From contig CAKZPT010000079.1 in assembly GCA_937139365.1 (NCBI GenBank), forward strand, positions 1-64,000: a DNA stretch of 64,000 nt, written 5' to 3'. The translations under genes and the position numbers were made by a program. The notes beneath the pieces were generated by a model. It was given only the letters and a program-made list of their open reading frames with translations, searched no databases and was not told the origin of the DNA. Of the stretch, positions 1 to 64,000 are shown one piece after another (position 1 is the stretch's first letter; every line of letters begins with the position of its first letter). Source of the DNA: an uncultured bacterium (GTDB lineage Bacteria > Verrucomicrobiota > Kiritimatiellia > PWTM01).

Positions 1-253
1 CATGGTGCCAGGTGGCCGTGCCGTCCGGCTTGATGCGCGGCGTTCTCATGGCTCGCCGCCTCCCGGAGCCGACGCCCCATGCGCCAGCCCCACACCACCC
101 AGAAGGCGCGAGCCGCGAGTTTTTCCGTAGAGGCGGTAAATGGCTGAAATTCTCGATGGACGGAGCCGGACGCTTGGAACGGCACATGCCGGGCACTGGG
201 CAGATAGATGAGGGCGCGCTTGCCGTCACACCGAAGCGGCGTACACTACGGCC
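1..253. other. non-coding stretch upstream of the his/trp leader
   Basis: No convincing gene is seen. The 81-codon ORF at 12-257 has no recognisable protein features and overlaps a promoter candidate. The stretch contains CACATGCCGGGCACTGGG (183-200), an imperfect copy (2 mismatches in 18) of 273-290 inside the leader ORF. It also begins with GGTGCCAGG, the reverse complement of CCTGGCACC found in that leader. Confidence 0.5.
220..247 (+). promoter_or_regulatory. candidate sigma70-type promoter for the his/trp operon
   Basis: A -35-like TTGCCG (220-225), a 16-nt spacer and a -10-like TACACT (242-247) are visible. The -10 ends 6 nt before the ATG at 254, so the predicted start site falls on or beside the A of the leader start codon. 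If it is used, the leader peptide would be translated from a leaderless transcript. Confidence 0.5.
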
Positions 254-310
254 ATGAGCACGCGGAATAATTCACATGCCTGGCACCGGGAGAACGGGGG
301 ATCGCGGTAG
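254..310 (+). CDS. putative 18-codon leader peptide of the his/trp operon
   Basis: This short ORF encodes MSTRNNSHAWHRENGGSR. It contains the codons CAT-GCC-TGG-CAC (His-Ala-Trp-His) immediately before a pair of mutually exclusive RNA hairpins and a rho-independent terminator. The first genes behind it make histidine (hisF, hisI) and tryptophan (trpE, trpG). There is no Shine-Dalgarno sequence; a candidate -10 box 6 nt upstream suggests leaderless translation. Two His and one Trp codon are few for an attenuator, and CCTGGCACC also occurs as a short dispersed motif, so the codon content could be chance. The UAG stop lies inside the inner hairpin stem. That is the geometry expected if a ribosome reaching the stop blocks the antiterminator. 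Confidence 0.45.
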   Translation: MSTRNNSHAWHRENGGSR

Positions 311-356
311 GCCGAAGCCTATGCTGCGCGACTCCCCGGGTTACTCCGGGGTTTTT
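295..356 (+). promoter_or_regulatory. transcription attenuator: antiterminator versus terminator
   Basis: Two competing structures can be drawn. The antiterminator pairs CGGGGGATCGCG (295-306) with CGCGACTCCCCG (327-338): 11 pairs including one G-U, and one A-C mismatch. It encloses a perfect small hairpin TAGGC-CGAA-GCCTA (308-321). The terminator pairs CCCCGG (334-339) with CCGGGG (346-351) and is followed by five T residues. The two share 334-338, so only one can form. A ribosome stalled at the His/Trp codons (275-286) would leave most of 295-306 free to pair. A ribosome finishing at the UAG (308-310) would cover it and favour termination. Confidence 0.6.
334..356 (+). terminator. rho-independent terminator of the attenuator
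   Basis: A six-bp GC-only stem CCCCGG/CCGGGG with a six-base GTTACT loop is followed directly by TTTTT (352-356), 30 nt before the hisF start codon. Confidence 0.75.
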
Positions 357-385
357 CATTTCCGGAGAAGAGCCGGAGCTTCGGG

Positions 386-1144
386 ATGCTGGCCAAGCGA
401 ATCATACCGTGCCTCGATGTGACGGGCGGACGGGTCGTCAAGGGCGTGAAGTTCGTGGAGCTTCGCGACGCCGGCGATCCCGTGGAATGCGCCCGCGCTT
501 ACGAGGCACAGGGCGCCGACGAACTTGCTTTCCTCGACATCACGGCCTCCCACGAGGGACGGGACACCATGGTGGCGATCGTGCAGTCGGTCGCCGAATG
601 CGTCTTCATGCCACTGACCGTGGGAGGAGGGATCCGCAACGTCTCGGACATCCGCCGCATGCTGCAGGCCGGAGCGGACAAGGTGTCGGTCAACACCGCC
701 GCCGTGGAGCGGCCAGAACTCATCTCCGAAGGGGCGCGGCGGTTCGGAAGTCAGTGCATTGTGCTGGCGATCGACGCCCGTCGCCGCGGTCCGGGCCAGT
801 GGGAGGTCTTCACCCATGGCGGACGACGGCCAACGGGTGTGGACGCCGTGGAATGGGCGCGCGAAGGCGTTCGCCGTGGCGCCGGCGAGATCCTCCTGAC
901 CAGCATGGACTGCGACGGAACCCGCACGGGATACGATCTCGAACTGACGCGGTCGATCGCCGACGCGGTCCCGGTACCGATCATCGCGTCGGGCGGCGCC
1001 GGCACCCTCGAGCATCTGGTCGATGCGGTGACCATCGGCCGAGCGGACGCCGTGCTGGCAGCCTCGATTTTTCACTTCGGCGAGTTCAGCATTCCCGTGG
1101 CCAAGGCCCATTTGCGAGCGCGCGGCGTGGAGGTCCGACTGTGA
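386..1144 (+). CDS. hisF: imidazole glycerol phosphate synthase, cyclase subunit HisF
   Basis: With HisH-supplied ammonia, HisF converts PRFAR to imidazole glycerol phosphate and AICAR in histidine synthesis. The 252-residue protein is full length for this (beta/alpha)8 barrel. It begins [12 protein letters not shown] with the catalytic Asp11, and has the second catalytic Asp at 130 (LAIDAR). The phosphate-binding GGGIRN (residues 80-85) and ASGGAG loops are present. A GGAG at 375-378 lies 7 nt before the ATG. It is the first structural gene behind the attenuator, with hisI 19 bp downstream. hisH, its glutaminase partner, is not in the window. Confidence 0.97.
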
Positions 1145-1163
1145 CCGCATCCGGGGGGGCATC

Positions 1164-1574
1164 ATGAACGACTTGGAGGAAGGCTCCGCGCTTCGTCTCG
1201 ATTTCGGCAAATTGAGCCAGGCGGCGGCCTGTGGCGGATTGATTCCCGTCGCTGTGCAGGACGCCGACTCCGGCCAAGTGCTGCTGGTCGCCTACACGAA
1301 CGAAGCCGCGTTCCGCGCCGCCCTCGCCGCGCGGCGCCTCATCTTATGGAGCACATCCCGGAACGAACTGTGGGAGAAGGGACGCACCTCGGGCGATACG
1401 TTCGACCTGGTCGAGGTGCGGGTCAACTGTGAGCAAAATTCCCTTCTCTACCGCGTTCGCGCTCGGCGCGGCGGGATCTGCCACACCCGCGGCGCCGACG
1501 GCCGGCCGCGGACGACGTGCTTTTACCGCCGCCTCAACCTCGACACCGGCACGCTAGACATGGTGGAACCGTGA
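1164..1574 (+). CDS. hisI: phosphoribosyl-AMP cyclohydrolase HisI, variant metal site
   Basis: HisI opens the adenine ring of phosphoribosyl-AMP in histidine synthesis. The 136-residue single-domain protein shows the LWSTSRNELWEKGRTSG substrate motif. The three zinc cysteines are at positions 89 (NCEQN), 106 (ICHT) and 119 (TTCFY). The family's usual Mg-binding DCDxD is here N88-C89-E90-Q91-N92, so all three aspartates are replaced while the zinc cysteines remain. There is no fused HisE domain. The gene overlaps trpE by 4 bp (GTGA), implying translational coupling. Activity is likely given the intact Cys set, but the metal chemistry may differ. Confidence 0.9.
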   Translation: MNDLEEGSALRLDFGKLSQAAACGGLIPVAVQDADSGQVLLVAYTNEAAFRAALAARRLILWSTSRNELWEKGRTSGDTFDLVEVRVNCEQNSLLYRVRARRGGICHTRGADGRPRTTCFYRRLNLDTGTLDMVEP

Positions 1575-3123
1575 GCACGGCCACCAACGCAACGCGATTT
1601 CGAATCCATCCCGACCGGGCGGAGTTTCGCCGCCGCGCGGACGCGGGGAACCTCATTCCCGTCTGGGTCGAGGTTTTCGCCGACCAGGAAACGCCGGTCT
1701 CCGCCTACGAACGCGTTCGGGCCGTGCTGCGCCAAAGGGATCGGGCCTCGCACACGTTTCTTCTCGAAAGCGTGGAGGGCGGCGAACGGGTGGGACGGTA
1801 TTCGTTCATCGGCGGCAAGCCGAGGGCGATCCTCCGAGCCTGGGGCCGGCGGGTCGTGGTGCAACACGAAGATGGCTCCCGCTCGACGATCCCCGACGCC
1901 GATCCGCTCGATGCGTTGCGCGCCTTCATGTCCCGGTACCGGCCAGTGCCGGACGACCGCCTGCCGCCCTTCATCGGCGGCGCGGTCGGTTTCCTCGGCT
2001 ACGACGCGGTCGCCGTGTTCGAACCGACCGTGCCGGTCCGCCACGACCGCGCGTTACGGGCGCCGGACATGGTGTTCATGATCACGGACACCCTGCTGGT
2101 GTTCGACCGTGTACGGCATACCCTCAGGATCATCGCGAACGCGTGGATCCGAGACGGCGAAGATCCCGACGCAGCCTACGACGGGGCCGTGCGCGCCATC
2201 GAGGCGATGGCCTCCGCGCTGCTGGCGCCGCTGCCGCACGAACTCACCGATGTCCATCCGCCGGTCGAGGGGCTCACCCCGTGCTCGGCCATGGCGCGCG
2301 CAGAGTTCGAGGCGGCGGTGCGCCGCGCGCAGGACTACATCCGCGCCGGCGACGTGATTCAGGTGGTCCTCTCCCAGCGCGTCGAGGTGGATTTTTACGG
2401 CGATTCAGTAGACGTCTACCGCGCCTTGCGCTGGGTCAACCCATCGCCCTACATGTTCCTGCTGGACCTGGGCGACAGCGCGATGGTCGGCAGCTCGCCG
2501 GAGACCCACGTGCGGCTCGATCACGGCCACGCCGAGATCCGCCCCATCGCCGGCACGCGGCCGCGGTCCGAAGACCCCTTCGAGGATGAACGCCTTGGGA
2601 GGGAGTTGTTGAGCGACCCGAAGGAACGCGCAGAACACATCATGCTGGTGGACCTGGCTCGGAACGACCTCGGACGGGTTTGCACCTCCGGTTCGGTGAG
2701 GGTGCCGGAGCTGATGGTCATCGAGCGCTACAGCCACGTGATGCACATTGTCTCCGAGGTCGTCGGCCAGCTCGCCCCGGGCCGGGACGCCTACGACCTG
2801 ATGCGGGCCACGTTCCCCGCCGGCACCGTGAGCGGAGCGCCGAAGATCCGCGCGATGCAGATCATCGCCGAGCTCGAGGCCTCGCGTCGCGGGCCGTACG
2901 CGGGCGCAGTGGCGTATTTTAGCTTCGACGGCAACCTCGACTCGTGCATCACGATCCGGACCCTCATCCTCGACGAGGGACGGGCCTACGTGCAGGCCGG
3001 CGCCGGCGTGGTCGCCGACTCCGATCCGGGCCGTGAGTACGAGGAAACCTGCAACAAGGCCCGGGCGCTGTTGTATGCCCTGGCGATGTCGCGCGCCTTC
3101 CGGTCGGGAAGGCCTCCCCCCGC

Positions 3124-3127
<4 letters not shown>
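1571..3127 (+). CDS. trpE: anthranilate synthase component I
   Basis: TrpE makes anthranilate from chorismate, using ammonia passed from TrpG, as the first step of tryptophan synthesis. The start is taken as GTG 1571, which overlaps the hisI stop as GTGA; the longer ORF from 1517 lies inside hisI. The protein has 518 residues. The LLES motif at residues 64-67 is part of the tryptophan feedback site of the family. The chorismate-binding half shows [28 protein letters not shown] and the [11 protein letters not shown] signature. TrpE rather than PabB is favoured by LLES and the length. It is coupled to trpG by an ATGA overlap. Confidence 0.95.
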
Positions 3128-3687
<560 letters not shown>

Positions 3688-3705
3688 TCGGCCAAAGGAG
3701 CCCCC

Positions 3706-4116
3706 ATGGTCCGAATGTCCATTGTCTACCGCGGTGACTTGCGCTGCGAAGCGGTTCACGGCCCGTCGGGCTCGCGCGTCGAAACGGACGCCCCGGCGGA
3801 CAACGGCGGCCGGGCCGAGCGTTTCTCGCCGACCGACCTGGTCGCCGCCGCGCTCGGCAGTTGCATGATGACGATCCTCGGCCTGCGCGCTCGGGAACGC
3901 GGCTGGGACCTGGCTGGCATGACCGCCGAGATCGAAAAGGAGATGGGCGGCCCGCCGCGTCAGATCCGGCGCATCGGAGTACGGTTGAATATGCCCATCG
4001 CGCTGGCGCCGGCCGACCGGGCCGAGGTCGAAGCGCTCGCGAAGGCCTGCCCCGTCGCGCGCAGCTTGCATCCCGCACTGGAAGCCGACATCCGCTTCGT
4101 CTGGCCGGAGAGGTGA
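3706..4116 (+). CDS. OsmC/Ohr-family protein
   Basis: OsmC/Ohr proteins reduce organic hydroperoxides with a pair of cysteines. The 136-residue protein has both: Cys53 in ALGSCMM and Cys115 in KACPVARSL. It also carries the family motif FSPTDLVAAALGSC. The start at 3706 is supported by AGGAG just upstream. The gene follows trpG by 18 bp on the same strand and is probably the last gene of the his/trp transcript, though it has no evident link to amino-acid synthesis. The next gene is convergent, 17 bp away. Confidence 0.85.
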   Translation: MVRMSIVYRGDLRCEAVHGPSGSRVETDAPADNGGRAERFSPTDLVAAALGSCMMTILGLRARERGWDLAGMTAEIEKEMGGPPRQIRRIGVRLNMPIALAPADRAEVEALAKACPVARSLHPALEADIRFVWPER

Positions 4117-4133
4117 ATGCGCGGCGCGGCCCG

Positions 4134-5660
4134 CTATTCGCGCCGGTCGCCCGCCACCGCGTAGAGGCGGCGGTGAGTGGCGACATAGAGGCGTCCGTTG
4201 GCGGCGGCGGGTGAGCCCCAGATCGCGCCGCCCTCCAGCAACGCGTCACCGAGCACCTCCAACGCCGCGGCGGCGCGCAACGTGTGAAGCCGCCTCCGGT
4301 GAGTGCCGATGAAGACCCGGCCGTCCGCGCACAGCGGCGATCCCGAGACCTCGCTCGAGAGTTCCATGGTCCACCGCGGAGTGCCGTCGCCGGCGTCAAA
4401 ACAGTGAAGCTTTCCCCCACTGTCGGGGATGAAGACGAGGCCGTCGCGGACCGCCGGCGTGGACATGCAATGGCGGACCAGCGGCCGACGCCACCGCTCC
4501 CGCAGGCGCACCTCCACGCCCACGGGCTCCGCATCTATGCAGACGACCCAGGCCTCTCGCTTACCCCACCAGCGGTCGCCGCCGACGGCCACGTAGATCC
4601 GGCCGTCCACGAGCACCGCCATCCCCTTGATCGTCGAAGGGCCGCCCGCTTCCCGGCGGCCGTTCCACTCGCAGGCGTTCGCTTTCACGGTCCCCGGGTC
4701 GAGGTCCAGGCGGCCCACGCATCTGAGCGTCGCCGACGCCTCGCGGTCGGCGGATAAGCGCTCCAACGGCTCGAATACGCGCACGACGGCATCGGCGCCG
4801 CCCAGCACAATCGGGGGACGCCCCGCCAGCATCCCTAGGGCCGGCGAGGACCACTGGCAATGCACGATCCGGGGACCGATCCGTTCCGTGTCCTGCGCTA
4901 GAAGACGCCCCGTCCGCTTGTCGACCGCGATGAGCGTCGCGGCGTCCGGCCGCCGGATTCGCCGGTGGGTGTTGTCCACGCCGTTGCAGGTGTTCAGGTA
5001 GAGCAGATCCCCGTCCACGAGAACCGAGGCATAGGTAGCGTCGTGGGTGTGGATGCCGGGTGTCGTGCGAAGGTCCAGCGACCAGACGATGTCGGCGTCC
5101 AGCGGGCCCAGGCCGGCCGGGGTTTCGCCTTAGGGCGTCAGGAACCGATCCTCATCGAAAAAGGGGCCGTCGTTGCCGTCGGCCAGGCCGTCGGCGCCGA
5201 GGCACAGCAACTCGCCGCGGTTGCCGAGGACGTACAGCCGGCCTTCCTCCACGGTTGGCGGAGAACAGAGACCGGCGCCCGGCCAGTCGAGGTAGATGTC
5301 GCCCGTGAGCTTCGGCACCGCCAGTTGCCACAGCAGACGGCCATCCGACTCGGCGAAGCACATCAGGACGCCGCGGTCGCCGCCGCGACGGGCGTCGCGC
5401 GGCCGTCCGTAATTGGTACCGATGATCACTCGGCCTTCGGCGATGACGGGCGTGCCATAGGTCTTCGTGCCCATCTCCGCAGTCCACGAGGGCGGCCCGG
5501 GCACGGACGGGTGGAACGAGACGGGCAGGCCCGTTTCAGGCGAGACCATGTTGCGCGAATGGCGCGCGCCCCACTGGGGGCTGTCCCCGCCGAGGGCGAG
5601 CGTGGCCGCCGTCAGGACGGCCGCAATGGGCGGCCGTGCGCGAGCGGACCGGCGGCTCAT
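4134..5660 (-). pseudogene. PQQ/WD40-like repeat exported protein, in-frame stop
   Basis: One continuous frame on the minus strand encodes a PQQ-type beta-propeller protein of about 508 codons, interrupted by TAA at 5130-5132. The upstream part (5660 to 5130) begins with a signal-peptide-like N terminus. It carries WQLAVPKLTG- and TVEEGRLYVLG-type blades. The part after the stop continues in the same frame with repeated blades such as TPAVRDGLVFIPDSGG and SGSPLCADGRVFIGT. The reported start at 5018 is only an internal GTG. The gene overlaps the gcvT stop by 4 bp (ATGA). The break could be a genuine nonsense mutation, a sequencing error, or leave two expressed halves. Function is unassigned; PQQ-like propellers are often scaffolds, not PQQ enzymes. 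Confidence 0.75.
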
Positions 5661-6748
5661 ACGGGCGGACTCCCCGCGCGAGCCGTCCCGCGCGTCCAGA
5701 ACGGCAGGGCCACGACGCGGCCCGCCAACACGGCCCCTCGCCCGCGAACCGAAAGGGGGGTCCCCACGGCATCCCAGCCCCGATTCACGTACGCCAGCGC
5801 AATCGCCGTCTCCACGCTTGGGCCGTACGCGCCGCTGGTCACCCGGCCGACTTCGCGGCCGTCGGCCAGCACTTCATCGCCGGCCCGGGCCGCGCGGCGT
5901 CCCTCCAGCGCAATGCCAACCAGATGCTGATCACACCCCTCGCGCAGGTCCCGCTCCACCCGCGGGCGGCCGATGAATGCCTTGCCCGGATCCACGAAGG
6001 CCCCGTGCGCCGCGGCCACGGGAGACCGGTCCACTCCCAGCTCATGGCCGTACAGCGGATACCCCATCTCGAGCCGCAGCGTGTCCCGTGCGCCCAGACC
6101 TGCCGGTGCCGCCCCGGACGCCAAAAGCCGCCGCCACAATTCAGGCGTCCGATCGGACGGCACATAGACCTCGTACCCCCATTCGCCCGTGTAGCCCGTC
6201 CGGCTGATCAGCATTCGACCGCAGGGACTGTCCATCTCGACGAAGCGGAAATAGCCGAGCAGCGGCACCGGCATGCCCAGCGCCGCCGCCAGAACTGCGT
6301 GGGAAGACGGCCCCTGCACGTCGAGCTTGCCCATGCCGGCCGACAGGTCTTCCACGAGCGTGCCGCTCGACACATGGCTGCGCACCCATTCGAAATCCGA
6401 CGTCCGCGTGCCGGCGTTCACGATCAGTCGGAAGCGCTCGGGGCCGAGCCGGTAGCATGTGAGGTCGTCCAGCACACCGCCGTCCTCGCGCAGGAGGTAG
6501 CCGTAGCGGCAGCGGCCGACCGGAAGATCCCCCACCCGCTGCGTCAGGAGCCGTTCGAGATCCACCGCGGCCTCCGGCCCCGAGCATTCGATCTGGCCCA
6601 TGTGGCAGGTGTCGAATACGGAGCATGACTGGCGCGTCCGGCGGTGCTCCTCGAGAATGCCAGCGTAGCTCAGCGGCATGTCCCAACCGGCGAACTCCGT
6701 CATCCGGGCCCCGAGGCGCAGGTGTTCACTGTACAGCGGAGTGCGCAT
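5657..6748 (-). CDS. gcvT: aminomethyltransferase, glycine cleavage T protein
   Basis: GcvT moves the methylene group from lipoylated H protein to tetrahydrofolate. The 363-residue protein is full length. It shows FAGWDMPLSY at the N terminus, FDTCHMGQ where many T proteins have FDVSHMG, GGVLDDL with the catalytic region aspartate, and the C-terminal GKAFIGR segment. gcvH and gcvP are not adjacent. A PQQ-repeat gene is coupled downstream by ATGA, an unusual partner. A good promoter places the transcription start at or next to the ATG. A YgfZ-like paralogue is less likely given the overall length and motifs. Confidence 0.9.
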   Translation of the reverse strand: MRTPLYSEHLRLGARMTEFAGWDMPLSYAGILEEHRRTRQSCSVFDTCHMGQIECSGPEAAVDLERLLTQRVGDLPVGRCRYGYLLREDGGVLDDLTCYRLGPERFRLIVNAGTRTSDFEWVRSHVSSGTLVEDLSAGMGKLDVQGPSSHAVLAAALGMPVPLLGYFRFVEMDSPCGRMLISRTGYTGEWGYEVYVPSDRTPELWRRLLASGAAPAGLGARDTLRLEMGYPLYGHELGVDRSPVAAAHGAFVDPGKAFIGRPRVERDLREGCDQHLVGIALEGRRAARAGDEVLADGREVGRVTSGAYGPSVETAIALAYVNRGWDAVGTPLSVRGRGAVLAGRVVALPFWTRGTARAGSPPV

Positions 6749-6754
6749 GCGCCG

Positions 6755-6783
6755 ACTCTAGCGGCGGAAGTCCGGCGCCGCAA
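6755..6783 (-). promoter_or_regulatory. candidate promoter of gcvT (leaderless geometry)
   Basis: Read on the minus strand: TTGCGG (6783-6778), a 17-nt spacer, then TAGAGT (6760-6755). Six bases separate the -10 from the gcvT ATG at 6748, so the predicted start site coincides with the start codon. No Shine-Dalgarno sequence can be present. Confidence 0.55.
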
Positions 6784-6890
6784 ACACCCCCTTTCCCGCC
6801 GGGCATCCGCCTCGTCGCCGTTTTCGCGCGAAGGAAAACCCGGTATCTTTCCGGCAACGGCATGGCCGTGAGCGGAGGCGACGACGGGCG

Positions 6891-7784
6891 ATGAAGGCCG
6901 CGGCATGGATGGCGGGCATGGCGATGGTGTGGGGGGCGGCCCGGGCCATGGAGGTCGGCGAGGGCTTTCGAGTTGTGCCCATTGGCCCCAGTTCAAGGTT
7001 CGAGGCGGCGGCGGTGGCCGATCTCAACGGAGATGGGCGGCCGGACATTTTCTGTGGCGGGTTCTGGTACGAGGCCCCCTCGTGGACGCCGCATTTCGTT
7101 CGCGAGGTCGAGGCGCGCGACGGTTACCACCTCGATTTCGGCGCGATCCCGCTCGATCTCAACGGGGACGGGCACACCGACATCGTCGGCGCCACCTGGC
7201 ACAACCGGGACGTCTACTGACTGAACAACTCTGACCGGGCGGGCGATCCGTGGAAGCTGCGAACGGTGGACACGCCGGGGAACATCGAGACCGTATTGGC
7301 CGCCGATCTCGATGGCGATGGTCGACCGGACATTTTGCCCAACGTCGTCGGGACGCCGGCGTGGTACTCGTGGCGGCCGGATCCCGAGGCGGATGGCGGC
7401 GTGCGGTGGACGCGGCATCCGTTGCCGGGGCAGGTCGGCAGCCACGGCTTGGGCGTCGGGGATGTGGACGGCGACGGCCGGCCCGAAGTGATCACGGGCA
7501 AGCGGTACTACGCGCACAACGGCAAGGACCCCGGAGCCGAGGACCCCCGCTGCGTTCACGCCTACTCGTGGGATCGCAATCGCGGCACGTGGGCACGCCG
7601 TACCCTTGCCCATGGCGGCCCGGTCGGTTTCGGCATTTCCACGAAGGCCGACGATATCGACGGCGATGTCGATTTGATCTGCCCCGGCAAAAGCGGCCTC
7701 TATCTGATTGAAAATCTGGGCAATGAAGCTTCCCGACGAGGGAGGCCAAGTCCGGATTTGACGCCGATATCACCAAATCGTTAA
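6891..7784 (+). pseudogene. FG-GAP/VCBS repeat exported protein, Trp codon to TGA
   Basis: A 298-codon frame with a signal peptide (MKAAAWMAGMAMVWGAARA) and calcium-binding FG-GAP repeats: ADLNGDGRPDI, LDLNGDGHTDIVG, ADLDGDGRPDILP and GDVDGDGRPEVI. It is split by TGA at 7218-7220. The context is NRDVY-stop-LNNS, where members of this family often have a Trp (YWLNN), so a TGG to TGA change is the simplest explanation. The C terminus ends abruptly after SGLYLIENLGN and appears truncated relative to typical repeat proteins. These proteins usually sit on the cell surface. A GH109-like gene lies 26 bp downstream. Confidence 0.75.
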
Positions 7785-7810
7785 GATCAATCGGATCGGA
7801 AAGGAGAACG

Positions 7811-9172
7811 ATGCAAATGAGCGTTTCGCGCGTAGGTCGGCGAGGTTTTTTGGCGGCGGCCACGGCGGGAGCGGCGTTGGCGGCGGTGCGCGGGGCTCGG
7901 GGTGTCGCCGCGCCGCGCCGACGGCACGAATCGGTCCTGCAGTTGGCCCTGCCGAAGATGGAAAAGGTGAGGATCGGGGTCGTGGGCATCGGCTCGCGCG
8001 GCTACGAGGCGGTCCGTCGCCTGTGCCGGATCGAGGGGGCGGAGGTCGTGGCCCTGTGCGACATCCGTCCGGAACGGGTGGCGGCGGGGCAGCATATTTT
8101 GGAGAAGGCCGGCCAACCCAGGGCAAAGGAATACAGCGGCGGTGAGAACGAATGGCACCGGCTGTGCGGCGACGCCGACGTCGATCTGGTCTACAACTGC
8201 ACCCACTGGGACCTTCACGCGCCCATCTCCGTTCGCGCGATGCAGGAGGGCAAGCACACGGCCGTGGAGGTTCCCGCCGCCATCACCCTGGAAGAATGCT
8301 GGCAGTTGGTCGAGACGGCCGAGGCGACCCGCCGGCACTGCATGATGCTCGAAAACTGCTGCTACGGCTACACGGAGCTGACGGTCCTTCGGATGTGCCG
8401 CGAGGGGCTGCTGGGCGAGCTCATCTATGGCGAAGGGGCCTACATCCACGATTTGCGCGCCTTGCTGATGAACGAGAAGGGGTATTTCAGGATGTGGCGC
8501 CTGGAACACCAGCAGAAACGAAACGGGAACCTGTACCCGACCCACGGGCTTGGGCCGATTGCGCAATACATGGGGATCAACCGCGGCGATCGGTTCGAGA
8601 GCATGGTCTCGATGAGCTCGCGAGAGCGTAGCCTCAGCCTGTACGCCGAGACGCGGTTCCCGCCCGAAGATCCGCGGCGGAAAACGATCCGCCGCGGGGA
8701 CATGAACACCTCCATCATCCGCACGGCCCTGGGCCGCACCATCCTTGTCCAGCACGACGTCGTCAGCCCTCGGCCCTACAGCCGGATCAACCTGATCTCC
8801 GGCACGAAGGGCTGCTTCGCGGACTATCCCCCGCGCCTGGCACTAGAGCCGGATGCCCACCAGTGGATCGAAGGCGAGGCACTGAAAGAGTATCTGACCA
8901 GGTATACGCATCCCCTCTGGCACAAGGTCGGCGAGGAGGCAAAGAAGGTGGGCGGCCATGGTGGAATGGATTTTGTGATGGACTGGCGGCTGATCCAGTG
9001 TCTGCGCAACGGCGAACCGTTGGACCAGAGCGTCTATGACGCCGCCGCGTGGAGCGCGATCGCGCCACTCAGCGAGTGGTCCGTGGCCCGCGGAGGCGCG
9101 CCCATCGAGGTGCCGGACTTCACGCGGGGCGAATGGCAGCGCGTGCCGCCCCTGCCGATCGTCGGCGCATAG
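7811..9172 (+). CDS. GH109-like Gfo/Idh/MocA oxidoreductase, Tat-exported
   Basis: The 453-residue protein has a twin-arginine signal (VGRRGFLAAATAG). An NAD(P)-binding Rossmann fold follows, with VGIGSRGYEAVRRL near residue 58 and ALCDIRPERV. The segment NCCYGYTELTVLRMCREG and the later YPTHGLGPIAQYMGINRGDR match the GH109 branch. GH109 enzymes cleave alpha-N-acetylgalactosaminides by an NAD-dependent oxidation-elimination mechanism. Export by Tat fits a protein that folds around NAD in the cytoplasm. AGGAG lies just before the start. The substrate is inferred from family only; a plain sugar dehydrogenase is possible. Unlike its carbohydrate-gene neighbours it is intact. Confidence 0.8.
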   Translation: MQMSVSRVGRRGFLAAATAGAALAAVRGARGVAAPRRRHESVLQLALPKMEKVRIGVVGIGSRGYEAVRRLCRIEGAEVVALCDIRPERVAAGQHILEKAGQPRAKEYSGGENEWHRLCGDADVDLVYNCTHWDLHAPISVRAMQEGKHTAVEVPAAITLEECWQLVETAEATRRHCMMLENCCYGYTELTVLRMCREGLLGELIYGEGAYIHDLRALLMNEKGYFRMWRLEHQQKRNGNLYPTHGLGPIAQYMGINRGDRFESMVSMSSRERSLSLYAETRFPPEDPRRKTIRRGDMNTSIIRTALGRTILVQHDVVSPRPYSRINLISGTKGCFADYPPRLALEPDAHQWIEGEALKEYLTRYTHPLWHKVGEEAKKVGGHGGMDFVMDWRLIQCLRNGEPLDQSVYDAAAWSAIAPLSEWSVARGGAPIEVPDFTRGEWQRVPPLPIVGA

Positions 9173-9254
9173 CGACGCCCCATTCCGACGGCGGCCGAGG
9201 GCCTGGGCGCAGCCTGCACGCGGTGCGGCCCTCCAATCGCCGGGTGCCAGGGTT

Positions 9255-9301
9255 TTCCAAGCATTGGAAGACTTGGCACTGCGGGCTTCCAAGGATTGGA
9301 A
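9255..9301. repeat. palindrome array, locus 1 (two units, 32-bp pitch)
   Basis: TTCCAA-GCA-TTGGAA at 9255-9269 and TTCCAA-GGA-TTGGAA at 9287-9301. Both are perfect in their 6-bp arms and their starts are exactly 32 bp apart. The same motif and pitch recur at 24919-24965 and 46603-46681. Confidence 0.85.
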
Positions 9302-9407
9302 TTTTGCCGCTTCGGCCCGCTTCCCGCCCCCTTCCAGTTGGCCGACTGCAGACCGGTCAGGGCGGTTTTAAGTGCCTGCTCGGAGACGCTCGGCCGCGCG
9401 CATCACC

Positions 9408-9478
9408 AGTGCCTGTCCCCATTTTATGCATTGATTTCCAGTAGCTTGTAAGATGCGAAAAAGTGTCTGTCCCCAATT
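9408..9478 (+). repeat. direct repeat pair AGTGYCTGTCCCCAWTT
   Basis: AGTGCCTGTCCCCATTT (9408-9424) and AGTGTCTGTCCCCAATT (9462-9478) lie 54 bp apart, with AT-richer DNA between them. They resemble short dispersed repeats seen near transposon remnants in many environmental bacteria. I cannot assign them to a named element and see no transposase nearby. Confidence 0.6.
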
Positions 9479-9605
9479 CGCGCGCGAGTTGCCAAGAAGA
9501 AGACGCGCAGGTGCGGAGGGGCGCATCCTCTCCGTTGGCTTGCACGGGTCGGACAGCGGGAGTACGCTGCCCAATCGCGATCGAGTCGCAGGTGAAAGGG
9601 GACCG

Positions 9606-10424
9606 ATGATGAAGATGAATTGGATCGTTGTGGGCGCCGCCGCGCTGGCCGCCGGCTGCATCGAAAGCCGAACCGTGGTGACGGTTAAGAACGACGGAAG
9701 TGGCCGGATCGTGGTGGAGGAATACATGTCGCCGCAACTGACGGCGATGATGGACCAGTTCAAGGACACGATCGCCCCCGGCGCAACCAACAAGCCCGCT
9801 ACAGCCGCCGATCCCCTCGCGATGTTTGCCGACCAGATCGAGAAGAAAAACCGGGAGTTTGGCGGCAAGGCGCGGCTGGAGAAGAGGGAACCGGCGGCCA
9901 ACGCTGCCGGATGGAAGGGATTTCGCCTGACCTACGCCTTTGACGACGTCCGCCAGGTTCTGCTCCCGCTCGGAACCAGCGCCGAGGGCGACGAGGAGAA
10001 GCCCTCGGACCGAATGAAGGTCGAGTTCACGCCCGGACAAAAAGCCGTCCTCCGGCTCGTACCGGCGGCCGACGTGGACCAACCATCCGGTGTCTCCGCC
10101 GCGCCGGCCTCTCCCCCGCCGGAGGCGAATCCGCAGATGGCCGCGATGATGGCCCCCATGTTCGCGGGCATGCGGGTCTCTCTGGCGATCGCTGTGGACG
10201 GGCGAATCACCCGCAACGACGGTGGCTACGTCGCCTCCGACGGCAAGTCGGTCACGCTGCTCGATGTGCCGGTCGACAAGCTGCTGGGCCATGCCGAGGC
10301 CATGAAGCTGATGATGGACAAGTCGATTGGGGACGCCGAAAAGGCACGGCTTCTGGCGGGTCTGAAAATTGACGGACTGCAGGTGACGGACGTCACCCGG
10401 CCGGTCACCATCGAGTTCGAATAA
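9606..10424 (+). CDS. hypothetical lipoprotein
   Basis: From ATG 9606 (preceded by AAAGGGGA) the 272-residue protein starts with a lipoprotein signal: a short charged N terminus, a hydrophobic stretch and the lipobox LAAGC with Cys18. The ORF track start at 9453 only adds a basic, non-signal sequence and is rejected; ATGs at 9609 and 9615 are alternatives. The mature part begins SRTVVTVKNDGSGRIVVEEYM and contains a Pro/Ala-rich stretch near the middle. I do not recognise the family. It stands alone, convergent with galK at a 15-bp distance. It probably sits in the periplasm or outer membrane. Confidence 0.75.
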   Translation: MMKMNWIVVGAAALAAGCIESRTVVTVKNDGSGRIVVEEYMSPQLTAMMDQFKDTIAPGATNKPATAADPLAMFADQIEKKNREFGGKARLEKREPAANAAGWKGFRLTYAFDDVRQVLLPLGTSAEGDEEKPSDRMKVEFTPGQKAVLRLVPAADVDQPSGVSAAPASPPPEANPQMAAMMAPMFAGMRVSLAIAVDGRITRNDGGYVASDGKSVTLLDVPVDKLLGHAEAMKLMMDKSIGDAEKARLLAGLKIDGLQVTDVTRPVTIEFE

Positions 10425-10439
10425 GGACGGCCGCCCACT

Positions 10440-11693
10440 TCAGCGGGGCAGCGAAGACTCGACGATGCCGTCCACGGGGCGGCACTCGTGGATCGCCCAC
10501 GCCTTCGCAAATTCGGGGTGGCTTATGGGATAGGCCCTTGCCACGGCGCGGCGCAGCGCCGGCAGAGCGCGGGCCAGCACAATGGCGCCGGCCGCGCCCT
10601 TGTCGCCGCCGCCCAGCATTCGCTCTCCCAACACGCCGGGCACCGTTCGGGCGATGTCGCACATCGTCTCGAGCTCCGGTCCGGAAATCTGGTATTGGTC
10701 TCGCAGGCCGATCCCGTCGGCCCGGAACAGCGCGCCCAGCCGCGCGATGTCGCCTTCCCGCCAAGCCCGAAGCATCCCGCGGAACCGTCGTTGGGCGTGG
10801 TAGAGATAGGTCAGCCGTTCGCAGTGATGGGGATGCGTCGTCTGGAACCGCGCCAGGATCCGGCGGTAGAGATCGGCGCTCCGCACGTCGGCCAATTGCC
10901 GGATGCCGAACTCCGGCCCCGCCAGCGCCACCAGTTCCTCGCACTCGGCCCGGCGGATGCGGTAGGTCGACTTTTCGAGCCCGGGGCGGACCGTACCGGT
11001 GTCCAGGCTGACGATCCGAAAGTCCGGCGCACCGCTCCCCAGCGGCACATGGCGGATGCGCCGATCGGAAGGCCGGTAGTGCGTGCCCATCCCTGCCCGG
11101 GCGAACAGGATCATGATCTGGTCCAACTGCCCGCAGGGCGAGCCGATGTACACGTTTTCCACCGCCTGGGCCATGTCCACGAGGTCGAGCGGGTGTCGCG
11201 GCCGGGCGTGGGCGGCATCGAGCATCGTCATCAGCAGGTTCAGCGTCAGCGACGCAGAGCGCGACATGCCGCCGCCGGGGATGTTGCCCACCAGGACCGC
11301 GTCGAACCCGGCCGGCGGAGAAAACCCCTCTCGGCGCAGGATGAAGTCGGCGCCGCAGGGAAAACGCGCCCACGAATCCCGGATCGAGCGCGGCGGCGGG
11401 ACTTCCCCGGGCCGGAACTCGACGACGCCGTCGCCGGGGAAATTGCCGCTGAAGAACCTGACGCGGCCCGAGGTGTTCGGCTTCCAGGCCAGCCAGATGA
11501 AGCGGTCGGTCCCGATGCCGAAGAGCTCGGTGCCGTTGTAGTCGCCATGCTCGACACCGAAGCAGAAGCGCGAGGAGGATCGCCGCAGGCGCCCGCCGGC
11601 GATGTCGAGCCCCGCCCACGCGGCGAGCCGGCGCAGCAGCACCACGGCCTCGCGGTCCGTCGATGGCGGACGTAAGGCGGCCAAGGCCGTCAC
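10440..11693 (-). CDS. galK: galactokinase-like GHMP sugar kinase
   Basis: GHMP kinase that probably phosphorylates galactose or a related sugar at C1. The frame is part of a longer ORF. The start is set at GTG 11693 because it overlaps the transporter stop as GTGA, giving 417 residues. Three GHMP motifs are visible: GVEHGDYN (about residues 46-53, compare GEHTDYN), GGGMSRSASL (compare GxGLSSSA) and GERMLGGGDKGAAGAIV. Motifs 1 and 2 are divergent from textbook GalK, so the substrate may be another sugar such as GalNAc or fucose. Co-translation with an Na+/sugar symporter supports a sugar uptake and phosphorylation pair. Confidence 0.8.
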   Translation of the reverse strand: MTALAALRPPSTDREAVVLLRRLAAWAGLDIAGGRLRRSSSRFCFGVEHGDYNGTELFGIGTDRFIWLAWKPNTSGRVRFFSGNFPGDGVVEFRPGEVPPPRSIRDSWARFPCGADFILRREGFSPPAGFDAVLVGNIPGGGMSRSASLTLNLLMTMLDAAHARPRHPLDLVDMAQAVENVYIGSPCGQLDQIMILFARAGMGTHYRPSDRRIRHVPLGSGAPDFRIVSLDTGTVRPGLEKSTYRIRRAECEELVALAGPEFGIRQLADVRSADLYRRILARFQTTHPHHCERLTYLYHAQRRFRGMLRAWREGDIARLGALFRADGIGLRDQYQISGPELETMCDIARTVPGVLGERMLGGGDKGAAGAIVLARALPALRRAVARAYPISHPEFAKAWAIHECRPVDGIVESSLPR

Positions 11694-13519
11694 CAGAAGC
11701 GGATGTACAGGGCCAGCGTGGCCGCGACGACCAAAGCGCCGAAGATGGCCGCGCCGCGGGACGACTCGACGGCGACCCGGCCCTGCGAACGAAAAACGAC
11801 CGGTTCGGGCAGAGGCCGCACCAGGCCGATCAGCTGCATCACGGCGAGGTCTGCAAAGAAACAGATGGCCATCCGGTCCAGGAACGCGATTCCCGGCCAA
11901 ACGCGCGCGATCAGGAAGTACAGCGCGGGGTTGAGCAGCAGCCCCGCCACGCCGGCGGCGCCGGGCGCGGTGCGGTTCAGCAGGCCAAACACGAAGACGG
12001 CAAGGATGCCGGGCGACACGTACCCCTGAAATTCCTGGATGTACTTGAAAATGCCGCCGAAGCGGGGGTTGTCCAGCAAGGGGGAAACGATGCCGCCGAC
12101 CACGACAAACGCCGCCACGCAGACGCGGCCGACGGCGACCAACAGCCGCTGGGACGCGTCGCGCTTCAGGTACTTCGCGAAGACGTCCATCGTGAAGATG
12201 GTCGAGGCGGCGTTGAGGATCGCGGCCAGGGAGCTGACGATCGCCCCCAGCATCGCGGCCAGCACAAACCCCATCAGCCCGCGGTTCTTGGGGATCAACT
12301 TGCCGATCAGCAGCGCGAGGGCCGAGTCGTGCTTGAAGTCTTGCGGGCGACGTTCGGTCGGTGGACGGCCGGCGGCTTCGGCCCGGGCCCGGGCGGTCTC
12401 GTTGTGGGCGCGGATGCGGTCGGCGAGCGCAGCGACCCTGGGCCATCGCGCCACCGCATCGTCCGGCACCGCGAAGACGTCGGTCGACGCGGTCGAGGCC
12501 GAGGCCCGTTCAAACAGCGCGACGTAGTCCTGTTCGGCCCGGGCGGCCATGTCGCGGCTGAACAGGTTGAACGCAATCATGCCCGGGAACACGATAATGA
12601 AGGGGATTAGCAGCTTCAGCGCGGCGGCGAACACGATGCCCTTTTGTCCCTCGCGCAGAGAGGCGGAGCCGAGGACGCGCTGCGTGATGTACTGGTTAAG
12701 GCCCCAGTAGTAGAAGTTCGGGATCCACAGACCGACGACGAGGGCGGTCCAGGGGATGTTGAGATCGTTGCGCGGCAATACCATGTGGAGCTTGCCGCCG
12801 TTGAGGGCCATCATCCGGCCCCAGCCGCCCATGCCCTCGGCGATCAGGTCGGCGGCGGGGCGGCCGGCGCCATCGACCAGCTCCGCGGGGCTGGCCGCGC
12901 CGAGTCGCTGCAGCGCAAAGGCGAGGATGATGGCCCCGCCGGCGATCAGGGCGGTGCCCTGGATCAGGTCGGCCCACGCGCAGGCCTTGAGCCCGCCGAA
13001 GGCGACGTAGGCGGCCGCCATCAGGCCCATAAGCCAGCAGGCGGCCTCGAGGCTGAGCCGGTAGCCGTTGTCGGCCAACAGATCGCGCATCGTCAGCGCC
13101 CCCGCGTAGATCACTCCCGACAGGCTGACGCCGACGAGGATCACCATCATGAAGACGGCCATGATCAGGCGGGCCCAGTGGTTGTAGCGGTGCTCGAGAA
13201 ACTCGGGAATCGTGAAGATGCCGGCGCGCAGAAAATAGGGCAGGAACGCGAACGCGACCACCACCAGGGTGACGGCCGCCATCCACTCGTAGCTGGAAAT
13301 CGCCAGTCCGAGGTAGTTCGCGGCGCTGCCCGACATTCCGACGAACTGCTCGGCGGAGATGTTCGCGGCGATCAGCGAGACGCCGATCAGCCACCACGTC
13401 AACCCGCGGCCGGCGAGGAAATAGGACTCGCTGTCCGACTCGTGCCGAGATTTGAGCATCCCGAGCGACAGCACCGCCGCGATGAACGCGAAGAAGACGA
13501 CGACATCGAGCGCGCCCAT
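11690..13519 (-). CDS. sodium:solute symporter (SSS family), likely sugar
   Basis: A 609-residue polytopic membrane protein of the SSS/SGLT type. The start ATG 13519 (MGALDVVVFF) is preferred over 13552, whose extension is basic. Family features include SESYFLAGRGLTWWLIGVSL near the N terminus, ANISAEQFVGMSGSA with the Na+-site region, FGGLKACAWADLIQG, and WIPNFYYWGLNQYITQR. A soluble insertion of about 90 residues (DMAARAEQDY to DFKHDSALA) lies between helices in the C-terminal half, as in some bacterial SGLT-like proteins. The gene is coupled to a galactokinase-like gene. An Na+-driven importer fits the Na+-pumping NQR elsewhere in the window. Confidence 0.88.
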   Translation of the reverse strand: MGALDVVVFFAFIAAVLSLGMLKSRHESDSESYFLAGRGLTWWLIGVSLIAANISAEQFVGMSGSAANYLGLAISSYEWMAAVTLVVVAFAFLPYFLRAGIFTIPEFLEHRYNHWARLIMAVFMMVILVGVSLSGVIYAGALTMRDLLADNGYRLSLEAACWLMGLMAAAYVAFGGLKACAWADLIQGTALIAGGAIILAFALQRLGAASPAELVDGAGRPAADLIAEGMGGWGRMMALNGGKLHMVLPRNDLNIPWTALVVGLWIPNFYYWGLNQYITQRVLGSASLREGQKGIVFAAALKLLIPFIIVFPGMIAFNLFSRDMAARAEQDYVALFERASASTASTDVFAVPDDAVARWPRVAALADRIRAHNETARARAEAAGRPPTERRPQDFKHDSALALLIGKLIPKNRGLMGFVLAAMLGAIVSSLAAILNAASTIFTMDVFAKYLKRDASQRLLVAVGRVCVAAFVVVGGIVSPLLDNPRFGGIFKYIQEFQGYVSPGILAVFVFGLLNRTAPGAAGVAGLLLNPALYFLIARVWPGIAFLDRMAICFFADLAVMQLIGLVRPLPEPVVFRSQGRVAVESSRGAAIFGALVVAATLALYIRFW

Positions 13520-13560
13520 AACCGTACTCCCGGCCGGCCGTCGCCGGCGCAACGCTCGGG

Positions 13561-13590
13561 ACTATAGGCGACGACGTGCCGGCGCGGCAA
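13561..13590 (-). promoter_or_regulatory. candidate promoter of the symporter-galK operon
   Basis: On the minus strand: TTGCCG (13590-13585), an 18-nt spacer, then TATAGT (13566-13561). The predicted start site lies about 35 nt upstream of ATG 13519. The frameshifted AraC gene is encoded immediately upstream on the same strand. Confidence 0.5.
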
Positions 13591-13608
13591 GCGGTGGTGC
13601 GGCGCCGC

Positions 13609-14591
13609 TCACCCGCGGCCGCCGTGGCTGCGCTCGCGGTAACGGACCGGCGGCAAGCCCGTCTTCGCGTGAAAAAGGCGTGAGAAATAATGGATCGAGT
13701 TCATGCCCACCCGCGCGGCAACCTCCCGGGCGGGCAGCGAGGTCGCTCGAAGAAGCTCGCCGGCGCGGTTGATTCGCAATTGAAGATGGTATTGGGGGGC
13801 GAAAAGCCAGTGGTCTCGCGAAACTTCTTGCGGAACCAGGAATGGCCGACGTGCAGTTCGCGGGCCAGCTCGCGCATGTCGAGGTCGTGCTTTAGCCGCT
13901 CGGCCATCAGCGGCCGCGCCCTGAGCACCGCCTCGGCGATCTGCTCGCCCGCCAGCGCCCGCCGCGTCTCCTCCGTCGCGACGCGAGCCATCGCCTCCAT
14001 CGCCCAGGCGGCCAGCAAAGGGCCGCCGCCGTGCCGCTCGGTGCGAAGTTCGTCGAGGATCTTCTCGTAGACGTCCACAAGCGACCGCGTCTCGCTGGGG
14101 CGCCGGAGCGGCCGCTGCGGCCGGAAGTTGTGTTCGGCCATCAGCTCCGCCGCCTCGCGCCCAGCAAAGGCCAGCCGGTACTCGTCCCAACCAATGCTGG
14201 GCGCGGGCATGTCCCGGTGCCAGACGCCGGGATAGAGCGAAATGACGTCGCCCGCGCGCACCCGGCGGCGCCCCGTCGCGCGCGATTCGAACCAGCCGCC
14301 TCCCCGCGTGATGTAGACGAGCTGAAACTCATCGAGCACCCGCCCTTGCCGCCACGTGAAGTGGTGATCGCTCGGGTGCTGCGTCGGCGGATAGGGATGC
14401 CGGGCCGGAACGCTGGCGAAGCCGCAGCCGATCACAAACAGGCATCCCCGCCGCGTCTCGTCGGCCAGCGGCAAATACCGGTGCCAAAACCTCGCACGCG
14501 CGCTCACGCCGTGGACGAGGTCGCCGCCGGCCAGGGTTGTCCACTTGCCTTGTCCGGCCCGCCCGACGATGATGGTCACGTAGGCACGCAT
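13609..14591 (-). pseudogene. AraC-family regulator, frameshifted in a C-run
   Basis: An N-terminal cupin-like sensor domain (DEFQLVYITRGGGWFES, PGVWHRDMP, GWDEYRLAF) is followed by the first AraC helix-turn-helix (MRELARELHVGHSWFRKKFRETTGFSP). The frame then ends wrongly. The second helix-turn-helix (YHLQLRINRAGELLRATSL, GMNSIHYFSRLFHAKTG) continues in another frame to 13609. Adding one C to the run of six (13794-13799) restores GFSPPQYHLQLRINRA, the expected sequence. The break is thus a single-base deletion in a homopolymer: decay, phase variation or a sequencing error. The annotated ATG 14591 overlaps the divergent aldolase start, so the real start may be GTG 14507. It probably regulated the adjacent sugar genes. 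Confidence 0.8.
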
Positions 14592-15673
14592 GCACGACGA
14601 GCCCAGGCTGTCAAAGGAATTGATCGTCCTGTCGCGCGAATTCGGGTCGCCGGACTACGTTCGTGGCGGAGGCGGAAACACCTCCGCCAAGACGATGGAC
14701 ACATTGTGGATCAAGCCCTCCGGGACCACACTGGCCAGACTGACACGGGACCGGTTGGTGGCGATGGACCGCGCCCGTCTCAGGCGGCTGTACGCCATGA
14801 CGCCGCCCCCCCGAACCCGCAGCGCGCGAGGCGATGGTGAAGGAGGCGATGGCCGCGGCGGTGCGGCCCGCCACCCCAGGACGGCCCTCGGTGGAGGCCC
14901 CGCTGCACGGCAGTTTCGGCGCCCGTTTCGTGATCCATACCCACCCCGCCCTGGTCAACGGCCTGACCTGCTCCCGGGATGGCGAGGAGGTTTGCCGGCG
15001 CCTGTTTCCCGACGTGCTGCGGATGCCGTACGTGGAGCCGGGCTACACGCTGTGCATGGAGGTCCGGACGGCGACGGCACGCCACCGCGCTGCGACGGGC
15101 ACCGACCCCGCCGTCGTCATGCTGCAGAACCATGGCCTTTTCGTAGCCGGCGACACGCCCGACGCGGTCCGCTCCGCCTATTGGAGGATCATGGCCGGCT
15201 TGCGGGCGGAGTATGTCCGCCGCGGCGTTTCGCCCGACCCCTCCCTGCCGGCGGAGGCCGATCCGGCCGTGGCGGCCCGGCTGGCCGACGAGCTGCGGGC
15301 CGTCATGGGGGCCGAGGCAGCCCATGCGGCAATTGCAGGTCCGTTCGACGTGGCGGAGGGGCCGCTTTCGCCGGACCACATCGTGTACGCGCGGTCATTT
15401 CCCCTGATCGGTCCGGCCGGCAATAAGGAGTTGGAGGGGTACCGCCGGCGGCATGGCGTCTGGCCGAAGGTCGTCGCCACGCCAGAGGCGGTCGCCGGGG
15501 TCGGCGCCAGCCGCCGTGACGCGGAGTTGGCTCTCGAATTCGCTCAGAACGGCTCCCAGGTCCGCCGGCTGGCCATGGCGTTTGGTGGCCCCCGCTATCT
15601 GTCCGACGCGGCCCGTCGGTTCATCGAGAAATGGGAGGCGGAGTCCTACCGGCGGCAGGTGTCGACCTCCTGA
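14590..15673 (+). pseudogene. class II aldolase, frameshifted in a C-run
   Basis: Class II aldolases cleave sugar phosphates such as L-rhamnulose- or L-fuculose-1-phosphate using a zinc site. The N-terminal part (GGGGNTSAKTMDTLWIKPSG) is in the frame from 14590. The rest (VIHTHPALVNG with zinc histidines, VVMLQNHGLFVAG, and a long C-terminal extension) is in the frame from about 14813 to 15673. Removing one C from the run of seven at 14806-14812 joins them (TPPEPAAREAMVKEAM). Overall size, about 361 codons, matches long RhaE-like aldolases. It is divergent from the AraC gene and probably part of the same sugar locus. A sequencing error at the homopolymer cannot be excluded. Confidence 0.8.
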
Positions 15674-15687
15674 GGGCGGCACCGGGT

Positions 15688-15716
15688 TTGACACGGGCGC
15701 CCTCCTGCCGCACTCT
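15688..15716 (+). promoter_or_regulatory. candidate promoter of the PpiC-type foldase gene
   Basis: A perfect -35 TTGACA (15688-15693) is followed by a 17-nt spacer and a weak -10 CACTCT (15711-15716). It lies downstream of the aldolase frame and about 50 nt before the start codon at 15767. Confidence 0.4.
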
Positions 15717-15766
15717 GCTTCGGTTTGGGAGGCGATTCCTCGCTCCCCGATGGAAAGGATATTTCG

Positions 15767-16783
15767 ATGCGCACGCAAGCAATCGGGATCCTGTGCGGAT
15801 GTGCGGCGGCCCTAGCCGCGCCGGAGCCGAAAGGCGGAGGGCTGGCCATTCCCGACAACCTTTTCGCGCCGGCGCCGGCCGCCGTTGCCCCCACCTCGGT
15901 GGTGGCCGTCGTCGAGGGGCGCCCGATCCTCCAAGCCGACGTCGACCGAGTGGTCGAACGCGCCCTGGCCATCCAGCAGGGACGCATCCCGGCCGGCCAG
16001 ATGAACGTAGTGCGGCAGCAACTGGCGCTGCGCGCCCGGGAGGAGATGATCACGCAGGCGGTTCTTGTGGCCGAGGCGGAGCGGCAAAAGATCCAAGTGA
16101 CCGAGGAGGAGGTGCGCAAGGCGCGCGAGGCCCTGCCGCTGCCACCGGGACAGACCCTGGACAGCGTGCTCGCGGCGCAGGGCATGACGGCCGCCCAGCT
16201 CGACGAGGACCTCCGCCGCGCCCTACGCATCCGCGCCTTGTTGGACAAGAACGTGCAGGTCGCGGAGCCGACCGACGCGGAAGTCAAGGCCTTCTACGAG
16301 CAGAACTACGGCAACTTCAACCTGCCGGAGTCGGTGACGGCCCGGCACATCCTGATCGCCGTGCCCTCGAATGCGACCGAGGCGGTTCGGAGCGAAAAAC
16401 GCGCCGCCGCGGAAAAGGTCCGGGCCGAGCTTCAGGCGGGTGCGGATTTTGCGGAACTGGCCCGGAAGTATTCCGACGATCCCGGCAGCCGGGACCGCGG
16501 CGGGGTGTACACCTTCGGCCGGGGCCAGATGGTCGCGCCGTTCGAACAGGCCGCCTTCACCCAGAAAATCGGGGAAATCGGGCCGCTGGTCGAAACCGTG
16601 TACGGCTTTCACATCATCCAGACCACCAACCGCTCGCCTGCGCGCACGGTGGGGCTGGAGGAGGCCGCGCCGCGGATTCGTGAATTCCTCTCCCGAAATG
16701 GCCGCGCACAGGCCGAGCAGGAGTACGTGAGGAAGTTGCGCGAATCCGCGAAGGTCGTCCTCCCCGCGGCGGCCGGCCCCTGA
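15767..16783 (+). CDS. SurA/PpiC-type periplasmic peptidyl-prolyl isomerase
   Basis: A parvulin-type foldase likely to help fold outer-membrane or secreted proteins. The start at 15767 (MRTQAIGILCG) is chosen over 15725 because GGAAAGGA lies just upstream and it exposes a signal peptide. The 338-residue protein has a SurA-like N-terminal helical domain (VVAVVEGRPILQADVDRVVE). The parvulin domain follows at roughly residues 188-285 (RHILIAV, FAELARKYSDDPGS, RGGVYTFGRGQMVAPFEQAAF, YGFHIIQ). A C-terminal helix closes the fold. The gene stands alone and is convergent with the GT2 gene. A short Cys-containing segment (GILCGCAAAL) makes a lipoprotein possible. Confidence 0.88.
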   Translation: MRTQAIGILCGCAAALAAPEPKGGGLAIPDNLFAPAPAAVAPTSVVAVVEGRPILQADVDRVVERALAIQQGRIPAGQMNVVRQQLALRAREEMITQAVLVAEAERQKIQVTEEEVRKAREALPLPPGQTLDSVLAAQGMTAAQLDEDLRRALRIRALLDKNVQVAEPTDAEVKAFYEQNYGNFNLPESVTARHILIAVPSNATEAVRSEKRAAAEKVRAELQAGADFAELARKYSDDPGSRDRGGVYTFGRGQMVAPFEQAAFTQKIGEIGPLVETVYGFHIIQTTNRSPARTVGLEEAAPRIREFLSRNGRAQAEQEYVRKLRESAKVVLPAAAGP

Positions 16784-16789
16784 GGCACG

Positions 16790-17521
16790 TCAGGCCTGTC
16801 TGGCCGCCGAATGGCGGGCGCGCCACCGTCGGAGCATTCGCCAGAAGCGGATCGTGTCTGCGCAGGGGCGGATCTTGCTGCGCTCGCCGCCGTAAATGGT
16901 CCGGATGCGCACCGAATCCATCCGGATTCCCCGCGCCGCCATCTCGAGCAGAACCTCCGATTCCGCGGCGAAGCGCTCGGAGTGGGTCTCGAGATACGGC
17001 AGCAGGTCCGTTCGAATGAACCGGAAGCCGCACTGGGTGTCGGGAACGTAGCGGCCCATCTCCCGGCTCAGCAACCAGCTCATAAAACGGTTTGTGAGGC
17101 GGCGGACCAGCGGCATGCCGGCGGGGTTCCACAGTCGGTTGCCGATCAGCACGGGAATGCCGGTCCGCTCGTAGGCCTCGATGAATTTGGGGATCTCCTC
17201 GGGGTCATGCTGGCCGTCGGCGTCGAGCGTGACGACCCCCTCGTAGCTGGCCTCCAGCGCCCGTCGGAATCCCGTCCGCAACGCGGCCCCCTTCCCTGCG
17301 TTCTCGGCATGCCGGATGACCTCGGCCCCGGCGGCGGCGGCGACGGACGCCGTGTTGTCGGACGAGCCGTCGTCGACCACGATCACGGCCAAGCCGTGGC
17401 GTCGCGCCTCGGCCACGACCGGCCCAATCCGACCGCTTTCATTGAAGGCCGGGATGACCGCGCAGAAACGAGCGCGCGGCGACAATGTCGGCCCGCCATC
17501 CTCTGTGCCATCCTCGTTCAT
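16790..17521 (-). CDS. GT2-family glycosyltransferase (DPM1-like)
   Basis: A 243-residue inverting GT-A glycosyltransferase. The start ATG 17521 overlaps the upstream acyltransferase stop as ATGA; the longer frame from 17587 is rejected. Visible motifs are VIPAFNESGRIGPVV, VVDDGSSDNT and the metal-binding DAD in TLDADGQHD. The C-terminal DTQCGFRF is characteristic of polyprenyl-phosphate sugar transferases of the DPM1/DPG-synthase type. No C-terminal membrane helices are evident, so it is probably peripheral. Coupling to an LpxL-like acyltransferase suggests a role in envelope glycolipid synthesis. The sugar donor is unknown. Confidence 0.85.
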   Translation of the reverse strand: MNEDGTEDGGPTLSPRARFCAVIPAFNESGRIGPVVAEARRHGLAVIVVDDGSSDNTASVAAAAGAEVIRHAENAGKGAALRTGFRRALEASYEGVVTLDADGQHDPEEIPKFIEAYERTGIPVLIGNRLWNPAGMPLVRRLTNRFMSWLLSREMGRYVPDTQCGFRFIRTDLLPYLETHSERFAAESEVLLEMAARGIRMDSVRIRTIYGGERSKIRPCADTIRFWRMLRRWRARHSAARQA

Positions 17522-18411
17522 GCCCCATCTCCCTGGCGAGGGGGCCCGGCCTCGACGGAGCCCCAGAAGTCGCGGAAAACAAACCACTGAACGGGCACCT
17601 CGCCGATGACATCCTCAAGGGCCGCCACGACCCGCTGCTGGATGTCGCCCACGCCACCGGCCGCCGACGGCTCGACGGGTTCGTAAAACCGCAGCAGGAA
17701 GCGGTCGTCGATCTGACGAATCAAAAAGGCGGGCAGGATGGGCGCGCCCGTGCGCAGCGACAGGACGGCCGCCCCCACGGGCATGGGAACCTCGGCGCCG
17801 AAAAAACGAATCGGCCGGCCCCGGTGGGTGAAATCGCGGTCCACCAGGAGCGAGACGAGCTGTCCGTTGGCGAGCGCCCGAAGCAGGCCGCCGACGGCGG
17901 AGCCGAGGGACAGCAGGTGGATCCCGCGCCGCAGCCGGTGATATCGCCAGAGCCGGTCCACGTGGGGCACGCCGGTGGGCCGGTAGACGGCGGTGACGGG
18001 CCGGCCGAGGCAACCGAGCACCAAACCGCCCATCTCCCAGTTGCCGATGTGGCCGGTGACGAGGATGGCCGGTTTCCCCTTTCCGGCGACAGCATCGAAG
18101 TAATCCCGCCGTTCGAATCCGATCCGCGGCTCGAGCTCCGCATAGGAAGAGCGGGAATAACGGTAAAAGTCTACGATGTATTTGCCAAATTGTTGGTAGG
18201 TCTTGCGCACGAGGCTGCGTACATCGCCGCCCGGGGGATGCACGCCGCGGTAGGCGAGGATTCGCCGAAGGTTGGAGGCAACGCCTTGGCGGCCGGCGGG
18301 GTCGGTCATGTAGTATACGTCCGCCACCCGCTGCCCCAGCCAGTAGGAGAACGCCAGCGGAAGCCGCCGGCTGAGCATCGACGCCATCCAATTCGCCGCG
18401 TACCCCGTCAT
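17518..18411 (-). CDS. LpxL/HtrB-like lipid A biosynthesis acyltransferase
   Basis: This family adds a secondary acyl chain to lipid A precursors at the inner membrane. The start ATG 18411 (MTGYAANWMASML) gives 297 residues; the longer frame to 18921 runs under phoH on the other strand. The catalytic HxxxxE motif is seen in TGHIGNWEMGG. LVSLLVDRDFTHRGRPIRFFG and the C-terminal VQWFVFRDFW (compare WxxR) are typical. It is coupled to a GT2 gene by ATGA. Its presence implies a lipopolysaccharide-type outer membrane. lpxA/B/C/D/K are not in the window. Confidence 0.9.
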   Translation of the reverse strand: MTGYAANWMASMLSRRLPLAFSYWLGQRVADVYYMTDPAGRQGVASNLRRILAYRGVHPPGGDVRSLVRKTYQQFGKYIVDFYRYSRSSYAELEPRIGFERRDYFDAVAGKGKPAILVTGHIGNWEMGGLVLGCLGRPVTAVYRPTGVPHVDRLWRYHRLRRGIHLLSLGSAVGGLLRALANGQLVSLLVDRDFTHRGRPIRFFGAEVPMPVGAAVLSLRTGAPILPAFLIRQIDDRFLLRFYEPVEPSAAGGVGDIQQRVVAALEDVIGEVPVQWFVFRDFWGSVEAGPPRQGDGA

Positions 18412-18508
18412 CGTCCGAACCACGCCAGCCCAGCCTACGGAGCGGCCTGCCCGTACGCAAGGCGGGCGTTGACCGAGCGCGGCGAACGCGGGAAACTGGA
18501 GACTGGTC

Positions 18509-19480
18509 TTGGAAACCATCCTCCAGTTTGACAACGCGCGCGAAGCGCAGGACTTGACCGGCCCGGCCGGCCGGTGGCTCGAGCGAGTAGGCGGAGCGCT
18601 CGGCGTGCGCCTGACGGCGCGCGAGGCGTGGCTGAAGATCGAAGGACCCGACGACGCGGTCGAACGGGCCGCCCGGCTGTTCCGCCTGCTGCGCGCCGCC
18701 CGCAACCGCGGTGCCGTGCCTCGGGAGCAGGGCGTCATGTTCGCCGTCCGCGCCGTGCTCGAGGGCCGCGAGGCCGAGCTGGAGCGCCTCCACGCCACCC
18801 GGATCGCCGTGGCCGCCGGGATGCCGCCCGTCTTTCCACGCACCTTTGGGCAACTTCGATACGTCGAAGCCATCGCCGCCTGCGATTGCACCTTCGGCAT
18901 CGGCCCGGCGGGCACCGGCAAGACCTACCTGGCGATGGCGATGGCCGTGTCCACGCTGCTGCGCGGCGAGGTCGGCCGCATCATCCTGACCCGGCCTGCG
19001 GTCGAGGCGGGCGAGGCCCTCGGGTTTCTGCCCGGCGACGTCGAGCAGAAGGTCCTTCCGTACCTGCGGCCGCTGCGGGACGCCCTCTACGACATGATGC
19101 CCGCCGAGGAGATCGAGCGGTGCACGTCGCGCGGCGTGATCGAGGTCGCGCCGTTGGCCTACATGCGGGGACGGACGCTCAACCACGCTTTCGTAATCCT
19201 CGACGAGGCCCAGAACACGACCCCCGAGCAGATGCTGATGTTTCTTACGCGGCTGGGCTTCGACTCTAAGTGTGTCGTTACGGGCGATCTGACGCAGATC
19301 GACCTTCCCGGGCGCACAATGTCCGGCCTCTTCGAAGCCCGCCGGACATTGGACGGCATCGAGGGCATTCGGATTTGCGAACTGGACGACTCGGACGTCG
19401 TGCGCCACGAGCTGGTCCAGAAGATCATTCAGGCATACCGCCGCAGCCGGACGAGGCGGACGGGGCGGGGCCGGGCATGA
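18509..19480 (+). CDS. phoH: PhoH-like ATPase (YbeZ type)
   Basis: Start is TTG 18509, giving 323 residues. An N-terminal KH-like region is followed by the PhoH ATPase domain: Walker A GPAGTGKT (residues 132-139), [39 protein letters not shown] with Walker B, and [12 protein letters not shown]. PhoH/YbeZ works with the RNase YbeY in rRNA maturation in other bacteria. Here phoH, a 7TM-HD gene and ybeY follow each other with overlaps, the classical cluster order. The ATGA overlap with the next gene implies coupling. Confidence 0.93.
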
Positions 19481-21861
19481 GCGAATCCTCCGCGCCAACG
19501 CGTGGTCGCCATCGTCCGAACCGCGGCCGCTGCCGTCCGCGCGGGCGCCGCGACGGTTTCCCCGTGCAACTGCTGGCCGCGGCCGCGGCGGCCTGGGTCG
19601 GCGGCTCGGCGCTGCTGTTCGGCACCTGGCCGACCGTCCACGGGCAACTGGCCATCGGCCAGCGGGCCCCAGCCACCCTCGTGGCGCTGACTGATTTTGA
19701 ATGCGCCGATCTGGCCCGCACCGAGTCGGCGCGCCAGCGGGCGGCTGATGCCGTTCCGCCGGTTTTCACGGTCAGCCTCTCGCCGTTGGTCTCGGCGGCC
19801 GGCGCGATGGTCCGCCTGGCAGGGATGCTGGCGGACCTACGCCAGCGCGACGCCCCCGCCGACGTCGTCCGGGCGGATCTCGCCCGCTCGCTGCATCTGT
19901 TGGGCGCAGATCTAACGCCTGAGGAGGCGCAGCTTCTGGTCCCCGAGCGGGAGGCCGGGGCTCCCGTCGCCGAACGCCTCACCAACGCGCTAGCCACAGT
20001 GTGGATGGCCGGCATCGTGTCCCCCGCCGATCGCGACGGGGTGATCGCCGAGCTTGCCCGCAACGGCAAGGTGGTCCTCGACGCCGGTCCCAGCGGCCCC
20101 CTGCGGATCACAGACGTCGAGTCCCTGCGGACGCCGGCAGAGGCCGCGGTGGCGTTCGCAGATCTGGTAGCCGCCTCGGAGGCCCCGCTCCGCGCCCCGC
20201 ACGAGGCATTGGTCCGCATGGGTCTGGGCTGGATGCAACCCAACCTTGCCTACTCCCCCCCGATGACGGCCGAACGGCGGCGCCAGGCGGCCGAGCGGGC
20301 GCAGGTCATTCCGATGGTTGTACGTGCGGGCACCACGTTGATCGAGGCCGGCGACGCCGCCACGGCCCAGACCGTCGAGATGCTCGCCGCGCATGAACGC
20401 CGACTCCGCGAACGGATGCGCCCCGCCGACGAGTGGCTGCAACGGCTGGGCCGATCGGCCTTTCTGGCCGTCGCCATTTTGTGCAGCTTGGCCATGTTGC
20501 CGATGCTCGACCCGACCGCGCGGCACGGCTGGAAGCCGTCGGCACTCTACGTGGTCCTGGTGCTGCTGAGCATCGCGTCGGCGCGCGCCGTTCCGGCGCT
20601 GGCCAGCGTCGGGCTGCTGCCACGTCCCTACGTGGACTTCTTTCTGCCGACTGGTTTGGGCGCGTTGCTGGCGGCGCTCCTCGGAGGCCGGCCGATGGCG
20701 ATCGCGGTCGGCGCGGGTAGCGCGCTGGCCGCCCCGCTGTTCGCCACCGACCCATTTCATAGCCTCTACCGCGGCGCCGTGGTAGCCACGGCCGCGATCC
20801 TGGCGGGGCGGCACGCGCGGCGTCGATCCCGCATCTACCGGGCCGGTGTTTGGATGGGCGCGGTCGCCGTGGCGTTCGTCGTGTTCGAGGCCCTGTTGAT
20901 CCGCAACCCCGTCCGCGTTGCCGCGGCGCAGGCCGCCTCCGTCATGGCGACGAACATTGTCGTGGCCACCGCGACGCTTGCCTTGTTGCCCCTGCTGGAG
21001 ACCGCGTTCGGGCTGACCAGCGACATCCACCTGTTGGAGTTGTCCGACCCCGCCCATCCGCTGCTCCAGCGTCTGGCGACGGAGGCCCCGGGCACCTACC
21101 ACCACAGCCTCATGGTGGCCAACCTGGCTCAGGCCGCGGCCGATGAGATCGGCGCCAACAGCCTGTTGGCGCGGGTCGGGGCGCTGTACCACGACATCGG
21201 CAAGCTCGCCAACCCCAGGTACTTCATCGAGAATGTCCCATCGGGCGCCAACCCGCATGCGGATTTGGCCCCCCACATGAGCACCCTGGTCATCCTCTCC
21301 CATGTCCGGGAGGGATTGACCCTCGCCCGCCAGTACCGCCTCCCTGCTCCGATCCGCGAGGCGATCAGCCAACACCACGGCTCCACCACCGTCTCTTTCT
21401 TCTATTCCCGCGCACTGGATGCCTATCACGCGGCCGCCCGACTCGCCCCCCTCATCGCCACCCCGCCTCAGGAGGACGAATACCGCTACCCCGGCCCCCG
21501 CCCCGCCAGCCGCGAGGTCGCCCTGATCGCACTGGCGGACTCCGTCGAGGCGGCCAGCCGCTCGCTGGCCAACCCGTCGCCTTCCCGCATCGAACGCCTG
21601 GTGAACGACCTGCTCCATCAGCGGCTGCTCGACGGCGAACTCGACGACTCGCCATTGACGTTCGTCGACCTTCGCCGGATCGCACGCGCGTTCGCCTTCA
21701 CGCTGAACAGCATGTATCACGGACGGATCGCCTATGGATCGCCCGAGGATTCGGATCGTCAACCGGTCGGCAACGCGGGTGCCCGCGGCGCCGCTTCGGC
21801 GGCTGACGGAATTTCTGATGACTCTCGCCGCGCGGCGGAGGCCGCGCAGACGATGGGATGA
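19477..21861 (+). CDS. 7TM-HD family cyclic-dinucleotide phosphodiesterase-like protein
   Basis: The ORF opens upstream, but ATG 19477 overlaps the phoH stop (ATGA) and starts a credible 794-residue protein. The order is a basic N-terminal tail and one membrane helix (LLAAAAAAWVGGSALLF). A large extracytoplasmic 7TMR-HDED domain follows (about 60-320), then about seven membrane helices (about 330-510). The C-terminal HD hydrolase has TYHHSLMVANLAQ, GALYHDIGKLANP and ISQHHGSTT. Homologues of this architecture (PgpH) hydrolyse c-di-AMP in Gram-positive bacteria. The nucleotide used here is unknown. The C-terminal 42 codons overlap ybeY in another frame. Confidence 0.88.
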   Translation: MSESSAPTRGRHRPNRGRCRPRGRRDGFPVQLLAAAAAAWVGGSALLFGTWPTVHGQLAIGQRAPATLVALTDFECADLARTESARQRAADAVPPVFTVSLSPLVSAAGAMVRLAGMLADLRQRDAPADVVRADLARSLHLLGADLTPEEAQLLVPEREAGAPVAERLTNALATVWMAGIVSPADRDGVIAELARNGKVVLDAGPSGPLRITDVESLRTPAEAAVAFADLVAASEAPLRAPHEALVRMGLGWMQPNLAYSPPMTAERRRQAAERAQVIPMVVRAGTTLIEAGDAATAQTVEMLAAHERRLRERMRPADEWLQRLGRSAFLAVAILCSLAMLPMLDPTARHGWKPSALYVVLVLLSIASARAVPALASVGLLPRPYVDFFLPTGLGALLAALLGGRPMAIAVGAGSALAAPLFATDPFHSLYRGAVVATAAILAGRHARRRSRIYRAGVWMGAVAVAFVVFEALLIRNPVRVAAAQAASVMATNIVVATATLALLPLLETAFGLTSDIHLLELSDPAHPLLQRLATEAPGTYHHSLMVANLAQAAADEIGANSLLARVGALYHDIGKLANPRYFIENVPSGANPHADLAPHMSTLVILSHVREGLTLARQYRLPAPIREAISQHHGSTTVSFFYSRALDAYHAAARLAPLIATPPQEDEYRYPGPRPASREVALIALADSVEAASRSLANPSPSRIERLVNDLLHQRLLDGELDDSPLTFVDLRRIARAFAFTLNSMYHGRIAYGSPEDSDRQPVGNAGARGAASAADGISDDSRRAAEAAQTMG

Positions 21862-22222
21862 GGTCAGCGTCATCCTCCTCGGCCCCTCCGCCATGCGCCG
21901 CGCCCACGCCCGATGTTTCGGCTCCGAACGCGACACGGACGTCATCAGCCTTGCCTACCGGCCGTCCGTGCCCGGCGAGGGCTGGACCGGCGAGATCCTG
22001 GTCAATCCCTCGCTGGCGCTGCAGGCCGGTCCGCCGGCCGCCGCCCGGCGCGAGCTGGCCCTTTACATCGCGCACGGCTGCGATCACCTGTGCGGGGGGC
22101 GCGACGAGCGGCGCGGCGACCGGGTTCGCATGCTCCGCCGCGAGCACCGGTGGCTGGCCGCCGCCCGCCGGCGCGGCCTTTCGCCGGAGGCGTTGCCGCT
22201 TATCTCCGCCCGCCAGCGATGA
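21734..22222 (+). CDS. ybeY: endoribonuclease YbeY, rRNA maturation factor
   Basis: YbeY is a zinc-dependent RNase for 16S rRNA 3'-end maturation and ribosome quality control. The 162-residue protein starts with MDRPRIRIVNRSATR, which fits the family N terminus. That start places 128 bp inside the end of the HD gene in a different frame. The metal motif is H114-GCD-H118-LCGGR-D124. The third ligand, His in E. coli, is Asp here. Other conserved parts are DTDVISLAYR and GEILVNP. It overlaps recO by ATGA. Confidence 0.88.
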   Translation: MDRPRIRIVNRSATRVPAAPLRRLTEFLMTLAARRRPRRRWDEVSVILLGPSAMRRAHARCFGSERDTDVISLAYRPSVPGEGWTGEILVNPSLALQAGPPAAARRELALYIAHGCDHLCGGRDERRGDRVRMLRREHRWLAAARRRGLSPEALPLISARQR

Positions 22223-23202
22223 GCAACCTCGTCCGGGACACGGCCATCGCGTTGCGCTTTGCGCCCCACTCCAACTCCTCGCGGTTCGTCGTGTGGTTCG
22301 GGCGGGAGCAGGGCCGCTTCGTAACCCTGATCCGGGGCGCCCAGCGGCCAAAAAGTTTTTTTCTCGGCCAATGTGACCTCTTCGCCACCAGCGACATCGT
22401 CTTCTACCGCCATCCCCGCCACCCGGTGCACCTGGCACGGGAATGCGCGCTCGTCCGGGCGCGGCCCGTCCTGCGCCGCGACTGGCGCGCCGCCGCGGCC
22501 GCGTCGTACGCCTCCGACTTGCTGCAGCGCAGTCTCCCTCGCGAGGAGCCGCACCCCCGCCTTTATAACGTGGTCTCCGACTGGCTCGACACCCTCGGTT
22601 CGCCGCGTCCGGTGGAGCCGGATCTGTGCTGGTTCGAGCTAGCGTACCTTGCGGCGGAAGGACTGGCCCCGCGCCTCCAGGGTTGCGTCGCCTGCGGCGC
22701 GGCGCTCGACGCCGGCCGGCCCGCGCGGTTTGTCACGGGCCGGGGCGGGTTCCTCTGCGGCCGCTGCGACACCGGCCCGGCTGGCTCTCGCACATTTCGC
22801 CTCGGGCCCGCCGACCTGGCCGTCCTGCGCTCGTGGCAGGCGGCGGAACGTCCCCGCCGGCTGGACGCCTCCGGCGTTCCGCCCGAGACCGTGCGGCGGA
22901 TTGCCGATCTGCTCGGGGATTTCCTGCGGCACCACCTCAACCTCCCCTTGCCCAGCCGCGACCTTGCCTTCGAGATCATCCGGTTCCGACCCCGTCGTGC
23001 CGCGTTGTCGCCAAACGCCGGCGCGACTAAGATCGCCATGGGTGGGCGAGTGGCGGAATCGGCAGACGCGCAAGACTTAGGATCTTGTGGAGTCATCCGT
23101 GGGGGTTCGAGTCCCCCCTCGCCCACCAACCCTGTCGCGGAGAACATGCGCCCAACGGAGACCGCCGATGACCGGTACGACCCGGATCAGCCTGTCGCTT
23201 GA
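22219..23202 (+). CDS. recO: DNA repair protein RecO, frame running through tRNA-Leu
   Basis: RecO loads RecA with RecR in gap repair. ATG 22219 overlaps the ybeY stop. The N-terminal OB-fold ([33 protein letters not shown]) and a four-cysteine zinc motif (CVACG and CGRCD) are clear. The recognisable protein ends near [26 protein letters not shown]. No stop follows in this frame: it reads through the entire tRNA-Leu gene and into nikR, ending at 23202 (327 residues). Another frame has TAA at about 23028, just before the tRNA, so a late frameshift or a lost stop is possible. The true C terminus is therefore uncertain. Confidence 0.75.
23044..23128 (+). tRNA. tRNA-Leu (anticodon UAG), CCA encoded
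   Basis: A complete 85-nt cloverleaf is visible. The acceptor is GGGCGAG/CTCGCCC with A73 and encoded CCA (23126-23128). The anticodon stem is CAAGA/TCTTG with loop CTTAGGA, anticodon TAG at 23078-23080. A class II variable arm follows, and the T arm is GGGGG-TTCGAGT-CCCCC. It lies wholly inside the open recO frame on the same strand and 40 bp before nikR. Confidence 0.95.
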
Positions 23203-23584
23203 CCACGCCCTAGCGGCCGCGTTCGACCAGCACGTCCGACGCGAAGGCGCGCCCAGCCGTTCCAAGGCCTTCGCCGACCTGATCCGGCGACATCTGGTCG
23301 AACGCGAATGGGCGGAAGGCCGGGAAGTCGCTGGCGCCGTTACCGTCCTCTATGACCGCCACCGCAGCGACCTCGTCCGCCGGCTCAACCGGATCCAGCA
23401 CGACCACCATCGCCATATCCTCGCGGTGCAGCACTTTCACCTCGACCACCACCGATGTTTGGAGATTCTCGCTGTCCGCGGACGGCCCGAGGAAATCCGG
23501 CGGCTCGTCGAGCGGATGTCGGCGCTGAAGGGGATCAAGGCCGTATCCGTAGCCGGCGCCTCCACCGGGCGGCAGCTACCGTGA
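23168..23584 (+). CDS. nikR: NikR-type nickel-responsive regulator
   Basis: A 138-residue protein with an N-terminal ribbon-helix-helix ([30 protein letters not shown]) and a C-terminal ACT-like nickel-sensing domain. The nickel ligands are all conserved with the E. coli spacing: His78, His89, His91 and Cys97 ([18 protein letters not shown]). The start ATG 23168 is preceded by GGAG; the upstream extension from 23087 lies in the tRNA. Known NikR proteins control nickel uptake or enzymes. No nickel transporter, hydrogenase or urease gene is nearby, so the targets are elsewhere. Its first 35 bp overlap the recO readthrough frame. Confidence 0.9.
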
Positions 23585-23600
23585 CCCCGGAGGGGACGCG

Positions 23601-24908
23601 ATGGAACGCTTTTCGATGGGGATCGGCGACCGCTTCGGCCGCGAAGGCCGCGCTCAACTGGCCGCCTTCGCCGCGGCGCGAGGCGAGGGGATTGAGGCGA
23701 CCCCGGTCTGGAACAAGTCGCACCGCGAGCACCGTCTGACCGGGACGGCGCCGATTGACGTCCGTCGCGAGGCCGAAGCCGCCGTCGCCGCGCTCGGCTG
23801 GACCGGCTCGTAGCACGTGGATGTTGATCACATCTGACCCTCAAACGTCCATGCCTTCGTCGAGTGGAGCGATGTTTTCACGATCGATGTCGCCGGCGCG
23901 ATCGGCCGCGAACCGCCAGCCGGGGAGCTGGGCGCATTCGAGGAGTTCCTTCGCGCGCACCTGCCGGCGACGGTCGAGCTGCCCGACGGGACGCGCGCGC
24001 TCGACCCCGCCCGCGTGGCCGTCGCGGCGAGCGCATGTCTGGAGGCCGCCCGCGAGGCGGCCGCCACATGTGCGCTGATCCGTGAGGGGGCCGGTGACCG
24101 CGCGGTTCACATCGAGGTCTCGATGGACGAGACCGACCGCCCACAGTTGCCCGAGCACCTGTTCGTCATTCTCGCCGCGCTTGCCCGGTTCGGGGTTCCG
24201 GTTCGGACCCTGGCGCCGCGATTTCCCGGAGCGTTTCACAAGGGCGTGGACTACCAGGGGGATATCGAGGAGTTTGCCCGCCATTTCACCGCCTGCGTCC
24301 AGGTTCTCCGGACGGGCCGCGAGGTCTTCGGACTTCCGGCCGATTTGCGGTTGAGCCTCCACTCGGGCAGCGACAAATTCGCGCTTTATCCGGCCATTCG
24401 CGACATCCTGCGCCGGACCGGCGCCGGCCTCCACGTGAAGGCCGCAGGCACGACATGGCTGGAGGAATTCGCGGGGCCGGCGGCCGCCGGCGGCGGCGCG
24501 CTCGCGCTGGCCAAGGAGGTGTACCGGCAGGCCTGGCCGGCATACGAGGAACTCGTCGCGCCCTACGCCGCCGTGGTCGACATCCGCCGCGAACGGCTCC
24601 CGTCGCCGGATGAGATCCGGCGGTGGTCGGCGGCCGAATTTGTCGCCGCGGTCGTCCACGATCCCACCAACCCCGCGTTCCAGCCCGACCTTCGCCAGTT
24701 TCTGCACGTGGCGTACCCGGTGGCGGCCCGGATGAGCGCCGAGTTTCTCTCGGCCCTCGACGCGCACCGGTCGGAGATCGAGCCGCGCGTCACGTCCAAC
24801 CTGCTGGTCCGGCATTTGCGCCCCTGTTCGCCCCCGAAGCGCCGAGCGGTTCGCCCACTCTCGGTGCAAGGGGGCTGCTTGCGCAATCTGCCGCCGAGTG
24901 GAAGCTAA
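23601..24908 (+). pseudogene. uxaE: tagaturonate epimerase UxaE, two in-frame stops
   Basis: UxaE interconverts D-tagaturonate and D-fructuronate in galacturonate catabolism. One frame runs from MERFSMGIGDRFG to the C terminus, interrupted by TAG (23811-23813) and TGA (23835-23837). Around the stops the sequence is ALGWTGS-stop-HVDVDHI-stop-PSNVHAF, followed by FTIDVAGAIG. The Tyr-Val-Asp-Ala-Asp-His-Ile block of the family is thus disrupted. Downstream are HIEVSMDETDRPQ, FHKGVDYQGD, LSLHSGSDKFALYPAIR and HVKAAGTTWLEEF, all well conserved. Two nonsense changes eight codons apart near a conserved segment suggest real inactivation. Both halves otherwise keep family identity, so loss is recent. 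Confidence 0.82.
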
Positions 24909-24918
24909 CTTGGCAACG

Positions 24919-24965
24919 TTCCAACCCTTGGATAGTGTGACGGTCAGGAGTTCCAATCATTGAAA
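24919..24965. repeat. palindrome array, locus 2 (two units, 32-bp pitch)
   Basis: TTCCAA-CCC-TTGGAT (24919-24933) and TTCCAA-TCA-TTGAAA (24951-24965) start 32 bp apart, each with one arm mismatch. They fill the gap between uxaE and the M48 gene. The second unit ends 24 bp before the M48 ATG. Confidence 0.75.
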
Positions 24966-24989
24966 ACCACAGACCTCGGCCCCGCGCGG

Positions 24990-26303
24990 ATGGACCGCCG
25001 CCGTTTTCTCACGATGGGCGCCACGGCCGCCGCGGCGGGGGCGACCGGCTGCGTGACCAATCCGGTGACGGGAAAATCGGAGTTTTCCCTCATTGGCCCC
25101 GACGACGAGGTGCGGATGGATCGCACCAACGCGCCGCATCAGATTTCGGCCGATTACGGCGTGCTCCTCCATCCCGCCGTTCGGTCGTACGTCGAGTCGG
25201 TGGGGCAGAGTTTGGTCGCCGTGTGCCACCGTCCCGGCATGCCCTACTCCTTTCGTCCGGTCTACGCCTCCTACATCAACGCGTACGCGTTCCCCGGCGG
25301 CACCATCGTGGCCTCGCGGGGCATCCTGCTGGAGCTTGAAAACGAGGCCCAACTGGCCGGGCTGTTGGGCCACGAGATCGGGCACGTCTGCGCGCGCCAC
25401 ACCGCCAAACGGATGACATCGGCGATCGTGACGCAGCTGGCCGTGGCCGGCATCGCGGCGGCGATCGAGGCCAAGGGGCACGGGAACACCGCCGCCGTCG
25501 TCGCCGGCCTTGGGGCGGTGGCGGGCGGTGCGCTGCTGGCCCGCTACAGCCGCGACGACGAGCGGCAGGCCGACGCCCTCGGCATGGAGTACATGGTCAA
25601 GGCCGGCCACAACGCCGAGGGCATGGTCGGCCTGATGGACATCCTGCTGCGTCAGGAGAAGCACAAACCATCTGCGCTCGAGATGATGTTCGCCACTCAT
25701 CCGCTTAGTCGCGAGCGGCGCGACACGGCCGCGGAGCGCGCGCGCACGACGTGGGCGGCCGGCGCCGGGCTGCCGCTCGGACGGGAGCGTTTCATGGACG
25801 CGACCGCCCCTCTGCGGCCGATGAAGCCGATCGTGGCTGCGGTGCAGCGGGGCGACGAGTCCATGGCCCGCGGCAACCCCGGCGAGGCCAAGCCCGCCTA
25901 CGCCGCCGCGCTGGCCGCCGGTCCGGAGGACTACGAGGCGCTGCTGAAAATGGCCGCCTGCTGCATCGCGCTGGGCCGCCCCGGCGAAGGGCGTCCCTAC
26001 GCTCAGCGCGCCCGCGCCGCCCATCCCGACGAACCGCAGGCCCTGCACGTCCTCGGGATGATCGCCCTCTTGACGCGCCAGCCGGACCAGGCCCACGAAC
26101 ACTTCGTGGAGTACGAGCGGCGGCTGCCCGGCAACCCGGCGACGGTCTTTCTCGACGGCCTTGCGCTGGAGCGAATGGGCCGCCGGCAAGAGGCCGCGCG
26201 GCGTTATCTCGAGTTCCTCCAATCCGGCGCGCAGGGGGACGAGGCCAACCACGCGCGCCATCGGCTGATCGAGTGGGGCGTCATCCAGCCCGCCGCCAAA
26301 TGA
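24990..26303 (+). CDS. M48-family metalloprotease with TPR repeats, lipoprotein-like
   Basis: A 437-residue exported zinc protease. ATG 24990 ([10 protein letters not shown]) gives a twin-arginine-like signal with a possible lipobox ending at Cys21; the TTG at 24960 lies in a repeat and is rejected. The HEIGH zinc motif is at residues 128-132 and the third ligand region is [22 protein letters not shown] and [14 protein letters not shown] match the BepA/LoiP-type branch, which checks outer-membrane protein assembly. TPR-like repeats follow from about residue 290 to the end. It precedes pyrF by 10 bp. Confidence 0.88.
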
Positions 26304-26313
26304 GGTACCACGC

Positions 26314-27015
26314 ATGCCCCCCGAGCTGATCGTCGCGCTGGATCTGCCCGACCTCGCCGCGATCGGACCGCTTGTGGACCGACTTCCGGACGGGGTGCGC
26401 TGGTACAAGGTCGGCCTCGAGTTGTTCGCCGCAGCCGGCCCCGCGGCGTTGGATCCGTTGCGCGAGCGCGGCCGGCGCGTGTTTCTCGACCTCAAGCTTC
26501 ACGACATTCCGCGAACGGTCGAACGGGCGGTCCGGTCTGCAGCGGGCCACGGAGTCGGGCTGCTGACCCTACATGCCTCGGGCGGCCCGGCCATGATCGC
26601 CGCGGCCGCGCGGGCCGCCCGCGAACTCGGTCCCGAGCGACCGCGCATCGTCGCCGTGACGGTGTTGACCAGCCTCGATGCGGCCGACCTGGCGCGCATC
26701 GGCGTCGCTCGGCCGCCCGCGGACCAGGCCGAGGAACTGGCGGCGATGGCCGTGGAGGCCGGCGCGGACGGTGTCGTCTGTTCGGCGCTCGAGGCCGCGC
26801 GCCTGCGGGCACGGCTGGGGCCGTCGGCCCTCCTGATCACTCCGGGGATCCGCCTGCCATGCGGAGAGGCGGGCGATCAGAAGCGCGTGGCCACCCCGGC
26901 GGCAGCGGCCCGGGCGGGCGCCGACTTCGTCGTCGTTGGCCGGCCGATCCTCGACGCGCCCGACCCGGCCGCCGCGGCGACCGCGGTCCTTGCCGAGCTG
27001 CGGGCGACGGGATGA
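26314..27015 (+). CDS. pyrF: orotidine 5'-phosphate decarboxylase
   Basis: PyrF decarboxylates OMP to UMP, the last step of pyrimidine synthesis. The 233-residue protein has the catalytic array in [10 protein letters not shown] (Asp59, Lys61, Asp64) and the phosphate-binding LLITPGIR and FVVVGRPI segments. It lies between an M48 protease and cls without other pyr genes; co-transcription with M48 is likely from the 10-bp gap. Confidence 0.95.
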
Positions 27016-27040
27016 GCCCGCCCCGCAGCCCGCCGGCGCC

Positions 27041-28525
27041 ATGACCGCAGCGTTCTGGTTCGAGCTGGGCACGGTGGCCCATTTCCTGGCCGCGGCGGCC
27101 GCCTCGATCCACGCGATCCGGCTCAAGCGAGAGGCCAGCTCGGCGCTGCTGTGGCTGTTCCTCATCTGGTCCTTTCCCTTCGCGGGCGCGGCGGTGTACG
27201 TCGTGTTCGGGATCGACCGCATTGCCGACCACGCCATGCGCCGCGCGGCCGCGCACGGCGCCTTTTGTGGCGAGCGGGGCGCGCGCGCCGAGGACCCGCT
27301 CGCGATGGCCTACTGGCGACGCGTCCGCGAGGAACAGGCCATAGCGCCGAGCTCGGAGGAGGCCGCGGCGCTCCACCGTGCCATGGATGCCCTGCTTCCG
27401 GACTTTCCCCTCCTTGGCGGCAACCGGATCGACCTTTTGGTCACCGGCGAGGAGGCCTACCCCCGAATGTTGGACGCCATCCGCGCGGCGCGGCACCACG
27501 TCCACCTCCAGACCTTCATTCTCGCCAACGATCCGGTCGGGCGGCGGTTCATGGATCTGCTGGTCGACAAGGCCTCCGAGGGCGTCGAGGTGCGGCTCCT
27601 GTACGACCGGTTTGGCTCCACGCCCGCGATCGTCACCGGCTTCCTCCGGCGCTACCGCGGACGCCATCCGAACTTGCGGCTCGCCGGATGGACCCTGGCC
27701 CAACCGCTCCGACGGCAGTTTCAGGTGAACCTGCGCAACCACCGCAAGATCCTCGTCGTGGATGGGCGCATCGCGTTCACCGGGGGCCTCAATCTCTCCG
27801 GGGTCAACGCGACGGCCGACGGCCGCCCGCCCGACCGCGATGTTCACTTCGAGGTCCGCGGCCCGGCCGTGCACGAGCTGCAGTTCTCGTTTTTGAGCGA
27901 CTGGCATTTTATGACGGCCGAACCGGTGGACCGCCTTCTCCGGGCCGAACTGTTTCCCTCGCTGGTGCCGGAGGGCAGCACGCCACTCCGGATCGTCAAC
28001 GGCGGACCGACGCTCGATGGCGAGGTGATGTCCGACGTCGTGTTCCTACTGCTCGCCGCCGCCCGTCGGCGGATCGTGCTGGTAACCCCCTATTTCGTGC
28101 CGCCGCCGGACATTCTTCGCGGCCTGCGCGCCGCCTCGCTCCGCGGCGTCGATGTCCGGTTGCTGGTGCCCCAGGTCAACAACCACGTCTACGCCGGCTT
28201 GGCGGGCCGGTCGTACTACGGCGCCGTCCTCGCCGCGGGCGGTCGTATTTTCGAGCGAGCCCCGCCGTTCATGCACACCAAGGCGCTGTTGATCGACGAC
28301 GGCGTCGCCATGGTCGGCACTGCCAATCTCGATTCGCGCAGCCTGCGGCTGAACTACGAGACGAATCTCGTGGCGATGGACGCCCGCTTCACGTCGCGGC
28401 TGGACGCGGCGATCGGAGAGGAATTCCGGCGCGCACACGAGATCCGGCCGGCGGACTGGGCGGCCCGTCCGGCGCGCCACCAGCTCCTGGAGCGAGCTTG
28501 CGCGCTGCTTTCGCCGATTCTCTAG
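27041..28525 (+). CDS. cls: cardiolipin synthase, phospholipase D type
   Basis: Cls joins two phosphatidylglycerols into cardiolipin at the inner membrane. ATG 27041 gives 494 residues with two N-terminal membrane helices (FWFELGTVAHFLAAAAASI and ALLWLFLIWSFPFAGAAVYVVFG). Two HKD motifs follow: NHRKILVVDGRIAFTGG and MHTKALLIDDGVAMVGTANLD. The ORF start at 26936 lies inside pyrF and is rejected. The gene probably ends the pyrF transcript; the following 95 bp show no clear terminator, and apbE is convergent. Confidence 0.93.
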   Translation: MTAAFWFELGTVAHFLAAAAASIHAIRLKREASSALLWLFLIWSFPFAGAAVYVVFGIDRIADHAMRRAAAHGAFCGERGARAEDPLAMAYWRRVREEQAIAPSSEEAAALHRAMDALLPDFPLLGGNRIDLLVTGEEAYPRMLDAIRAARHHVHLQTFILANDPVGRRFMDLLVDKASEGVEVRLLYDRFGSTPAIVTGFLRRYRGRHPNLRLAGWTLAQPLRRQFQVNLRNHRKILVVDGRIAFTGGLNLSGVNATADGRPPDRDVHFEVRGPAVHELQFSFLSDWHFMTAEPVDRLLRAELFPSLVPEGSTPLRIVNGGPTLDGEVMSDVVFLLLAAARRRIVLVTPYFVPPPDILRGLRAASLRGVDVRLLVPQVNNHVYAGLAGRSYYGAVLAAGGRIFERAPPFMHTKALLIDDGVAMVGTANLDSRSLRLNYETNLVAMDARFTSRLDAAIGEEFRRAHEIRPADWAARPARHQLLERACALLSPIL

Positions 28526-28620
28526 CGCGAGCAGGCCGCCGCACTCGCCAGATGGGCGCCGATGCCCGGGCGTTCCGCGCCTGCGCCCCTGCCGGGGCCG
28601 GGGCGAAGCGGCCGGGGCGA

Positions 28621-29739
28621 TCAGAGCGGCGACATGGGGGCCAGCGGCTCGAACGACGTTCGCTCGTCGAACCGGCGGCTACGGCGGGCTCGAAGCACCG
28701 CATCCTCCGGCGGCGCCTCGAGGAAGAGCGCGTCGGCGTCGGGAAACTCCCGCTCCAGCCAGCGCAATCCCTCGTCGGGGCCGAGGATCAGGAGCACGGT
28801 GGACAACCCGTCGGCGGTGACGCAGTCGTCGGCGATCACCGTGACGCTCATTCCCGCACGTGGGACCGCACGGCCGGTCCGGCCGTCAAAGACGTGGGTG
28901 ACCGGCCGGCCCGCGGCATCCCGCCGCTGGCGCCGGTAGCCGCCCGAGGTGGCCACGGCCAGGTCGGACACCTGCAGCACGCCGGCCAGCCGCTCGCCGG
29001 GCAGGGTCTCGGCGCGCGGCTGGTCGATGCCGATGCGCCACCGCCGGCCCGCGGCGTTGCGCCCAGCCGCGTACAACTCGCCGCCGACCTCGACCATGAA
29101 ATCCCGTGCGCCGAGGGCGCGCAGCCGCGCGGCGATCCGGTCCACGGTCCATCCCTGCGCAACGGCGTTCAGGTCCAGCTCCATCCCCTCGCGGCGCTTG
29201 ATCATCGCCGGCGGCGGTCCCTCGTCGAGAATCCAGTCGCGCCATCCGACCGCCTCGAGGGCACGCGAGAGTTCGACGTCGTCGGGAGGGCGCGCGGGCG
29301 TGTCGGGTCCGAATCCCCAACGGCGCAAAACGGTCCCCAGGGTAGGGTCGAAGGCCCCGCTCGTGCGGGCGGCGAGATCCCGGGCCAGCGTCGCCACACG
29401 GTGGAAGCCGGGCGAGCTTTCGAATCGTTCCCCGGCCGGGGTGCGGTTGAACCGGGCGATTTCGCTGTTGGTGTTCCATAGCGAAAACGCGCCGTCCGCC
29501 TCCGCAAGGGCTTGGTGAACGCCCTCCTCCACGGCTCCGCCGGCGACGCGGGGCGGCACCCGAACCCGCACGTGGTACCACGTGCCCTGAGCCTCGCCGC
29601 TCCACTCCGCCATCCCGCCGGTGGGGGCGTGCCGGCGAAGGGACCACACGGTCGCGCCGAGCACGGTGGACGCCACCAGGAGCGTGCGCCAGAGGTCGAA
29701 TCGGCGCGGCTGGACAAGGCGCGGGCGGGCGTCGGGCAT
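28621..29739 (-). CDS. apbE: FAD:protein FMN transferase (NqrB/NqrC flavinylation)
   Basis: ApbE attaches FMN by a phosphoester bond to Thr in NqrB and NqrC, using FAD. The 372-residue protein has one N-terminal anchor helix and the family sequence: FSLWNTNSEIARFNR, SGAFDPTLGTVLRRWGFG, LDLNAVAQGWTVDRIAARL, FMVEVGGELYAAG and VTHVFDGRTGRAV. It is the last gene of the nqr operon, 10 bp after nqrF. That placement ensures supply of the maturase with its targets. Confidence 0.93.
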   Translation of the reverse strand: MPDARPRLVQPRRFDLWRTLLVASTVLGATVWSLRRHAPTGGMAEWSGEAQGTWYHVRVRVPPRVAGGAVEEGVHQALAEADGAFSLWNTNSEIARFNRTPAGERFESSPGFHRVATLARDLAARTSGAFDPTLGTVLRRWGFGPDTPARPPDDVELSRALEAVGWRDWILDEGPPPAMIKRREGMELDLNAVAQGWTVDRIAARLRALGARDFMVEVGGELYAAGRNAAGRRWRIGIDQPRAETLPGERLAGVLQVSDLAVATSGGYRRQRRDAAGRPVTHVFDGRTGRAVPRAGMSVTVIADDCVTADGLSTVLLILGPDEGLRWLEREFPDADALFLEAPPEDAVLRARRSRRFDERTSFEPLAPMSPL

Positions 29740-29749
29740 CCGGACCGCC

Positions 29750-30985
29750 TCACCCGAACTCGTCGTAGGCGATCATGTCCTTTTCGACGCCGAGGTCGAA
29801 CAGCATCCGGTTGACCGCCGCGATCATCATCGGCGGGCCGCAAAGATAGTACTCGATCTCCGTCGGGTCGGGGTGGTCCTTCAGATAAAGATCGTAGACG
29901 ACCTTGTGGATGAACCCGGTCGGCCCGTCCCAGCGGTCCTCCGGCAGCGGCTCGCTCAGTGCGACCGTGTAGCGGAAGTTGGGAAACTGCGCGGCGATCG
30001 CGCGGAAATCCTCGTCGTAGAACATCTCGCGGCGGGACCGGGCGCCGTACCAGAAGCTGACCTTCCGCGCGGTACGGCGGGTCAGGAACAGGTCGAAGAT
30101 GTGGCTGCGCATCGGCGCCATGCCCGCGCCGCCGCCGATGTAGAGCATCTCCCGCTCCGTCTCCTTCGCGAAGAACTCCCCGTAGGGACCGCTGAGCATG
30201 ACCTTGTCACCGGGTTTGAGGCTGAACATGTACGTCGAGGCCAGGCCAGGCTGAACGCCGGGCATCCCAGGGGGCGGGGTCGCGATCCGGACGTTCAGCA
30301 TGACGATCCCGGACTCGGCGGGGTGGTTGGCCATCGAATAGGCGCGGAAAATCGGCTCCGGATTGGTCGCCGTAAGAGCCCAGAGGCCGTACTTGTCCCA
30401 CGCGTCGCGGAAGCGCTCGTCAATGTCGAACGATCGGAACGAGAGGTCGCGGTAGGGGGGGATGTCGATCTGGATGTAGCCGCCGGCCCGGAAGTTCAGT
30501 GTCATGCCCGGTGGCAGATCGAGGACCAGCTCCTTGATGAACGTGGCGACGTTCCGGTTGGAGCGGACGGTCGCCTCGAACTTCCGGATCTCGAGGACCT
30601 CGGCCGGCACCCGGATGCGCAGGTCGCGTTTGACCCTCAACTGGCAGGCGAGCCGCCACCCCTCGCGGGCCATCGCGCGCGAGATGTGGCCGGCCTCGGT
30701 CGGCAGCAGCTCACCCCCGCCCTCGGTGACGATGCACTTGCACATCGCGCAGGTGCCGCCGCCGCCGCAGGCGGAGGGAAGGAAAATCTTCTGCGCGGCC
30801 AGCGCGGACAGCAGCGTCGGCCCGGAGTCCACCGTCAGACGCTTCTGGCCGTCGTTGACGTCAATCGTCACCGGCCCCGAGGGCACCAGACGGCGCGAGG
30901 CGGCGTTGAGTCCGGCGACGAACAAGAGAATGAGGCCGGTGAACACGGCCGCGCTGACGGCCATCAGCAGAATCAATTCGCCCAT
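29750..30985 (-). CDS. nqrF: Na+-NQR subunit F, NADH-oxidising
   Basis: NqrF takes electrons from NADH through FAD and a [2Fe-2S] cluster into the complex. The 411-residue protein has an N-terminal membrane helix. The plant-type ferredoxin motif is [16 protein letters not shown], with the fourth Cys in RLACQLRV. A ferredoxin-NADP reductase fold follows, with FAD-binding RSFDID and AYSMANHP, and the NADH-binding [16 protein letters not shown]. It is followed by apbE. Confidence 0.96.
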
Positions 30986-30997
30986 CGCCGTTCCGCC

Positions 30998-31612
30998 CTA
31001 GAGCTGGATGCCCGAGAAGATCATAAACGTCATCGCCATCAGGCCGGTCATGATCATGGTGATGCCGAGGCCGCGCAGCCCCGGCGGCACGTTCGAGTAC
31101 CGGAGCTTGCGCCGGATCGCCCCCATCGCGACGATCGCCAGCGCCCACCCCGCCCCCGACGCCACGCCGAACACCGCGGCCTGCGCCGCGCCGTAGTTGC
31201 GCTCGACCATGAACAGCGACCCGCCGAGGATCGCGCAGTTCACCGTGATCAGCGGCAGGAAAATCCCCAGCGACTGATAAAGCCTCGGAAAGAACCGGTC
31301 CAGCGTCATCTCCACCAACTGGACCATCGAGGCGATCGTCGCGATGAAGACGATGAACGTCAGGAAGGACAAGTCCAGCGCCGCCAAGGCCGGCACGCCC
31401 GTCCAGGCCAGAGCCCCCGGCGCCAGAAAGACGCGGCGCAGCGCCCAGTTGACCGGCACGGTAATGGACTGGACGAAGATCACGGCCACCCCCAGCCCGA
31501 TCGCGGTCTCCATCCGCTTCGAGATCGCCAGAAACGAGCACATCCCGAGGAAGGAGGAGAGCAGGATGTTTTCGATGAAGATGGACTTGATCGCGAGGCT
31601 GAGCAGCTCCAT
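30998..31612 (-). CDS. nqrE: Na+-NQR subunit E
   Basis: A 204-residue integral membrane subunit with six helices. It is paired in inverted topology with NqrD. Cys24 in GMCSF and the Cys in VNCAILGG correspond to the family cysteines that hold, with NqrD, an iron centre in the membrane core. The N-terminal [16 protein letters not shown] is typical. It shares its fold with RnfA; assignment as NqrE rests on the surrounding nqr genes. Confidence 0.95.
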
Positions 31613-31625
31613 GGCTCGGGTCTCC

Positions 31626-32252
31626 TCAGGCCGTCTCGTAATGGCGGATCAACGTCCGCTGGGCCCAGATCAGGAGCCCCAGCACGATGAACGCGCCGGG
31701 CGCCAGCAACAGAAGCCCGTTGTTGACGTAGCCGTGCCGGTAGAGCGCCGCCGGAACGACGGCGTGGCCGAACAGCCGACCCGACCCCAGAAGCTCCCGC
31801 ACCGTCGCGACGGCCACCAGCACAGCGCCGTACCCTAGGCCGTTGCCGAGCCCGTCGAGGACCGATGGGATCGGCGGGTTTTTCAGCGCGAACGCCTCCA
31901 GCCGCCCCATCACGATGCAGTTGGTGATGATCAGCCCCACGAACACGCTGAGCTGGCGGCTGATGTCGAACAGGTACGCCCGTAGAAACTGGTCGGCGAG
32001 GATGACCAGGGTCGAGACCACGACCATCTCGACGATCATCCGAATGCGGGAGGGCACCGAGTTGCGGATCAGCGAGATCACCAGGTTCGAGCCGGTCGTC
32101 ACCACGGTCAGCGCCAGCGCCATCACGACCGCGGTCTCGAGCTTCACCGTCACCGCCAGCGCCGAACAGATGCCGAGGATCTGGATCGTGATTGGGTTGG
32201 ATTCGGACAGCGGATCTTTGAGGGGTTTCCAGAACGTGGCCATGGCCCTCAT
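31626..32252 (-). CDS. nqrD: Na+-NQR subunit D
   Basis: A 208-residue membrane subunit homologous to RnfE. The start at 32252 overlaps the nqrC stop as ATGA (an ATG at 32243 is the alternative); the long ORF to 32648 is a shadow. It contains [18 protein letters not shown] and [11 protein letters not shown], whose cysteines match the iron-centre ligands. The conserved C-terminal [15 protein letters not shown] is present. Confidence 0.94.
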
Positions 32253-32959
32253 CCCCCCTTGCCCATCGCCCGAAGGTACGGCGCATAGGCCTCGAGCGAA
32301 CGGTTCAGAAACGACATCACCCCGCGGCCGGTCAGCGTCGCTCCGCTGATGCCGTCCACCACCACCCGCGACGCGTCGTCGGCCGCCCCAGGCGACGCGG
32401 CGCCCTTCGCGATGACGATCGGCCGGAGATGGTCGCCGTCGCGGATGCGTCGGCCCCGGAACTGCTCCTGAAACCACGGCTGCTCGATCTCGCCGCCCAG
32501 CCCCGGCGTCTCGCCGTGCCGGTAGAACGTTAACCCGACGATCTCCGAGAGCGTCGCGTCCAGCGCCAGGTAGCCGTAGATCGTGGACCAGAGCCCTTTG
32601 CCCGAGACCGGGAACGCATGGCGGGCGGGTCGTCCGTCCTCGATCCACTGGAACACCGGCAACGCCGGCGAGCCGGCCGCGGGCGCGGAGGTCGTGACCG
32701 TGCCAGCGGCCGGGTCGAACCAGACCTCCCGGACGCTGTGCGCATACAGGGCGTTTACCTGCGCCGCGGGCAGACGCCGGCCGCGTCCGTCCGTTACGGC
32801 CGCCCCCAACGCCTTCAAGACGTTGAACCGCCGGTCCAGTTCGGACATCCGCTCCTGGCGGGCTCGGAGGCCGGCGCTGGCGCCGGCCAGCAGGGCGCTG
32901 GCCGCCAGGCAGACCGCGCCGGCATACGCCAGCACATACCCCTCGCCCGACCTAGGCAC
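32249..32959 (-). CDS. nqrC: Na+-NQR subunit C, covalent FMN carrier
   Basis: GTG 32959 is preferred: it overlaps the nqrB stop by 8 bp and avoids the longer overlap of the frame from 32998. The 236-residue protein has one membrane helix ([19 protein letters not shown]) and a periplasmic FMN-binding domain. The flavinylation motif is SGATLT, the Thr being the attachment site for ApbE-transferred [18 protein letters not shown] is also characteristic. Confidence 0.93.
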
Positions 32960-34160
32960 GGCGCCCCCTCTCCAGGTAACGCGCTCGGTTCGCGACATGC
33001 GCGCGCAGGACCGCGTAGTCGATCAGCGGGGCCATCGCATTCATGAAAAGGATCGCCAGCATGTTCCCCGCCGTATAGGCAGGGTTGAAGAGGCGCACCA
33101 CCACCGTCAGCGCCCCGATCAGGAACCCGTAGATCCACTTGCCCTCGTTCGTCGCTGCGGCGGACACCGGATCAGTGGCCATGAACACTATGCCGAACAG
33201 CGCGCCTCCCATCACCATCTCGTACCAGAACGGCAGCGCGAGGATGGGATAGGCCTGCAGGGTTCCGGCGGGCAGGAGGTTGATCGACCCCGCGGTCAGC
33301 GCCAGCCCCAGCAGGCCGCCGACGATGATCCGCCACGAGCCGACGCCGGTGACGAGCAGCACCGCCATGCCGAGCAGCACCGCCACCGCCGACGTCTCCC
33401 CGAGACTGCCCGGTTCCAGCCCCAACGTCATCGACCGCAGCGTGTGCCCCGCTTCGGCGAGGTGGGCGACGATGTCCACCCCCGCCGGCGCGCTCTTGGC
33501 CACCGCCAAGGCCGTCGCCCCGCTGACCCCCTCGGCCAGCCCATGCCCGGCCGGGGCCGCGATCCATACGGCGTCGCCGGACATCTGTGCCGGATAGGCA
33601 AAATAGAGGAAGGCCCGCGAGGCCAGCGCCGGGTTGAGGACGTTGAACCCGACCCCGCCGAAAATCTCCTTCGCAACGACCACCCCGAACGTGATGCCCG
33701 CGGCCACCTGCCACAAGGGAATCGTCGGCGGCAGCGTCAGCGGAAAGAGGATCCCCGTAATCAGGAAGCCCTCGTTGATCTCGTGCTTCCGCACGGCGGC
33801 GAACAGCACCTCCCAGAAGCCGCCGACCGCGTAGGAGGTCACGATGATCGGCACCACCAGCCGGGCACCTCGCAGCAGGTGCGCCCACAACGGCGCCTCC
33901 GCCATCCCCGCCGCCCGGTGGTACTGGAAACCCGCGTTGTACATGCCGAACAGGATGCACGGGATTAGCGCGTAGAAGACGGTGATCATGTACCGCTTCA
34001 TGTCCAGTGCATCCCGCACGTGCGGAGGACCGGAAGTCGTCGTCGCGGGCGTGAAGACAAAGGTCTCCAGCGCCTCGTACACCGGCCACAGCGGCCGCAA
34101 CGGCCCGCCCTCCTCGAACTTCGGGCGGAGCTTCTCGAAGCTTCGCAGCAGCGGGTGCAT
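32952..34160 (-). CDS. nqrB: Na+-NQR subunit B, covalent FMN and riboflavin subunit
   Basis: A 402-residue subunit with about ten helices, the sodium-translocating core. The covalent FMN motif is VSGATAL. The N-terminal soluble part (PLWPVYEALETFVFTP) precedes DMKRYMITVFYALIPCILFGMYNAG. The NQR/RnfD family pattern GFLITGILFPLTLPPTIPLWQ is present. The start lies 4 bp from the nqrA stop. Confidence 0.95.
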   Translation of the reverse strand: MHPLLRSFEKLRPKFEEGGPLRPLWPVYEALETFVFTPATTTSGPPHVRDALDMKRYMITVFYALIPCILFGMYNAGFQYHRAAGMAEAPLWAHLLRGARLVVPIIVTSYAVGGFWEVLFAAVRKHEINEGFLITGILFPLTLPPTIPLWQVAAGITFGVVVAKEIFGGVGFNVLNPALASRAFLYFAYPAQMSGDAVWIAAPAGHGLAEGVSGATALAVAKSAPAGVDIVAHLAEAGHTLRSMTLGLEPGSLGETSAVAVLLGMAVLLVTGVGSWRIIVGGLLGLALTAGSINLLPAGTLQAYPILALPFWYEMVMGGALFGIVFMATDPVSAAATNEGKWIYGFLIGALTVVVRLFNPAYTAGNMLAILFMNAMAPLIDYAVLRAHVANRARYLERGRRA

Positions 34161-34163
34161 GGA

Positions 34164-35558
34164 TCAGAGCCCCTCCGCCTCGGCCATCGCCAACCCTTCG
34201 CGGATGATCCCGACGAGGTCCATCTTGGAAGGACACGCGAAGGCCGCCAGCGCCACATCCTCCGGCTCCAGCTCCAGTATCCCCAGTTGAATCGCCTCCT
34301 CCCAGTCGCGCGCCAACACCGCCCGGATCAGAAAATCGAGGCGGATGCGCATCGGCAGATACCGGTCGTACAGTCCCGTGGCGACCATCGCCCGGGGCGC
34401 CCCCTGAAGGCTCGTACCCAGCGGCCACGCCCCACCTCGCCGCCACGCCGACACAAACGTCTGAGAAAAACTGAAGCGCCCATCGAGGGGATTGGCCCAG
34501 GCCAACAGGTGCCGCTCCCGGTCCTCCGGCAGCACCGTCACCGACGAGGCCCATGGCGGCAAAAAACCATCCGGCGCCACCGCCGTGCCTGACAGCGCAT
34601 CTCCAGCGACCACTCTCATCTCCCCCGCAGCCAGCCGCGCCGGTAACCAGGCGGACAAGGCCACGCCCCACGGCACCCGATAGTGACACGCCCGGCCCTC
34701 CGCCACCCCCGGCCCGCCCAGCGCAACCAGTCGCCAGCCCGGCATCGCCCCCTCCAGCAGAAACTTGCCGATCAAGGCCAGATCCGCCAGCCGAACCGTC
34801 CACACATGCTCCCCCGGCCGGATGGGATCGAGGTGATGAATATGCACCCCCGAGTTTCCCGAAGGATGCGGCCCCGAAAACCTGGCCAGCGTCACGCCCC
34901 CCGCCCCGGCGATCCGCTGCGGGAGATCCCGGCCCGAACCGGCGCACAAATACACCGGACCGGCCGTCAGACGCCGCAGCGCCGCCAATCCCGTCGCGAT
35001 CGCGTCGGTTTCCTGCGAGGCGATCAGCAGCGGATCGGCCTGAAATGGGGCTGTCGCCATCGCATTGACGAAGATGGACTTCGGCTTCGAGTCACGCCTG
35101 GGCATTCTCGAAAATGGCCGCTCGACGATCAATGAAAGCATCCCGGAGGAGCGCAGCCGGCCGAGAATCTCATCGCCAGGCATCCGCTCCAACTCCCCCG
35201 CCGTCGCCTTTGCAAAAGGCTCGACCTCATCGGCTCCGTCCGGTTCCACAACCACCCGCTGGAGGATCCTGCGCGGCCCAAAGTCGATCGAACGCACCCA
35301 GCCCGCCACCGGCGAACACAGCCGGAAGTCAGGGTCACGCTTGTCGTACACCAGCGGCGTTCCCCGCCGGATCCGGTCGCCTACCGCCACCATCGGGCGC
35401 GGCTTCATGCCCCTCACCCAGAGCGGCTGAACCGCAACCGGACCCGAAACGGGCTCCGCCGCGACGGAGGCTTCGGGCGCGCCAGACAACGGCACGTCGC
35501 GTCCGCGACGGATCACGAACAGGGGCTCACTGCCCGAAATCTTGCGCTGTGCTCCCAT
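34164..35558 (-). CDS. nqrA: Na+-NQR subunit A
   Basis: A soluble peripheral subunit that binds quinone and is the first gene of the operon. ATG 35558 (MGAQRKISGSEP) is chosen, giving 464 residues. A strong promoter lies at 35575-35602, inside the longer ORF that starts at 35618. The family N terminus FVIRRGRDVPLSGAPE follows a short extension. The RnfC-related pattern VGDRIRRGTPLVYDKRDPDFRLCSPVAGWV is clear. Na+ pumped by this complex could power the SSS symporter at 11.7 kb. Confidence 0.94.
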   Translation of the reverse strand: MGAQRKISGSEPLFVIRRGRDVPLSGAPEASVAAEPVSGPVAVQPLWVRGMKPRPMVAVGDRIRRGTPLVYDKRDPDFRLCSPVAGWVRSIDFGPRRILQRVVVEPDGADEVEPFAKATAGELERMPGDEILGRLRSSGMLSLIVERPFSRMPRRDSKPKSIFVNAMATAPFQADPLLIASQETDAIATGLAALRRLTAGPVYLCAGSGRDLPQRIAGAGGVTLARFSGPHPSGNSGVHIHHLDPIRPGEHVWTVRLADLALIGKFLLEGAMPGWRLVALGGPGVAEGRACHYRVPWGVALSAWLPARLAAGEMRVVAGDALSGTAVAPDGFLPPWASSVTVLPEDRERHLLAWANPLDGRFSFSQTFVSAWRRGGAWPLGTSLQGAPRAMVATGLYDRYLPMRIRLDFLIRAVLARDWEEAIQLGILELEPEDVALAAFACPSKMDLVGIIREGLAMAEAEGL

Positions 35559-35574
35559 GAACCGAAGACGCGAC

Positions 35575-35628
35575 AATATATCCACGCGGTTCGGCCCGTC
35601 AACGTATGCAGGTGGCAAGAGATGCCAC
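35575..35628 (-). promoter_or_regulatory. nqr operon promoter with an adjacent inverted repeat
   Basis: On the minus strand: TTGACG (35602-35597), a 16-nt spacer and TATATT (35580-35575). The predicted start site is about 10 nt before ATG 35558. Just upstream of the -35 lies GTGGCA-N5-TGCCAC (35612-35628), a possible regulator site. This is the best promoter in the window and decides the nqrA start. Confidence 0.65.
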
Positions 35629-35898
35629 GCAGTGACGCGAATAACCGCGCATCGTCACAAAAAACCGCCTCGGCAGATCTGTTTCGTGGGCCGTGCAACT
35701 GAGGTCCGTCTCCGTCGAGTGGCCGGAATGATAGGTTGCAGATGCGGCACGGACGTCACAAATTCGGGGCAGCCATCGTTCATGAATTGGCGACCATTTA
35801 AGATTCCGGTTCTCCGAAAGATGGGGCCGGCTGGAGGCGGCTGGGCCCCCGGCACAATTGACAAACAGGGTCGAATGCATGCGGCCATTCGACGTGCC
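35629..35898. other. intergenic stretch, nothing recognised
   Basis: Lower GC than the surroundings, with several short ORFs on both strands and none with protein-family features. It separates the divergent nqr operon from the decayed glycoside hydrolase and may be further eroded coding sequence. Confidence 0.4.
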
Positions 35899-38597
35899 AT
35901 GAGCACTCCGAACAAGCCGGCCCAGTTTCAGGATCTGGGCAAACCCTACGAGTGCTGCGATCGCAGCGCTCATGGCGCTCCACGGGGCGGCGGCCAATCC
36001 GATCCAGCTCCCATCGCCCGACGACCACCGCCTGTCCCTCGTCCCGCTCCTGCTGCTAGCGCCGGGCGACGAGATTTGCGCGACCGGGGCGGTTGCCAAT
36101 CTTGGCGTCGCCCCTATCGAGGCGCTGACTGAATGGGAGATTCGCTACGATCCCTTGTTGGACGCCTTTCCTCTCCCCCTTCTCGGTCCGGATCTCGCAT
36201 ACGGCCGGCCGAGTTGGACGGAAATCGACGGACAACTTGCTGAGAGCAATTCGTTGACCGATGGCCGTGCGTACACGACGCGCGAGCCGTCGCTCCGTCG
36301 CGAGGGATATCGCGAAAGCCGTTCAAACGGTGAATCTATAGGAAAGTGGTCCCCATCGTCCGCATCGAATATCTGGCCGGCGACGCGAACTGGATCTGGC
36401 GCAGGGACGTCCAAGCGTCCGAGGACGGCCGACAATGGACAGAGCTGATGCGAGATTTCGACGCCCACAAAAAGTGGGGACGTGTAGCGCTGCCGATTTT
36501 CGGACCGGTGTCGGATCGCTATGTCCAGTGGCGTGTGCACCGCGGTGGCAGCCCCATGGACGTCGTGCGTTGTCCGGCGGAAATGCGGGTGTACGTGGCC
36601 TCGCCGCCGGCCCCACCGCCCTGGAAAGAGGCGCCCGTCGAACAGGGCTTGGTTCGTGTTCGGGCAAAACCGCCTGGCGAGCCGAGCCGGGCCTGTGGCG
36701 AATGGCCGTGCGGATGCGTTCCGGCGGTCGCGGATGCTGCCCGGACATGGGTGATGGTGGCCGGAGACCCGCCGTCCACGATGGCCGAGGCGTCGCGGTT
36801 TGGCATCAACGGCTCCAACACCAAGATGGCGCCCCTTTTGCGTCGACCCGGGATTCGATGGGTCAGGTTTGAAAACCTAAAGTGGCCGATGGTGTCTCCG
36901 GGGTCGGCCGAGTTCCGCTTCGACGGATCCGTCGGTCCCCGTGGCGCGTCCACCATGACGCCATTCTGCAATGCTACCGGGAGGCCGGTCTCGACGTGCT
37001 GCCGTTTTTGTTCATGACCGCTCCCCACGCCAGCTCGCCCCCCGCCGACATCACGAACCGGCAGCGCCGGATGTTTTACCTGCCCAGCGACGACTCGGAG
37101 TTTGCGGAATACGCGTTCCAGACGGCGGCGCGATACGGGACGCGGCCACACCCGGTGGGGGCGCTGCGGACACCGGACGGGCAGTCCGGCCTCGGATGGC
37201 TGACCGTTTACGAAATCTGGAACGAACCGAACCTGTCAGATCCGCGATGAGGAGCATGGGCGGTTCGTTGGACCGGTATCTGCTGTTGCCTCGCGCGGCG
37301 GCGGAGGCCGTTCGCCGCGCCGATCCCGCCGCGAAAATCGCCAATGGCGGGTTTGCGGGCGTGGACGTGGACACCGTCGACCCCCTCCGCGTTTTCCTAT
37401 CCCGACGGGCGCCGTCCGCTCGATTTCATCGACATCCTGAACGTCGGTTGTTACACCGGACGCGAGGCTCCGGAGACCGCCCTTGAGGATTTCAACGCCG
37501 GCGGCGCCGGCGAGCTGCCCCCGCCGAAACAATTCCGCCGTCTCGCGAGGTGGCGCGATCGGAACAAGCCAGGGATGCCCATCTGGCTGACGGAAACAGG
37601 GTACGGCTCGGCCGGCCCCTTCGGAACCGACGAGCGCACCCAAGCGGCCCGCCTCCCGCGGATGGTCATGCTCGCGCTGGCTAACGGAACGGACAAGGTG
37701 TTCGTGTACCGCGAGAGCTGATCCACGCCCGCCAAGCACGCTGCCTCGGCATTGGTCCGCAACGACGGCACGATCAAACTGTCCTTTCTGAGCTACGCAA
37801 CGCTGGTGCGCAGGATGGACGGAGTACGCGGAGATGCGGTGCCGCTATCCGTCGGCGACTCCAATGTGGTGGCGCTGGTCTGGGAGTCCAGGACCGCCGC
37901 GCCGCCGATCACGGCCTGGACCATCGAGGACCATCCAAGACGCCTGGAACTCGACCTCGGCGAGGCGGCCGTCTGCGATGCGTTCGGGTGGTGCATGACG
38001 GTCGCCTGTGCGACGGGGATCGAACTGTCGATCTTTCCTCTCTACATCCGGCCGAACGTGCGGACCGATGGGATGGTCCGGGCTATGGCGCGCGCCTTGG
38101 AGGACCGGCGGCGGAACGAAATGGCGGACGCGGAGCTTGGACGCCGGAGAGGATGGGTGTTCAATTTTGGTCCGGAAACCCATCGCATGTTTCGGTGGAT
38201 CGGCGTCGAACGCGAGGTCGTCAGCGTGCCCGCGGCCACGGTGTTCGAGGACGGCCGCGGATACGGTTGGTTTGGTCGGCGTGACCGCCGCGTCCGACGG
38301 CCGGAGGCCGTGGGCCAGGGACCCCATGGAACGGACTCTCACGTCCGCATCGCTCCCAAGGGGCGGTTTCGCGTCCTCACGGGCCCCTGGCGATTCATGT
38401 TGAGGGTTTCTGCTGAACCAGCAGGGACCACGGGCATGACGGCCGTTTCCGATGCCAAGGAATGGTCCGTTCCCTTCAGCGCCAGCATCCGGCCATCTCG
38501 ACCTCGTGTTCGCCGGATGGTCCGCGCTGCATTGGTTGTCGCTGCTCGAAAAACCATCGCCTTGAGTAAGTGCCACAACGACACTTCTTGGCTGTAG
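35899..38597 (+). pseudogene. large exported clan GH-A glycoside hydrolase, heavily decayed
   Basis: Fragments in different frames line up as one protein. First come a signal-like AAIAALMALHGAAANP (about 35957) and an N-terminal domain. A discoidin-like segment follows (VRIEYLAGDANWIWRRDVQASE, 36360). A catalytic domain has VYEIWNEPN (acid/base Glu, about 37207) and IWLTETGYGS (nucleophile Glu, about 37582). TGA at about 37719 interrupts VFVYRES-stop-STPAKHAAS. A C-terminal domain has FNFGPE and DGRGYGW. At least four frameshifts and one nonsense codon are needed to join it. The fold resembles GH39/GH5-type enzymes. The start is approximate. It is clearly non-functional as a whole. Confidence 0.75.
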
Positions 38598-38761
38598 AGT
38601 CACTGCGCCAGAGTGCCATTATGGCTTGCTCTTGGTGACAGTCAAATTGTTCTTAATTCACCATCAATAATTTATCCATGTATACATGCGTGGCATGTCT
38701 GTTGCTGTCCAGCTTGATGGATCGCATAAGGCGAACCAGAGAGAACGCGGAGGTGATCAGG
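38598..38761 (+). promoter_or_regulatory. AT-rich promoter region of the hsp20 cluster
   Basis: This stretch is markedly AT-richer than the rest of the window (for example TTGTTCTTAATTCACC and CAATAATTTATCC, 38648-38677). It precedes three heat-shock genes. No single promoter is certain. GGAGGTGATC at 38749-38758 is a near-perfect anti-SD match for the first gene. Confidence 0.45.
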
Positions 38762-39187
38762 ATGATGCTGAACAGTGCATGGTGGGATCCGATGGCGGAA
38801 CTGGCGAGGTTCCAGCGGGAGATGAATCGGCTGATGGATGCCTTTTGCCAGTCCAGCGACCTGTTCCCGCGCGTCAATGCGTGGGCGGACGATAACACGG
38901 TGGTGGTTCGCGCCGAAGTGCCTGGGGTGGACCCGGCCTCGCTGAAGGTCTCGGTGGCCAGCGATGTCTTGACTCTGGAGGGGGAGCGGTCGGAGGCGAC
39001 TCCGCCGAACCTTCGGGAAGCGCATCGTCAGGAGCGGGCTGCCAGGACCTTCTCTCGGTCTCTTCGTCTCCCCTGGGAGGTCGAGGAAGGTCAGGTGAAG
39101 GCCGTGCAGAAGAACGGCGTGCTGACGGTCACCCTGCCGCGGCGGGAATCGACGAAGCCCCGGCCGATCGCGGTGACCGCAGAGTGA
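38762..39187 (+). CDS. small heat shock protein, Hsp20 family (first of three)
   Basis: A 141-residue alpha-crystallin-domain chaperone that would hold unfolding proteins without ATP. ATG 38762 is fixed by GGAGGTGATC 8 nt upstream; the longer frame from 38678 is not supported. The N-terminal WWDPMAELARFQREMNRLMD is typical of bacterial Hsp20. The crystallin domain shows VRAEVPGVDPASLKVSV and ends NGVLTVTLPRR. The C-terminal I-x-I/V anchor may be PIAVTAE. The next hsp20 starts 16 bp later. Confidence 0.92.
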   Translation: MMLNSAWWDPMAELARFQREMNRLMDAFCQSSDLFPRVNAWADDNTVVVRAEVPGVDPASLKVSVASDVLTLEGERSEATPPNLREAHRQERAARTFSRSLRLPWEVEEGQVKAVQKNGVLTVTLPRRESTKPRPIAVTAE

Positions 39188-39203
39188 GTTTGGAGGTGAC
39201 ACC

Positions 39204-39602
39204 ATGAACAATGCGAAGGAATTGCAGGTGCAGAGGGTAGAACCCCGGCCGGTGGATGCCACGCGGAATCGCCCCGTCTGCCGTCCGGATACGGACATCT
39301 ATGAAACCGACGAAGCGATCGTGGTGGTGGCGGACCTGCCCGGGCTCGATCAGTCGAATGTGACGGTCGAATACCAGGACGATGTGCTCACGGTCCGCGG
39401 TCACGCGCCGGCGCCGCCCGCCGTCCAGGGCGAACCGCTGTTCCGCGAGTTCGTGGATCGCGATTTCGAGCGCTCGTTTTCGATCAGCGCCGCCATCGAC
39501 CGTGACCGGATCAGCGCGCGGATGAAGCACGGGGTCCTGACGGTGACCCTGCCGTTCGCGCCGGAAGTCCGGCCGAAGCAGATCGCTGTGACGTCGGATT
39601 GA
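39204..39602 (+). CDS. small heat shock protein, Hsp20 family (second of three)
   Basis: A 132-residue Hsp20 with a short N-terminal arm (MNNAKELQVQRVEPRP). Its crystallin domain begins DIYETDEAIVVVADLPGLDQSNV and ends GVLTVTLPFAPE, followed by the IAV anchor. GGAGGTGA stands before the ATG. The very short N-terminal arm suggests a co-assembling partner for the neighbours, similar to paired HspA/HspB-type proteins. Confidence 0.92.
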   Translation: MNNAKELQVQRVEPRPVDATRNRPVCRPDTDIYETDEAIVVVADLPGLDQSNVTVEYQDDVLTVRGHAPAPPAVQGEPLFREFVDRDFERSFSISAAIDRDRISARMKHGVLTVTLPFAPEVRPKQIAVTSD

Positions 39603-39621
39603 TGTAGAAAGGAGGAAAACG

Positions 39622-40128
39622 ATGAGCCGCAGTCTGATTCCGTGGCGCCGACGCGCGCCCGCGCCGGCGCGGGTCGAGGACAATCCGTTCGAGGTCCTGC
39701 ACCGCGAGATGACGTCGTTGTTCGACGGTTTCTTCCGCGAGTTCGAACAGGCGTTCCGCGGTTGGCCGGGCCTCGCCCGGGGCGGCGGACCCGCGCTCGC
39801 ACCGGCGGTGGATGTCTCGGAGACGGACGACGAGGTCCACATCGCCGTGGACCTCCCCGGCCTGACCGAGAAGGACGTCGAAGTCAGCATTGACGACGAC
39901 GTGTTGGTCGTCCGCGGCGAGAAGAAGCAGGAACGAGAGGAAAAGAAGCGCAACTATCATCTCCTCGAGCGCTCCTACGGGCGTTTCGAGCGGCAAGTGG
40001 AGCTCCCGGGCGGGCTCGATCTCGACCGCGCGGGCGCCAAATTCAAAAACGGCGTGCTAACCGTGACCCTGCCAAAGCGTCCAAACGCTCAGTCCCGTCG
40101 ACGCACCATCGAAGTCCGGGAGGAATAA
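39622..40128 (+). CDS. small heat shock protein, Hsp20 family (third of three)
   Basis: A 168-residue Hsp20 with the longest N-terminal arm of the trio (FEVLHREMTSLFDGFFREFEQAFRG). A full crystallin domain follows: PAVDVSETDDEVHIAVDLPGLTEKDVEV, YHLLERSYGRFERQVELPGG and NGVLTVTLPKR. The C-terminal anchor is TIEV. AAAGGAGG precedes the start. A GC-rich hairpin follows the stop. Confidence 0.93.
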   Translation: MSRSLIPWRRRAPAPARVEDNPFEVLHREMTSLFDGFFREFEQAFRGWPGLARGGGPALAPAVDVSETDDEVHIAVDLPGLTEKDVEVSIDDDVLVVRGEKKQEREEKKRNYHLLERSYGRFERQVELPGGLDLDRAGAKFKNGVLTVTLPKRPNAQSRRRTIEVREE

Positions 40129-40142
40129 TCCACTTCTGCCTG

Positions 40143-40164
40143 GCCGCGCGGCCCCCCGCGCGGC
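40143..40164. terminator. hairpin after the hsp20 cluster
   Basis: A perfect 9-bp stem GCCGCGCGG/CCGCGCGGC with loop CCCC. No T-run follows, so termination is inferred from position between the convergent hsp20 and malic enzyme genes. Confidence 0.5.
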
Positions 40165-40240
40165 TCTCGTCGTATACAGACGGGTCGGCCGGGTGCGCGA
40201 TCCCTAGTCGCTTCGGCACCCAACCGGGGACCGACGCGGC

Positions 40241-41620
40241 CTACGCGGGCGGAGCCTTGGGAACGTGGCCCAGTTCCATCGCGTCCGCCGCCATTTGCCG
40301 CGCGCGGCGGATCGATCGCTCGGCCGATTCATGCAACTCCGCCCAAGACAACGGTCGCCGGGCCACACCCTCGACCACCGCCTGCGTGCCGACGTCGGCC
40401 GCCTCGCGGGGAAACACCTCCCAATCGTCCATCGTCGGCAGAATCCGGTCGACCGAGAGACGGGGGCCGACGGATCCTGCCAGCGAACGGGCCGCGGCCA
40501 GGCACATCGTGTCGGTGATGGTGCGTGCCCGCACGTCCAGGACTCCTCGGAAAAGACCGGGAAAACACAGCGAGTTGTTCACCTGGTTGGGAAAATCGGA
40601 GCGGCCGGTCGCGAAGACCGCCACGCCGGCCTCCGCGGCCTCCCAGGGCCATATCTCGGGAACGGGATTTGCGCACGCAAAGACGATCGCGTCGCGCCGC
40701 ATGGTCCGCAGCCACTCCGGCCGGATCGTGCCGGGGCCGGGCGTCGAACAGGCGATGACGACGTCGGTGTCCCGGATGGCCTCCGGAATGCCGCCCGTCC
40801 GTCCTTCCGCATTCGTCTCGAGGCAGAGCCGCCACTTGGCGGCGAACCGATCCCGCACCGCCTCCACATCGCGCCGGTCGCGCCCCAACAGGCCGCGGCT
40901 GTCCACTACGTAACACCGGCCTGGATCGGCCCCGGAGGCCATGAGCAGCCGGGCGGCCGCCGTGTTGGAGGCGCCCGCCCCGATCAGCGCAATGGCGACA
41001 TCGCCGATCCCCTTGCCCACCACCTTCAGCGCATTGATCAGTCCGGCGAGGATCACTGTCGCCGTCCCCTGCTGGTCGTCGTGCCAAACGGGAATCTCGG
41101 CCTGCTCGCGCAACCGGTCCAACACCTCAAAGCACGACGGCTGGGCGATGTCCTCCAGGTTGATGCCGCCGAACGAGGGTTGGATCGCCAGTACGAAATC
41201 CACGAGGGCCTGCGGCTCGTGCAGATCGACCACAAGGGGCACGGCGTCCACTCCCCCGAGGTATTTGAACAACAATGCCTTCCCCTCCATCACAGGAAGC
41301 CCCGCCGCCGGCCCGATATTCCCGAGGCCCAGTACACGGCTGCCGTCGCTGACCACGGCCACCGTGTTGCCGCGATTCGTGTGGTCAAAGACCCGCTCCG
41401 GCCTTTCCGCGATGTCGCGGCAGGGAGCGGCGACGCCGGGCGAATACCAGATCGCGAAGTCGTCGAAGCCGGCCACGCGGCATTTGATGCCAGTCTCGAC
41501 CTTGCCGCGGTAAAAGGGATGCAGCCGCATCGCCTCGCGGGCTGGCGCCTCCGCCCGCGCCCGCAGTTCCGCGCCGTTGTCCGCCGGGTTGCTGTTCATT
41601 GGTTGATTTCGTCCCGCCAT
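40241..41620 (-). CDS. malic enzyme (oxaloacetate-decarboxylating), short type
   Basis: Converts malate to pyruvate and CO2 with NAD(P)+. The 459-residue protein has the malic domain: FAIWYSPGVAAPCRDI, VAVVSDGSRVLGLGNIGP, PVMEGKALLFKYLGG, and the metal-binding NLEDIAQPSCFEVLDRLR and VWHDDQQGTATV. The Rossmann domain has LIGAGASNTAAARLL. It lacks the C-terminal phosphotransacetylase-like domain of MaeB. The start could be ATG 41599. It follows rnfB by 85 bp on the same strand. Cofactor preference cannot be read here. Confidence 0.92.
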   Translation of the reverse strand: MAGRNQPMNSNPADNGAELRARAEAPAREAMRLHPFYRGKVETGIKCRVAGFDDFAIWYSPGVAAPCRDIAERPERVFDHTNRGNTVAVVSDGSRVLGLGNIGPAAGLPVMEGKALLFKYLGGVDAVPLVVDLHEPQALVDFVLAIQPSFGGINLEDIAQPSCFEVLDRLREQAEIPVWHDDQQGTATVILAGLINALKVVGKGIGDVAIALIGAGASNTAAARLLMASGADPGRCYVVDSRGLLGRDRRDVEAVRDRFAAKWRLCLETNAEGRTGGIPEAIRDTDVVIACSTPGPGTIRPEWLRTMRRDAIVFACANPVPEIWPWEAAEAGVAVFATGRSDFPNQVNNSLCFPGLFRGVLDVRARTITDTMCLAAARSLAGSVGPRLSVDRILPTMDDWEVFPREAADVGTQAVVEGVARRPLSWAELHESAERSIRRARQMAADAMELGHVPKAPPA

Positions 41621-41705
41621 CGGCCGCGGGCCGCAAGAGCATGACCGATGCCCGCCCGTCTGCCGACCACGGCGCCGGCGCCGTCGGATGGAATGCCGGC
41701 GGCGG

Positions 41706-42620
41706 TCACCCCTGCCATTCGGTCTTGTCCACCGTGGTCTGGAAGTCCGCGACGACGACTGCCGGAGCCTCTTCGCCGGCGGTCGCCGCTAGGTCGCTGG
41801 GCGTGGGCTTGCCCACGTAGATCAGCCCGTGCATCGGACATTTCTCGACGGCCTGGTCCACCCCCTCCATGTGATCGGGGTCGTATGCATCGTAGTCGAT
41901 CACCGGCAGGTGTCCGTCGGTGAACTGGAACACGGGGCTTCGCTTCCCGCACGCACGGCAGCCGATGCACCCGACGGTGCAGACGTCCTTGACCTCCTTA
42001 CCGAAATCCTTGTTCGAGCAGGCGATCACGAGCATCCGGTCGCGCTTGAAGGGCACCATCGTGATGATATTGCGTGGACACACCCGGGCGCAGGCGCCAC
42101 AACCGGTGCACGCCTCGTAGTTTACCACCGCCAGTCCGTCGCGGATGTGGATGGCGTCGAACTCGCAGGCCCGCACACAGTCGCCGAGGCCAAGGCATCC
42201 GTAGACACACCCCTGAACGCCGGCGACGAGATTGGCGGCCGCACAGCTCGGCTCGCCGCGGTACTCCGCCCGCTGCAGCCGCTCGTTCAGGCTGGCCCGG
42301 CAATGGACCACCGGACGCCGCGGCCACGACGGCTTGAGCTCGACCCCCATGATCGCCGCAACCGCGGCCGCACACGAGGAGCCACCGACGGGACACTTGT
42401 CCGGCAATTCGCCGTTCAGCACGACCGCCTCTGCATAGCTGGCGCACCCGACGTAGCCGCATCCGCCGCAGTTGGCGCCCGGAAGCTCGCCCAGCACCGC
42501 CTCGACCCGCGGGTCGACCTCCACGTGCAGAGCGTCCTTCGCCCACCCCAACACCCAGCCAGCGCCCACCGCCAGCACCAACATGGAACCGCCCGCCAGT
42601 CCGATGACCAAAAGATCCAT
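41706..42620 (-). CDS. rnfB: RnfB-like ferredoxin subunit without other rnf genes
   Basis: ATG 42620 (MDLLVIGLAGG) gives 304 residues; the upstream extension crosses the promoter. An N-terminal membrane helix is followed by the RnfB cluster GANCGGCGYVGCASYAEAV with a further Cys in DKCPVGG. Two 4Fe-4S ferredoxin sites follow (CVYGCLGLGDCVRAC and CTGCGACARVCP). A third Cys group, CTVGCIGCRACGK with CPMHG, comes last. RnfB receives electrons from ferredoxin in the Rnf complex. No rnfA/C/D/E/G is present here, while a complete NQR lies 6 kb away. Other rnf genes may lie outside the window. Confidence 0.88.
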   Translation of the reverse strand: MDLLVIGLAGGSMLVLAVGAGWVLGWAKDALHVEVDPRVEAVLGELPGANCGGCGYVGCASYAEAVVLNGELPDKCPVGGSSCAAAVAAIMGVELKPSWPRRPVVHCRASLNERLQRAEYRGEPSCAAANLVAGVQGCVYGCLGLGDCVRACEFDAIHIRDGLAVVNYEACTGCGACARVCPRNIITMVPFKRDRMLVIACSNKDFGKEVKDVCTVGCIGCRACGKRSPVFQFTDGHLPVIDYDAYDPDHMEGVDQAVEKCPMHGLIYVGKPTPSDLAATAGEEAPAVVVADFQTTVDKTEWQG

Positions 42621-42627
42621 ACGGTCC

Positions 42628-42656
42628 AGTCTAACGTGCCCTGTCCGACCGGCCAA
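42628..42656 (-). promoter_or_regulatory. candidate promoter of rnfB (leaderless geometry)
   Basis: On the minus strand: TTGGCC (42656-42651), a 17-nt spacer and TAGACT (42633-42628), followed by seven bases and the ATG at 42620. The predicted start site coincides with the start codon. Confidence 0.5.
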
Positions 42657-42747
42657 GCCGGCCCGGCTGCCGGTGTGCCGTCCCAGCGCCGTCTCCGATC
42701 GCCGCCGTCGTTGATCCCCTCCCCGGCCGCGCGGCGCGCCCCGTTGC

Positions 42748-42776
42748 TTGACCTACCCCGCCGACGGACCTAGCCT
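42748..42776 (+). promoter_or_regulatory. candidate promoter of the sugar isomerase gene
   Basis: TTGACC (42748-42753), a 17-nt spacer and TAGCCT (42771-42776). The predicted start is about 20 nt before ATG 42803, leaving room for the GGAGG ribosome-binding site seen there. Confidence 0.5.
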
Positions 42777-42802
42777 TCTACCGCCAGCGCCATGGAGGCC
42801 CG

Positions 42803-43678
42803 ATGACACCCCTATTCCTCAGCCGCCGGCAATTTCTGGCCGCAAGCGCGGCGGCCGGCATCGCCCCAGCCGGACGCACCGCCGCCGAACCGCGCCGTTT
42901 CCTGTTCGGCGCATGTCAGGCGCCGGACCGTCTCGCCTTGCTCAAGGAGGCCGGCTACGACTTCCTCGAGGCCGACGTCGCCGGCCTTCTGATGCCGGCG
43001 AAGCCCGACGAGGAGTTCGACCAGAAGACCGCACGGTTTCTGCCCCTCCCCATTCCGATTCGCTCGTGCACCGGCTTTTTCCCCCACTCGATTCCACTGG
43101 TGGGACCCAGCGTGGACATGGCGGCGATCGAGCGGCACGCGGCCACCACGTTCCGCCGCGCCCGGCAACTGGGCATCTCGTTCATCGTCCTCGGCAGCGG
43201 GGGTTCGCGCAAGATCCCAGACGGCTTCGATCCGGCCCGCGCCCGCGAGCAATTCATTGAGGTCGGCCGTCGGCTGGGCCCGCTGGCGGAGCCCTGCGGC
43301 GTGACGGTCGTATTGGAACCGCTCAACCGCGGCGAAACCAACTTCCTCCACACCGTCGAAGAGGGCATCGGAGTAGTTGACGCCATCGCCCACCCCAACG
43401 TGCAGCTGCTGGCCGACTTCTACCACATGTTGAGGGAGGACGAGGGGCCGGCGTCGATCGAAAAGGCGGGCGCGCGGTTGCGCCACTGCCACATCGCCGA
43501 AAAAAAGGACCGGGCCGCGCCTGGCACGTCAGGCGAGGATTTTCGGCCATTTTTTCACGCACTCAAGAAGATCGGGTACGCCGGCGGGGTCTCGATCGAG
43601 GGCAGATGGAGCAAGGACCTCGCCGCCGACCTTCGTCGCGCGCTGGAGACGATGCGCCGTCAGGCCGCCGAGGCTTGA
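42803..43678 (+). CDS. sugar phosphate isomerase/epimerase-like TIM-barrel protein, Tat signal
   Basis: A 291-residue AP-endonuclease-2-fold protein. It starts with a twin-arginine signal (LSRRQFLAASAAAG). The barrel shows GYDFLEADVAGLL, VVLEPLNRGETNFLHTVEEG with the metal-binding Glu, LLADFYHML, RHCHIAEKKDR and GGVSIEGRW with the last Glu. These positions match metal ligands of xylose isomerase-like epimerases. Export of such a protein is unusual but common in this bacterial group. The substrate is unknown. GGAGG precedes the ATG. Confidence 0.85.
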   Translation: MTPLFLSRRQFLAASAAAGIAPAGRTAAEPRRFLFGACQAPDRLALLKEAGYDFLEADVAGLLMPAKPDEEFDQKTARFLPLPIPIRSCTGFFPHSIPLVGPSVDMAAIERHAATTFRRARQLGISFIVLGSGGSRKIPDGFDPARAREQFIEVGRRLGPLAEPCGVTVVLEPLNRGETNFLHTVEEGIGVVDAIAHPNVQLLADFYHMLREDEGPASIEKAGARLRHCHIAEKKDRAAPGTSGEDFRPFFHALKKIGYAGGVSIEGRWSKDLAADLRRALETMRRQAAEA

Positions 43679-43686
43679 AAAACCTC

Positions 43687-45715
43687 TTACCCTCCGTGAA
43701 GGGCGGGGCGGGCGAGCTCGACGACCACCGCGCAGGGCCGGTCGTGGGGGCGGTCCAACAGGAACATGGCCTGCCATTTTAACGGCGGGTCGGGGCGGCC
43801 GTTTTGGTCGCCGCCCCACCAGTGGGCCCCGTCGGCGAACAGGCTCAGCCGGATCCACGTCCACTCGCCGTCGCGCGTCAGTTCGGCGGCGCGCGCCTGG
43901 AAGACCTCCCCGCTGCGGTCCTCAACGCGACAGGTGATCCGGCACGGATCGCCGACCGCGCGCGCCCAAAGGCCCAGCACCTCCGGCACGCCCTGGACGG
44001 ACGCCGCGTCGGGCGCGGAGGGCTGCACCGGAAAATAGGCATAGCCGGTGTCGGTGGTCACGGCGACGCACAGCGCCGGGCACGTCCACCCGGGCAGAAG
44101 CCCTTCCGCTGCGATCGCCCGCGCTTTCGCCCCATGGCGGGGTGCGGGGCGGCCGTCGGAGTTCATACGAACGCGATACCGGGCCGGATCGAACGGCTGG
44201 ATCGGCCGCCAGCGGGGGGCATCGGCCTGCGCGATGACGACCGATTCGAGCCATACCTCCGCCCGCGACACGGCGGCCGGCGCCGGCCGCCGCACCACGA
44301 CGCGTCCGGAGGGGAGGTCCAGCTCGTGGCGGGTCGCCGTCCCGTCAGCGCCGGCGATGCGCAGGGCGGCGCGAAGCGGCGGCCCGAACCCTTTCTCGAC
44401 AATCGCCACCATGTTGTCGTCCGAGGGGCCGGGCGCGACATCCAACGACGTGACGCGCCCGTCGGACCAGTCCCACTGTGTGGGGCGCTTCAATTCGCCC
44501 ACGGCGGCGGCGGGCACCGCGATATAGCACGGTGCGTCCGTCAGCCGCACCACGGCGTCGTTGCCCACGCGCGCCGGCGCGCCAAGGTGTCCCTCGAGAG
44601 GCGCACCGACCATGGATGCCGGCAGGCGCAGGTCGGCGCCGCCAGGATCGAGCGTCCACGCGGCCAGCCGCCAGCCGTGGGTCTCGCGATACAAGAGGAC
44701 CCAGTCGGCGGGCCTCGATCCGCCGTCGATCCGGGGCAGCGAACACCGGCGATCGAACCGGGCGTCGCCCAGGTGCCGGTGAAGCGTCACGGCGGCCACA
44801 TCGGCCGGCTTCGGTGCGAACGCCGGCACGGCGTTGGTGCGCCAGCGATGGGCGACCACGCCGAAATGATGTTCCGGGTCCTTCGGGTCCAACCCGTCGT
44901 CGCGCCAGTCGTACCAGATGGACAGCGGAATGCCGCAAGCCGCGTTGACCAGCCATTCCCGCGGCAACAGGCGCCCCTGGCGGTCGGCATCAAATTCCTC
45001 CCAGACGGCGGAATAGCCCCACTCGCCCGACAGGATGGGCACGGACCGTCCCGAGGGCGCGTATCGGGCGATCAGGTCCCGCAGCCGTCCGTACTCCGCC
45101 GCCACGGTTTCAGGGTCAGTCCGGCGGTAGGGATCACGGTCACGGCGTGCCAGTGCTCCAGCAGGCCGCCACGGAAGCATTCCTCGAGAAAGGCCCAGTC
45201 GATTTGCGAGACGGCGGGGCCGACGAGCCGCTCCTCCGGCGCGGCGGCGCGCACCTCGCGCGCGACGGCGCGCGCCAGCGCGATGTAATCGGTGACGTTG
45301 GGCGCCGGCTTCCAAAACTTTCTCAGGTTCGGCTCGTTCCAAAGTTCCCAGAGGTGTCCGCGGCCGCCGCCCACCGCGCGAAAGCCGCCCGTCCCTCTTC
45401 CGTGCGCGGCGCCTCGCCGTTGTCGTAATGGGGGTTGCCGTAGTCAAGGATCCAAAGCGCCCGCAGCCGATGGTCCGCGAGGGTGGCCGCCAGCCGGTCG
45501 TACGCCGAAAAATCGTACTCGCCGCGCCGCCGCTCGATCGCCGCCCAGAACATGTCCATCCGGACCCAGCCGACGCCCGTCGCCGCAAGGGTCTCCATCT
45601 CGCCCGGCCGCGGATCGGTGAAATGGATGTTCACGCCGCGTTCGTCGCCGCCGAAAACGCCGGCCGCGGCGGCCGCCCATACGGCCGCGCAAAATCGCCA
45701 TCGGGTCCGGAGCAT
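43687..45715 (-). pseudogene. exported clan GH-A glycoside hydrolase, two frameshifts
   Basis: The N terminus (45715) has a signal peptide and GVGWVRMDMFWAAIE. Near 45365 the frame shifts, and GHLWELWNEPNLRKFW with the acid/base Glu continues in a second frame. Near 45130 it shifts again, and the rest (YRRTDPETVAAEY, VPILSGEWGYS with the nucleophile Glu, SIWYDWRDDG) runs to 43687 in a third. The C-terminal half is two beta-rich regions. It is related in design to the decayed gene at 35.9-38.6 kb (NEPN and a nucleophile segment), of GH39/GH5-like type. The long 3' frame remains open, so decay is recent. Confidence 0.8.
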
Positions 45716-45776
45716 GCCGTTCTCTCCGACTTCGGTTTGTCCGGCGGCTCGTCATGACTTACCTTTTCCTCGCTTC

Positions 45777-45801
45777 GCCGCCGGTCCGGCGGCACTATAG
45801 C
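45777..45801 (+). promoter_or_regulatory. palindrome abutting a -10 box, SGNH hydrolase promoter
   Basis: GCCGCCGG-T-CCGGCGGC (45777-45793) is a perfect 8-bp inverted repeat. It lies directly upstream of TATAGC (45796-45801), and GAGGAGG follows before ATG 45819. It could be an operator, or a chance GC-rich palindrome. Confidence 0.4.
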
Positions 45802-45818
45802 AAAGCGAGGAGGATTCG

Positions 45819-46550
45819 ATGAACATGCATCGCGCGATCGCGCTGGCGGCCGCATCGGCGGCGATCAGGGTGGCAGCGGCCGACCTGAATCCAGCCGCGG
45901 TCCCGACCGATCGGATGACCAACGAATGGTGGGCGAAACGCCACGAGGCCAAACTGGCCGACCCGGCCCGCGCCGGCTGCCGGCTGCTGTTCCTCGGCGA
46001 CTCGATCACCCAGGGATGGGAGGGGCCGGGGAAGGCCGTGTGGGACCGCTACTACGCCCACCGCGCCCCGTTCAACCTCGGGTTCAGCGGCGACCGGACC
46101 GAGCATGTCCTCTGGCGCCTGGACCACGGCGAAATCGACGGCATGTCGCCGGAGTTGGTCATCCTAATGCTCGGCACGAACAACACCGGTCACCGGAAGG
46201 ATCCGCCCGACCACACGACCGAAGGCATGAAGCTGATACTCGATCGCCTGACCCGCCGGCTGCCTCAGGCCAAGGTCCTCTTGCTGGCGGTCTTTCCCAG
46301 GGAGGCGCGCCCCGATGGAGAGCTGCGCCGCATCAACGACGCACTCAACGAGCGGCTCAAGGCATTGGCGGATGGCGAACGGGTGATCTTCGTGGACATC
46401 AATGCGAAGTTCCTGGCGCCCGACGGCTCGCTCCCGACAGAGATCATGCCCGACTTCCTTCACCCGAAGGAACAAGGCTATGCAATCTGGGCCGCCGCCA
46501 TCGAGCCGTGGGTGTCGCGGATCCTCGGCGACACGCCCGTGGCGCCCTGA
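45819..46550 (+). CDS. GDSL/SGNH hydrolase, PAF-acetylhydrolase-like
   Basis: A 243-residue exported esterase with a signal peptide (MHRAIALAAASAAIRVAAA). All four SGNH blocks are seen: GDSITQGW (Ser nucleophile), LGFSGDRTEHVLWRL (Gly), LMLGTNNTG (Asn), and MPDFLHPKEQGY (Asp/His). This subfamily often removes acetyl groups from polysaccharides. It is divergent from the broken glycoside hydrolase and itself intact. A palindrome array follows its stop. Confidence 0.9.
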   Translation: MNMHRAIALAAASAAIRVAAADLNPAAVPTDRMTNEWWAKRHEAKLADPARAGCRLLFLGDSITQGWEGPGKAVWDRYYAHRAPFNLGFSGDRTEHVLWRLDHGEIDGMSPELVILMLGTNNTGHRKDPPDHTTEGMKLILDRLTRRLPQAKVLLLAVFPREARPDGELRRINDALNERLKALADGERVIFVDINAKFLAPDGSLPTEIMPDFLHPKEQGYAIWAAAIEPWVSRILGDTPVAP

Positions 46551-46602
46551 CCGGGCCGCCGGTCCGCCGCTTCCCGGTCTCGGACACCGAACGGCGTCAG
46601 GT

Positions 46603-46681
46603 TTCCAAAGATTGGGCGCACTTCGCCGCGAAGTGTCCAACCATTGGACACACCTCGCCGGCCGGCCTCCAAGGATGGGAT
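46603..46681. repeat. palindrome array, locus 3 (three units, 32-bp pitch)
   Basis: Three units start at 46603 (TTCCAA-AGA-TTGGGC), 46635 (GTCCAA-CCA-TTGGAC, a perfect palindrome) and 46667 (CTCCAA-GGA-TGGGAT), each exactly 32 bp after the previous one. The array lies between the convergent SGNH and aspS genes. The 17-nt spacers share CTCGCCG/CTTCGCCG but no longer identity. Confidence 0.8.
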
Positions 46682-46715
46682 GCCGTCGCCCGTCGGCCGT
46701 GACCGGCCAGGACGA

Positions 46716-48485
46716 CTATTCCTCGACCAGCGTGCGGATGTGAACTTCCCGAAGCTGGCGCGGATCCACCCGCGACGGGGCGTTCATCATCAGGTCCACG
46801 GCCTTCTGCGTCTTCGGGAAGGCGATCACGTCCCGGATCGAGGCGGCGCCGACCATCAGCATCACGAGGCGGTCGAGCCCGAGGGCAATGCCCCCGTGCG
46901 GCGGCGCCCCGTAGCCGAGCGCCTGGATCAGGTGGCCGAAGCGATCGGCGATCTCTTCGTCTGGGAGGCCGAGCCGGCGGAACATCCGCTGCTGCAGCTC
47001 GGGATCGTGGATCCGGATGCTGCCGCCGCCCAGCTCCACACCGTTGAGCACGATGTCGTAAGCCAGCGCGCGCACGGAGAGCGGATCGGAGTCGAGCCGA
47101 TCGAGGTCCTCGGGGTGCGGCGCCGTGAACGGATGGTGCATGGCCTGAAGGCGGTTGTCCTCGCCGCGCTCGAACAGGGGAAATTCTGTGATCCAGACGA
47201 ACGCCATCGCATCGCCCGCGAGGGCGCCGGCCAGCTCTCCGCACATCAGCCGCAGGCGGCCCAGGAAGGGGTGGACCTTGTCCGCCTCGTCTGCGGCGAA
47301 GAGCACCAGATCCCCGGCCCGGATGTCGAGGCGCGAGGCCAGCTCGGCTTTCTCCCCCTCGCTGAGAAACTTCACGATCGGGGATTTCCAGGAGCCGTCC
47401 GGCTGGACGCGGATATGGGCGAGGCCGCCGAAACCCGACTGTTTGGCCAGTTCCGTCCATTCGTCGGTGACCCTCAACGGCACCTCGGCCAGGCCGGTGG
47501 CGTTGATGGCTTTCACGACATGCCCGCGCTCCACCGCCTGGGCGAACAGCTTGAAGGAGCTGCCCCGGAAGATGTCGGTCAGGTCGGTGATCGCCAAGCC
47601 GAACCGCAGATCGGGCTTGTCGCTGCCGTACCGGCTCATCGCCTCGGCGTAGGGCATCCTCGGAATCGGCGATGGGGGTTCGGGCCGGCCGGCGGCGCGG
47701 CAGACGTCCGCGAGCAGGCCGTCGACGAGGGTGTAGATGTCCTCCGGCTCGATGAACGACATTTCGATGTCGATCTGCGTGAACTCCGGCTGGCGATCCG
47801 CGCGAAGGTCCTCGTCCCGGAAGCAGCGCGCGATCTGCATGTAGCGATCCATGCCGGCCATCATCAGCAGTTGTTTGTACTGCTGCGGCGCCTGCGGCAG
47901 CGCATAGAACATGCCCGGGTTGACCCGGCTGGGCACCAGGTAGTCCCGCGCCCCCTCCGGCGTGCTCTTGGTGAGGATCGGCGTCTCGATCTCGAGGAAT
48001 CCGAGGCGATCGAAATACCGGCGCGCGGCCATCACGATGGCGTGGCGCTGCGCGAGGTTGGCCTGCATACGGGGTCGGCGCAGGTCGAGGTGGCGGTGGG
48101 TCAGTCGCAGGTCTTCCGCAACTCTGGCGGCCCCGGCGTCGTCCAACGGAAACGGCGGCGTGCGGCTTCGGTTGAGCAATTGGATCGCCGATCCGCGAAC
48201 CTCGATGGCGCCGGTCGCAAGGTTCGGGTTGACCATGTCCGCCGGTCGCGGCTCGACCACGCCTTCGACCCGTACGACGTATTCCGGCCGGGCCCGCTGG
48301 GCCTGCTCCCAAGCCGACTGCGAATCGCGGGGGTCGTACACCACCTGCGTGATGCCGTAGCGGTCGCGCAGGTCGATGAACACCAACCCACCGTGGTCGC
48401 GGACGGTGTCCACCCACCCGCACAACGCCACGCGCCGGCCGGCGTCGCCGATCCGCAGATCTCCGCAGGTATGGGTCCGCATCAT
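46716..48485 (-). CDS. aspS: aspartyl-tRNA synthetase, bacterial type
   Basis: A 589-residue class II synthetase. The N-terminal OB anticodon-binding domain shows ALCGWVDTVRDHGGLVFIDLRDRYG. Motif 1 is FLEIETPILTKSTPEGARDYLVPSR, motif 2 is ARCFRDEDLRADRQPEFTQIDIEMSF, and motif 3 is HGGIALGLDRLVMLMVG. The bacterial GAD insertion lies between motifs 2 and 3. AspS and AspS2-type (Asn-mischarging) forms cannot be separated here. ATG 48482 is an alternative start. Confidence 0.96.
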   Translation of the reverse strand: MMRTHTCGDLRIGDAGRRVALCGWVDTVRDHGGLVFIDLRDRYGITQVVYDPRDSQSAWEQAQRARPEYVVRVEGVVEPRPADMVNPNLATGAIEVRGSAIQLLNRSRTPPFPLDDAGAARVAEDLRLTHRHLDLRRPRMQANLAQRHAIVMAARRYFDRLGFLEIETPILTKSTPEGARDYLVPSRVNPGMFYALPQAPQQYKQLLMMAGMDRYMQIARCFRDEDLRADRQPEFTQIDIEMSFIEPEDIYTLVDGLLADVCRAAGRPEPPSPIPRMPYAEAMSRYGSDKPDLRFGLAITDLTDIFRGSSFKLFAQAVERGHVVKAINATGLAEVPLRVTDEWTELAKQSGFGGLAHIRVQPDGSWKSPIVKFLSEGEKAELASRLDIRAGDLVLFAADEADKVHPFLGRLRLMCGELAGALAGDAMAFVWITEFPLFERGEDNRLQAMHHPFTAPHPEDLDRLDSDPLSVRALAYDIVLNGVELGGGSIRIHDPELQQRMFRRLGLPDEEIADRFGHLIQALGYGAPPHGGIALGLDRLVMLMVGAASIRDVIAFPKTQKAVDLMMNAPSRVDPRQLREVHIRTLVEE

Positions 48486-48517
48486 GACTTTGGGTCCTGT
48501 CCGGGGTCGGGCCGGGC

Positions 48518-48546
48518 AGCATAGGCAAGCCCCCCCGCCGCGTCAA
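48518..48546 (-). promoter_or_regulatory. aspS promoter
   Basis: On the minus strand: TTGACG (48546-48541), a 17-nt spacer and TATGCT (48523-48518). The predicted start site is about 26 nt before ATG 48485. The rest of the 236-bp gap to the sulfatase shows nothing recognisable. Confidence 0.65.
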
Positions 48547-48721
48547 ACACCACCGTTCCGCGCCCTGCCGGCATCGTGACCGATGGCGGCCGCGCCGCCC
48601 TACGGCCATCCTCCGCACTCCGGCGGCGAACCAACGATCGCCGATGTGCGACGAACCACAGCCCCCCTCGGAGCCGTCATCGCGAGTCGGCTTCCCACTC
48701 CGTCTTCCCCTGCGCCGGACC

Positions 48722-50263
48722 TCATGCGCCGCCGAGCGGATGCGATGCGTCGCCGTCCCACACGGATGGCAGCGGATGGCCGGGCTCCGCCGAGGCCGAG
48801 GGACCAAACTGCTCGTGGAACCACACTTTGTAGGGGTTGGCGGTCGCCAGGGGCACGTCCTCGTTGCACATGCAGGACCGGACCGAACGCCACCACTCGT
48901 CGTGCGCGCCGGCCAGCTCTGCCACGAGTCCGGGGCGGGCAGCCGCGATATCGCGAGATTCGGCAGGGTCCGTCTCGAGGTCGAACAGCTGCCACGCCGC
49001 AGGTCGGTGGGGCGGCGAGACGGACACCAGGTGGTGGCGGCCGCGACGGACCGTGCACTGGATGAACTTGTACTCATCGAAATTGGCGCACCGCGGCCAA
49101 CGGCCGAGGTGGCTGAACAGCGTCCGCTGCGGCCAGTCCGCCGTCGGATCGGCCAGAAGCGGCGCCAAGCTGCGTCCCTCCCATCCGGCGCGCACCGCGT
49201 CGGGCACGGGGACGCGGGCGATGTCGGTCAGCGTGGCGAACAGGTCAACGTGCGCCGCCAGACGCTCGCAATCGGCAGGCCGGATGCGGCTGGGCCAGTG
49301 CGCGAACAGCGGCACCCTCGTGCCGCCCAGCCACGGCGTGCCCTTGGCCCCGCGCATCCCCGCGTTGAACACCTGGGCGCCGGCGCTGCCGTTGTCCGTG
49401 AGATAGAGCCGCAACGTGTTCTCCACTCACCCCCACTGGGCCGGCGCCTCTCGAGGCCGGCCGACGTTGTCGTCGATGTTTTCGATCATCCCGTAGAAGC
49501 CCTCGATCTTCTCCGGCACGCGGCCCGCAAATCCCCGGCGGTAGGTCTCCGGAGCGTGGTGCAGCACATAGGGTGCGTTCGGCGCGATCTACGCGAAGAA
49601 TGGGCCGCGCCCGCGGCGCGAGCCGATCCAGCGGATCGCTTGCGCAAAAAGAGCATCGGTGCAGAACCCCTTCGTGCGGACGAAGCGGCCGTTGTGACGC
49701 ACCACCGGATCGAAGTACGTGTTGCCCGGCACGTCGCCGCAACTGCCCTCGTAGGTCTGTCCGATCCCGCCGCCACCGTGAATGAAGACCTCGTCGAAGC
49801 CGCGGCGCGCGGGCTGGTAGGGCGCCTCGTCGCCCAGATGCCATTTGCCGAACGCACCGGTCGCGTAACCCGCCGCCCGGAGCACCTGAGGCAGCGTGAC
49901 GGCCTCCAGGCTCATCCGTTCGCGCTCCAGGATCGTGTGCGTCACGCCGAAGCGGAACTCGTGGCGGCCGGTCATGATCGCACACCTCGTTGGCGCGCAG
50001 GTGGGGCCGACGTGGAAGTCGGTGAACCTCACGCTCTCCGCGTGGAGCCGGTCGAGGTGCGGCGTGCGGAGCAACGGGTTGCCGTGGCAGGCCAGGTCGC
50101 CATAGCCTTGGTCGTCCGGGATGACGACGACGATGTTCGGCCGGTCTGTGTCAGCCGCCCGGACCATCCGCCCCGCCCAACCGGCGCCGGCCGCGGTCGC
50201 CGCGCGCGCCAAAAACTGTCGCCGCCCAAGTCCGTTACGCCATCGCGCGATGCCGTTGGCCAT
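48722..50263 (-). pseudogene. Tat-exported type I sulfatase, two in-frame stops
   Basis: From ATG 50263 one frame encodes a twin-arginine signal (LGRRQFLARAATAAG), RPNIVVVIPDDQGYGD with metal-binding Asp residues, and the formylglycine signature CAPTR. GKWHLGD follows. TAG at 49589-49591 then interrupts GPFFA-stop-IAPNAPY, where sulfatases usually have Tyr or Leu. TGA at 49427-49429 interrupts QWG-stop-VENTL, just before YLTDNG. The C-terminal part (LGGTRVPLFAHWP, QLFDLETDPAESRD) is otherwise intact. Sulfatases of this kind desulfate algal or host polysaccharides. It lies 32 bp downstream of a broken fucosidase on the same strand, a fucoidan- or mucin-type pair. Confidence 0.85.
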
Positions 50264-50295
50264 GACCGTCCTCCTTGATCCCGCGCATCGATCGA

Positions 50296-51296
50296 TCACC
50301 CGGCCGCGACGATGTCCGCGTCGAACTCCAACCGGATCACGAGCACCTCATTGGCCCGCTCGTTCACAGGCAGACGCCACAGCCGCAGGTACGCCGTCTG
50401 CTCCCGGTGGTCGCTCGGCAGCATCTCGACCGACCGCCGCACCGCCTCGCCCGTGTTGAGGAGAACCGCCCTCGCCGGCGCCGTCCGCATCGGGTTCAGC
50501 TTCACGGCGTTGCAAAGCCGACGCCTCGGCCGCTTTCGCGTCGTACTCGCGCTCCGGCGTCCCGAAGTCCCCCTCGTCGAACCCACGGTTGTTGATGACG
50601 ATCCCGGGCTGCAGCTCGCGGATCATCGCGTTCACCGACGGGTCGCGGTGTTGCGGCACATTCATGTCCCACCAGAACCCGTGGATCCGACCGTAGTTCG
50701 TGCACAGTTCCCGCACCTGCTCGCGCAAGAAGTCCATGTAGCGATCCCAGTCCGGCGTGTCCCCCGGCTGCGGCGGCAGCTCGTGATGCCGGCCCTGGTT
50801 GGGATAGCAGGGGTGGGTCCAGTCGGCGATCGAAAGGCACAACGGCATGCGGCGCCGGTGGCCGGCGTCGGCGAGCATCGCCAGCACGTCCCTCCCGTAC
50901 GGCGTGTTCATTGTGTTGAACGCCGTCTGCCGGGTGTCCCACAAGCAGAAGCCGTCGTGGTGCTTGGTCGTGAAACACACGTACCGCATACCGGCCTCGG
51001 CGGCGAGGTCCAGCCATTGGTCGAGATCGTAGTGCCGCGGCTTCCACTGCCGGGCCAGCCTCACGTATTCTGCTAGCGGCGCCCGCCCCCGCCATTGTTC
51101 CTGCTCGTGAACCCCCCGAATGGCGACCCCAGTGGATGAACAGGCCGAACCGCGCTTCGAAAAACCAGTCGCGCCGGTCCCTGAACCGCGGGATGCCCGC
51201 CCGACGCACCGCCGCCGGGGCCGACGGCGCCGCCGCACCGCTCGCGCCCGCCGCCAGCGCCGCCGCACTTCCTGCCAGAAACCGCCGCCGGTTCAC
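50296..51296 (-). pseudogene. GH29 alpha-L-fucosidase remnant
   Basis: The N terminus (51296) has a Tat-like signal (MNRRRFLAGSAAALAAG) and WFFEARFGLFIHWG. The frame then shifts near 51125, after which VHEQEQWRGRAPLAEYVRLA, FTTKHHDGFCLWDT and GIHGFWWDMN continue. After DFGTPEREYD the catalytic domain stops. A third frame supplies only a C-terminal tail (LLNTGEAVRRSVEMLPSDHRE to DADIVAAG). Much of the region after the nucleophile is missing, so a deletion has occurred besides the frameshifts. The segment FWWDMN corresponds to the nucleophile region. Non-functional. Confidence 0.8.
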
Positions 51297-51386
51297 TCCG
51301 CGCCTCCTCCTGGTTCCGGCTTAGCCGCCCGGCCGACGTCGGGCAATCTTCAGGCGTTTTTGATATGCTCCGTCCGCGTGACTTCG

Positions 51387-54332
51387 ATGCGGTTCGACGA
51401 CACGCGCCCCCCTTTCTGGGCCACCCCCCTGGCCGGCGAGCTAGAGGGTGAACTGGATTGTTCGGCGCTGGCCCGCCGCCTGTACGGCCAGGACGCCTCG
51501 ATCTACGAGCAGTATCCCCTCGGCGTTGCGCGCCCCCGAAACCTGCGAGATTGCCAAACCCTCGTCCGCCGCGCCGTGGCGGAGCGATTTAGCCTGATCG
51601 CCCGCGGCGGCGGCACCAGCCTGGCCGGCCAGTGCGTCGGCGCGGGTCTCGTCGTCGAGTTCACCCGCCACATGAACCGCATCCTCGAACTCGACCCGGC
51701 CGGCCGGCGGGCGCGGGTTCAGGCCGGCGTGATCCAGGACGACCTCAACGACGACGCCGCCGTCCACGGCCTTATGTTCGCGCCGGACACGTCGACGTCG
51801 CGCCAGGCGACCGTCGGCGGCATGATCGGCAACAACTCCTGCGGCGCGTTCTCCGTCCGATTCGGCACAACGCGGGACCACGTCGAATCTGTCGAGGTCG
51901 TCCTGTCCGACGGCTCGACCGCCGAGTTCGGCCCGATCCCGCTCGCGGAACTCGAGGCGCGCCGCCGCGCGGACACGTTCGAAGGACGACTGATCGACGG
52001 GGTGCTGGGCCTGGTGGACCGGCACCGCGATGCGATCCTGGCCGCGGCGCCAAAGCCGGGCGTCCGGCGGCGGAACGCCGGCTACGCGCTCGATGCCCTG
52101 GCGACGGGCCAGCCGTGGAACCCTGGTGGTCCGCCTTTCAACCTCGGGCGCCTCGTCTGCGGCAGCGAGGGGACCCTCGCCCTGGTCGCCTCGGCGGCCG
52201 TCCGTCTGGTCCCGCGTCCGCGCGGACGGCGGTTGATGTGCGTCCACTTCGATTCGGTCACCGCCGCTTGCGACGCGACGCCCGACGTGCTGCGTCACGA
52301 CCCAGTCGCGGTGGAACTGATGGACGGCGCGCTGCTGGAGGCGACCGGCCATCATCCCCAGTACGCGCGCGACCGCTTCTGGGTCGTTGGGCATCCAGGC
52401 GCCGTGCTGGCCGTCGAATTCTGGGACGACGACGAGGCCGCGCTCGATCGGCGGCTGGCGAACTTCGAAACCGACCTGCGCGCGCGGAACGTCGGCTACG
52501 CGTGGCCCGTGGTGCCGGCCGACCGCATCGCGCGCGTCTGGGCGTTGCGCAAGGCGGGGTTGGGCCTGCTGACCGGCATCCCCGGCGACGCCAAGCCGGT
52601 GACCGCCATCGAGGACATCGCCGTCGCTCCGGAGGACCTGGGCGCGTTCGTGCGCGAGCTGGACGAATTGCTCGGCCGGCTCGGCTGCTCCTGCGTTCAC
52701 TACGGCCACGCCTCCGTCGGGTTGTTGCACTACCGGCCGATGTTGAACCTGAGGGATCCGCGTGACCTCGAGCGGTTCGTGCGGCTGATGGAGGAAGTCA
52801 TCCCGCTGGTCCGCCGCTACGGCGGCAGCCTGTCCGGCGAGCATGGCGACGGGCGGCTGCGCGCCCCGTACCTTCGGGCGGCGCTGGGCGCGGAGCTGTA
52901 CGACCTATGCGTTCAGGTGAAGCGACTCTTCGACCCCGCGGGCGTCTTGAACCCCGGCAAGATTGTGGACGCGCCGCCGGTGACCGCCGACCTGCGCACC
53001 TCGCCGGCGACGCCCACGCCCGACCTCGAGACCGAGTTCGACTGGTCCCGCACCGAGGGGTTCCTCCGCGCCGCCGAGGCGTGCAACGGGGCGGCCGTCT
53101 GCCGGCAGGGGCCGGGTCGTGGCCTGATGTGTCCCACCTATATGGCCACCGGCGACGAGGCCCACACCACCCGCGCCCGCGCTAACCTGCTCCGGCAGAC
53201 GTTGACGGCGAACGACGGCAGCCGCGGATGGTGGCGGGACCCCGAGCTGGCATCCGTGATGGACACCTGCATCGCTTGCAAGGGCTGCCGCGCCGAATGC
53301 CCGTCCGGCGTAGACATGGCCCGGATGAAGGCCGAATGGGCGGCGAGGCGCAATGCCTCCGGCCTGCCTCCGTTGCGTTCGCTGGTCTTCGGCCACATGT
53401 CGCGCCTCGCCCGCCTCGCGCGGCTGGCTCCCGCCCTGGCCTCCCGGTTGGCCGCGGATCCGCGGGTGAAACGACTGCTGGGCATCGCGGCACAGCGATC
53501 GCTGCCGGCGTGGGCGTCGACCACCTTTTCGGAATGGTTCCGCCGCCGGCGGCCGAATGACGGTCCGAAGGGCGAGGTGGTGTTGTTCGCGGATGAATTC
53601 GTCGAGTACCTCGAGCCGGCCGTCGGCATCGCGGCGGTCGAGTTCATGGAGACCGCCGGCTGGCGGGTCCACTCCGTCGGTGGCCTGGAATCGGGTCGCG
53701 CGCAAATTTCCAAGGGTTTTCTCCGTTCCGCCCGTCGCGCCCTGGCCAATACGGTCTGGCAACTGGCGCCCTACGCCCGGCGGGGCCTGCCGATCGTCGG
53801 TTTGGAACCCTCCGCGCTCCTCGGACTCCGCGACGAGGCGCTCGACTTATTGCCCAACGGGCTTCGCTCGGAGGCCGAGGCCGTCCGCGACGCCGCACGG
53901 CTGTTTCCCGAGTGGGTGGCCGAGCAGGCCGAGGCCGGCCGCCTCGCCGGCTTGCGTCTGCACCCCCTGCCCTGTTCCGACATGCTGCTTCACGGCCACT
54001 GCCATCAGAAGGCCCTCGGCGGAACCGAGGCCGTGCGACGCGCCCTTCAGCTCATCCCCGGCCTGCGCGTGATCGAGTTGCCGACCGCCTGCTGCGGCAT
54101 GGCCGGCTCGTTCGGCTACGAGGCGGAGCATTACGAGCTCTCGATGCGCATGGGCGAGTTGGTCCTTTTTCCCGCCATCCGGGCGCGGCCCGAGGCGGCC
54201 ATCTGCGCCGATGGCGCAAGTTGCCGGCAGCAGATCGCGCACGGCACTGGCCGCGTCGCGAGACACTGCACCGAATGGCTTCGTTCCGCCTTGACCGCGG
54301 CCGTCGCGGACGGACCGTCGGATTGGACATGA
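51387..54332 (+). CDS. FAD-linked oxidase fused to an iron-sulfur module (GlcD-GlcF type)
   Basis: A 981-residue membrane-associated dehydrogenase for a 2-hydroxy acid, probably D-lactate or glycolate. ATG 51387 is preferred; the N-terminal 89 codons of the long ORF lie over the fucosidase remnant. The FAD_binding_4 domain (LIARGGGTSLAGQCVG, GGMIGNNSCGAFSVRFG) and FAD-oxidase C-terminal domain (HYGHASVGLLHYRP, SGEHGDGR) occupy about 1-530. Then come iron-sulfur sites (CIACKGCRAECPSG near residue 628) and CCG motifs (GHCHQKALG, TACCGMAGSFGYE). The architecture matches YdiJ-like enzymes. It is coupled by ATGA to a GT-C-like membrane protein. Confidence 0.9.
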   Translation: MRFDDTRPPFWATPLAGELEGELDCSALARRLYGQDASIYEQYPLGVARPRNLRDCQTLVRRAVAERFSLIARGGGTSLAGQCVGAGLVVEFTRHMNRILELDPAGRRARVQAGVIQDDLNDDAAVHGLMFAPDTSTSRQATVGGMIGNNSCGAFSVRFGTTRDHVESVEVVLSDGSTAEFGPIPLAELEARRRADTFEGRLIDGVLGLVDRHRDAILAAAPKPGVRRRNAGYALDALATGQPWNPGGPPFNLGRLVCGSEGTLALVASAAVRLVPRPRGRRLMCVHFDSVTAACDATPDVLRHDPVAVELMDGALLEATGHHPQYARDRFWVVGHPGAVLAVEFWDDDEAALDRRLANFETDLRARNVGYAWPVVPADRIARVWALRKAGLGLLTGIPGDAKPVTAIEDIAVAPEDLGAFVRELDELLGRLGCSCVHYGHASVGLLHYRPMLNLRDPRDLERFVRLMEEVIPLVRRYGGSLSGEHGDGRLRAPYLRAALGAELYDLCVQVKRLFDPAGVLNPGKIVDAPPVTADLRTSPATPTPDLETEFDWSRTEGFLRAAEACNGAAVCRQGPGRGLMCPTYMATGDEAHTTRARANLLRQTLTANDGSRGWWRDPELASVMDTCIACKGCRAECPSGVDMARMKAEWAARRNASGLPPLRSLVFGHMSRLARLARLAPALASRLAADPRVKRLLGIAAQRSLPAWASTTFSEWFRRRRPNDGPKGEVVLFADEFVEYLEPAVGIAAVEFMETAGWRVHSVGGLESGRAQISKGFLRSARRALANTVWQLAPYARRGLPIVGLEPSALLGLRDEALDLLPNGLRSEAEAVRDAARLFPEWVAEQAEAGRLAGLRLHPLPCSDMLLHGHCHQKALGGTEAVRRALQLIPGLRVIELPTACCGMAGSFGYEAEHYELSMRMGELVLFPAIRARPEAAICADGASCRQQIAHGTGRVARHCTEWLRSALTAAVADGPSDWT

Positions 54333-56503
54333 CGCCGGAGCCGGCCACCCAACGGATGCGCGAGTGGCCATGGGTCGCGGCCGCCCTCGGTGCCGCCGTG
54401 GTGGCGCTGGCCGCCGTCGCCGCGTTCATCCTTCGGCACCATTCGATCAAGGCCTGGTCCGATCCCGTCAACTGGCTGACGTTCGCCCGCGATTTTGCCG
54501 CAGAATTCAGGAGCAGCCGGTTCGCCTGCGGCTATCCGATCTTCCTGCGCCTGATCCTGCCTCTGACGGGGCCGTTTGGGGTCTTCCTGAGCAATCTGCC
54601 GCTGGTGCTCCTAGTGATGGTCCAGGCCGGCTGGCTCGCGGCGCGGGCGTTGCCCGACGCGCGTCCCGCGGTCCGCGCGGCCGCGGCCGCGGTGACCGTC
54701 GCCCTGCTGGCCGCCGCCGATGCCCACGTCTTGCTGACGATGGCGAATCCGTACCGCGACCCGCTGTCCCACGCCCTCCTTTTGGCGTCGCTCCTGATGG
54801 TCGCCAAACGGGCCGATGGTCAGCGCCCCTCCCCCGCCGCTTCGTTCGTCGCCGGCCTGGTTTTCGGCCTCGCTTTCACGGTCCGCGAACCCGCGTTGAT
54901 CACGGCGTTGCCGATCGGGGTGCTCCTGCTGTGGGTCCAGCGCAGCCGGCCAGAGTTCGCCCTGCCGCGCTGGATCGGCTGGGCGGCGGCCGGCGCCGCG
55001 CTGGGCGCCGCGCCCCTCGTCGTGCAAGGCATGGTCCGCGCCGGCGGCTCGGCTCCCCTGCCTCCCCAATCCATCGCCGAAGGTCGCCTGATGCCGGGGT
55101 TGCACTGGGCGGCACTCGCCCAGACCGGCCGTCTGGCCACGGCGTATTTCTCCACCTTCTCCGGCGTGCGGCCCTTGATCCCGATCCTCTGGGCCATCGG
55201 ACTGGTCGGTTCCGCACTCGCCCGCCGGCGGAGAGCGTTGTGCCTTTTGGCCATTCCCGCCGGGCTCTACTCGGCGTTTTATTCCTTCTACTGGACCTTT
55301 GTGCCCCGCTATTTTTGGATCGCCCTCGTGTTCGGCGCTGCGACCGCCGGCTGGCTCGTGGGCCATGTCGCGGACCGCCTAACCCGACGGCGCTCTGCCT
55401 GGCTGGCCGCCGCCCTGCCCGTCCTGGTCGCCGTCTCCGCCTGTGGCGCGCTGGCGGCATGGCTGGCGCGGATCCCGACGCCCTCTGAGCGCTTCACAAT
55501 ACACCACGCTCGCCGCCTTGCGACCGCTGTCGAACGCATCGTTCCCGCCAACGCGCACTTCCTCGCGCCACGTCCGTTTTGCGAGATCGTCCGATGGTTC
55601 AACCGGCTCGACGCATGGCCGGCCTCGTGGTTGTGGGAGCCGGGCGTCGCGGATCCGTCGCGCAGCCTGCGCCGCCGGCTGGCGGCGTCGTTCGACGGCG
55701 ATCGGCCCGTTCTGGCCGGTGAACTCCGGCTCGCCGGACGCCGCGACATCGAATTTTCAGCGCTCCGACGAGCATTTTCCTCCCATCGACTCGAATCGCT
55801 CGACCTCGAGCCCTACGGTCTGGGTCGCCAGCGCGTGACCTTCTGGCGGCTCGAACCCTGGACCGCGACCCAGCAGGAATGGACGGTCTATTCGCCCCTC
55901 TCGAATTGCGTGTTGCAAATCGACGCCGGCCCGCTCGACGAACCGGCTGAGCTGCAGGTGGACGGCGCGCCGCCGATGGTGGCCCGTCCCGGCGCAAACT
56001 TTGTCGCACTGCCCCGCGTGGGCGATTTCCGAGTCCGGCTCCATTCGACCGTGCCGGTCCCCCGCCTGCCCGTGCGAATCCTTGCTCCCGACGAACCCCT
56101 CCTGCTCGACTTCGATGTCTCGGCCGATGTTCCTTGCCTGGCGTGGCTGGCGGATGGCTTTCGCATTCCCCCCTACGGCCTTGCCGCGCCGGTGGTGGAA
56201 CGCACCGGCGATATCCGGCTGCCCACCGCGTTGCCGGGCAACCCGGGGCCTCGCCGCGTGCGTCTCCGCGTACGCGCGACCGAGCCGGCGACTGGATCCG
56301 TCCTCCGCTTTGCGGTGGGGATGGCCGGCAACGAGTGGGAACTGGCCGTTCGAATGGACCGACGATTTCACGAACTCGACATCGGGCCGGCCACGCCGCC
56401 TGCCGGCGTGGAGTGGACCTGCAGAATCCGCGTGATCGACCCCGGCCCCGACCGCGGCCTCGAGGTTGAAAGCATCGCAATTGCCTCCGCCACCGACGGC
56501 TAA
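54329..56503 (+). CDS. polytopic GT-C-like membrane protein with C-terminal beta domain
   Basis: 724 residues from ATG 54329, overlapping the oxidase stop as ATGA. The first helix is followed by a loop AWSDPVNWLTFARDF, which resembles the acidic first loop of GT-C glycosyltransferases. About ten helices run to residue 390. A soluble region follows, with possible beta-sandwich domains to the end (VYSPLSNCVLQIDAG, FVALPRVGDFRVRLHST). I do not recognise a specific family. A lipid-linked sugar or protein glycosylation role is only inference. Pairing with a 2-hydroxy acid dehydrogenase is unexplained and may reflect only gene packing. Confidence 0.65.
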   Translation: MTPEPATQRMREWPWVAAALGAAVVALAAVAAFILRHHSIKAWSDPVNWLTFARDFAAEFRSSRFACGYPIFLRLILPLTGPFGVFLSNLPLVLLVMVQAGWLAARALPDARPAVRAAAAAVTVALLAAADAHVLLTMANPYRDPLSHALLLASLLMVAKRADGQRPSPAASFVAGLVFGLAFTVREPALITALPIGVLLLWVQRSRPEFALPRWIGWAAAGAALGAAPLVVQGMVRAGGSAPLPPQSIAEGRLMPGLHWAALAQTGRLATAYFSTFSGVRPLIPILWAIGLVGSALARRRRALCLLAIPAGLYSAFYSFYWTFVPRYFWIALVFGAATAGWLVGHVADRLTRRRSAWLAAALPVLVAVSACGALAAWLARIPTPSERFTIHHARRLATAVERIVPANAHFLAPRPFCEIVRWFNRLDAWPASWLWEPGVADPSRSLRRRLAASFDGDRPVLAGELRLAGRRDIEFSALRRAFSSHRLESLDLEPYGLGRQRVTFWRLEPWTATQQEWTVYSPLSNCVLQIDAGPLDEPAELQVDGAPPMVARPGANFVALPRVGDFRVRLHSTVPVPRLPVRILAPDEPLLLDFDVSADVPCLAWLADGFRIPPYGLAAPVVERTGDIRLPTALPGNPGPRRVRLRVRATEPATGSVLRFAVGMAGNEWELAVRMDRRFHELDIGPATPPAGVEWTCRIRVIDPGPDRGLEVESIAIASATDG

Positions 56504-56575
56504 ACATCTCCCGGAGAGGCCCAGTCCCAACTCTGCGCGCCGTGGTTTTTCGGCCGGGGTTGCCAGCGGTATCGA

Positions 56576-56591
56576 ACCCACCGAGGTGGGT
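56576..56591. terminator. hairpin between convergent genes
   Basis: ACCCACC-GA-GGTGGGT is a 7-bp inverted repeat in the 128-bp gap between the convergent GT-C-like gene and the AsmA-like gene. It has no clear T-run on either side; GTTTTT occurs 25 bp upstream. Confidence 0.35.
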
Positions 56592-56631
56592 CGGCCTGCA
56601 GAAGGAACGCGGATCTTTCGCCGCTGCGCCT

Positions 56632-59016
56632 TCAACGCCTCGCGCCGGGGAGGTTGCGGGGCGTCCACACCGGGTTTTCGAGGGTGCCTCTCAGTTCGAA
56701 TTCCAGGAGCCGCGTGACCGGTAGGGTCAGCAGCCGGAGCACGTCCGCAGCCGCGCCGCTGCGCAGCAGCTTAGCCCCCACGACGAAGTCAAGCCGGCGA
56801 TCCAACGCGTACGCCCCCCGCCCCTCGAGTGAAAGAACGTCGCCCCGCAGCTCCGCCAGGTCGGTCCAGATCCATCCATCCGCGACCCGAAACGACGCCC
56901 GAAAATCGCCCTGCGACACGAATCCAAGGCCGGGCACGACCGAGGAGAGATGGCGCGACAGGCCGCCGAACAGCGGAATTTCCAGGAGATGGCCTCGTCG
57001 CACGCGAACGGTGCCCACGCCCACGACTCCCGCCCCCTGGCCACGGCCTACCCGGCCGGTCAGCGACAGCTCTCCATATAGTCGCCCGATCTGGGGAAGA
57101 TCGTTCCGATCGGTCACCGCCCGCAACACCTCGGCCAGGGCGGCGTTGGTGACAGACATCGTGACGGCGTACTGCGTCCGCTCCGCCGGTCCGGCGGGCA
57201 GAATCAGGCCGGCCCTCCCGCCGAACGAGCCGCCGAATGCCTGGCCGCCGAACGAGCGGATGTCCACGCGCCGCCCTTCGACGGCAGCAGCCACGGAAAG
57301 GCGGTCGGCCGTGAACCACGCGAAGGAGACCGTCCCCCCTTCGAAGACTAGTTCACCCTGGTGATTTGTGCGCTCGCCGTAATCCACCGTTCCGCGCACC
57401 GCGAGGCGGCAGGAATCGCCAAAGCCGAATTGCGACATGAACAGGTGCGGTCGCGGGCCCGCCAGCCGCGCCACCACCGGGGGTGGGACGGTAGCAACCG
57501 CATCCACGAAGACGCTGCGTCGCGTCGGGTCGTGTTCCGCCCGGCCGGCGATCCATCCGTGAGGGGCCTCGGCATATACGTCCTCCAGCCGAACTACGCT
57601 GTCGCGCACGGCAAAGCGGGCCGAGGCCCTTCGGAGAAGGGCGCCGTTCCAGGCAAAGTTGGACGCCTCTCCGGTCCCTTCGATCTCCAAGCTACCCGGA
57701 TCGTCCCATGGGACGCGAAAGACCATCCGGATTGAGGGCGGCGGACCAAACCACCGGGCGGCAGACGCGTTGAGCAACTGGGCCGGCGTCATCCACGCCG
57801 CCAACGCCATCGGATCGAATGCGGCGGCAAGCCCGCCCGTGACGACGCAGGCGGCCAGATCCACCGTCCCCTGCGCAACCAACGGTCCCGCGCCGGAACC
57901 CTCGCCCACGATGGCCAGAAGACGCTTCACCTCGATCTGACGGGATGACGCCACCAGTTCCGCACGGGCCTGCTCGACCCAGACACCGCCCAGCTCGAAT
58001 CGCGAGGCGGCCACCCATCCCTTCCCGCGCACGCCTCCGGGATGTGCTGGATCCGGCAACACCGTGCCCTCCAAGCGCAGCGGCCCTTCCACGCGTAGCG
58101 CCGCGGACGCCCGATACCGGTCGGCCGCCGGCGGAAGCGGAAATGCCATCGCCAACAGGGGCGACAGACGAGCGGCAAGGGACACCTCCGGCGGATGGCC
58201 CGGCCGCCAGGCACCAGCGATCGAAAGCCGGCTCCCGACGCCGTCCAACGCAAGACGCAGCACCGACAGCGTCCGCTCCGACCACCGCGCCGAGATGTCC
58301 CATCGCTCCCACGGCAGGCCGGCCCATGTCGCGGCCCCGCCGGATCCCACAAGCTGCACATCGGCGCCCCCGGGGTCGTCCAGATCGATCCGGCCGGCCA
58401 GGCGCAAACATCCGCCCCGAAACTCGACGCGCTGCCATGGCTGCGGCCAACGGGGCGGCGCGACGACAGGCGGGCCGGGCGGCGGTCGCGGAGCCGCGGC
58501 TCGGGCCCACGGCCCCGTCCGCCTGACGTGAAGGTCCACGTCAAGGTCGGCGCCCGCCCATGTCCCGCGACCAACGATCCGCCACCAAGCGCCTGATTCC
58601 GCAATGGCGCGCCCGGCCAGCGCCGTCAGGCGGCCCAGCGGATCGGCGCCCGCACTCCGCCACTCCACCTCCGTGTCGCGCCATTCCACCACGGCGGGCT
58701 CCCATCGACCCGATAGGAGGGTCTGGAGCGTCCACGCCGCCGCCAGAGTCCCAGCCCGCAGATGGATGCTCCCGCCGCCGGCACGCGACGTCCAAGCGAC
58801 CTTCTCCGCAACGACGCCAAGTGGCCATCGCCAGCGGAGGGTGGCCAGCGTCATCGTCGCCCCGCGCCGGGCCAGGGCGCGCTCCACCCCGCGGATCAAC
58901 GGCGCCGGCGCCCCCCATCGCGTCAAAGCCAATGCCGCGAAGAGCAGGGCGATCATGAGCGCAACCGCCACGCGACGGGCGGCCCGCCGGCGCGCGACGC
59001 GCCGGCCCGGAGTCAT
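56632..59016 (-). CDS. AsmA/TamB-like envelope protein
   Basis: A 794-residue protein with one N-terminal membrane helix after a basic tail (VAVALMIALLFAALALT). A long beta-rich periplasmic part ends in an AsmA-like C-terminal domain: LYGELSLTGRVGRGQG, RVRRGHLLEIPLFGGLSRHLS and LEFELRGTLENPVWTPRN. Such proteins form bridge-like lipid conduits between the two membranes. It is the last gene of a five-gene operon and overlaps the DUF4340 stop by ATGA. Confidence 0.82.
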   Translation of the reverse strand: MTPGRRVARRRAARRVAVALMIALLFAALALTRWGAPAPLIRGVERALARRGATMTLATLRWRWPLGVVAEKVAWTSRAGGGSIHLRAGTLAAAWTLQTLLSGRWEPAVVEWRDTEVEWRSAGADPLGRLTALAGRAIAESGAWWRIVGRGTWAGADLDVDLHVRRTGPWARAAAPRPPPGPPVVAPPRWPQPWQRVEFRGGCLRLAGRIDLDDPGGADVQLVGSGGAATWAGLPWERWDISARWSERTLSVLRLALDGVGSRLSIAGAWRPGHPPEVSLAARLSPLLAMAFPLPPAADRYRASAALRVEGPLRLEGTVLPDPAHPGGVRGKGWVAASRFELGGVWVEQARAELVASSRQIEVKRLLAIVGEGSGAGPLVAQGTVDLAACVVTGGLAAAFDPMALAAWMTPAQLLNASAARWFGPPPSIRMVFRVPWDDPGSLEIEGTGEASNFAWNGALLRRASARFAVRDSVVRLEDVYAEAPHGWIAGRAEHDPTRRSVFVDAVATVPPPVVARLAGPRPHLFMSQFGFGDSCRLAVRGTVDYGERTNHQGELVFEGGTVSFAWFTADRLSVAAAVEGRRVDIRSFGGQAFGGSFGGRAGLILPAGPAERTQYAVTMSVTNAALAEVLRAVTDRNDLPQIGRLYGELSLTGRVGRGQGAGVVGVGTVRVRRGHLLEIPLFGGLSRHLSSVVPGLGFVSQGDFRASFRVADGWIWTDLAELRGDVLSLEGRGAYALDRRLDFVVGAKLLRSGAAADVLRLLTLPVTRLLEFELRGTLENPVWTPRNLPGARR

Positions 59017-60779
59017 GGCGCGCCGCTCCCGCGCGCGGGCGCGGCCGCGGCGGTCTCGGCCATCAACGCCATCGCCGTGGCCTGGTCCACGATGCCCACC
59101 ACGTCGCGGCCGCGGACCAGCATATAGACGCCCTCGCCCACGGTGGCACCCATCAGAATGGCGGGCGCCACGCCGGCCTCACCGGCCACCAAAACGGTCA
59201 GCGTGGCCATGGGCGGGTCCAGACCACACGACACCAGTTCCCGCGGATTCTCCGCCACCAGGTGAGTCGCGCGCAACTGGGCCAACGCCTGCAGGCGGGC
59301 TTGGACCGCGGCCGGCGGGACTGCCTCGCCCGTGCTCAGCGCAAACCCGTTGGTGGCCGTGCGGGTCGCCCGCTCTTCGACGCCGCCCTTGGAAAGAATC
59401 CAGCCGGAGACTGACTCGGGCGGGATCGACAGCAACACGCGACTGCGGTACCGAAGGGGATCGGCCGACAGAAACCCCGGCACCTTGGAGCGGATCCGCA
59501 CCGTGTTGGTGCCGTCGGCATCGATGACGACGGCCGGCACAGTTTCGCCCGGTGTCTCCGTCACCACGACCGTCGCGTCGGGCGGAGCGTCCGCCACGCG
59601 GTGGAATTCGATACGGACGGCCCGATCGGCAGCCGGGCGCGCCTCGGGAACGGCGAACTCCTCGATCCGCGTGGCGGTCCATTCCTGAAGGAAGGTGCGG
59701 ATTCGCTGGCTGTCGCCCTCGACCGTAGCGGGTTCCAGCAGGGACCATGCGTCGCCGTTCCGAACGACCTTCAGGCGGCGGTCACCGCGCACCAGGCTCC
59801 AAGCGGAGATGTCGTCCGGCGACAACGGCACCAGCCGGCGATCCCGGAGCTCATCTACGGGCAATCCCAGTGCGATCGGGATCACCGAGGGGATGGTGAA
59901 CACAGAGGGGCGGCCGGGCCAGGCCGCGTATACGCGAGTCGGGGACGTCTCCATGCGATGGCCGATTCGCAGTGAGATCGGCCCCCCTCCGCCCGCGCCC
60001 GGTTCCAGCGTGACCTCCACGGCCCCGTCGTCAAGGCCGTAAGGCGCGCCGACCGCGACGTCGTCGCGTACGAACTCCTCGATCCGGGCGCCGAGCAACA
60101 TCTCGATTAGCCGGACCACGACGGTGCGGTCGGCACGGGCGAGAAACGGCTGGCGAATACGCCAACCTTGCGCGTCACCGCGGACGATGTGGAGGTACCC
60201 GTCAGGCCGACGGATGCGGATCTGGCTGACGTCGGCGAGGCCAGGAAAAAGGGTTCGATCCCGGAGGTCGCCGACGAAGGACGGCACTGCGGCCACGAGG
60301 TTCGTCGACGCGGTGGCGAGGGCGCCGTACGGACCTACCCGGACGAACACCCGTCGGCCGGGCATGGGTTCGCCAATCTGGAACTCGAGATTGCCTCCCG
60401 GCCGGACGACGCGCACGATCGCCAGCGGGGGGGCCAACCCGTAATCACGCAAAGCGGCTTCGGGCACGGACGGCAGGGAGACGGTCAACTCGGACGAGAG
60501 GGCGTGAAGCAGGCGGGACACGACGGACGCATCCGCCGCCGTCGCCAGCGGCTCGGCCAGCCTCCAAACGGGGCCCTCCCGCGTCAGCCGCGCACGGAAA
60601 TTGGGGCGTTCGACACCCAGCGCCGACACTTCGTCCGGCTCGAAGCGGATGGCGCGGGCGGCCTGGTCGGCGCGGTCTGCCCGGCGCGTCTCCCATCGGA
60701 CCGAGGCGAACCACGCGCCCGCCAACAGAACCGTCAGGCCGGCGAGAACACGGTTGGCTCGGCTGTCGAAGGGATTCAT
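59013..60779 (-). CDS. DUF4340-domain protein of the Gld-type ABC operon
   Basis: 588 residues from ATG 60779, which overlaps the gldG stop (ATGA). One N-terminal helix (VLAGLTVLLAGAWFASVRW) precedes repeated DUF4340-type modules. Each has a GPVWRLAEPLATAADASVVSRLL-like segment (here also DAWSLLEPATVEGDSQRI). DUF4340 genes regularly sit behind GldG-like ABC genes. Its role is unknown; topology suggests a periplasmic partner of the exporter. Confidence 0.85.
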   Translation of the reverse strand: MNPFDSRANRVLAGLTVLLAGAWFASVRWETRRADRADQAARAIRFEPDEVSALGVERPNFRARLTREGPVWRLAEPLATAADASVVSRLLHALSSELTVSLPSVPEAALRDYGLAPPLAIVRVVRPGGNLEFQIGEPMPGRRVFVRVGPYGALATASTNLVAAVPSFVGDLRDRTLFPGLADVSQIRIRRPDGYLHIVRGDAQGWRIRQPFLARADRTVVVRLIEMLLGARIEEFVRDDVAVGAPYGLDDGAVEVTLEPGAGGGGPISLRIGHRMETSPTRVYAAWPGRPSVFTIPSVIPIALGLPVDELRDRRLVPLSPDDISAWSLVRGDRRLKVVRNGDAWSLLEPATVEGDSQRIRTFLQEWTATRIEEFAVPEARPAADRAVRIEFHRVADAPPDATVVVTETPGETVPAVVIDADGTNTVRIRSKVPGFLSADPLRYRSRVLLSIPPESVSGWILSKGGVEERATRTATNGFALSTGEAVPPAAVQARLQALAQLRATHLVAENPRELVSCGLDPPMATLTVLVAGEAGVAPAILMGATVGEGVYMLVRGRDVVGIVDQATAMALMAETAAAAPARGSGAP

Positions 60780-62263
60780 GCGCGCCGTCTCCACCACACC
60801 GCCAGGCCAGCGAGGGCGACCGCGCCGGGCACCCCCCCGACCACGGCCAGTCCGAGCCATCGCAGTCCGACGCGGCTGATGTCGATCCGCGTCGGACTGA
60901 TTCGGCGGGGGGGCACGTCCACCCTCTCCCGGCGTTCGAGCAGCCAATTCAACGCCCCGATGAAAAAATCACCGTTGCCGCTGACCATTGCGCCGTTCGC
61001 CACGAAGGCGCAATCGCCGACGACCACCAGCCGCGCCGGCCGGATGCCGAATGCCCATTCCTCCGGATCACCGCGCTCCACGGCGACGGCCACCGAGACC
61101 GGCCCGCGCCGGTCCCTTCCCTCGTGGAAGACCCACGGTAGGGTCGAGTATTCGGCCTCGGCCCATCCGTGGTCGCTGGTCAGCGCGAGACGAACCACTC
61201 GCGGCCGGTCGGCGCCGGCGACCGGACCCGCGGTGACCTCGGCCGGCTCGACGGAGCGAGGGTTGTAGAACACGCACGCTAAGTCGCGCATCCGTTCCGT
61301 CGCGCCATGGCGGAGGAAGCGCGTGATCAGCAGGCCTCCGCCCAGCGTTCGTCCCTCGTCCACGACCCGGTCGTCCCCGACCTCGACGCCCCAGCGACGG
61401 AGCCAGGATTCGAGGCCCGTCCGGGTCCCGCCCTCCAGCAGGATCATCGCACGGCCGTTGCGCTCCAGATGCGCGTGAACCATGTCGAGCACCGGCTGCG
61501 GTAGGCGCGAACGCGGCCCGGCGATCAGCAGCACGGAGCAGTCGGCCGGGATGCCGGCGTCCTCGCTGAGGACCAGCGGCCGAACCTCGATGCCCTCGCG
61601 CCGGATGAGCCGCGCCGCGGCGGCCAGCCCGCGGAGGCGTTCGGTGTCGTCGGGAGATCGCTCGCCGTGGCCCGTCAGGGCATAGACGACCGGCGCTTTG
61701 GTCCGCGTTACCTCGTGGATCGCCGAACTGATCGCCGCCTCGCCGCGGAACGCCGTTCGAACCCGCGACGATCCCGGGCCGGCCCCGGAGGGCGCCTCCT
61801 CGTACAGGTCGCCCGGGTCCAGCACACGCACGCGGTCGCCGGCGGCCACGACGAGGCACTCGACCGACGCCAGCGGCCAACGCCGCGCCATCCCGTTGAC
61901 GGCCGCCACCTCGCGATCGGGGTCCAACCGCCGCACGCGGACCCGCGGCGTTGCCGCCTGGTAGTTGGCCAAAAGGTCGAGCGCGTCGTCCAACTCCGGT
62001 CCCGGCCGCAACAACACGACCACCTCGACCGTGTTGGTCAGCCGGCCCAAAAGGTCCAGCGTGGCCTCGGAGAGGGAATGTCTTCGGTCGCGGCTAAGGT
62101 CGAGGCGGGCATAGTGGCGACGCGCCAGCGCGTGGGCCAGACCGGCGCACGTCGCGGCGAGGACCACGGACAGCAGCAGCGACGCGCCCACCCCCATGCG
62201 TCGGCGCCGCATCCGGCGCAGCCGGCGTCGAAGGTCGGACCCGTGGACGCGGCCGCCGCTCAC
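60776..62263 (-). CDS. gldG: GldG-like ABC transporter accessory protein
   Basis: The start is set at GTG 62263, because it overlaps the permease stop as GTGA like its neighbours; ATG 62269 and 62278 are alternatives. The 495-residue protein has an N-terminal helix, then YARLDLSRDRRHSLSEATLDLLGRL, which is characteristic of GldG-type ABC accessory proteins. VVYALTGHGERSPDD follows, and a C-terminal helix (LGLAVVGGVPGAVALAGLAVWW) closes the protein. In Bacteroidetes GldA/F/G support gliding; outside them the substrate is unknown. Confidence 0.88.
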   Translation of the reverse strand: MSGGRVHGSDLRRRLRRMRRRRMGVGASLLLSVVLAATCAGLAHALARRHYARLDLSRDRRHSLSEATLDLLGRLTNTVEVVVLLRPGPELDDALDLLANYQAATPRVRVRRLDPDREVAAVNGMARRWPLASVECLVVAAGDRVRVLDPGDLYEEAPSGAGPGSSRVRTAFRGEAAISSAIHEVTRTKAPVVYALTGHGERSPDDTERLRGLAAAARLIRREGIEVRPLVLSEDAGIPADCSVLLIAGPRSRLPQPVLDMVHAHLERNGRAMILLEGGTRTGLESWLRRWGVEVGDDRVVDEGRTLGGGLLITRFLRHGATERMRDLACVFYNPRSVEPAEVTAGPVAGADRPRVVRLALTSDHGWAEAEYSTLPWVFHEGRDRRGPVSVAVAVERGDPEEWAFGIRPARLVVVGDCAFVANGAMVSGNGDFFIGALNWLLERRERVDVPPRRISPTRIDISRVGLRWLGLAVVGGVPGAVALAGLAVWWRRRA

Positions 62264-63003
62264 CGCCATCGCTCCCATTCCACCACCCGCTCCGCGCCAA
62301 ACAACACGAACGCCGTGTTGATCAGGTAGAAGGCCGCCACACGGCTATCGAACACGCCCCGCGCAAAGTCCGCCATGTGGGCGATCGGCGACAGCCACGT
62401 CGCCAGTGCGTCACCCCCTCCGTCCGGCCACAACCACGCGACCAGGCCGGAGGAGAGGAACAGCGCGATGAAGGTAAAGGCGAGAAGTCCGGCCGAGATT
62501 TGGGACCTCGTCAGGGCGGAAGCGAACAGGCCGAGGGAGAGGAAGAACCCTCCGATGAGCAGCGCTCCCACCCCCAGCCCCCATGCCGCCGCCGGATCGA
62601 CGGTCGGCGGGGCGGCCGCAAACGCGCGCAGCAGCGGGCCGTAGGCCAGCGTCGGGGCCAGCGTCGCCGCGAACAAGGCCAGCGTGGCCGCATATTTGGC
62701 GCCCACGACGGCCCCCGGCGTCACCGGAGCGGTTAACAGCGTCTCCAGGGTGCCGCTGCGCCGCTCCTCCGCAAACAGGCGCATCGTCAGCAGCGGCGCG
62801 GCGGCCGTCATCGTCAGCACAAAGCCCCAACCGGAGACCTCGACTAGACCGGCCGACGACGGCGCCCCCGAGGACATCGAGGTGACGAGGATCCAGAACC
62901 CTGTCCCGACCACGACGAGGAAAAGGACCGCCACCACGTAGGTCGTGGGCGAGAGAACATGGGCGGCCAGCTCGCGCCGGCAGAGCACCAGCCACTGCCT
63001 CAC
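62260..63003 (-). CDS. gldF: GldF-like ABC transporter permease
   Basis: GTG 63003 overlaps the ATPase stop as GTGA, giving 247 residues with six helices (ABC-2 type). MRLFAEERRSGTLETLLTAPVTPGAVVGAKY is the conserved loop of the family. The C-terminal pattern DFARGVFDSRVAAFYLINTAFVLF is typical of GldF-like permeases. The longer frame to 63354 lies antisense of nothing useful and overlaps the ATPase, so it is rejected. Confidence 0.88.
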   Translation of the reverse strand: MRQWLVLCRRELAAHVLSPTTYVVAVLFLVVVGTGFWILVTSMSSGAPSSAGLVEVSGWGFVLTMTAAAPLLTMRLFAEERRSGTLETLLTAPVTPGAVVGAKYAATLALFAATLAPTLAYGPLLRAFAAAPPTVDPAAAWGLGVGALLIGGFFLSLGLFASALTRSQISAGLLAFTFIALFLSSGLVAWLWPDGGGDALATWLSPIAHMADFARGVFDSRVAAFYLINTAFVLFGAERVVEWERWR

Positions 63004-63944
63004 GGCGCCCTCTCCCCTGCGCCGGTGAGGGCGACGAAGACCTGTTCCAGCGACAACTCCTCGCTGCGCAGTTCCCGTAGGGCCCATCCCCTCGACGCCG
63101 CCAACGCCGCAACCTCGGGCCGCGGATCGCCCTCGCCAGCCGCCTCGAAACGGGCCTCGCCCCAGCCCCCACCAGCATCCTCCCACCGCACGCCGGCGCC
63201 GTCGGCCAGCCGGGCCAGCGCCGCGCATGCCTCCTCTGCCGGCGCGCGAAGCTGAACGACAACCCTGCGGCGCCCGCGCAACGAGGCCGCCAGCGTCTCC
63301 ACCGGTCCCTGGGCAAGAAGCCGGCCGCAGTGGAGGATCAGCACCCGATGGCACGTCATTTCGACCTCGGGGAGGATGTGGCTGGACAACAGGATCGTGT
63401 GTCGGGCCGCCAACGTCCGGATCAGTTCGCGCGCCTGCCGGATCTGGTTCGGGTCAAGCCCCAGCGTCGGCTCGTCCAAGATCAGCAACTGCGGCTCGTG
63501 AACGAGGGCGTCGGCCAACGCCACCCGCTGGCGGTACCCCTTCGACAACTGGCCGATGATCCGCCGGCGGACATCGGCCACCCCGCACATTTCCGCCGCC
63601 TCGGCCACGCGCGCGGCCACGCGCCGGGACGTAACCCCCTTCAGCGCCGCCCGGTAGCGGAGGTACTCCTCCACCCGCATCTCGGGATATAGCGCGGCGT
63701 GTTCCGGAAGATAACCGATGCGCCGCCGCACGCCGACCGGGTCATCGAGCACCGAAAGGCCCGCGACCCGGATGGAGCCGGCCGAGGGGCAGAGGTAGCC
63801 GGCGATCATCCGCAGGGTCGTCGTCTTGCCGGCCCCGTTGGGGCCGAGCATTCCGACGATTTCCCCCCGGCCGATCTCAAAGGTCAGGTTCTGAACGGCG
63901 GTGACCGGCCCGAACCGGCGGGTCAACTGTTCGACCGCAACCAT
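63000..63944 (-). CDS. gldA: GldA-like ABC transporter ATPase
   Basis: A 314-residue ABC ATPase. Walker A is GPNGAGKTT, the Q-loop region YLPEHAALYPEMRVEEYLRY, the signature LSKGYRQRVALADAL, Walker B LLILDEPTLGLDP, and the switch His is in LLSSHILPEVE. A C-terminal regulatory domain of about 90 residues follows. It is coupled to the permease. Confidence 0.94.
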   Translation of the reverse strand: MVAVEQLTRRFGPVTAVQNLTFEIGRGEIVGMLGPNGAGKTTTLRMIAGYLCPSAGSIRVAGLSVLDDPVGVRRRIGYLPEHAALYPEMRVEEYLRYRAALKGVTSRRVAARVAEAAEMCGVADVRRRIIGQLSKGYRQRVALADALVHEPQLLILDEPTLGLDPNQIRQARELIRTLAARHTILLSSHILPEVEMTCHRVLILHCGRLLAQGPVETLAASLRGRRRVVVQLRAPAEEACAALARLADGAGVRWEDAGGGWGEARFEAAGEGDPRPEVAALAASRGWALRELRSEELSLEQVFVALTGAGERAP

Positions 63945-63950
63945 GCCGCG

Positions 63951-64000
63951 CTACTCCGCCACCACCGCCAGCGTGTGAGTCCGGGCCACAATCAGGCCCT
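63951..64000 (-). CDS. possible 3' end of an upstream gene (partial)
   Basis: One frame ends GLIVARTHTLAVVAE at TAG (63953-63951), 6 bp before gldA. It would be the C terminus of a gene preceding the gld operon. Too short to identify. Confidence 0.3.
   Translation of the reverse strand, partial: GLIVARTHTLAVVAE

Follow-up and report, generated by a model that had tools for sequence, protein, structure and literature searches.

Can a single leader peptide govern an operon by sensing two amino acids made by separate pathways? The question is raised by a short open reading frame (ORF) and a terminator in front of hisF in an uncultured Kiritimatiellia bacterium. They lie near the 5' end of the stretch of 64,000 nucleotides that was analysed as a whole, called the window here, whose 5' start is one terminus of contig C79 in its genome. 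A preliminary description had read positions 254-356 as a possible composite His/Trp attenuator of a hybrid hisF-hisI-trpE-trpG operon, and had suggested that one leader may sense both amino acids because the operon makes both. The features concerned, 5' to 3', are as follows.

220-225, forward strand: predicted -35 element TTGCCG, located by scanning for the consensus; most of 33 leaders have TTGnnn upstream, spaced by 16-17 nt
242-247, forward strand: predicted -10 element TACACT, from which the transcript would start no more than a few nucleotides from the leader ATG, making the ORF leaderless
254-310, forward strand: leader ORF MSTRNNSHAWHRENGGSR, read from the sequence, with counterparts in 26 other genomes
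275-286, forward strand: putative regulatory codons His-Ala-Trp-His (CAT GCC TGG CAC); W and H both occur in 27/27 leaders of his-containing operons
295-306, forward strand: antiterminator 5' arm (region 2), from predicted folds, immediately 5' of the leader stop
308-321, forward strand: inner tetraloop hairpin TAGGC-CGAA-GCCTA, from sequence and fold; a hairpin is likewise enclosed in most related leaders
327-338, forward strand: antiterminator 3' arm (region 3), from predicted folds, overlapping the terminator 5' arm at 334-338
334-356, forward strand: intrinsic terminator CCCCGG-GTTACT-CCGGGG-TTTTT, with CCCCGG/CCGGGG and the T-run conserved in the leader alignment
386-1144, forward strand: hisF (Pfam His_biosynth, 3.1e-86), with orthologues in relatives
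1164-1574, forward strand: hisI, phosphoribosyl-AMP cyclohydrolase (Pfam PRA-CH, 7.5e-21)
1571-3127, forward strand: trpE, with a GTG start and a 4-nt overlap with hisI (Pfam Anth_synt_I_N and Chorismate_bind)
3124-3687, forward strand: trpG, with a 4-nt overlap with trpE (Pfam GATase, 5e-59)

The ORF, the antiterminator, the tetraloop hairpin and the terminator that shares 334-338 with the antiterminator were all found where the preliminary description had placed them, and Pfam identifies all four genes of the hybrid operon. The leader MSTRNNSHAWHRENGGSR, present in a single copy in the window's genome, runs for 18 codons from an ATG at 254 to a TAG stop at 308-310. It holds just three regulatory codons, as had been cautioned, and only one of them is for Trp: His CAT at 275-277, Trp TGG at 281-283 and His CAC at 284-286. 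Segments CGGGGGATCGCG (295-306) and CGCGACTCCCCG (327-338) form 11 pairs with one mismatch, in a stem that encloses the tetraloop hairpin. A second caution, that CCTGGCACC is also a short dispersed motif, did not hold up: three copies in 64 kb compare with 0.95 expected, 7 of 100 shuffled sequences reach three, and at this chance level of occurrence the motif was rejected as a dispersed repeat.

Close 3' of trpG on the same strand lies a gene for an OsmC-like protein (3706-4116), which may share the transcript; a tRNA gene at 23044-23125 is the sole Rfam match in the window. TrpF (PF00697) has no match in the window's genome (G000, 97% complete) and is present in the 28 other genomes searched, genus mates included; in G000 the gene may have been lost or may fall in a gap of the assembly. 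With TrpF found in 28 of 29 genomes, a bifunctional HisA/TrpF was rejected as the cause of joint control.

It is highly likely, judging from the sequences and the modelled folds, that the leader is a ribosome-mediated transcription attenuator sensing both Trp and His. Transcription would begin at the leader AUG or no more than a few nucleotides away. Because region 2 lies directly before the stop codon, a ribosome that translates rapidly and reaches the stop would cover region 2 (295-306), the terminator at 334-356 would form, and transcription would stop before hisF. A shortage of charged tRNA-Trp or tRNA-His would instead stall the ribosome at the His-Ala-Trp-His codons and leave region 2 free to pair with 327-338; the terminator would then not form, and hisF-hisI-trpE-trpG would be transcribed. 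Since a stall at either kind of codon would suffice, the leader would follow OR logic.

An alignment of leaders from orthologous operons had been proposed as a check; it was run, and relatives retain a leader ORF with both codon types, as well as the terminator and a competing antiterminator. The search for HisF covered 58 relatives first and 346 class genomes afterwards, and 92 loci were taken from it with their operons; a search for TrpE in the same class supplied 60 further trpE loci. A leader ORF and terminator precede hisF-hisI, or hisI, joined to trpE-trpG in 27 Kiritimatiellia genomes from eight families, the window's included. The operons comprise 23 of the type hisF-hisI-trpE-trpG, a few of which (for example in G096, whose contig stops inside trpE, and G311) have other sequence between the his and trp genes, and four of the type hisI-trpE-trpG. 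Both Trp and His occur in 27/27 leaders, with 50 W and 43 H among 420 residues; because ORFs were chosen by W+H density, the presence of W in all leaders is partly by construction, that of W and H together is not. The order of the two differs between leaders, as in HAWH, WWHH, HGWHPW, WHWH and HWRW. Examples before hisF-hisI-trpE-trpG are MKTARRHWWPAWRAFGPAPVHP, MATAWHQGWWLPRGVPRGR, MKTQHGWHPWREAGS, MKNFWWHHGEDGAIL, MKNKYWWHNVGKAGV, MLNRWWHHVSEGV and MHVWTHWRSRGG; the four before hisI-trpE-trpG are MRLSFRHWRWRQQI, MQFVGHWRGVDRRAG, MFTNASNWHHFPQGPVRR and MYKTSAQWHHFPQGPGRR. Exact matches to public contigs place leader MNTQHGWHSWREAGS on CAITZM010000055.1 (uncultured Lentisphaerae), MVTSWHWHDEGVSAGA on CALMUP010000019.1 (uncultured Verrucomicrobia) and MKFSWWHHYTQMGVLNRT on JAMLJG010000022.1 (Kiritimatiellia bacterium). 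The retention of both codon types in 27 leaders supports the earlier suggestion, in which the leader would sense both amino acids because their genes are joined in one operon; the regulatory output itself we infer.

The leader is not a fixed companion of the operon. Some 12-14 genomes share the gene order but lack a leader 5' of hisF, so attenuation would have been gained or lost often. Among close relatives in family f7, all with the order hisF-hisI-trpE-trpG, G041 and G305 differ from G307, G014 and G309 in leader presence, which suggests a recent gain or loss.

Folding, with ribosome footprint and promoter both modelled, was consistent with competition between the two structures. The minimum-energy fold of 250-360 includes the antiterminator (-47.9 kcal/mol, z = -2.3, with 4 of 200 shuffles as stable). 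When a modelled ribosome occupies the Trp codon and the RNA is truncated 5' of the terminator 3' arm, the energy is -26.9 against a shuffle mean of -18.3, and 1 of 150 shuffles is as low. As to the 1:2 pause hairpin that in trpL/hisL-type attenuators keeps polymerase and ribosome in step, a 5' hairpin is present in the free fold of the window's leader. The stall model, with the same truncation and the ribosome on a W or an H codon, was applied to all 27 leaders. In 26 of them, under W and H stalls alike, the terminator 5' arm paired with a segment that lies either at the stop or between it and the regulatory codons, and the predicted antiterminator pairing for both stalls in 26/27 was at least 0.66; the G308 leader alone among the 27 has no predicted antiterminator. 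A ribosome at the stop codon covers this segment in the model, and in the full RNA the terminator has a probability of 0.64-1.0. Over 31 leaders, antiterminator pairing averages 0.88 versus 0.59 in dinucleotide shuffles (the highest of 150 shuffled sets reaches 0.76), and fold stability is above the shuffle median in 30. Compensating pair changes (U-A, C-G, G-C) occur beside an invariant CCCC core. In the complete RNA at equilibrium the terminator usually wins despite a stalled ribosome, so the model relies on the antiterminator forming first during transcription, as known attenuators likewise do. With clustered cognate codons in a leader ORF, an intrinsic terminator before the first gene and, in the modelled folds of 26/27, an antiterminator that excludes it, the leader very probably works as a trpL/hisL-type attenuator whose specificity combines Trp and His.

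Six further leaders, MKNYWWNNLKKP, MKNRFEQKNWRGWRRGP, MNLKNCWRNSIPGSNRW, MNLKKCWRISGPGSERW, MNLKNCWRILIPGPDRW and MNPLRWREHMTGRWQR, precede trpE operons that lack his genes. They come from genomes G024, G036 (the source of MKNYWWNNLKKP), G048, G316, G317 and G318, whose loci are, in the order of the genomes, L251, L246, L236, L239, L237 and L240. W is present in 6/6 and H in 1/6, the exception being G318; by their codons these leaders are putative Trp-only attenuators in the same class, mostly without His. Their existence bears on the possibility that every leader senses Trp alone, with the operon following Trp and the His codons incidental, shaping RNA structure or stall context. Such a reading would agree with the presence of W in every leader, trp-only operons included, with the occurrence in the class of trpE alone under attenuation, and with hisD operons, before which no His-only leader was found in the 30 loci scanned. 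It is nevertheless unlikely. H is found in 27/27 leaders with a his gene in the operon versus 1/6 without (Fisher p = 2.5e-5, ignoring phylogeny, a value that overstates independence and serves as a guide only, since the six trp-only genomes represent about three lineages); W/H order and context vary while both persist; and in silico, antitermination by H stalls equals that by W stalls.

On this comparison of sequences, the occurrence of His codons in the leader follows whether the operon has his genes, a relation that goes beyond what the preliminary description had envisaged. In the TrpE tree, a trp-only clade with W-only leaders (G316, G048, G317) is sister to the clade holding G025 and G314, whose hisI-trpE-trpG operons have WHH leaders. 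Within family f17, G047, with his genes, has WWHN, versus WWNN in G036, which has none; their trpE genes lie on different branches. Among genomes with this type of hisF and trpE absent downstream on the stretch read, no such leader was found before the hisF operon.

In 70% of 33 leaders, against 3.5% of shuffled sequences, a promoter of the form TTGnnn - 16/17 nt - TAnnnT, with a score of at least 8, ends 6-10 nt 5' of the start codon. This model puts the expected transcript start at the leader AUG or a few nucleotides from it at most, and with the promoter so close to most leader starts the leader ORF is probably leaderless. In Sinorhizobium meliloti, the leaderless RNA of trpLE(G) has its 5' end at the ATG of a 14-aa leader ORF that precedes trpE(G), and in addition to attenuation this trpL gives rise to an RNA and a peptide that act in trans (PMC7298713). 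That system differs from ours in sensing Trp only and in having trpE(G) without his genes. By analogy, the present ORF might act otherwise, for instance through reinitiation of translation, or through a short RNA or peptide acting in trans, and termination would then be secondary. We regard this as very improbable: there is no sign of a trans role here, and the conserved mutually exclusive pairing, together with the position of region 2 at the stop codon, fits classical attenuation. Least credible is a constitutive or otherwise regulated terminator behind a chance ORF with functionless W and H codons, a reading that draws on the mere three regulatory codons of the window alone and on the ease with which hairpins form in GC-rich sequence, but that is largely refuted, since the 27 genomes share ORF, both codons, terminator and antiterminator and the promoter placement is conserved.

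In textbook cases a leader peptide responds to a single amino acid, or to several of one connected pathway: hisL of Salmonella and Escherichia coli carries a run of seven His codons only, the ilvGMEDA leader senses Ile, Val and Leu, and the thr leader senses Thr and Ile. The preliminary description compared the leader with the trp and his leaders of enterobacteria, each sensing one amino acid, a comparison that omits the ilvGMEDA and thr leaders. The composite attenuator proposed here resembles E. coli trpL in its short leader ORF with a Trp codon, its stalled-ribosome antiterminator and its terminator upstream of trpE, and resembles hisL in that His codons in a leader ORF govern his genes via the same alternative pairing. 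However, trpL senses Trp only, from an ordinary 5' UTR, and hisL senses His only; neither Rfam Trp_leader (RF00513) nor His_leader (RF00514) matches at the gathering threshold in the window, or up to E = 5 in 200-420, and the T-box riboswitch has no Rfam match in either. With the ilvGMEDA and thr leaders it has in common one leader for more than one amino acid, but those amino acids belong to one connected pathway, whereas here two separate pathways meet in one operon. Both the ilvGMEDA and thr operons are listed as attenuated (PMC1183508).

One leader appears, then, to sense two amino acids of separate pathways. The mechanism is known, of the trpL/hisL type, and the dual specificity looks new; neither a composite His/Trp leader nor a description of attenuation in Kiritimatiellia was found in the searchable literature. 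We think it likely that these leaders are leaderless OR-gate attenuators for two separate-pathway amino acids, in which His codons are gained or lost with his genes in the trp operon, and that they occur in a class without described attenuation. Leader codon content that changes with operon content offers a natural series for how regulatory codons follow operon rearrangement, and ribosome-mediated attenuation would thereby be extended to Kiritimatiellia.

A covariance model of the leaders, R1, ranked the 27 training leaders top among 346 genomes of the class. The next three matches in class genomes, all read, were rejected as ordinary gene ends with terminators. In 388 genomes of the phylum, the 20 out-of-class loci that were read were all ordinary, with no convincing leader, an absence that is a weak negative because R1 is dominated by the terminator. 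Weak R1 matches at gene ends, L325 and L327, encode a hydrophobic stretch and an Arg-rich tail before the stop codon, followed by a terminator; rejected as leaders, they resemble sorting-signal C-termini.
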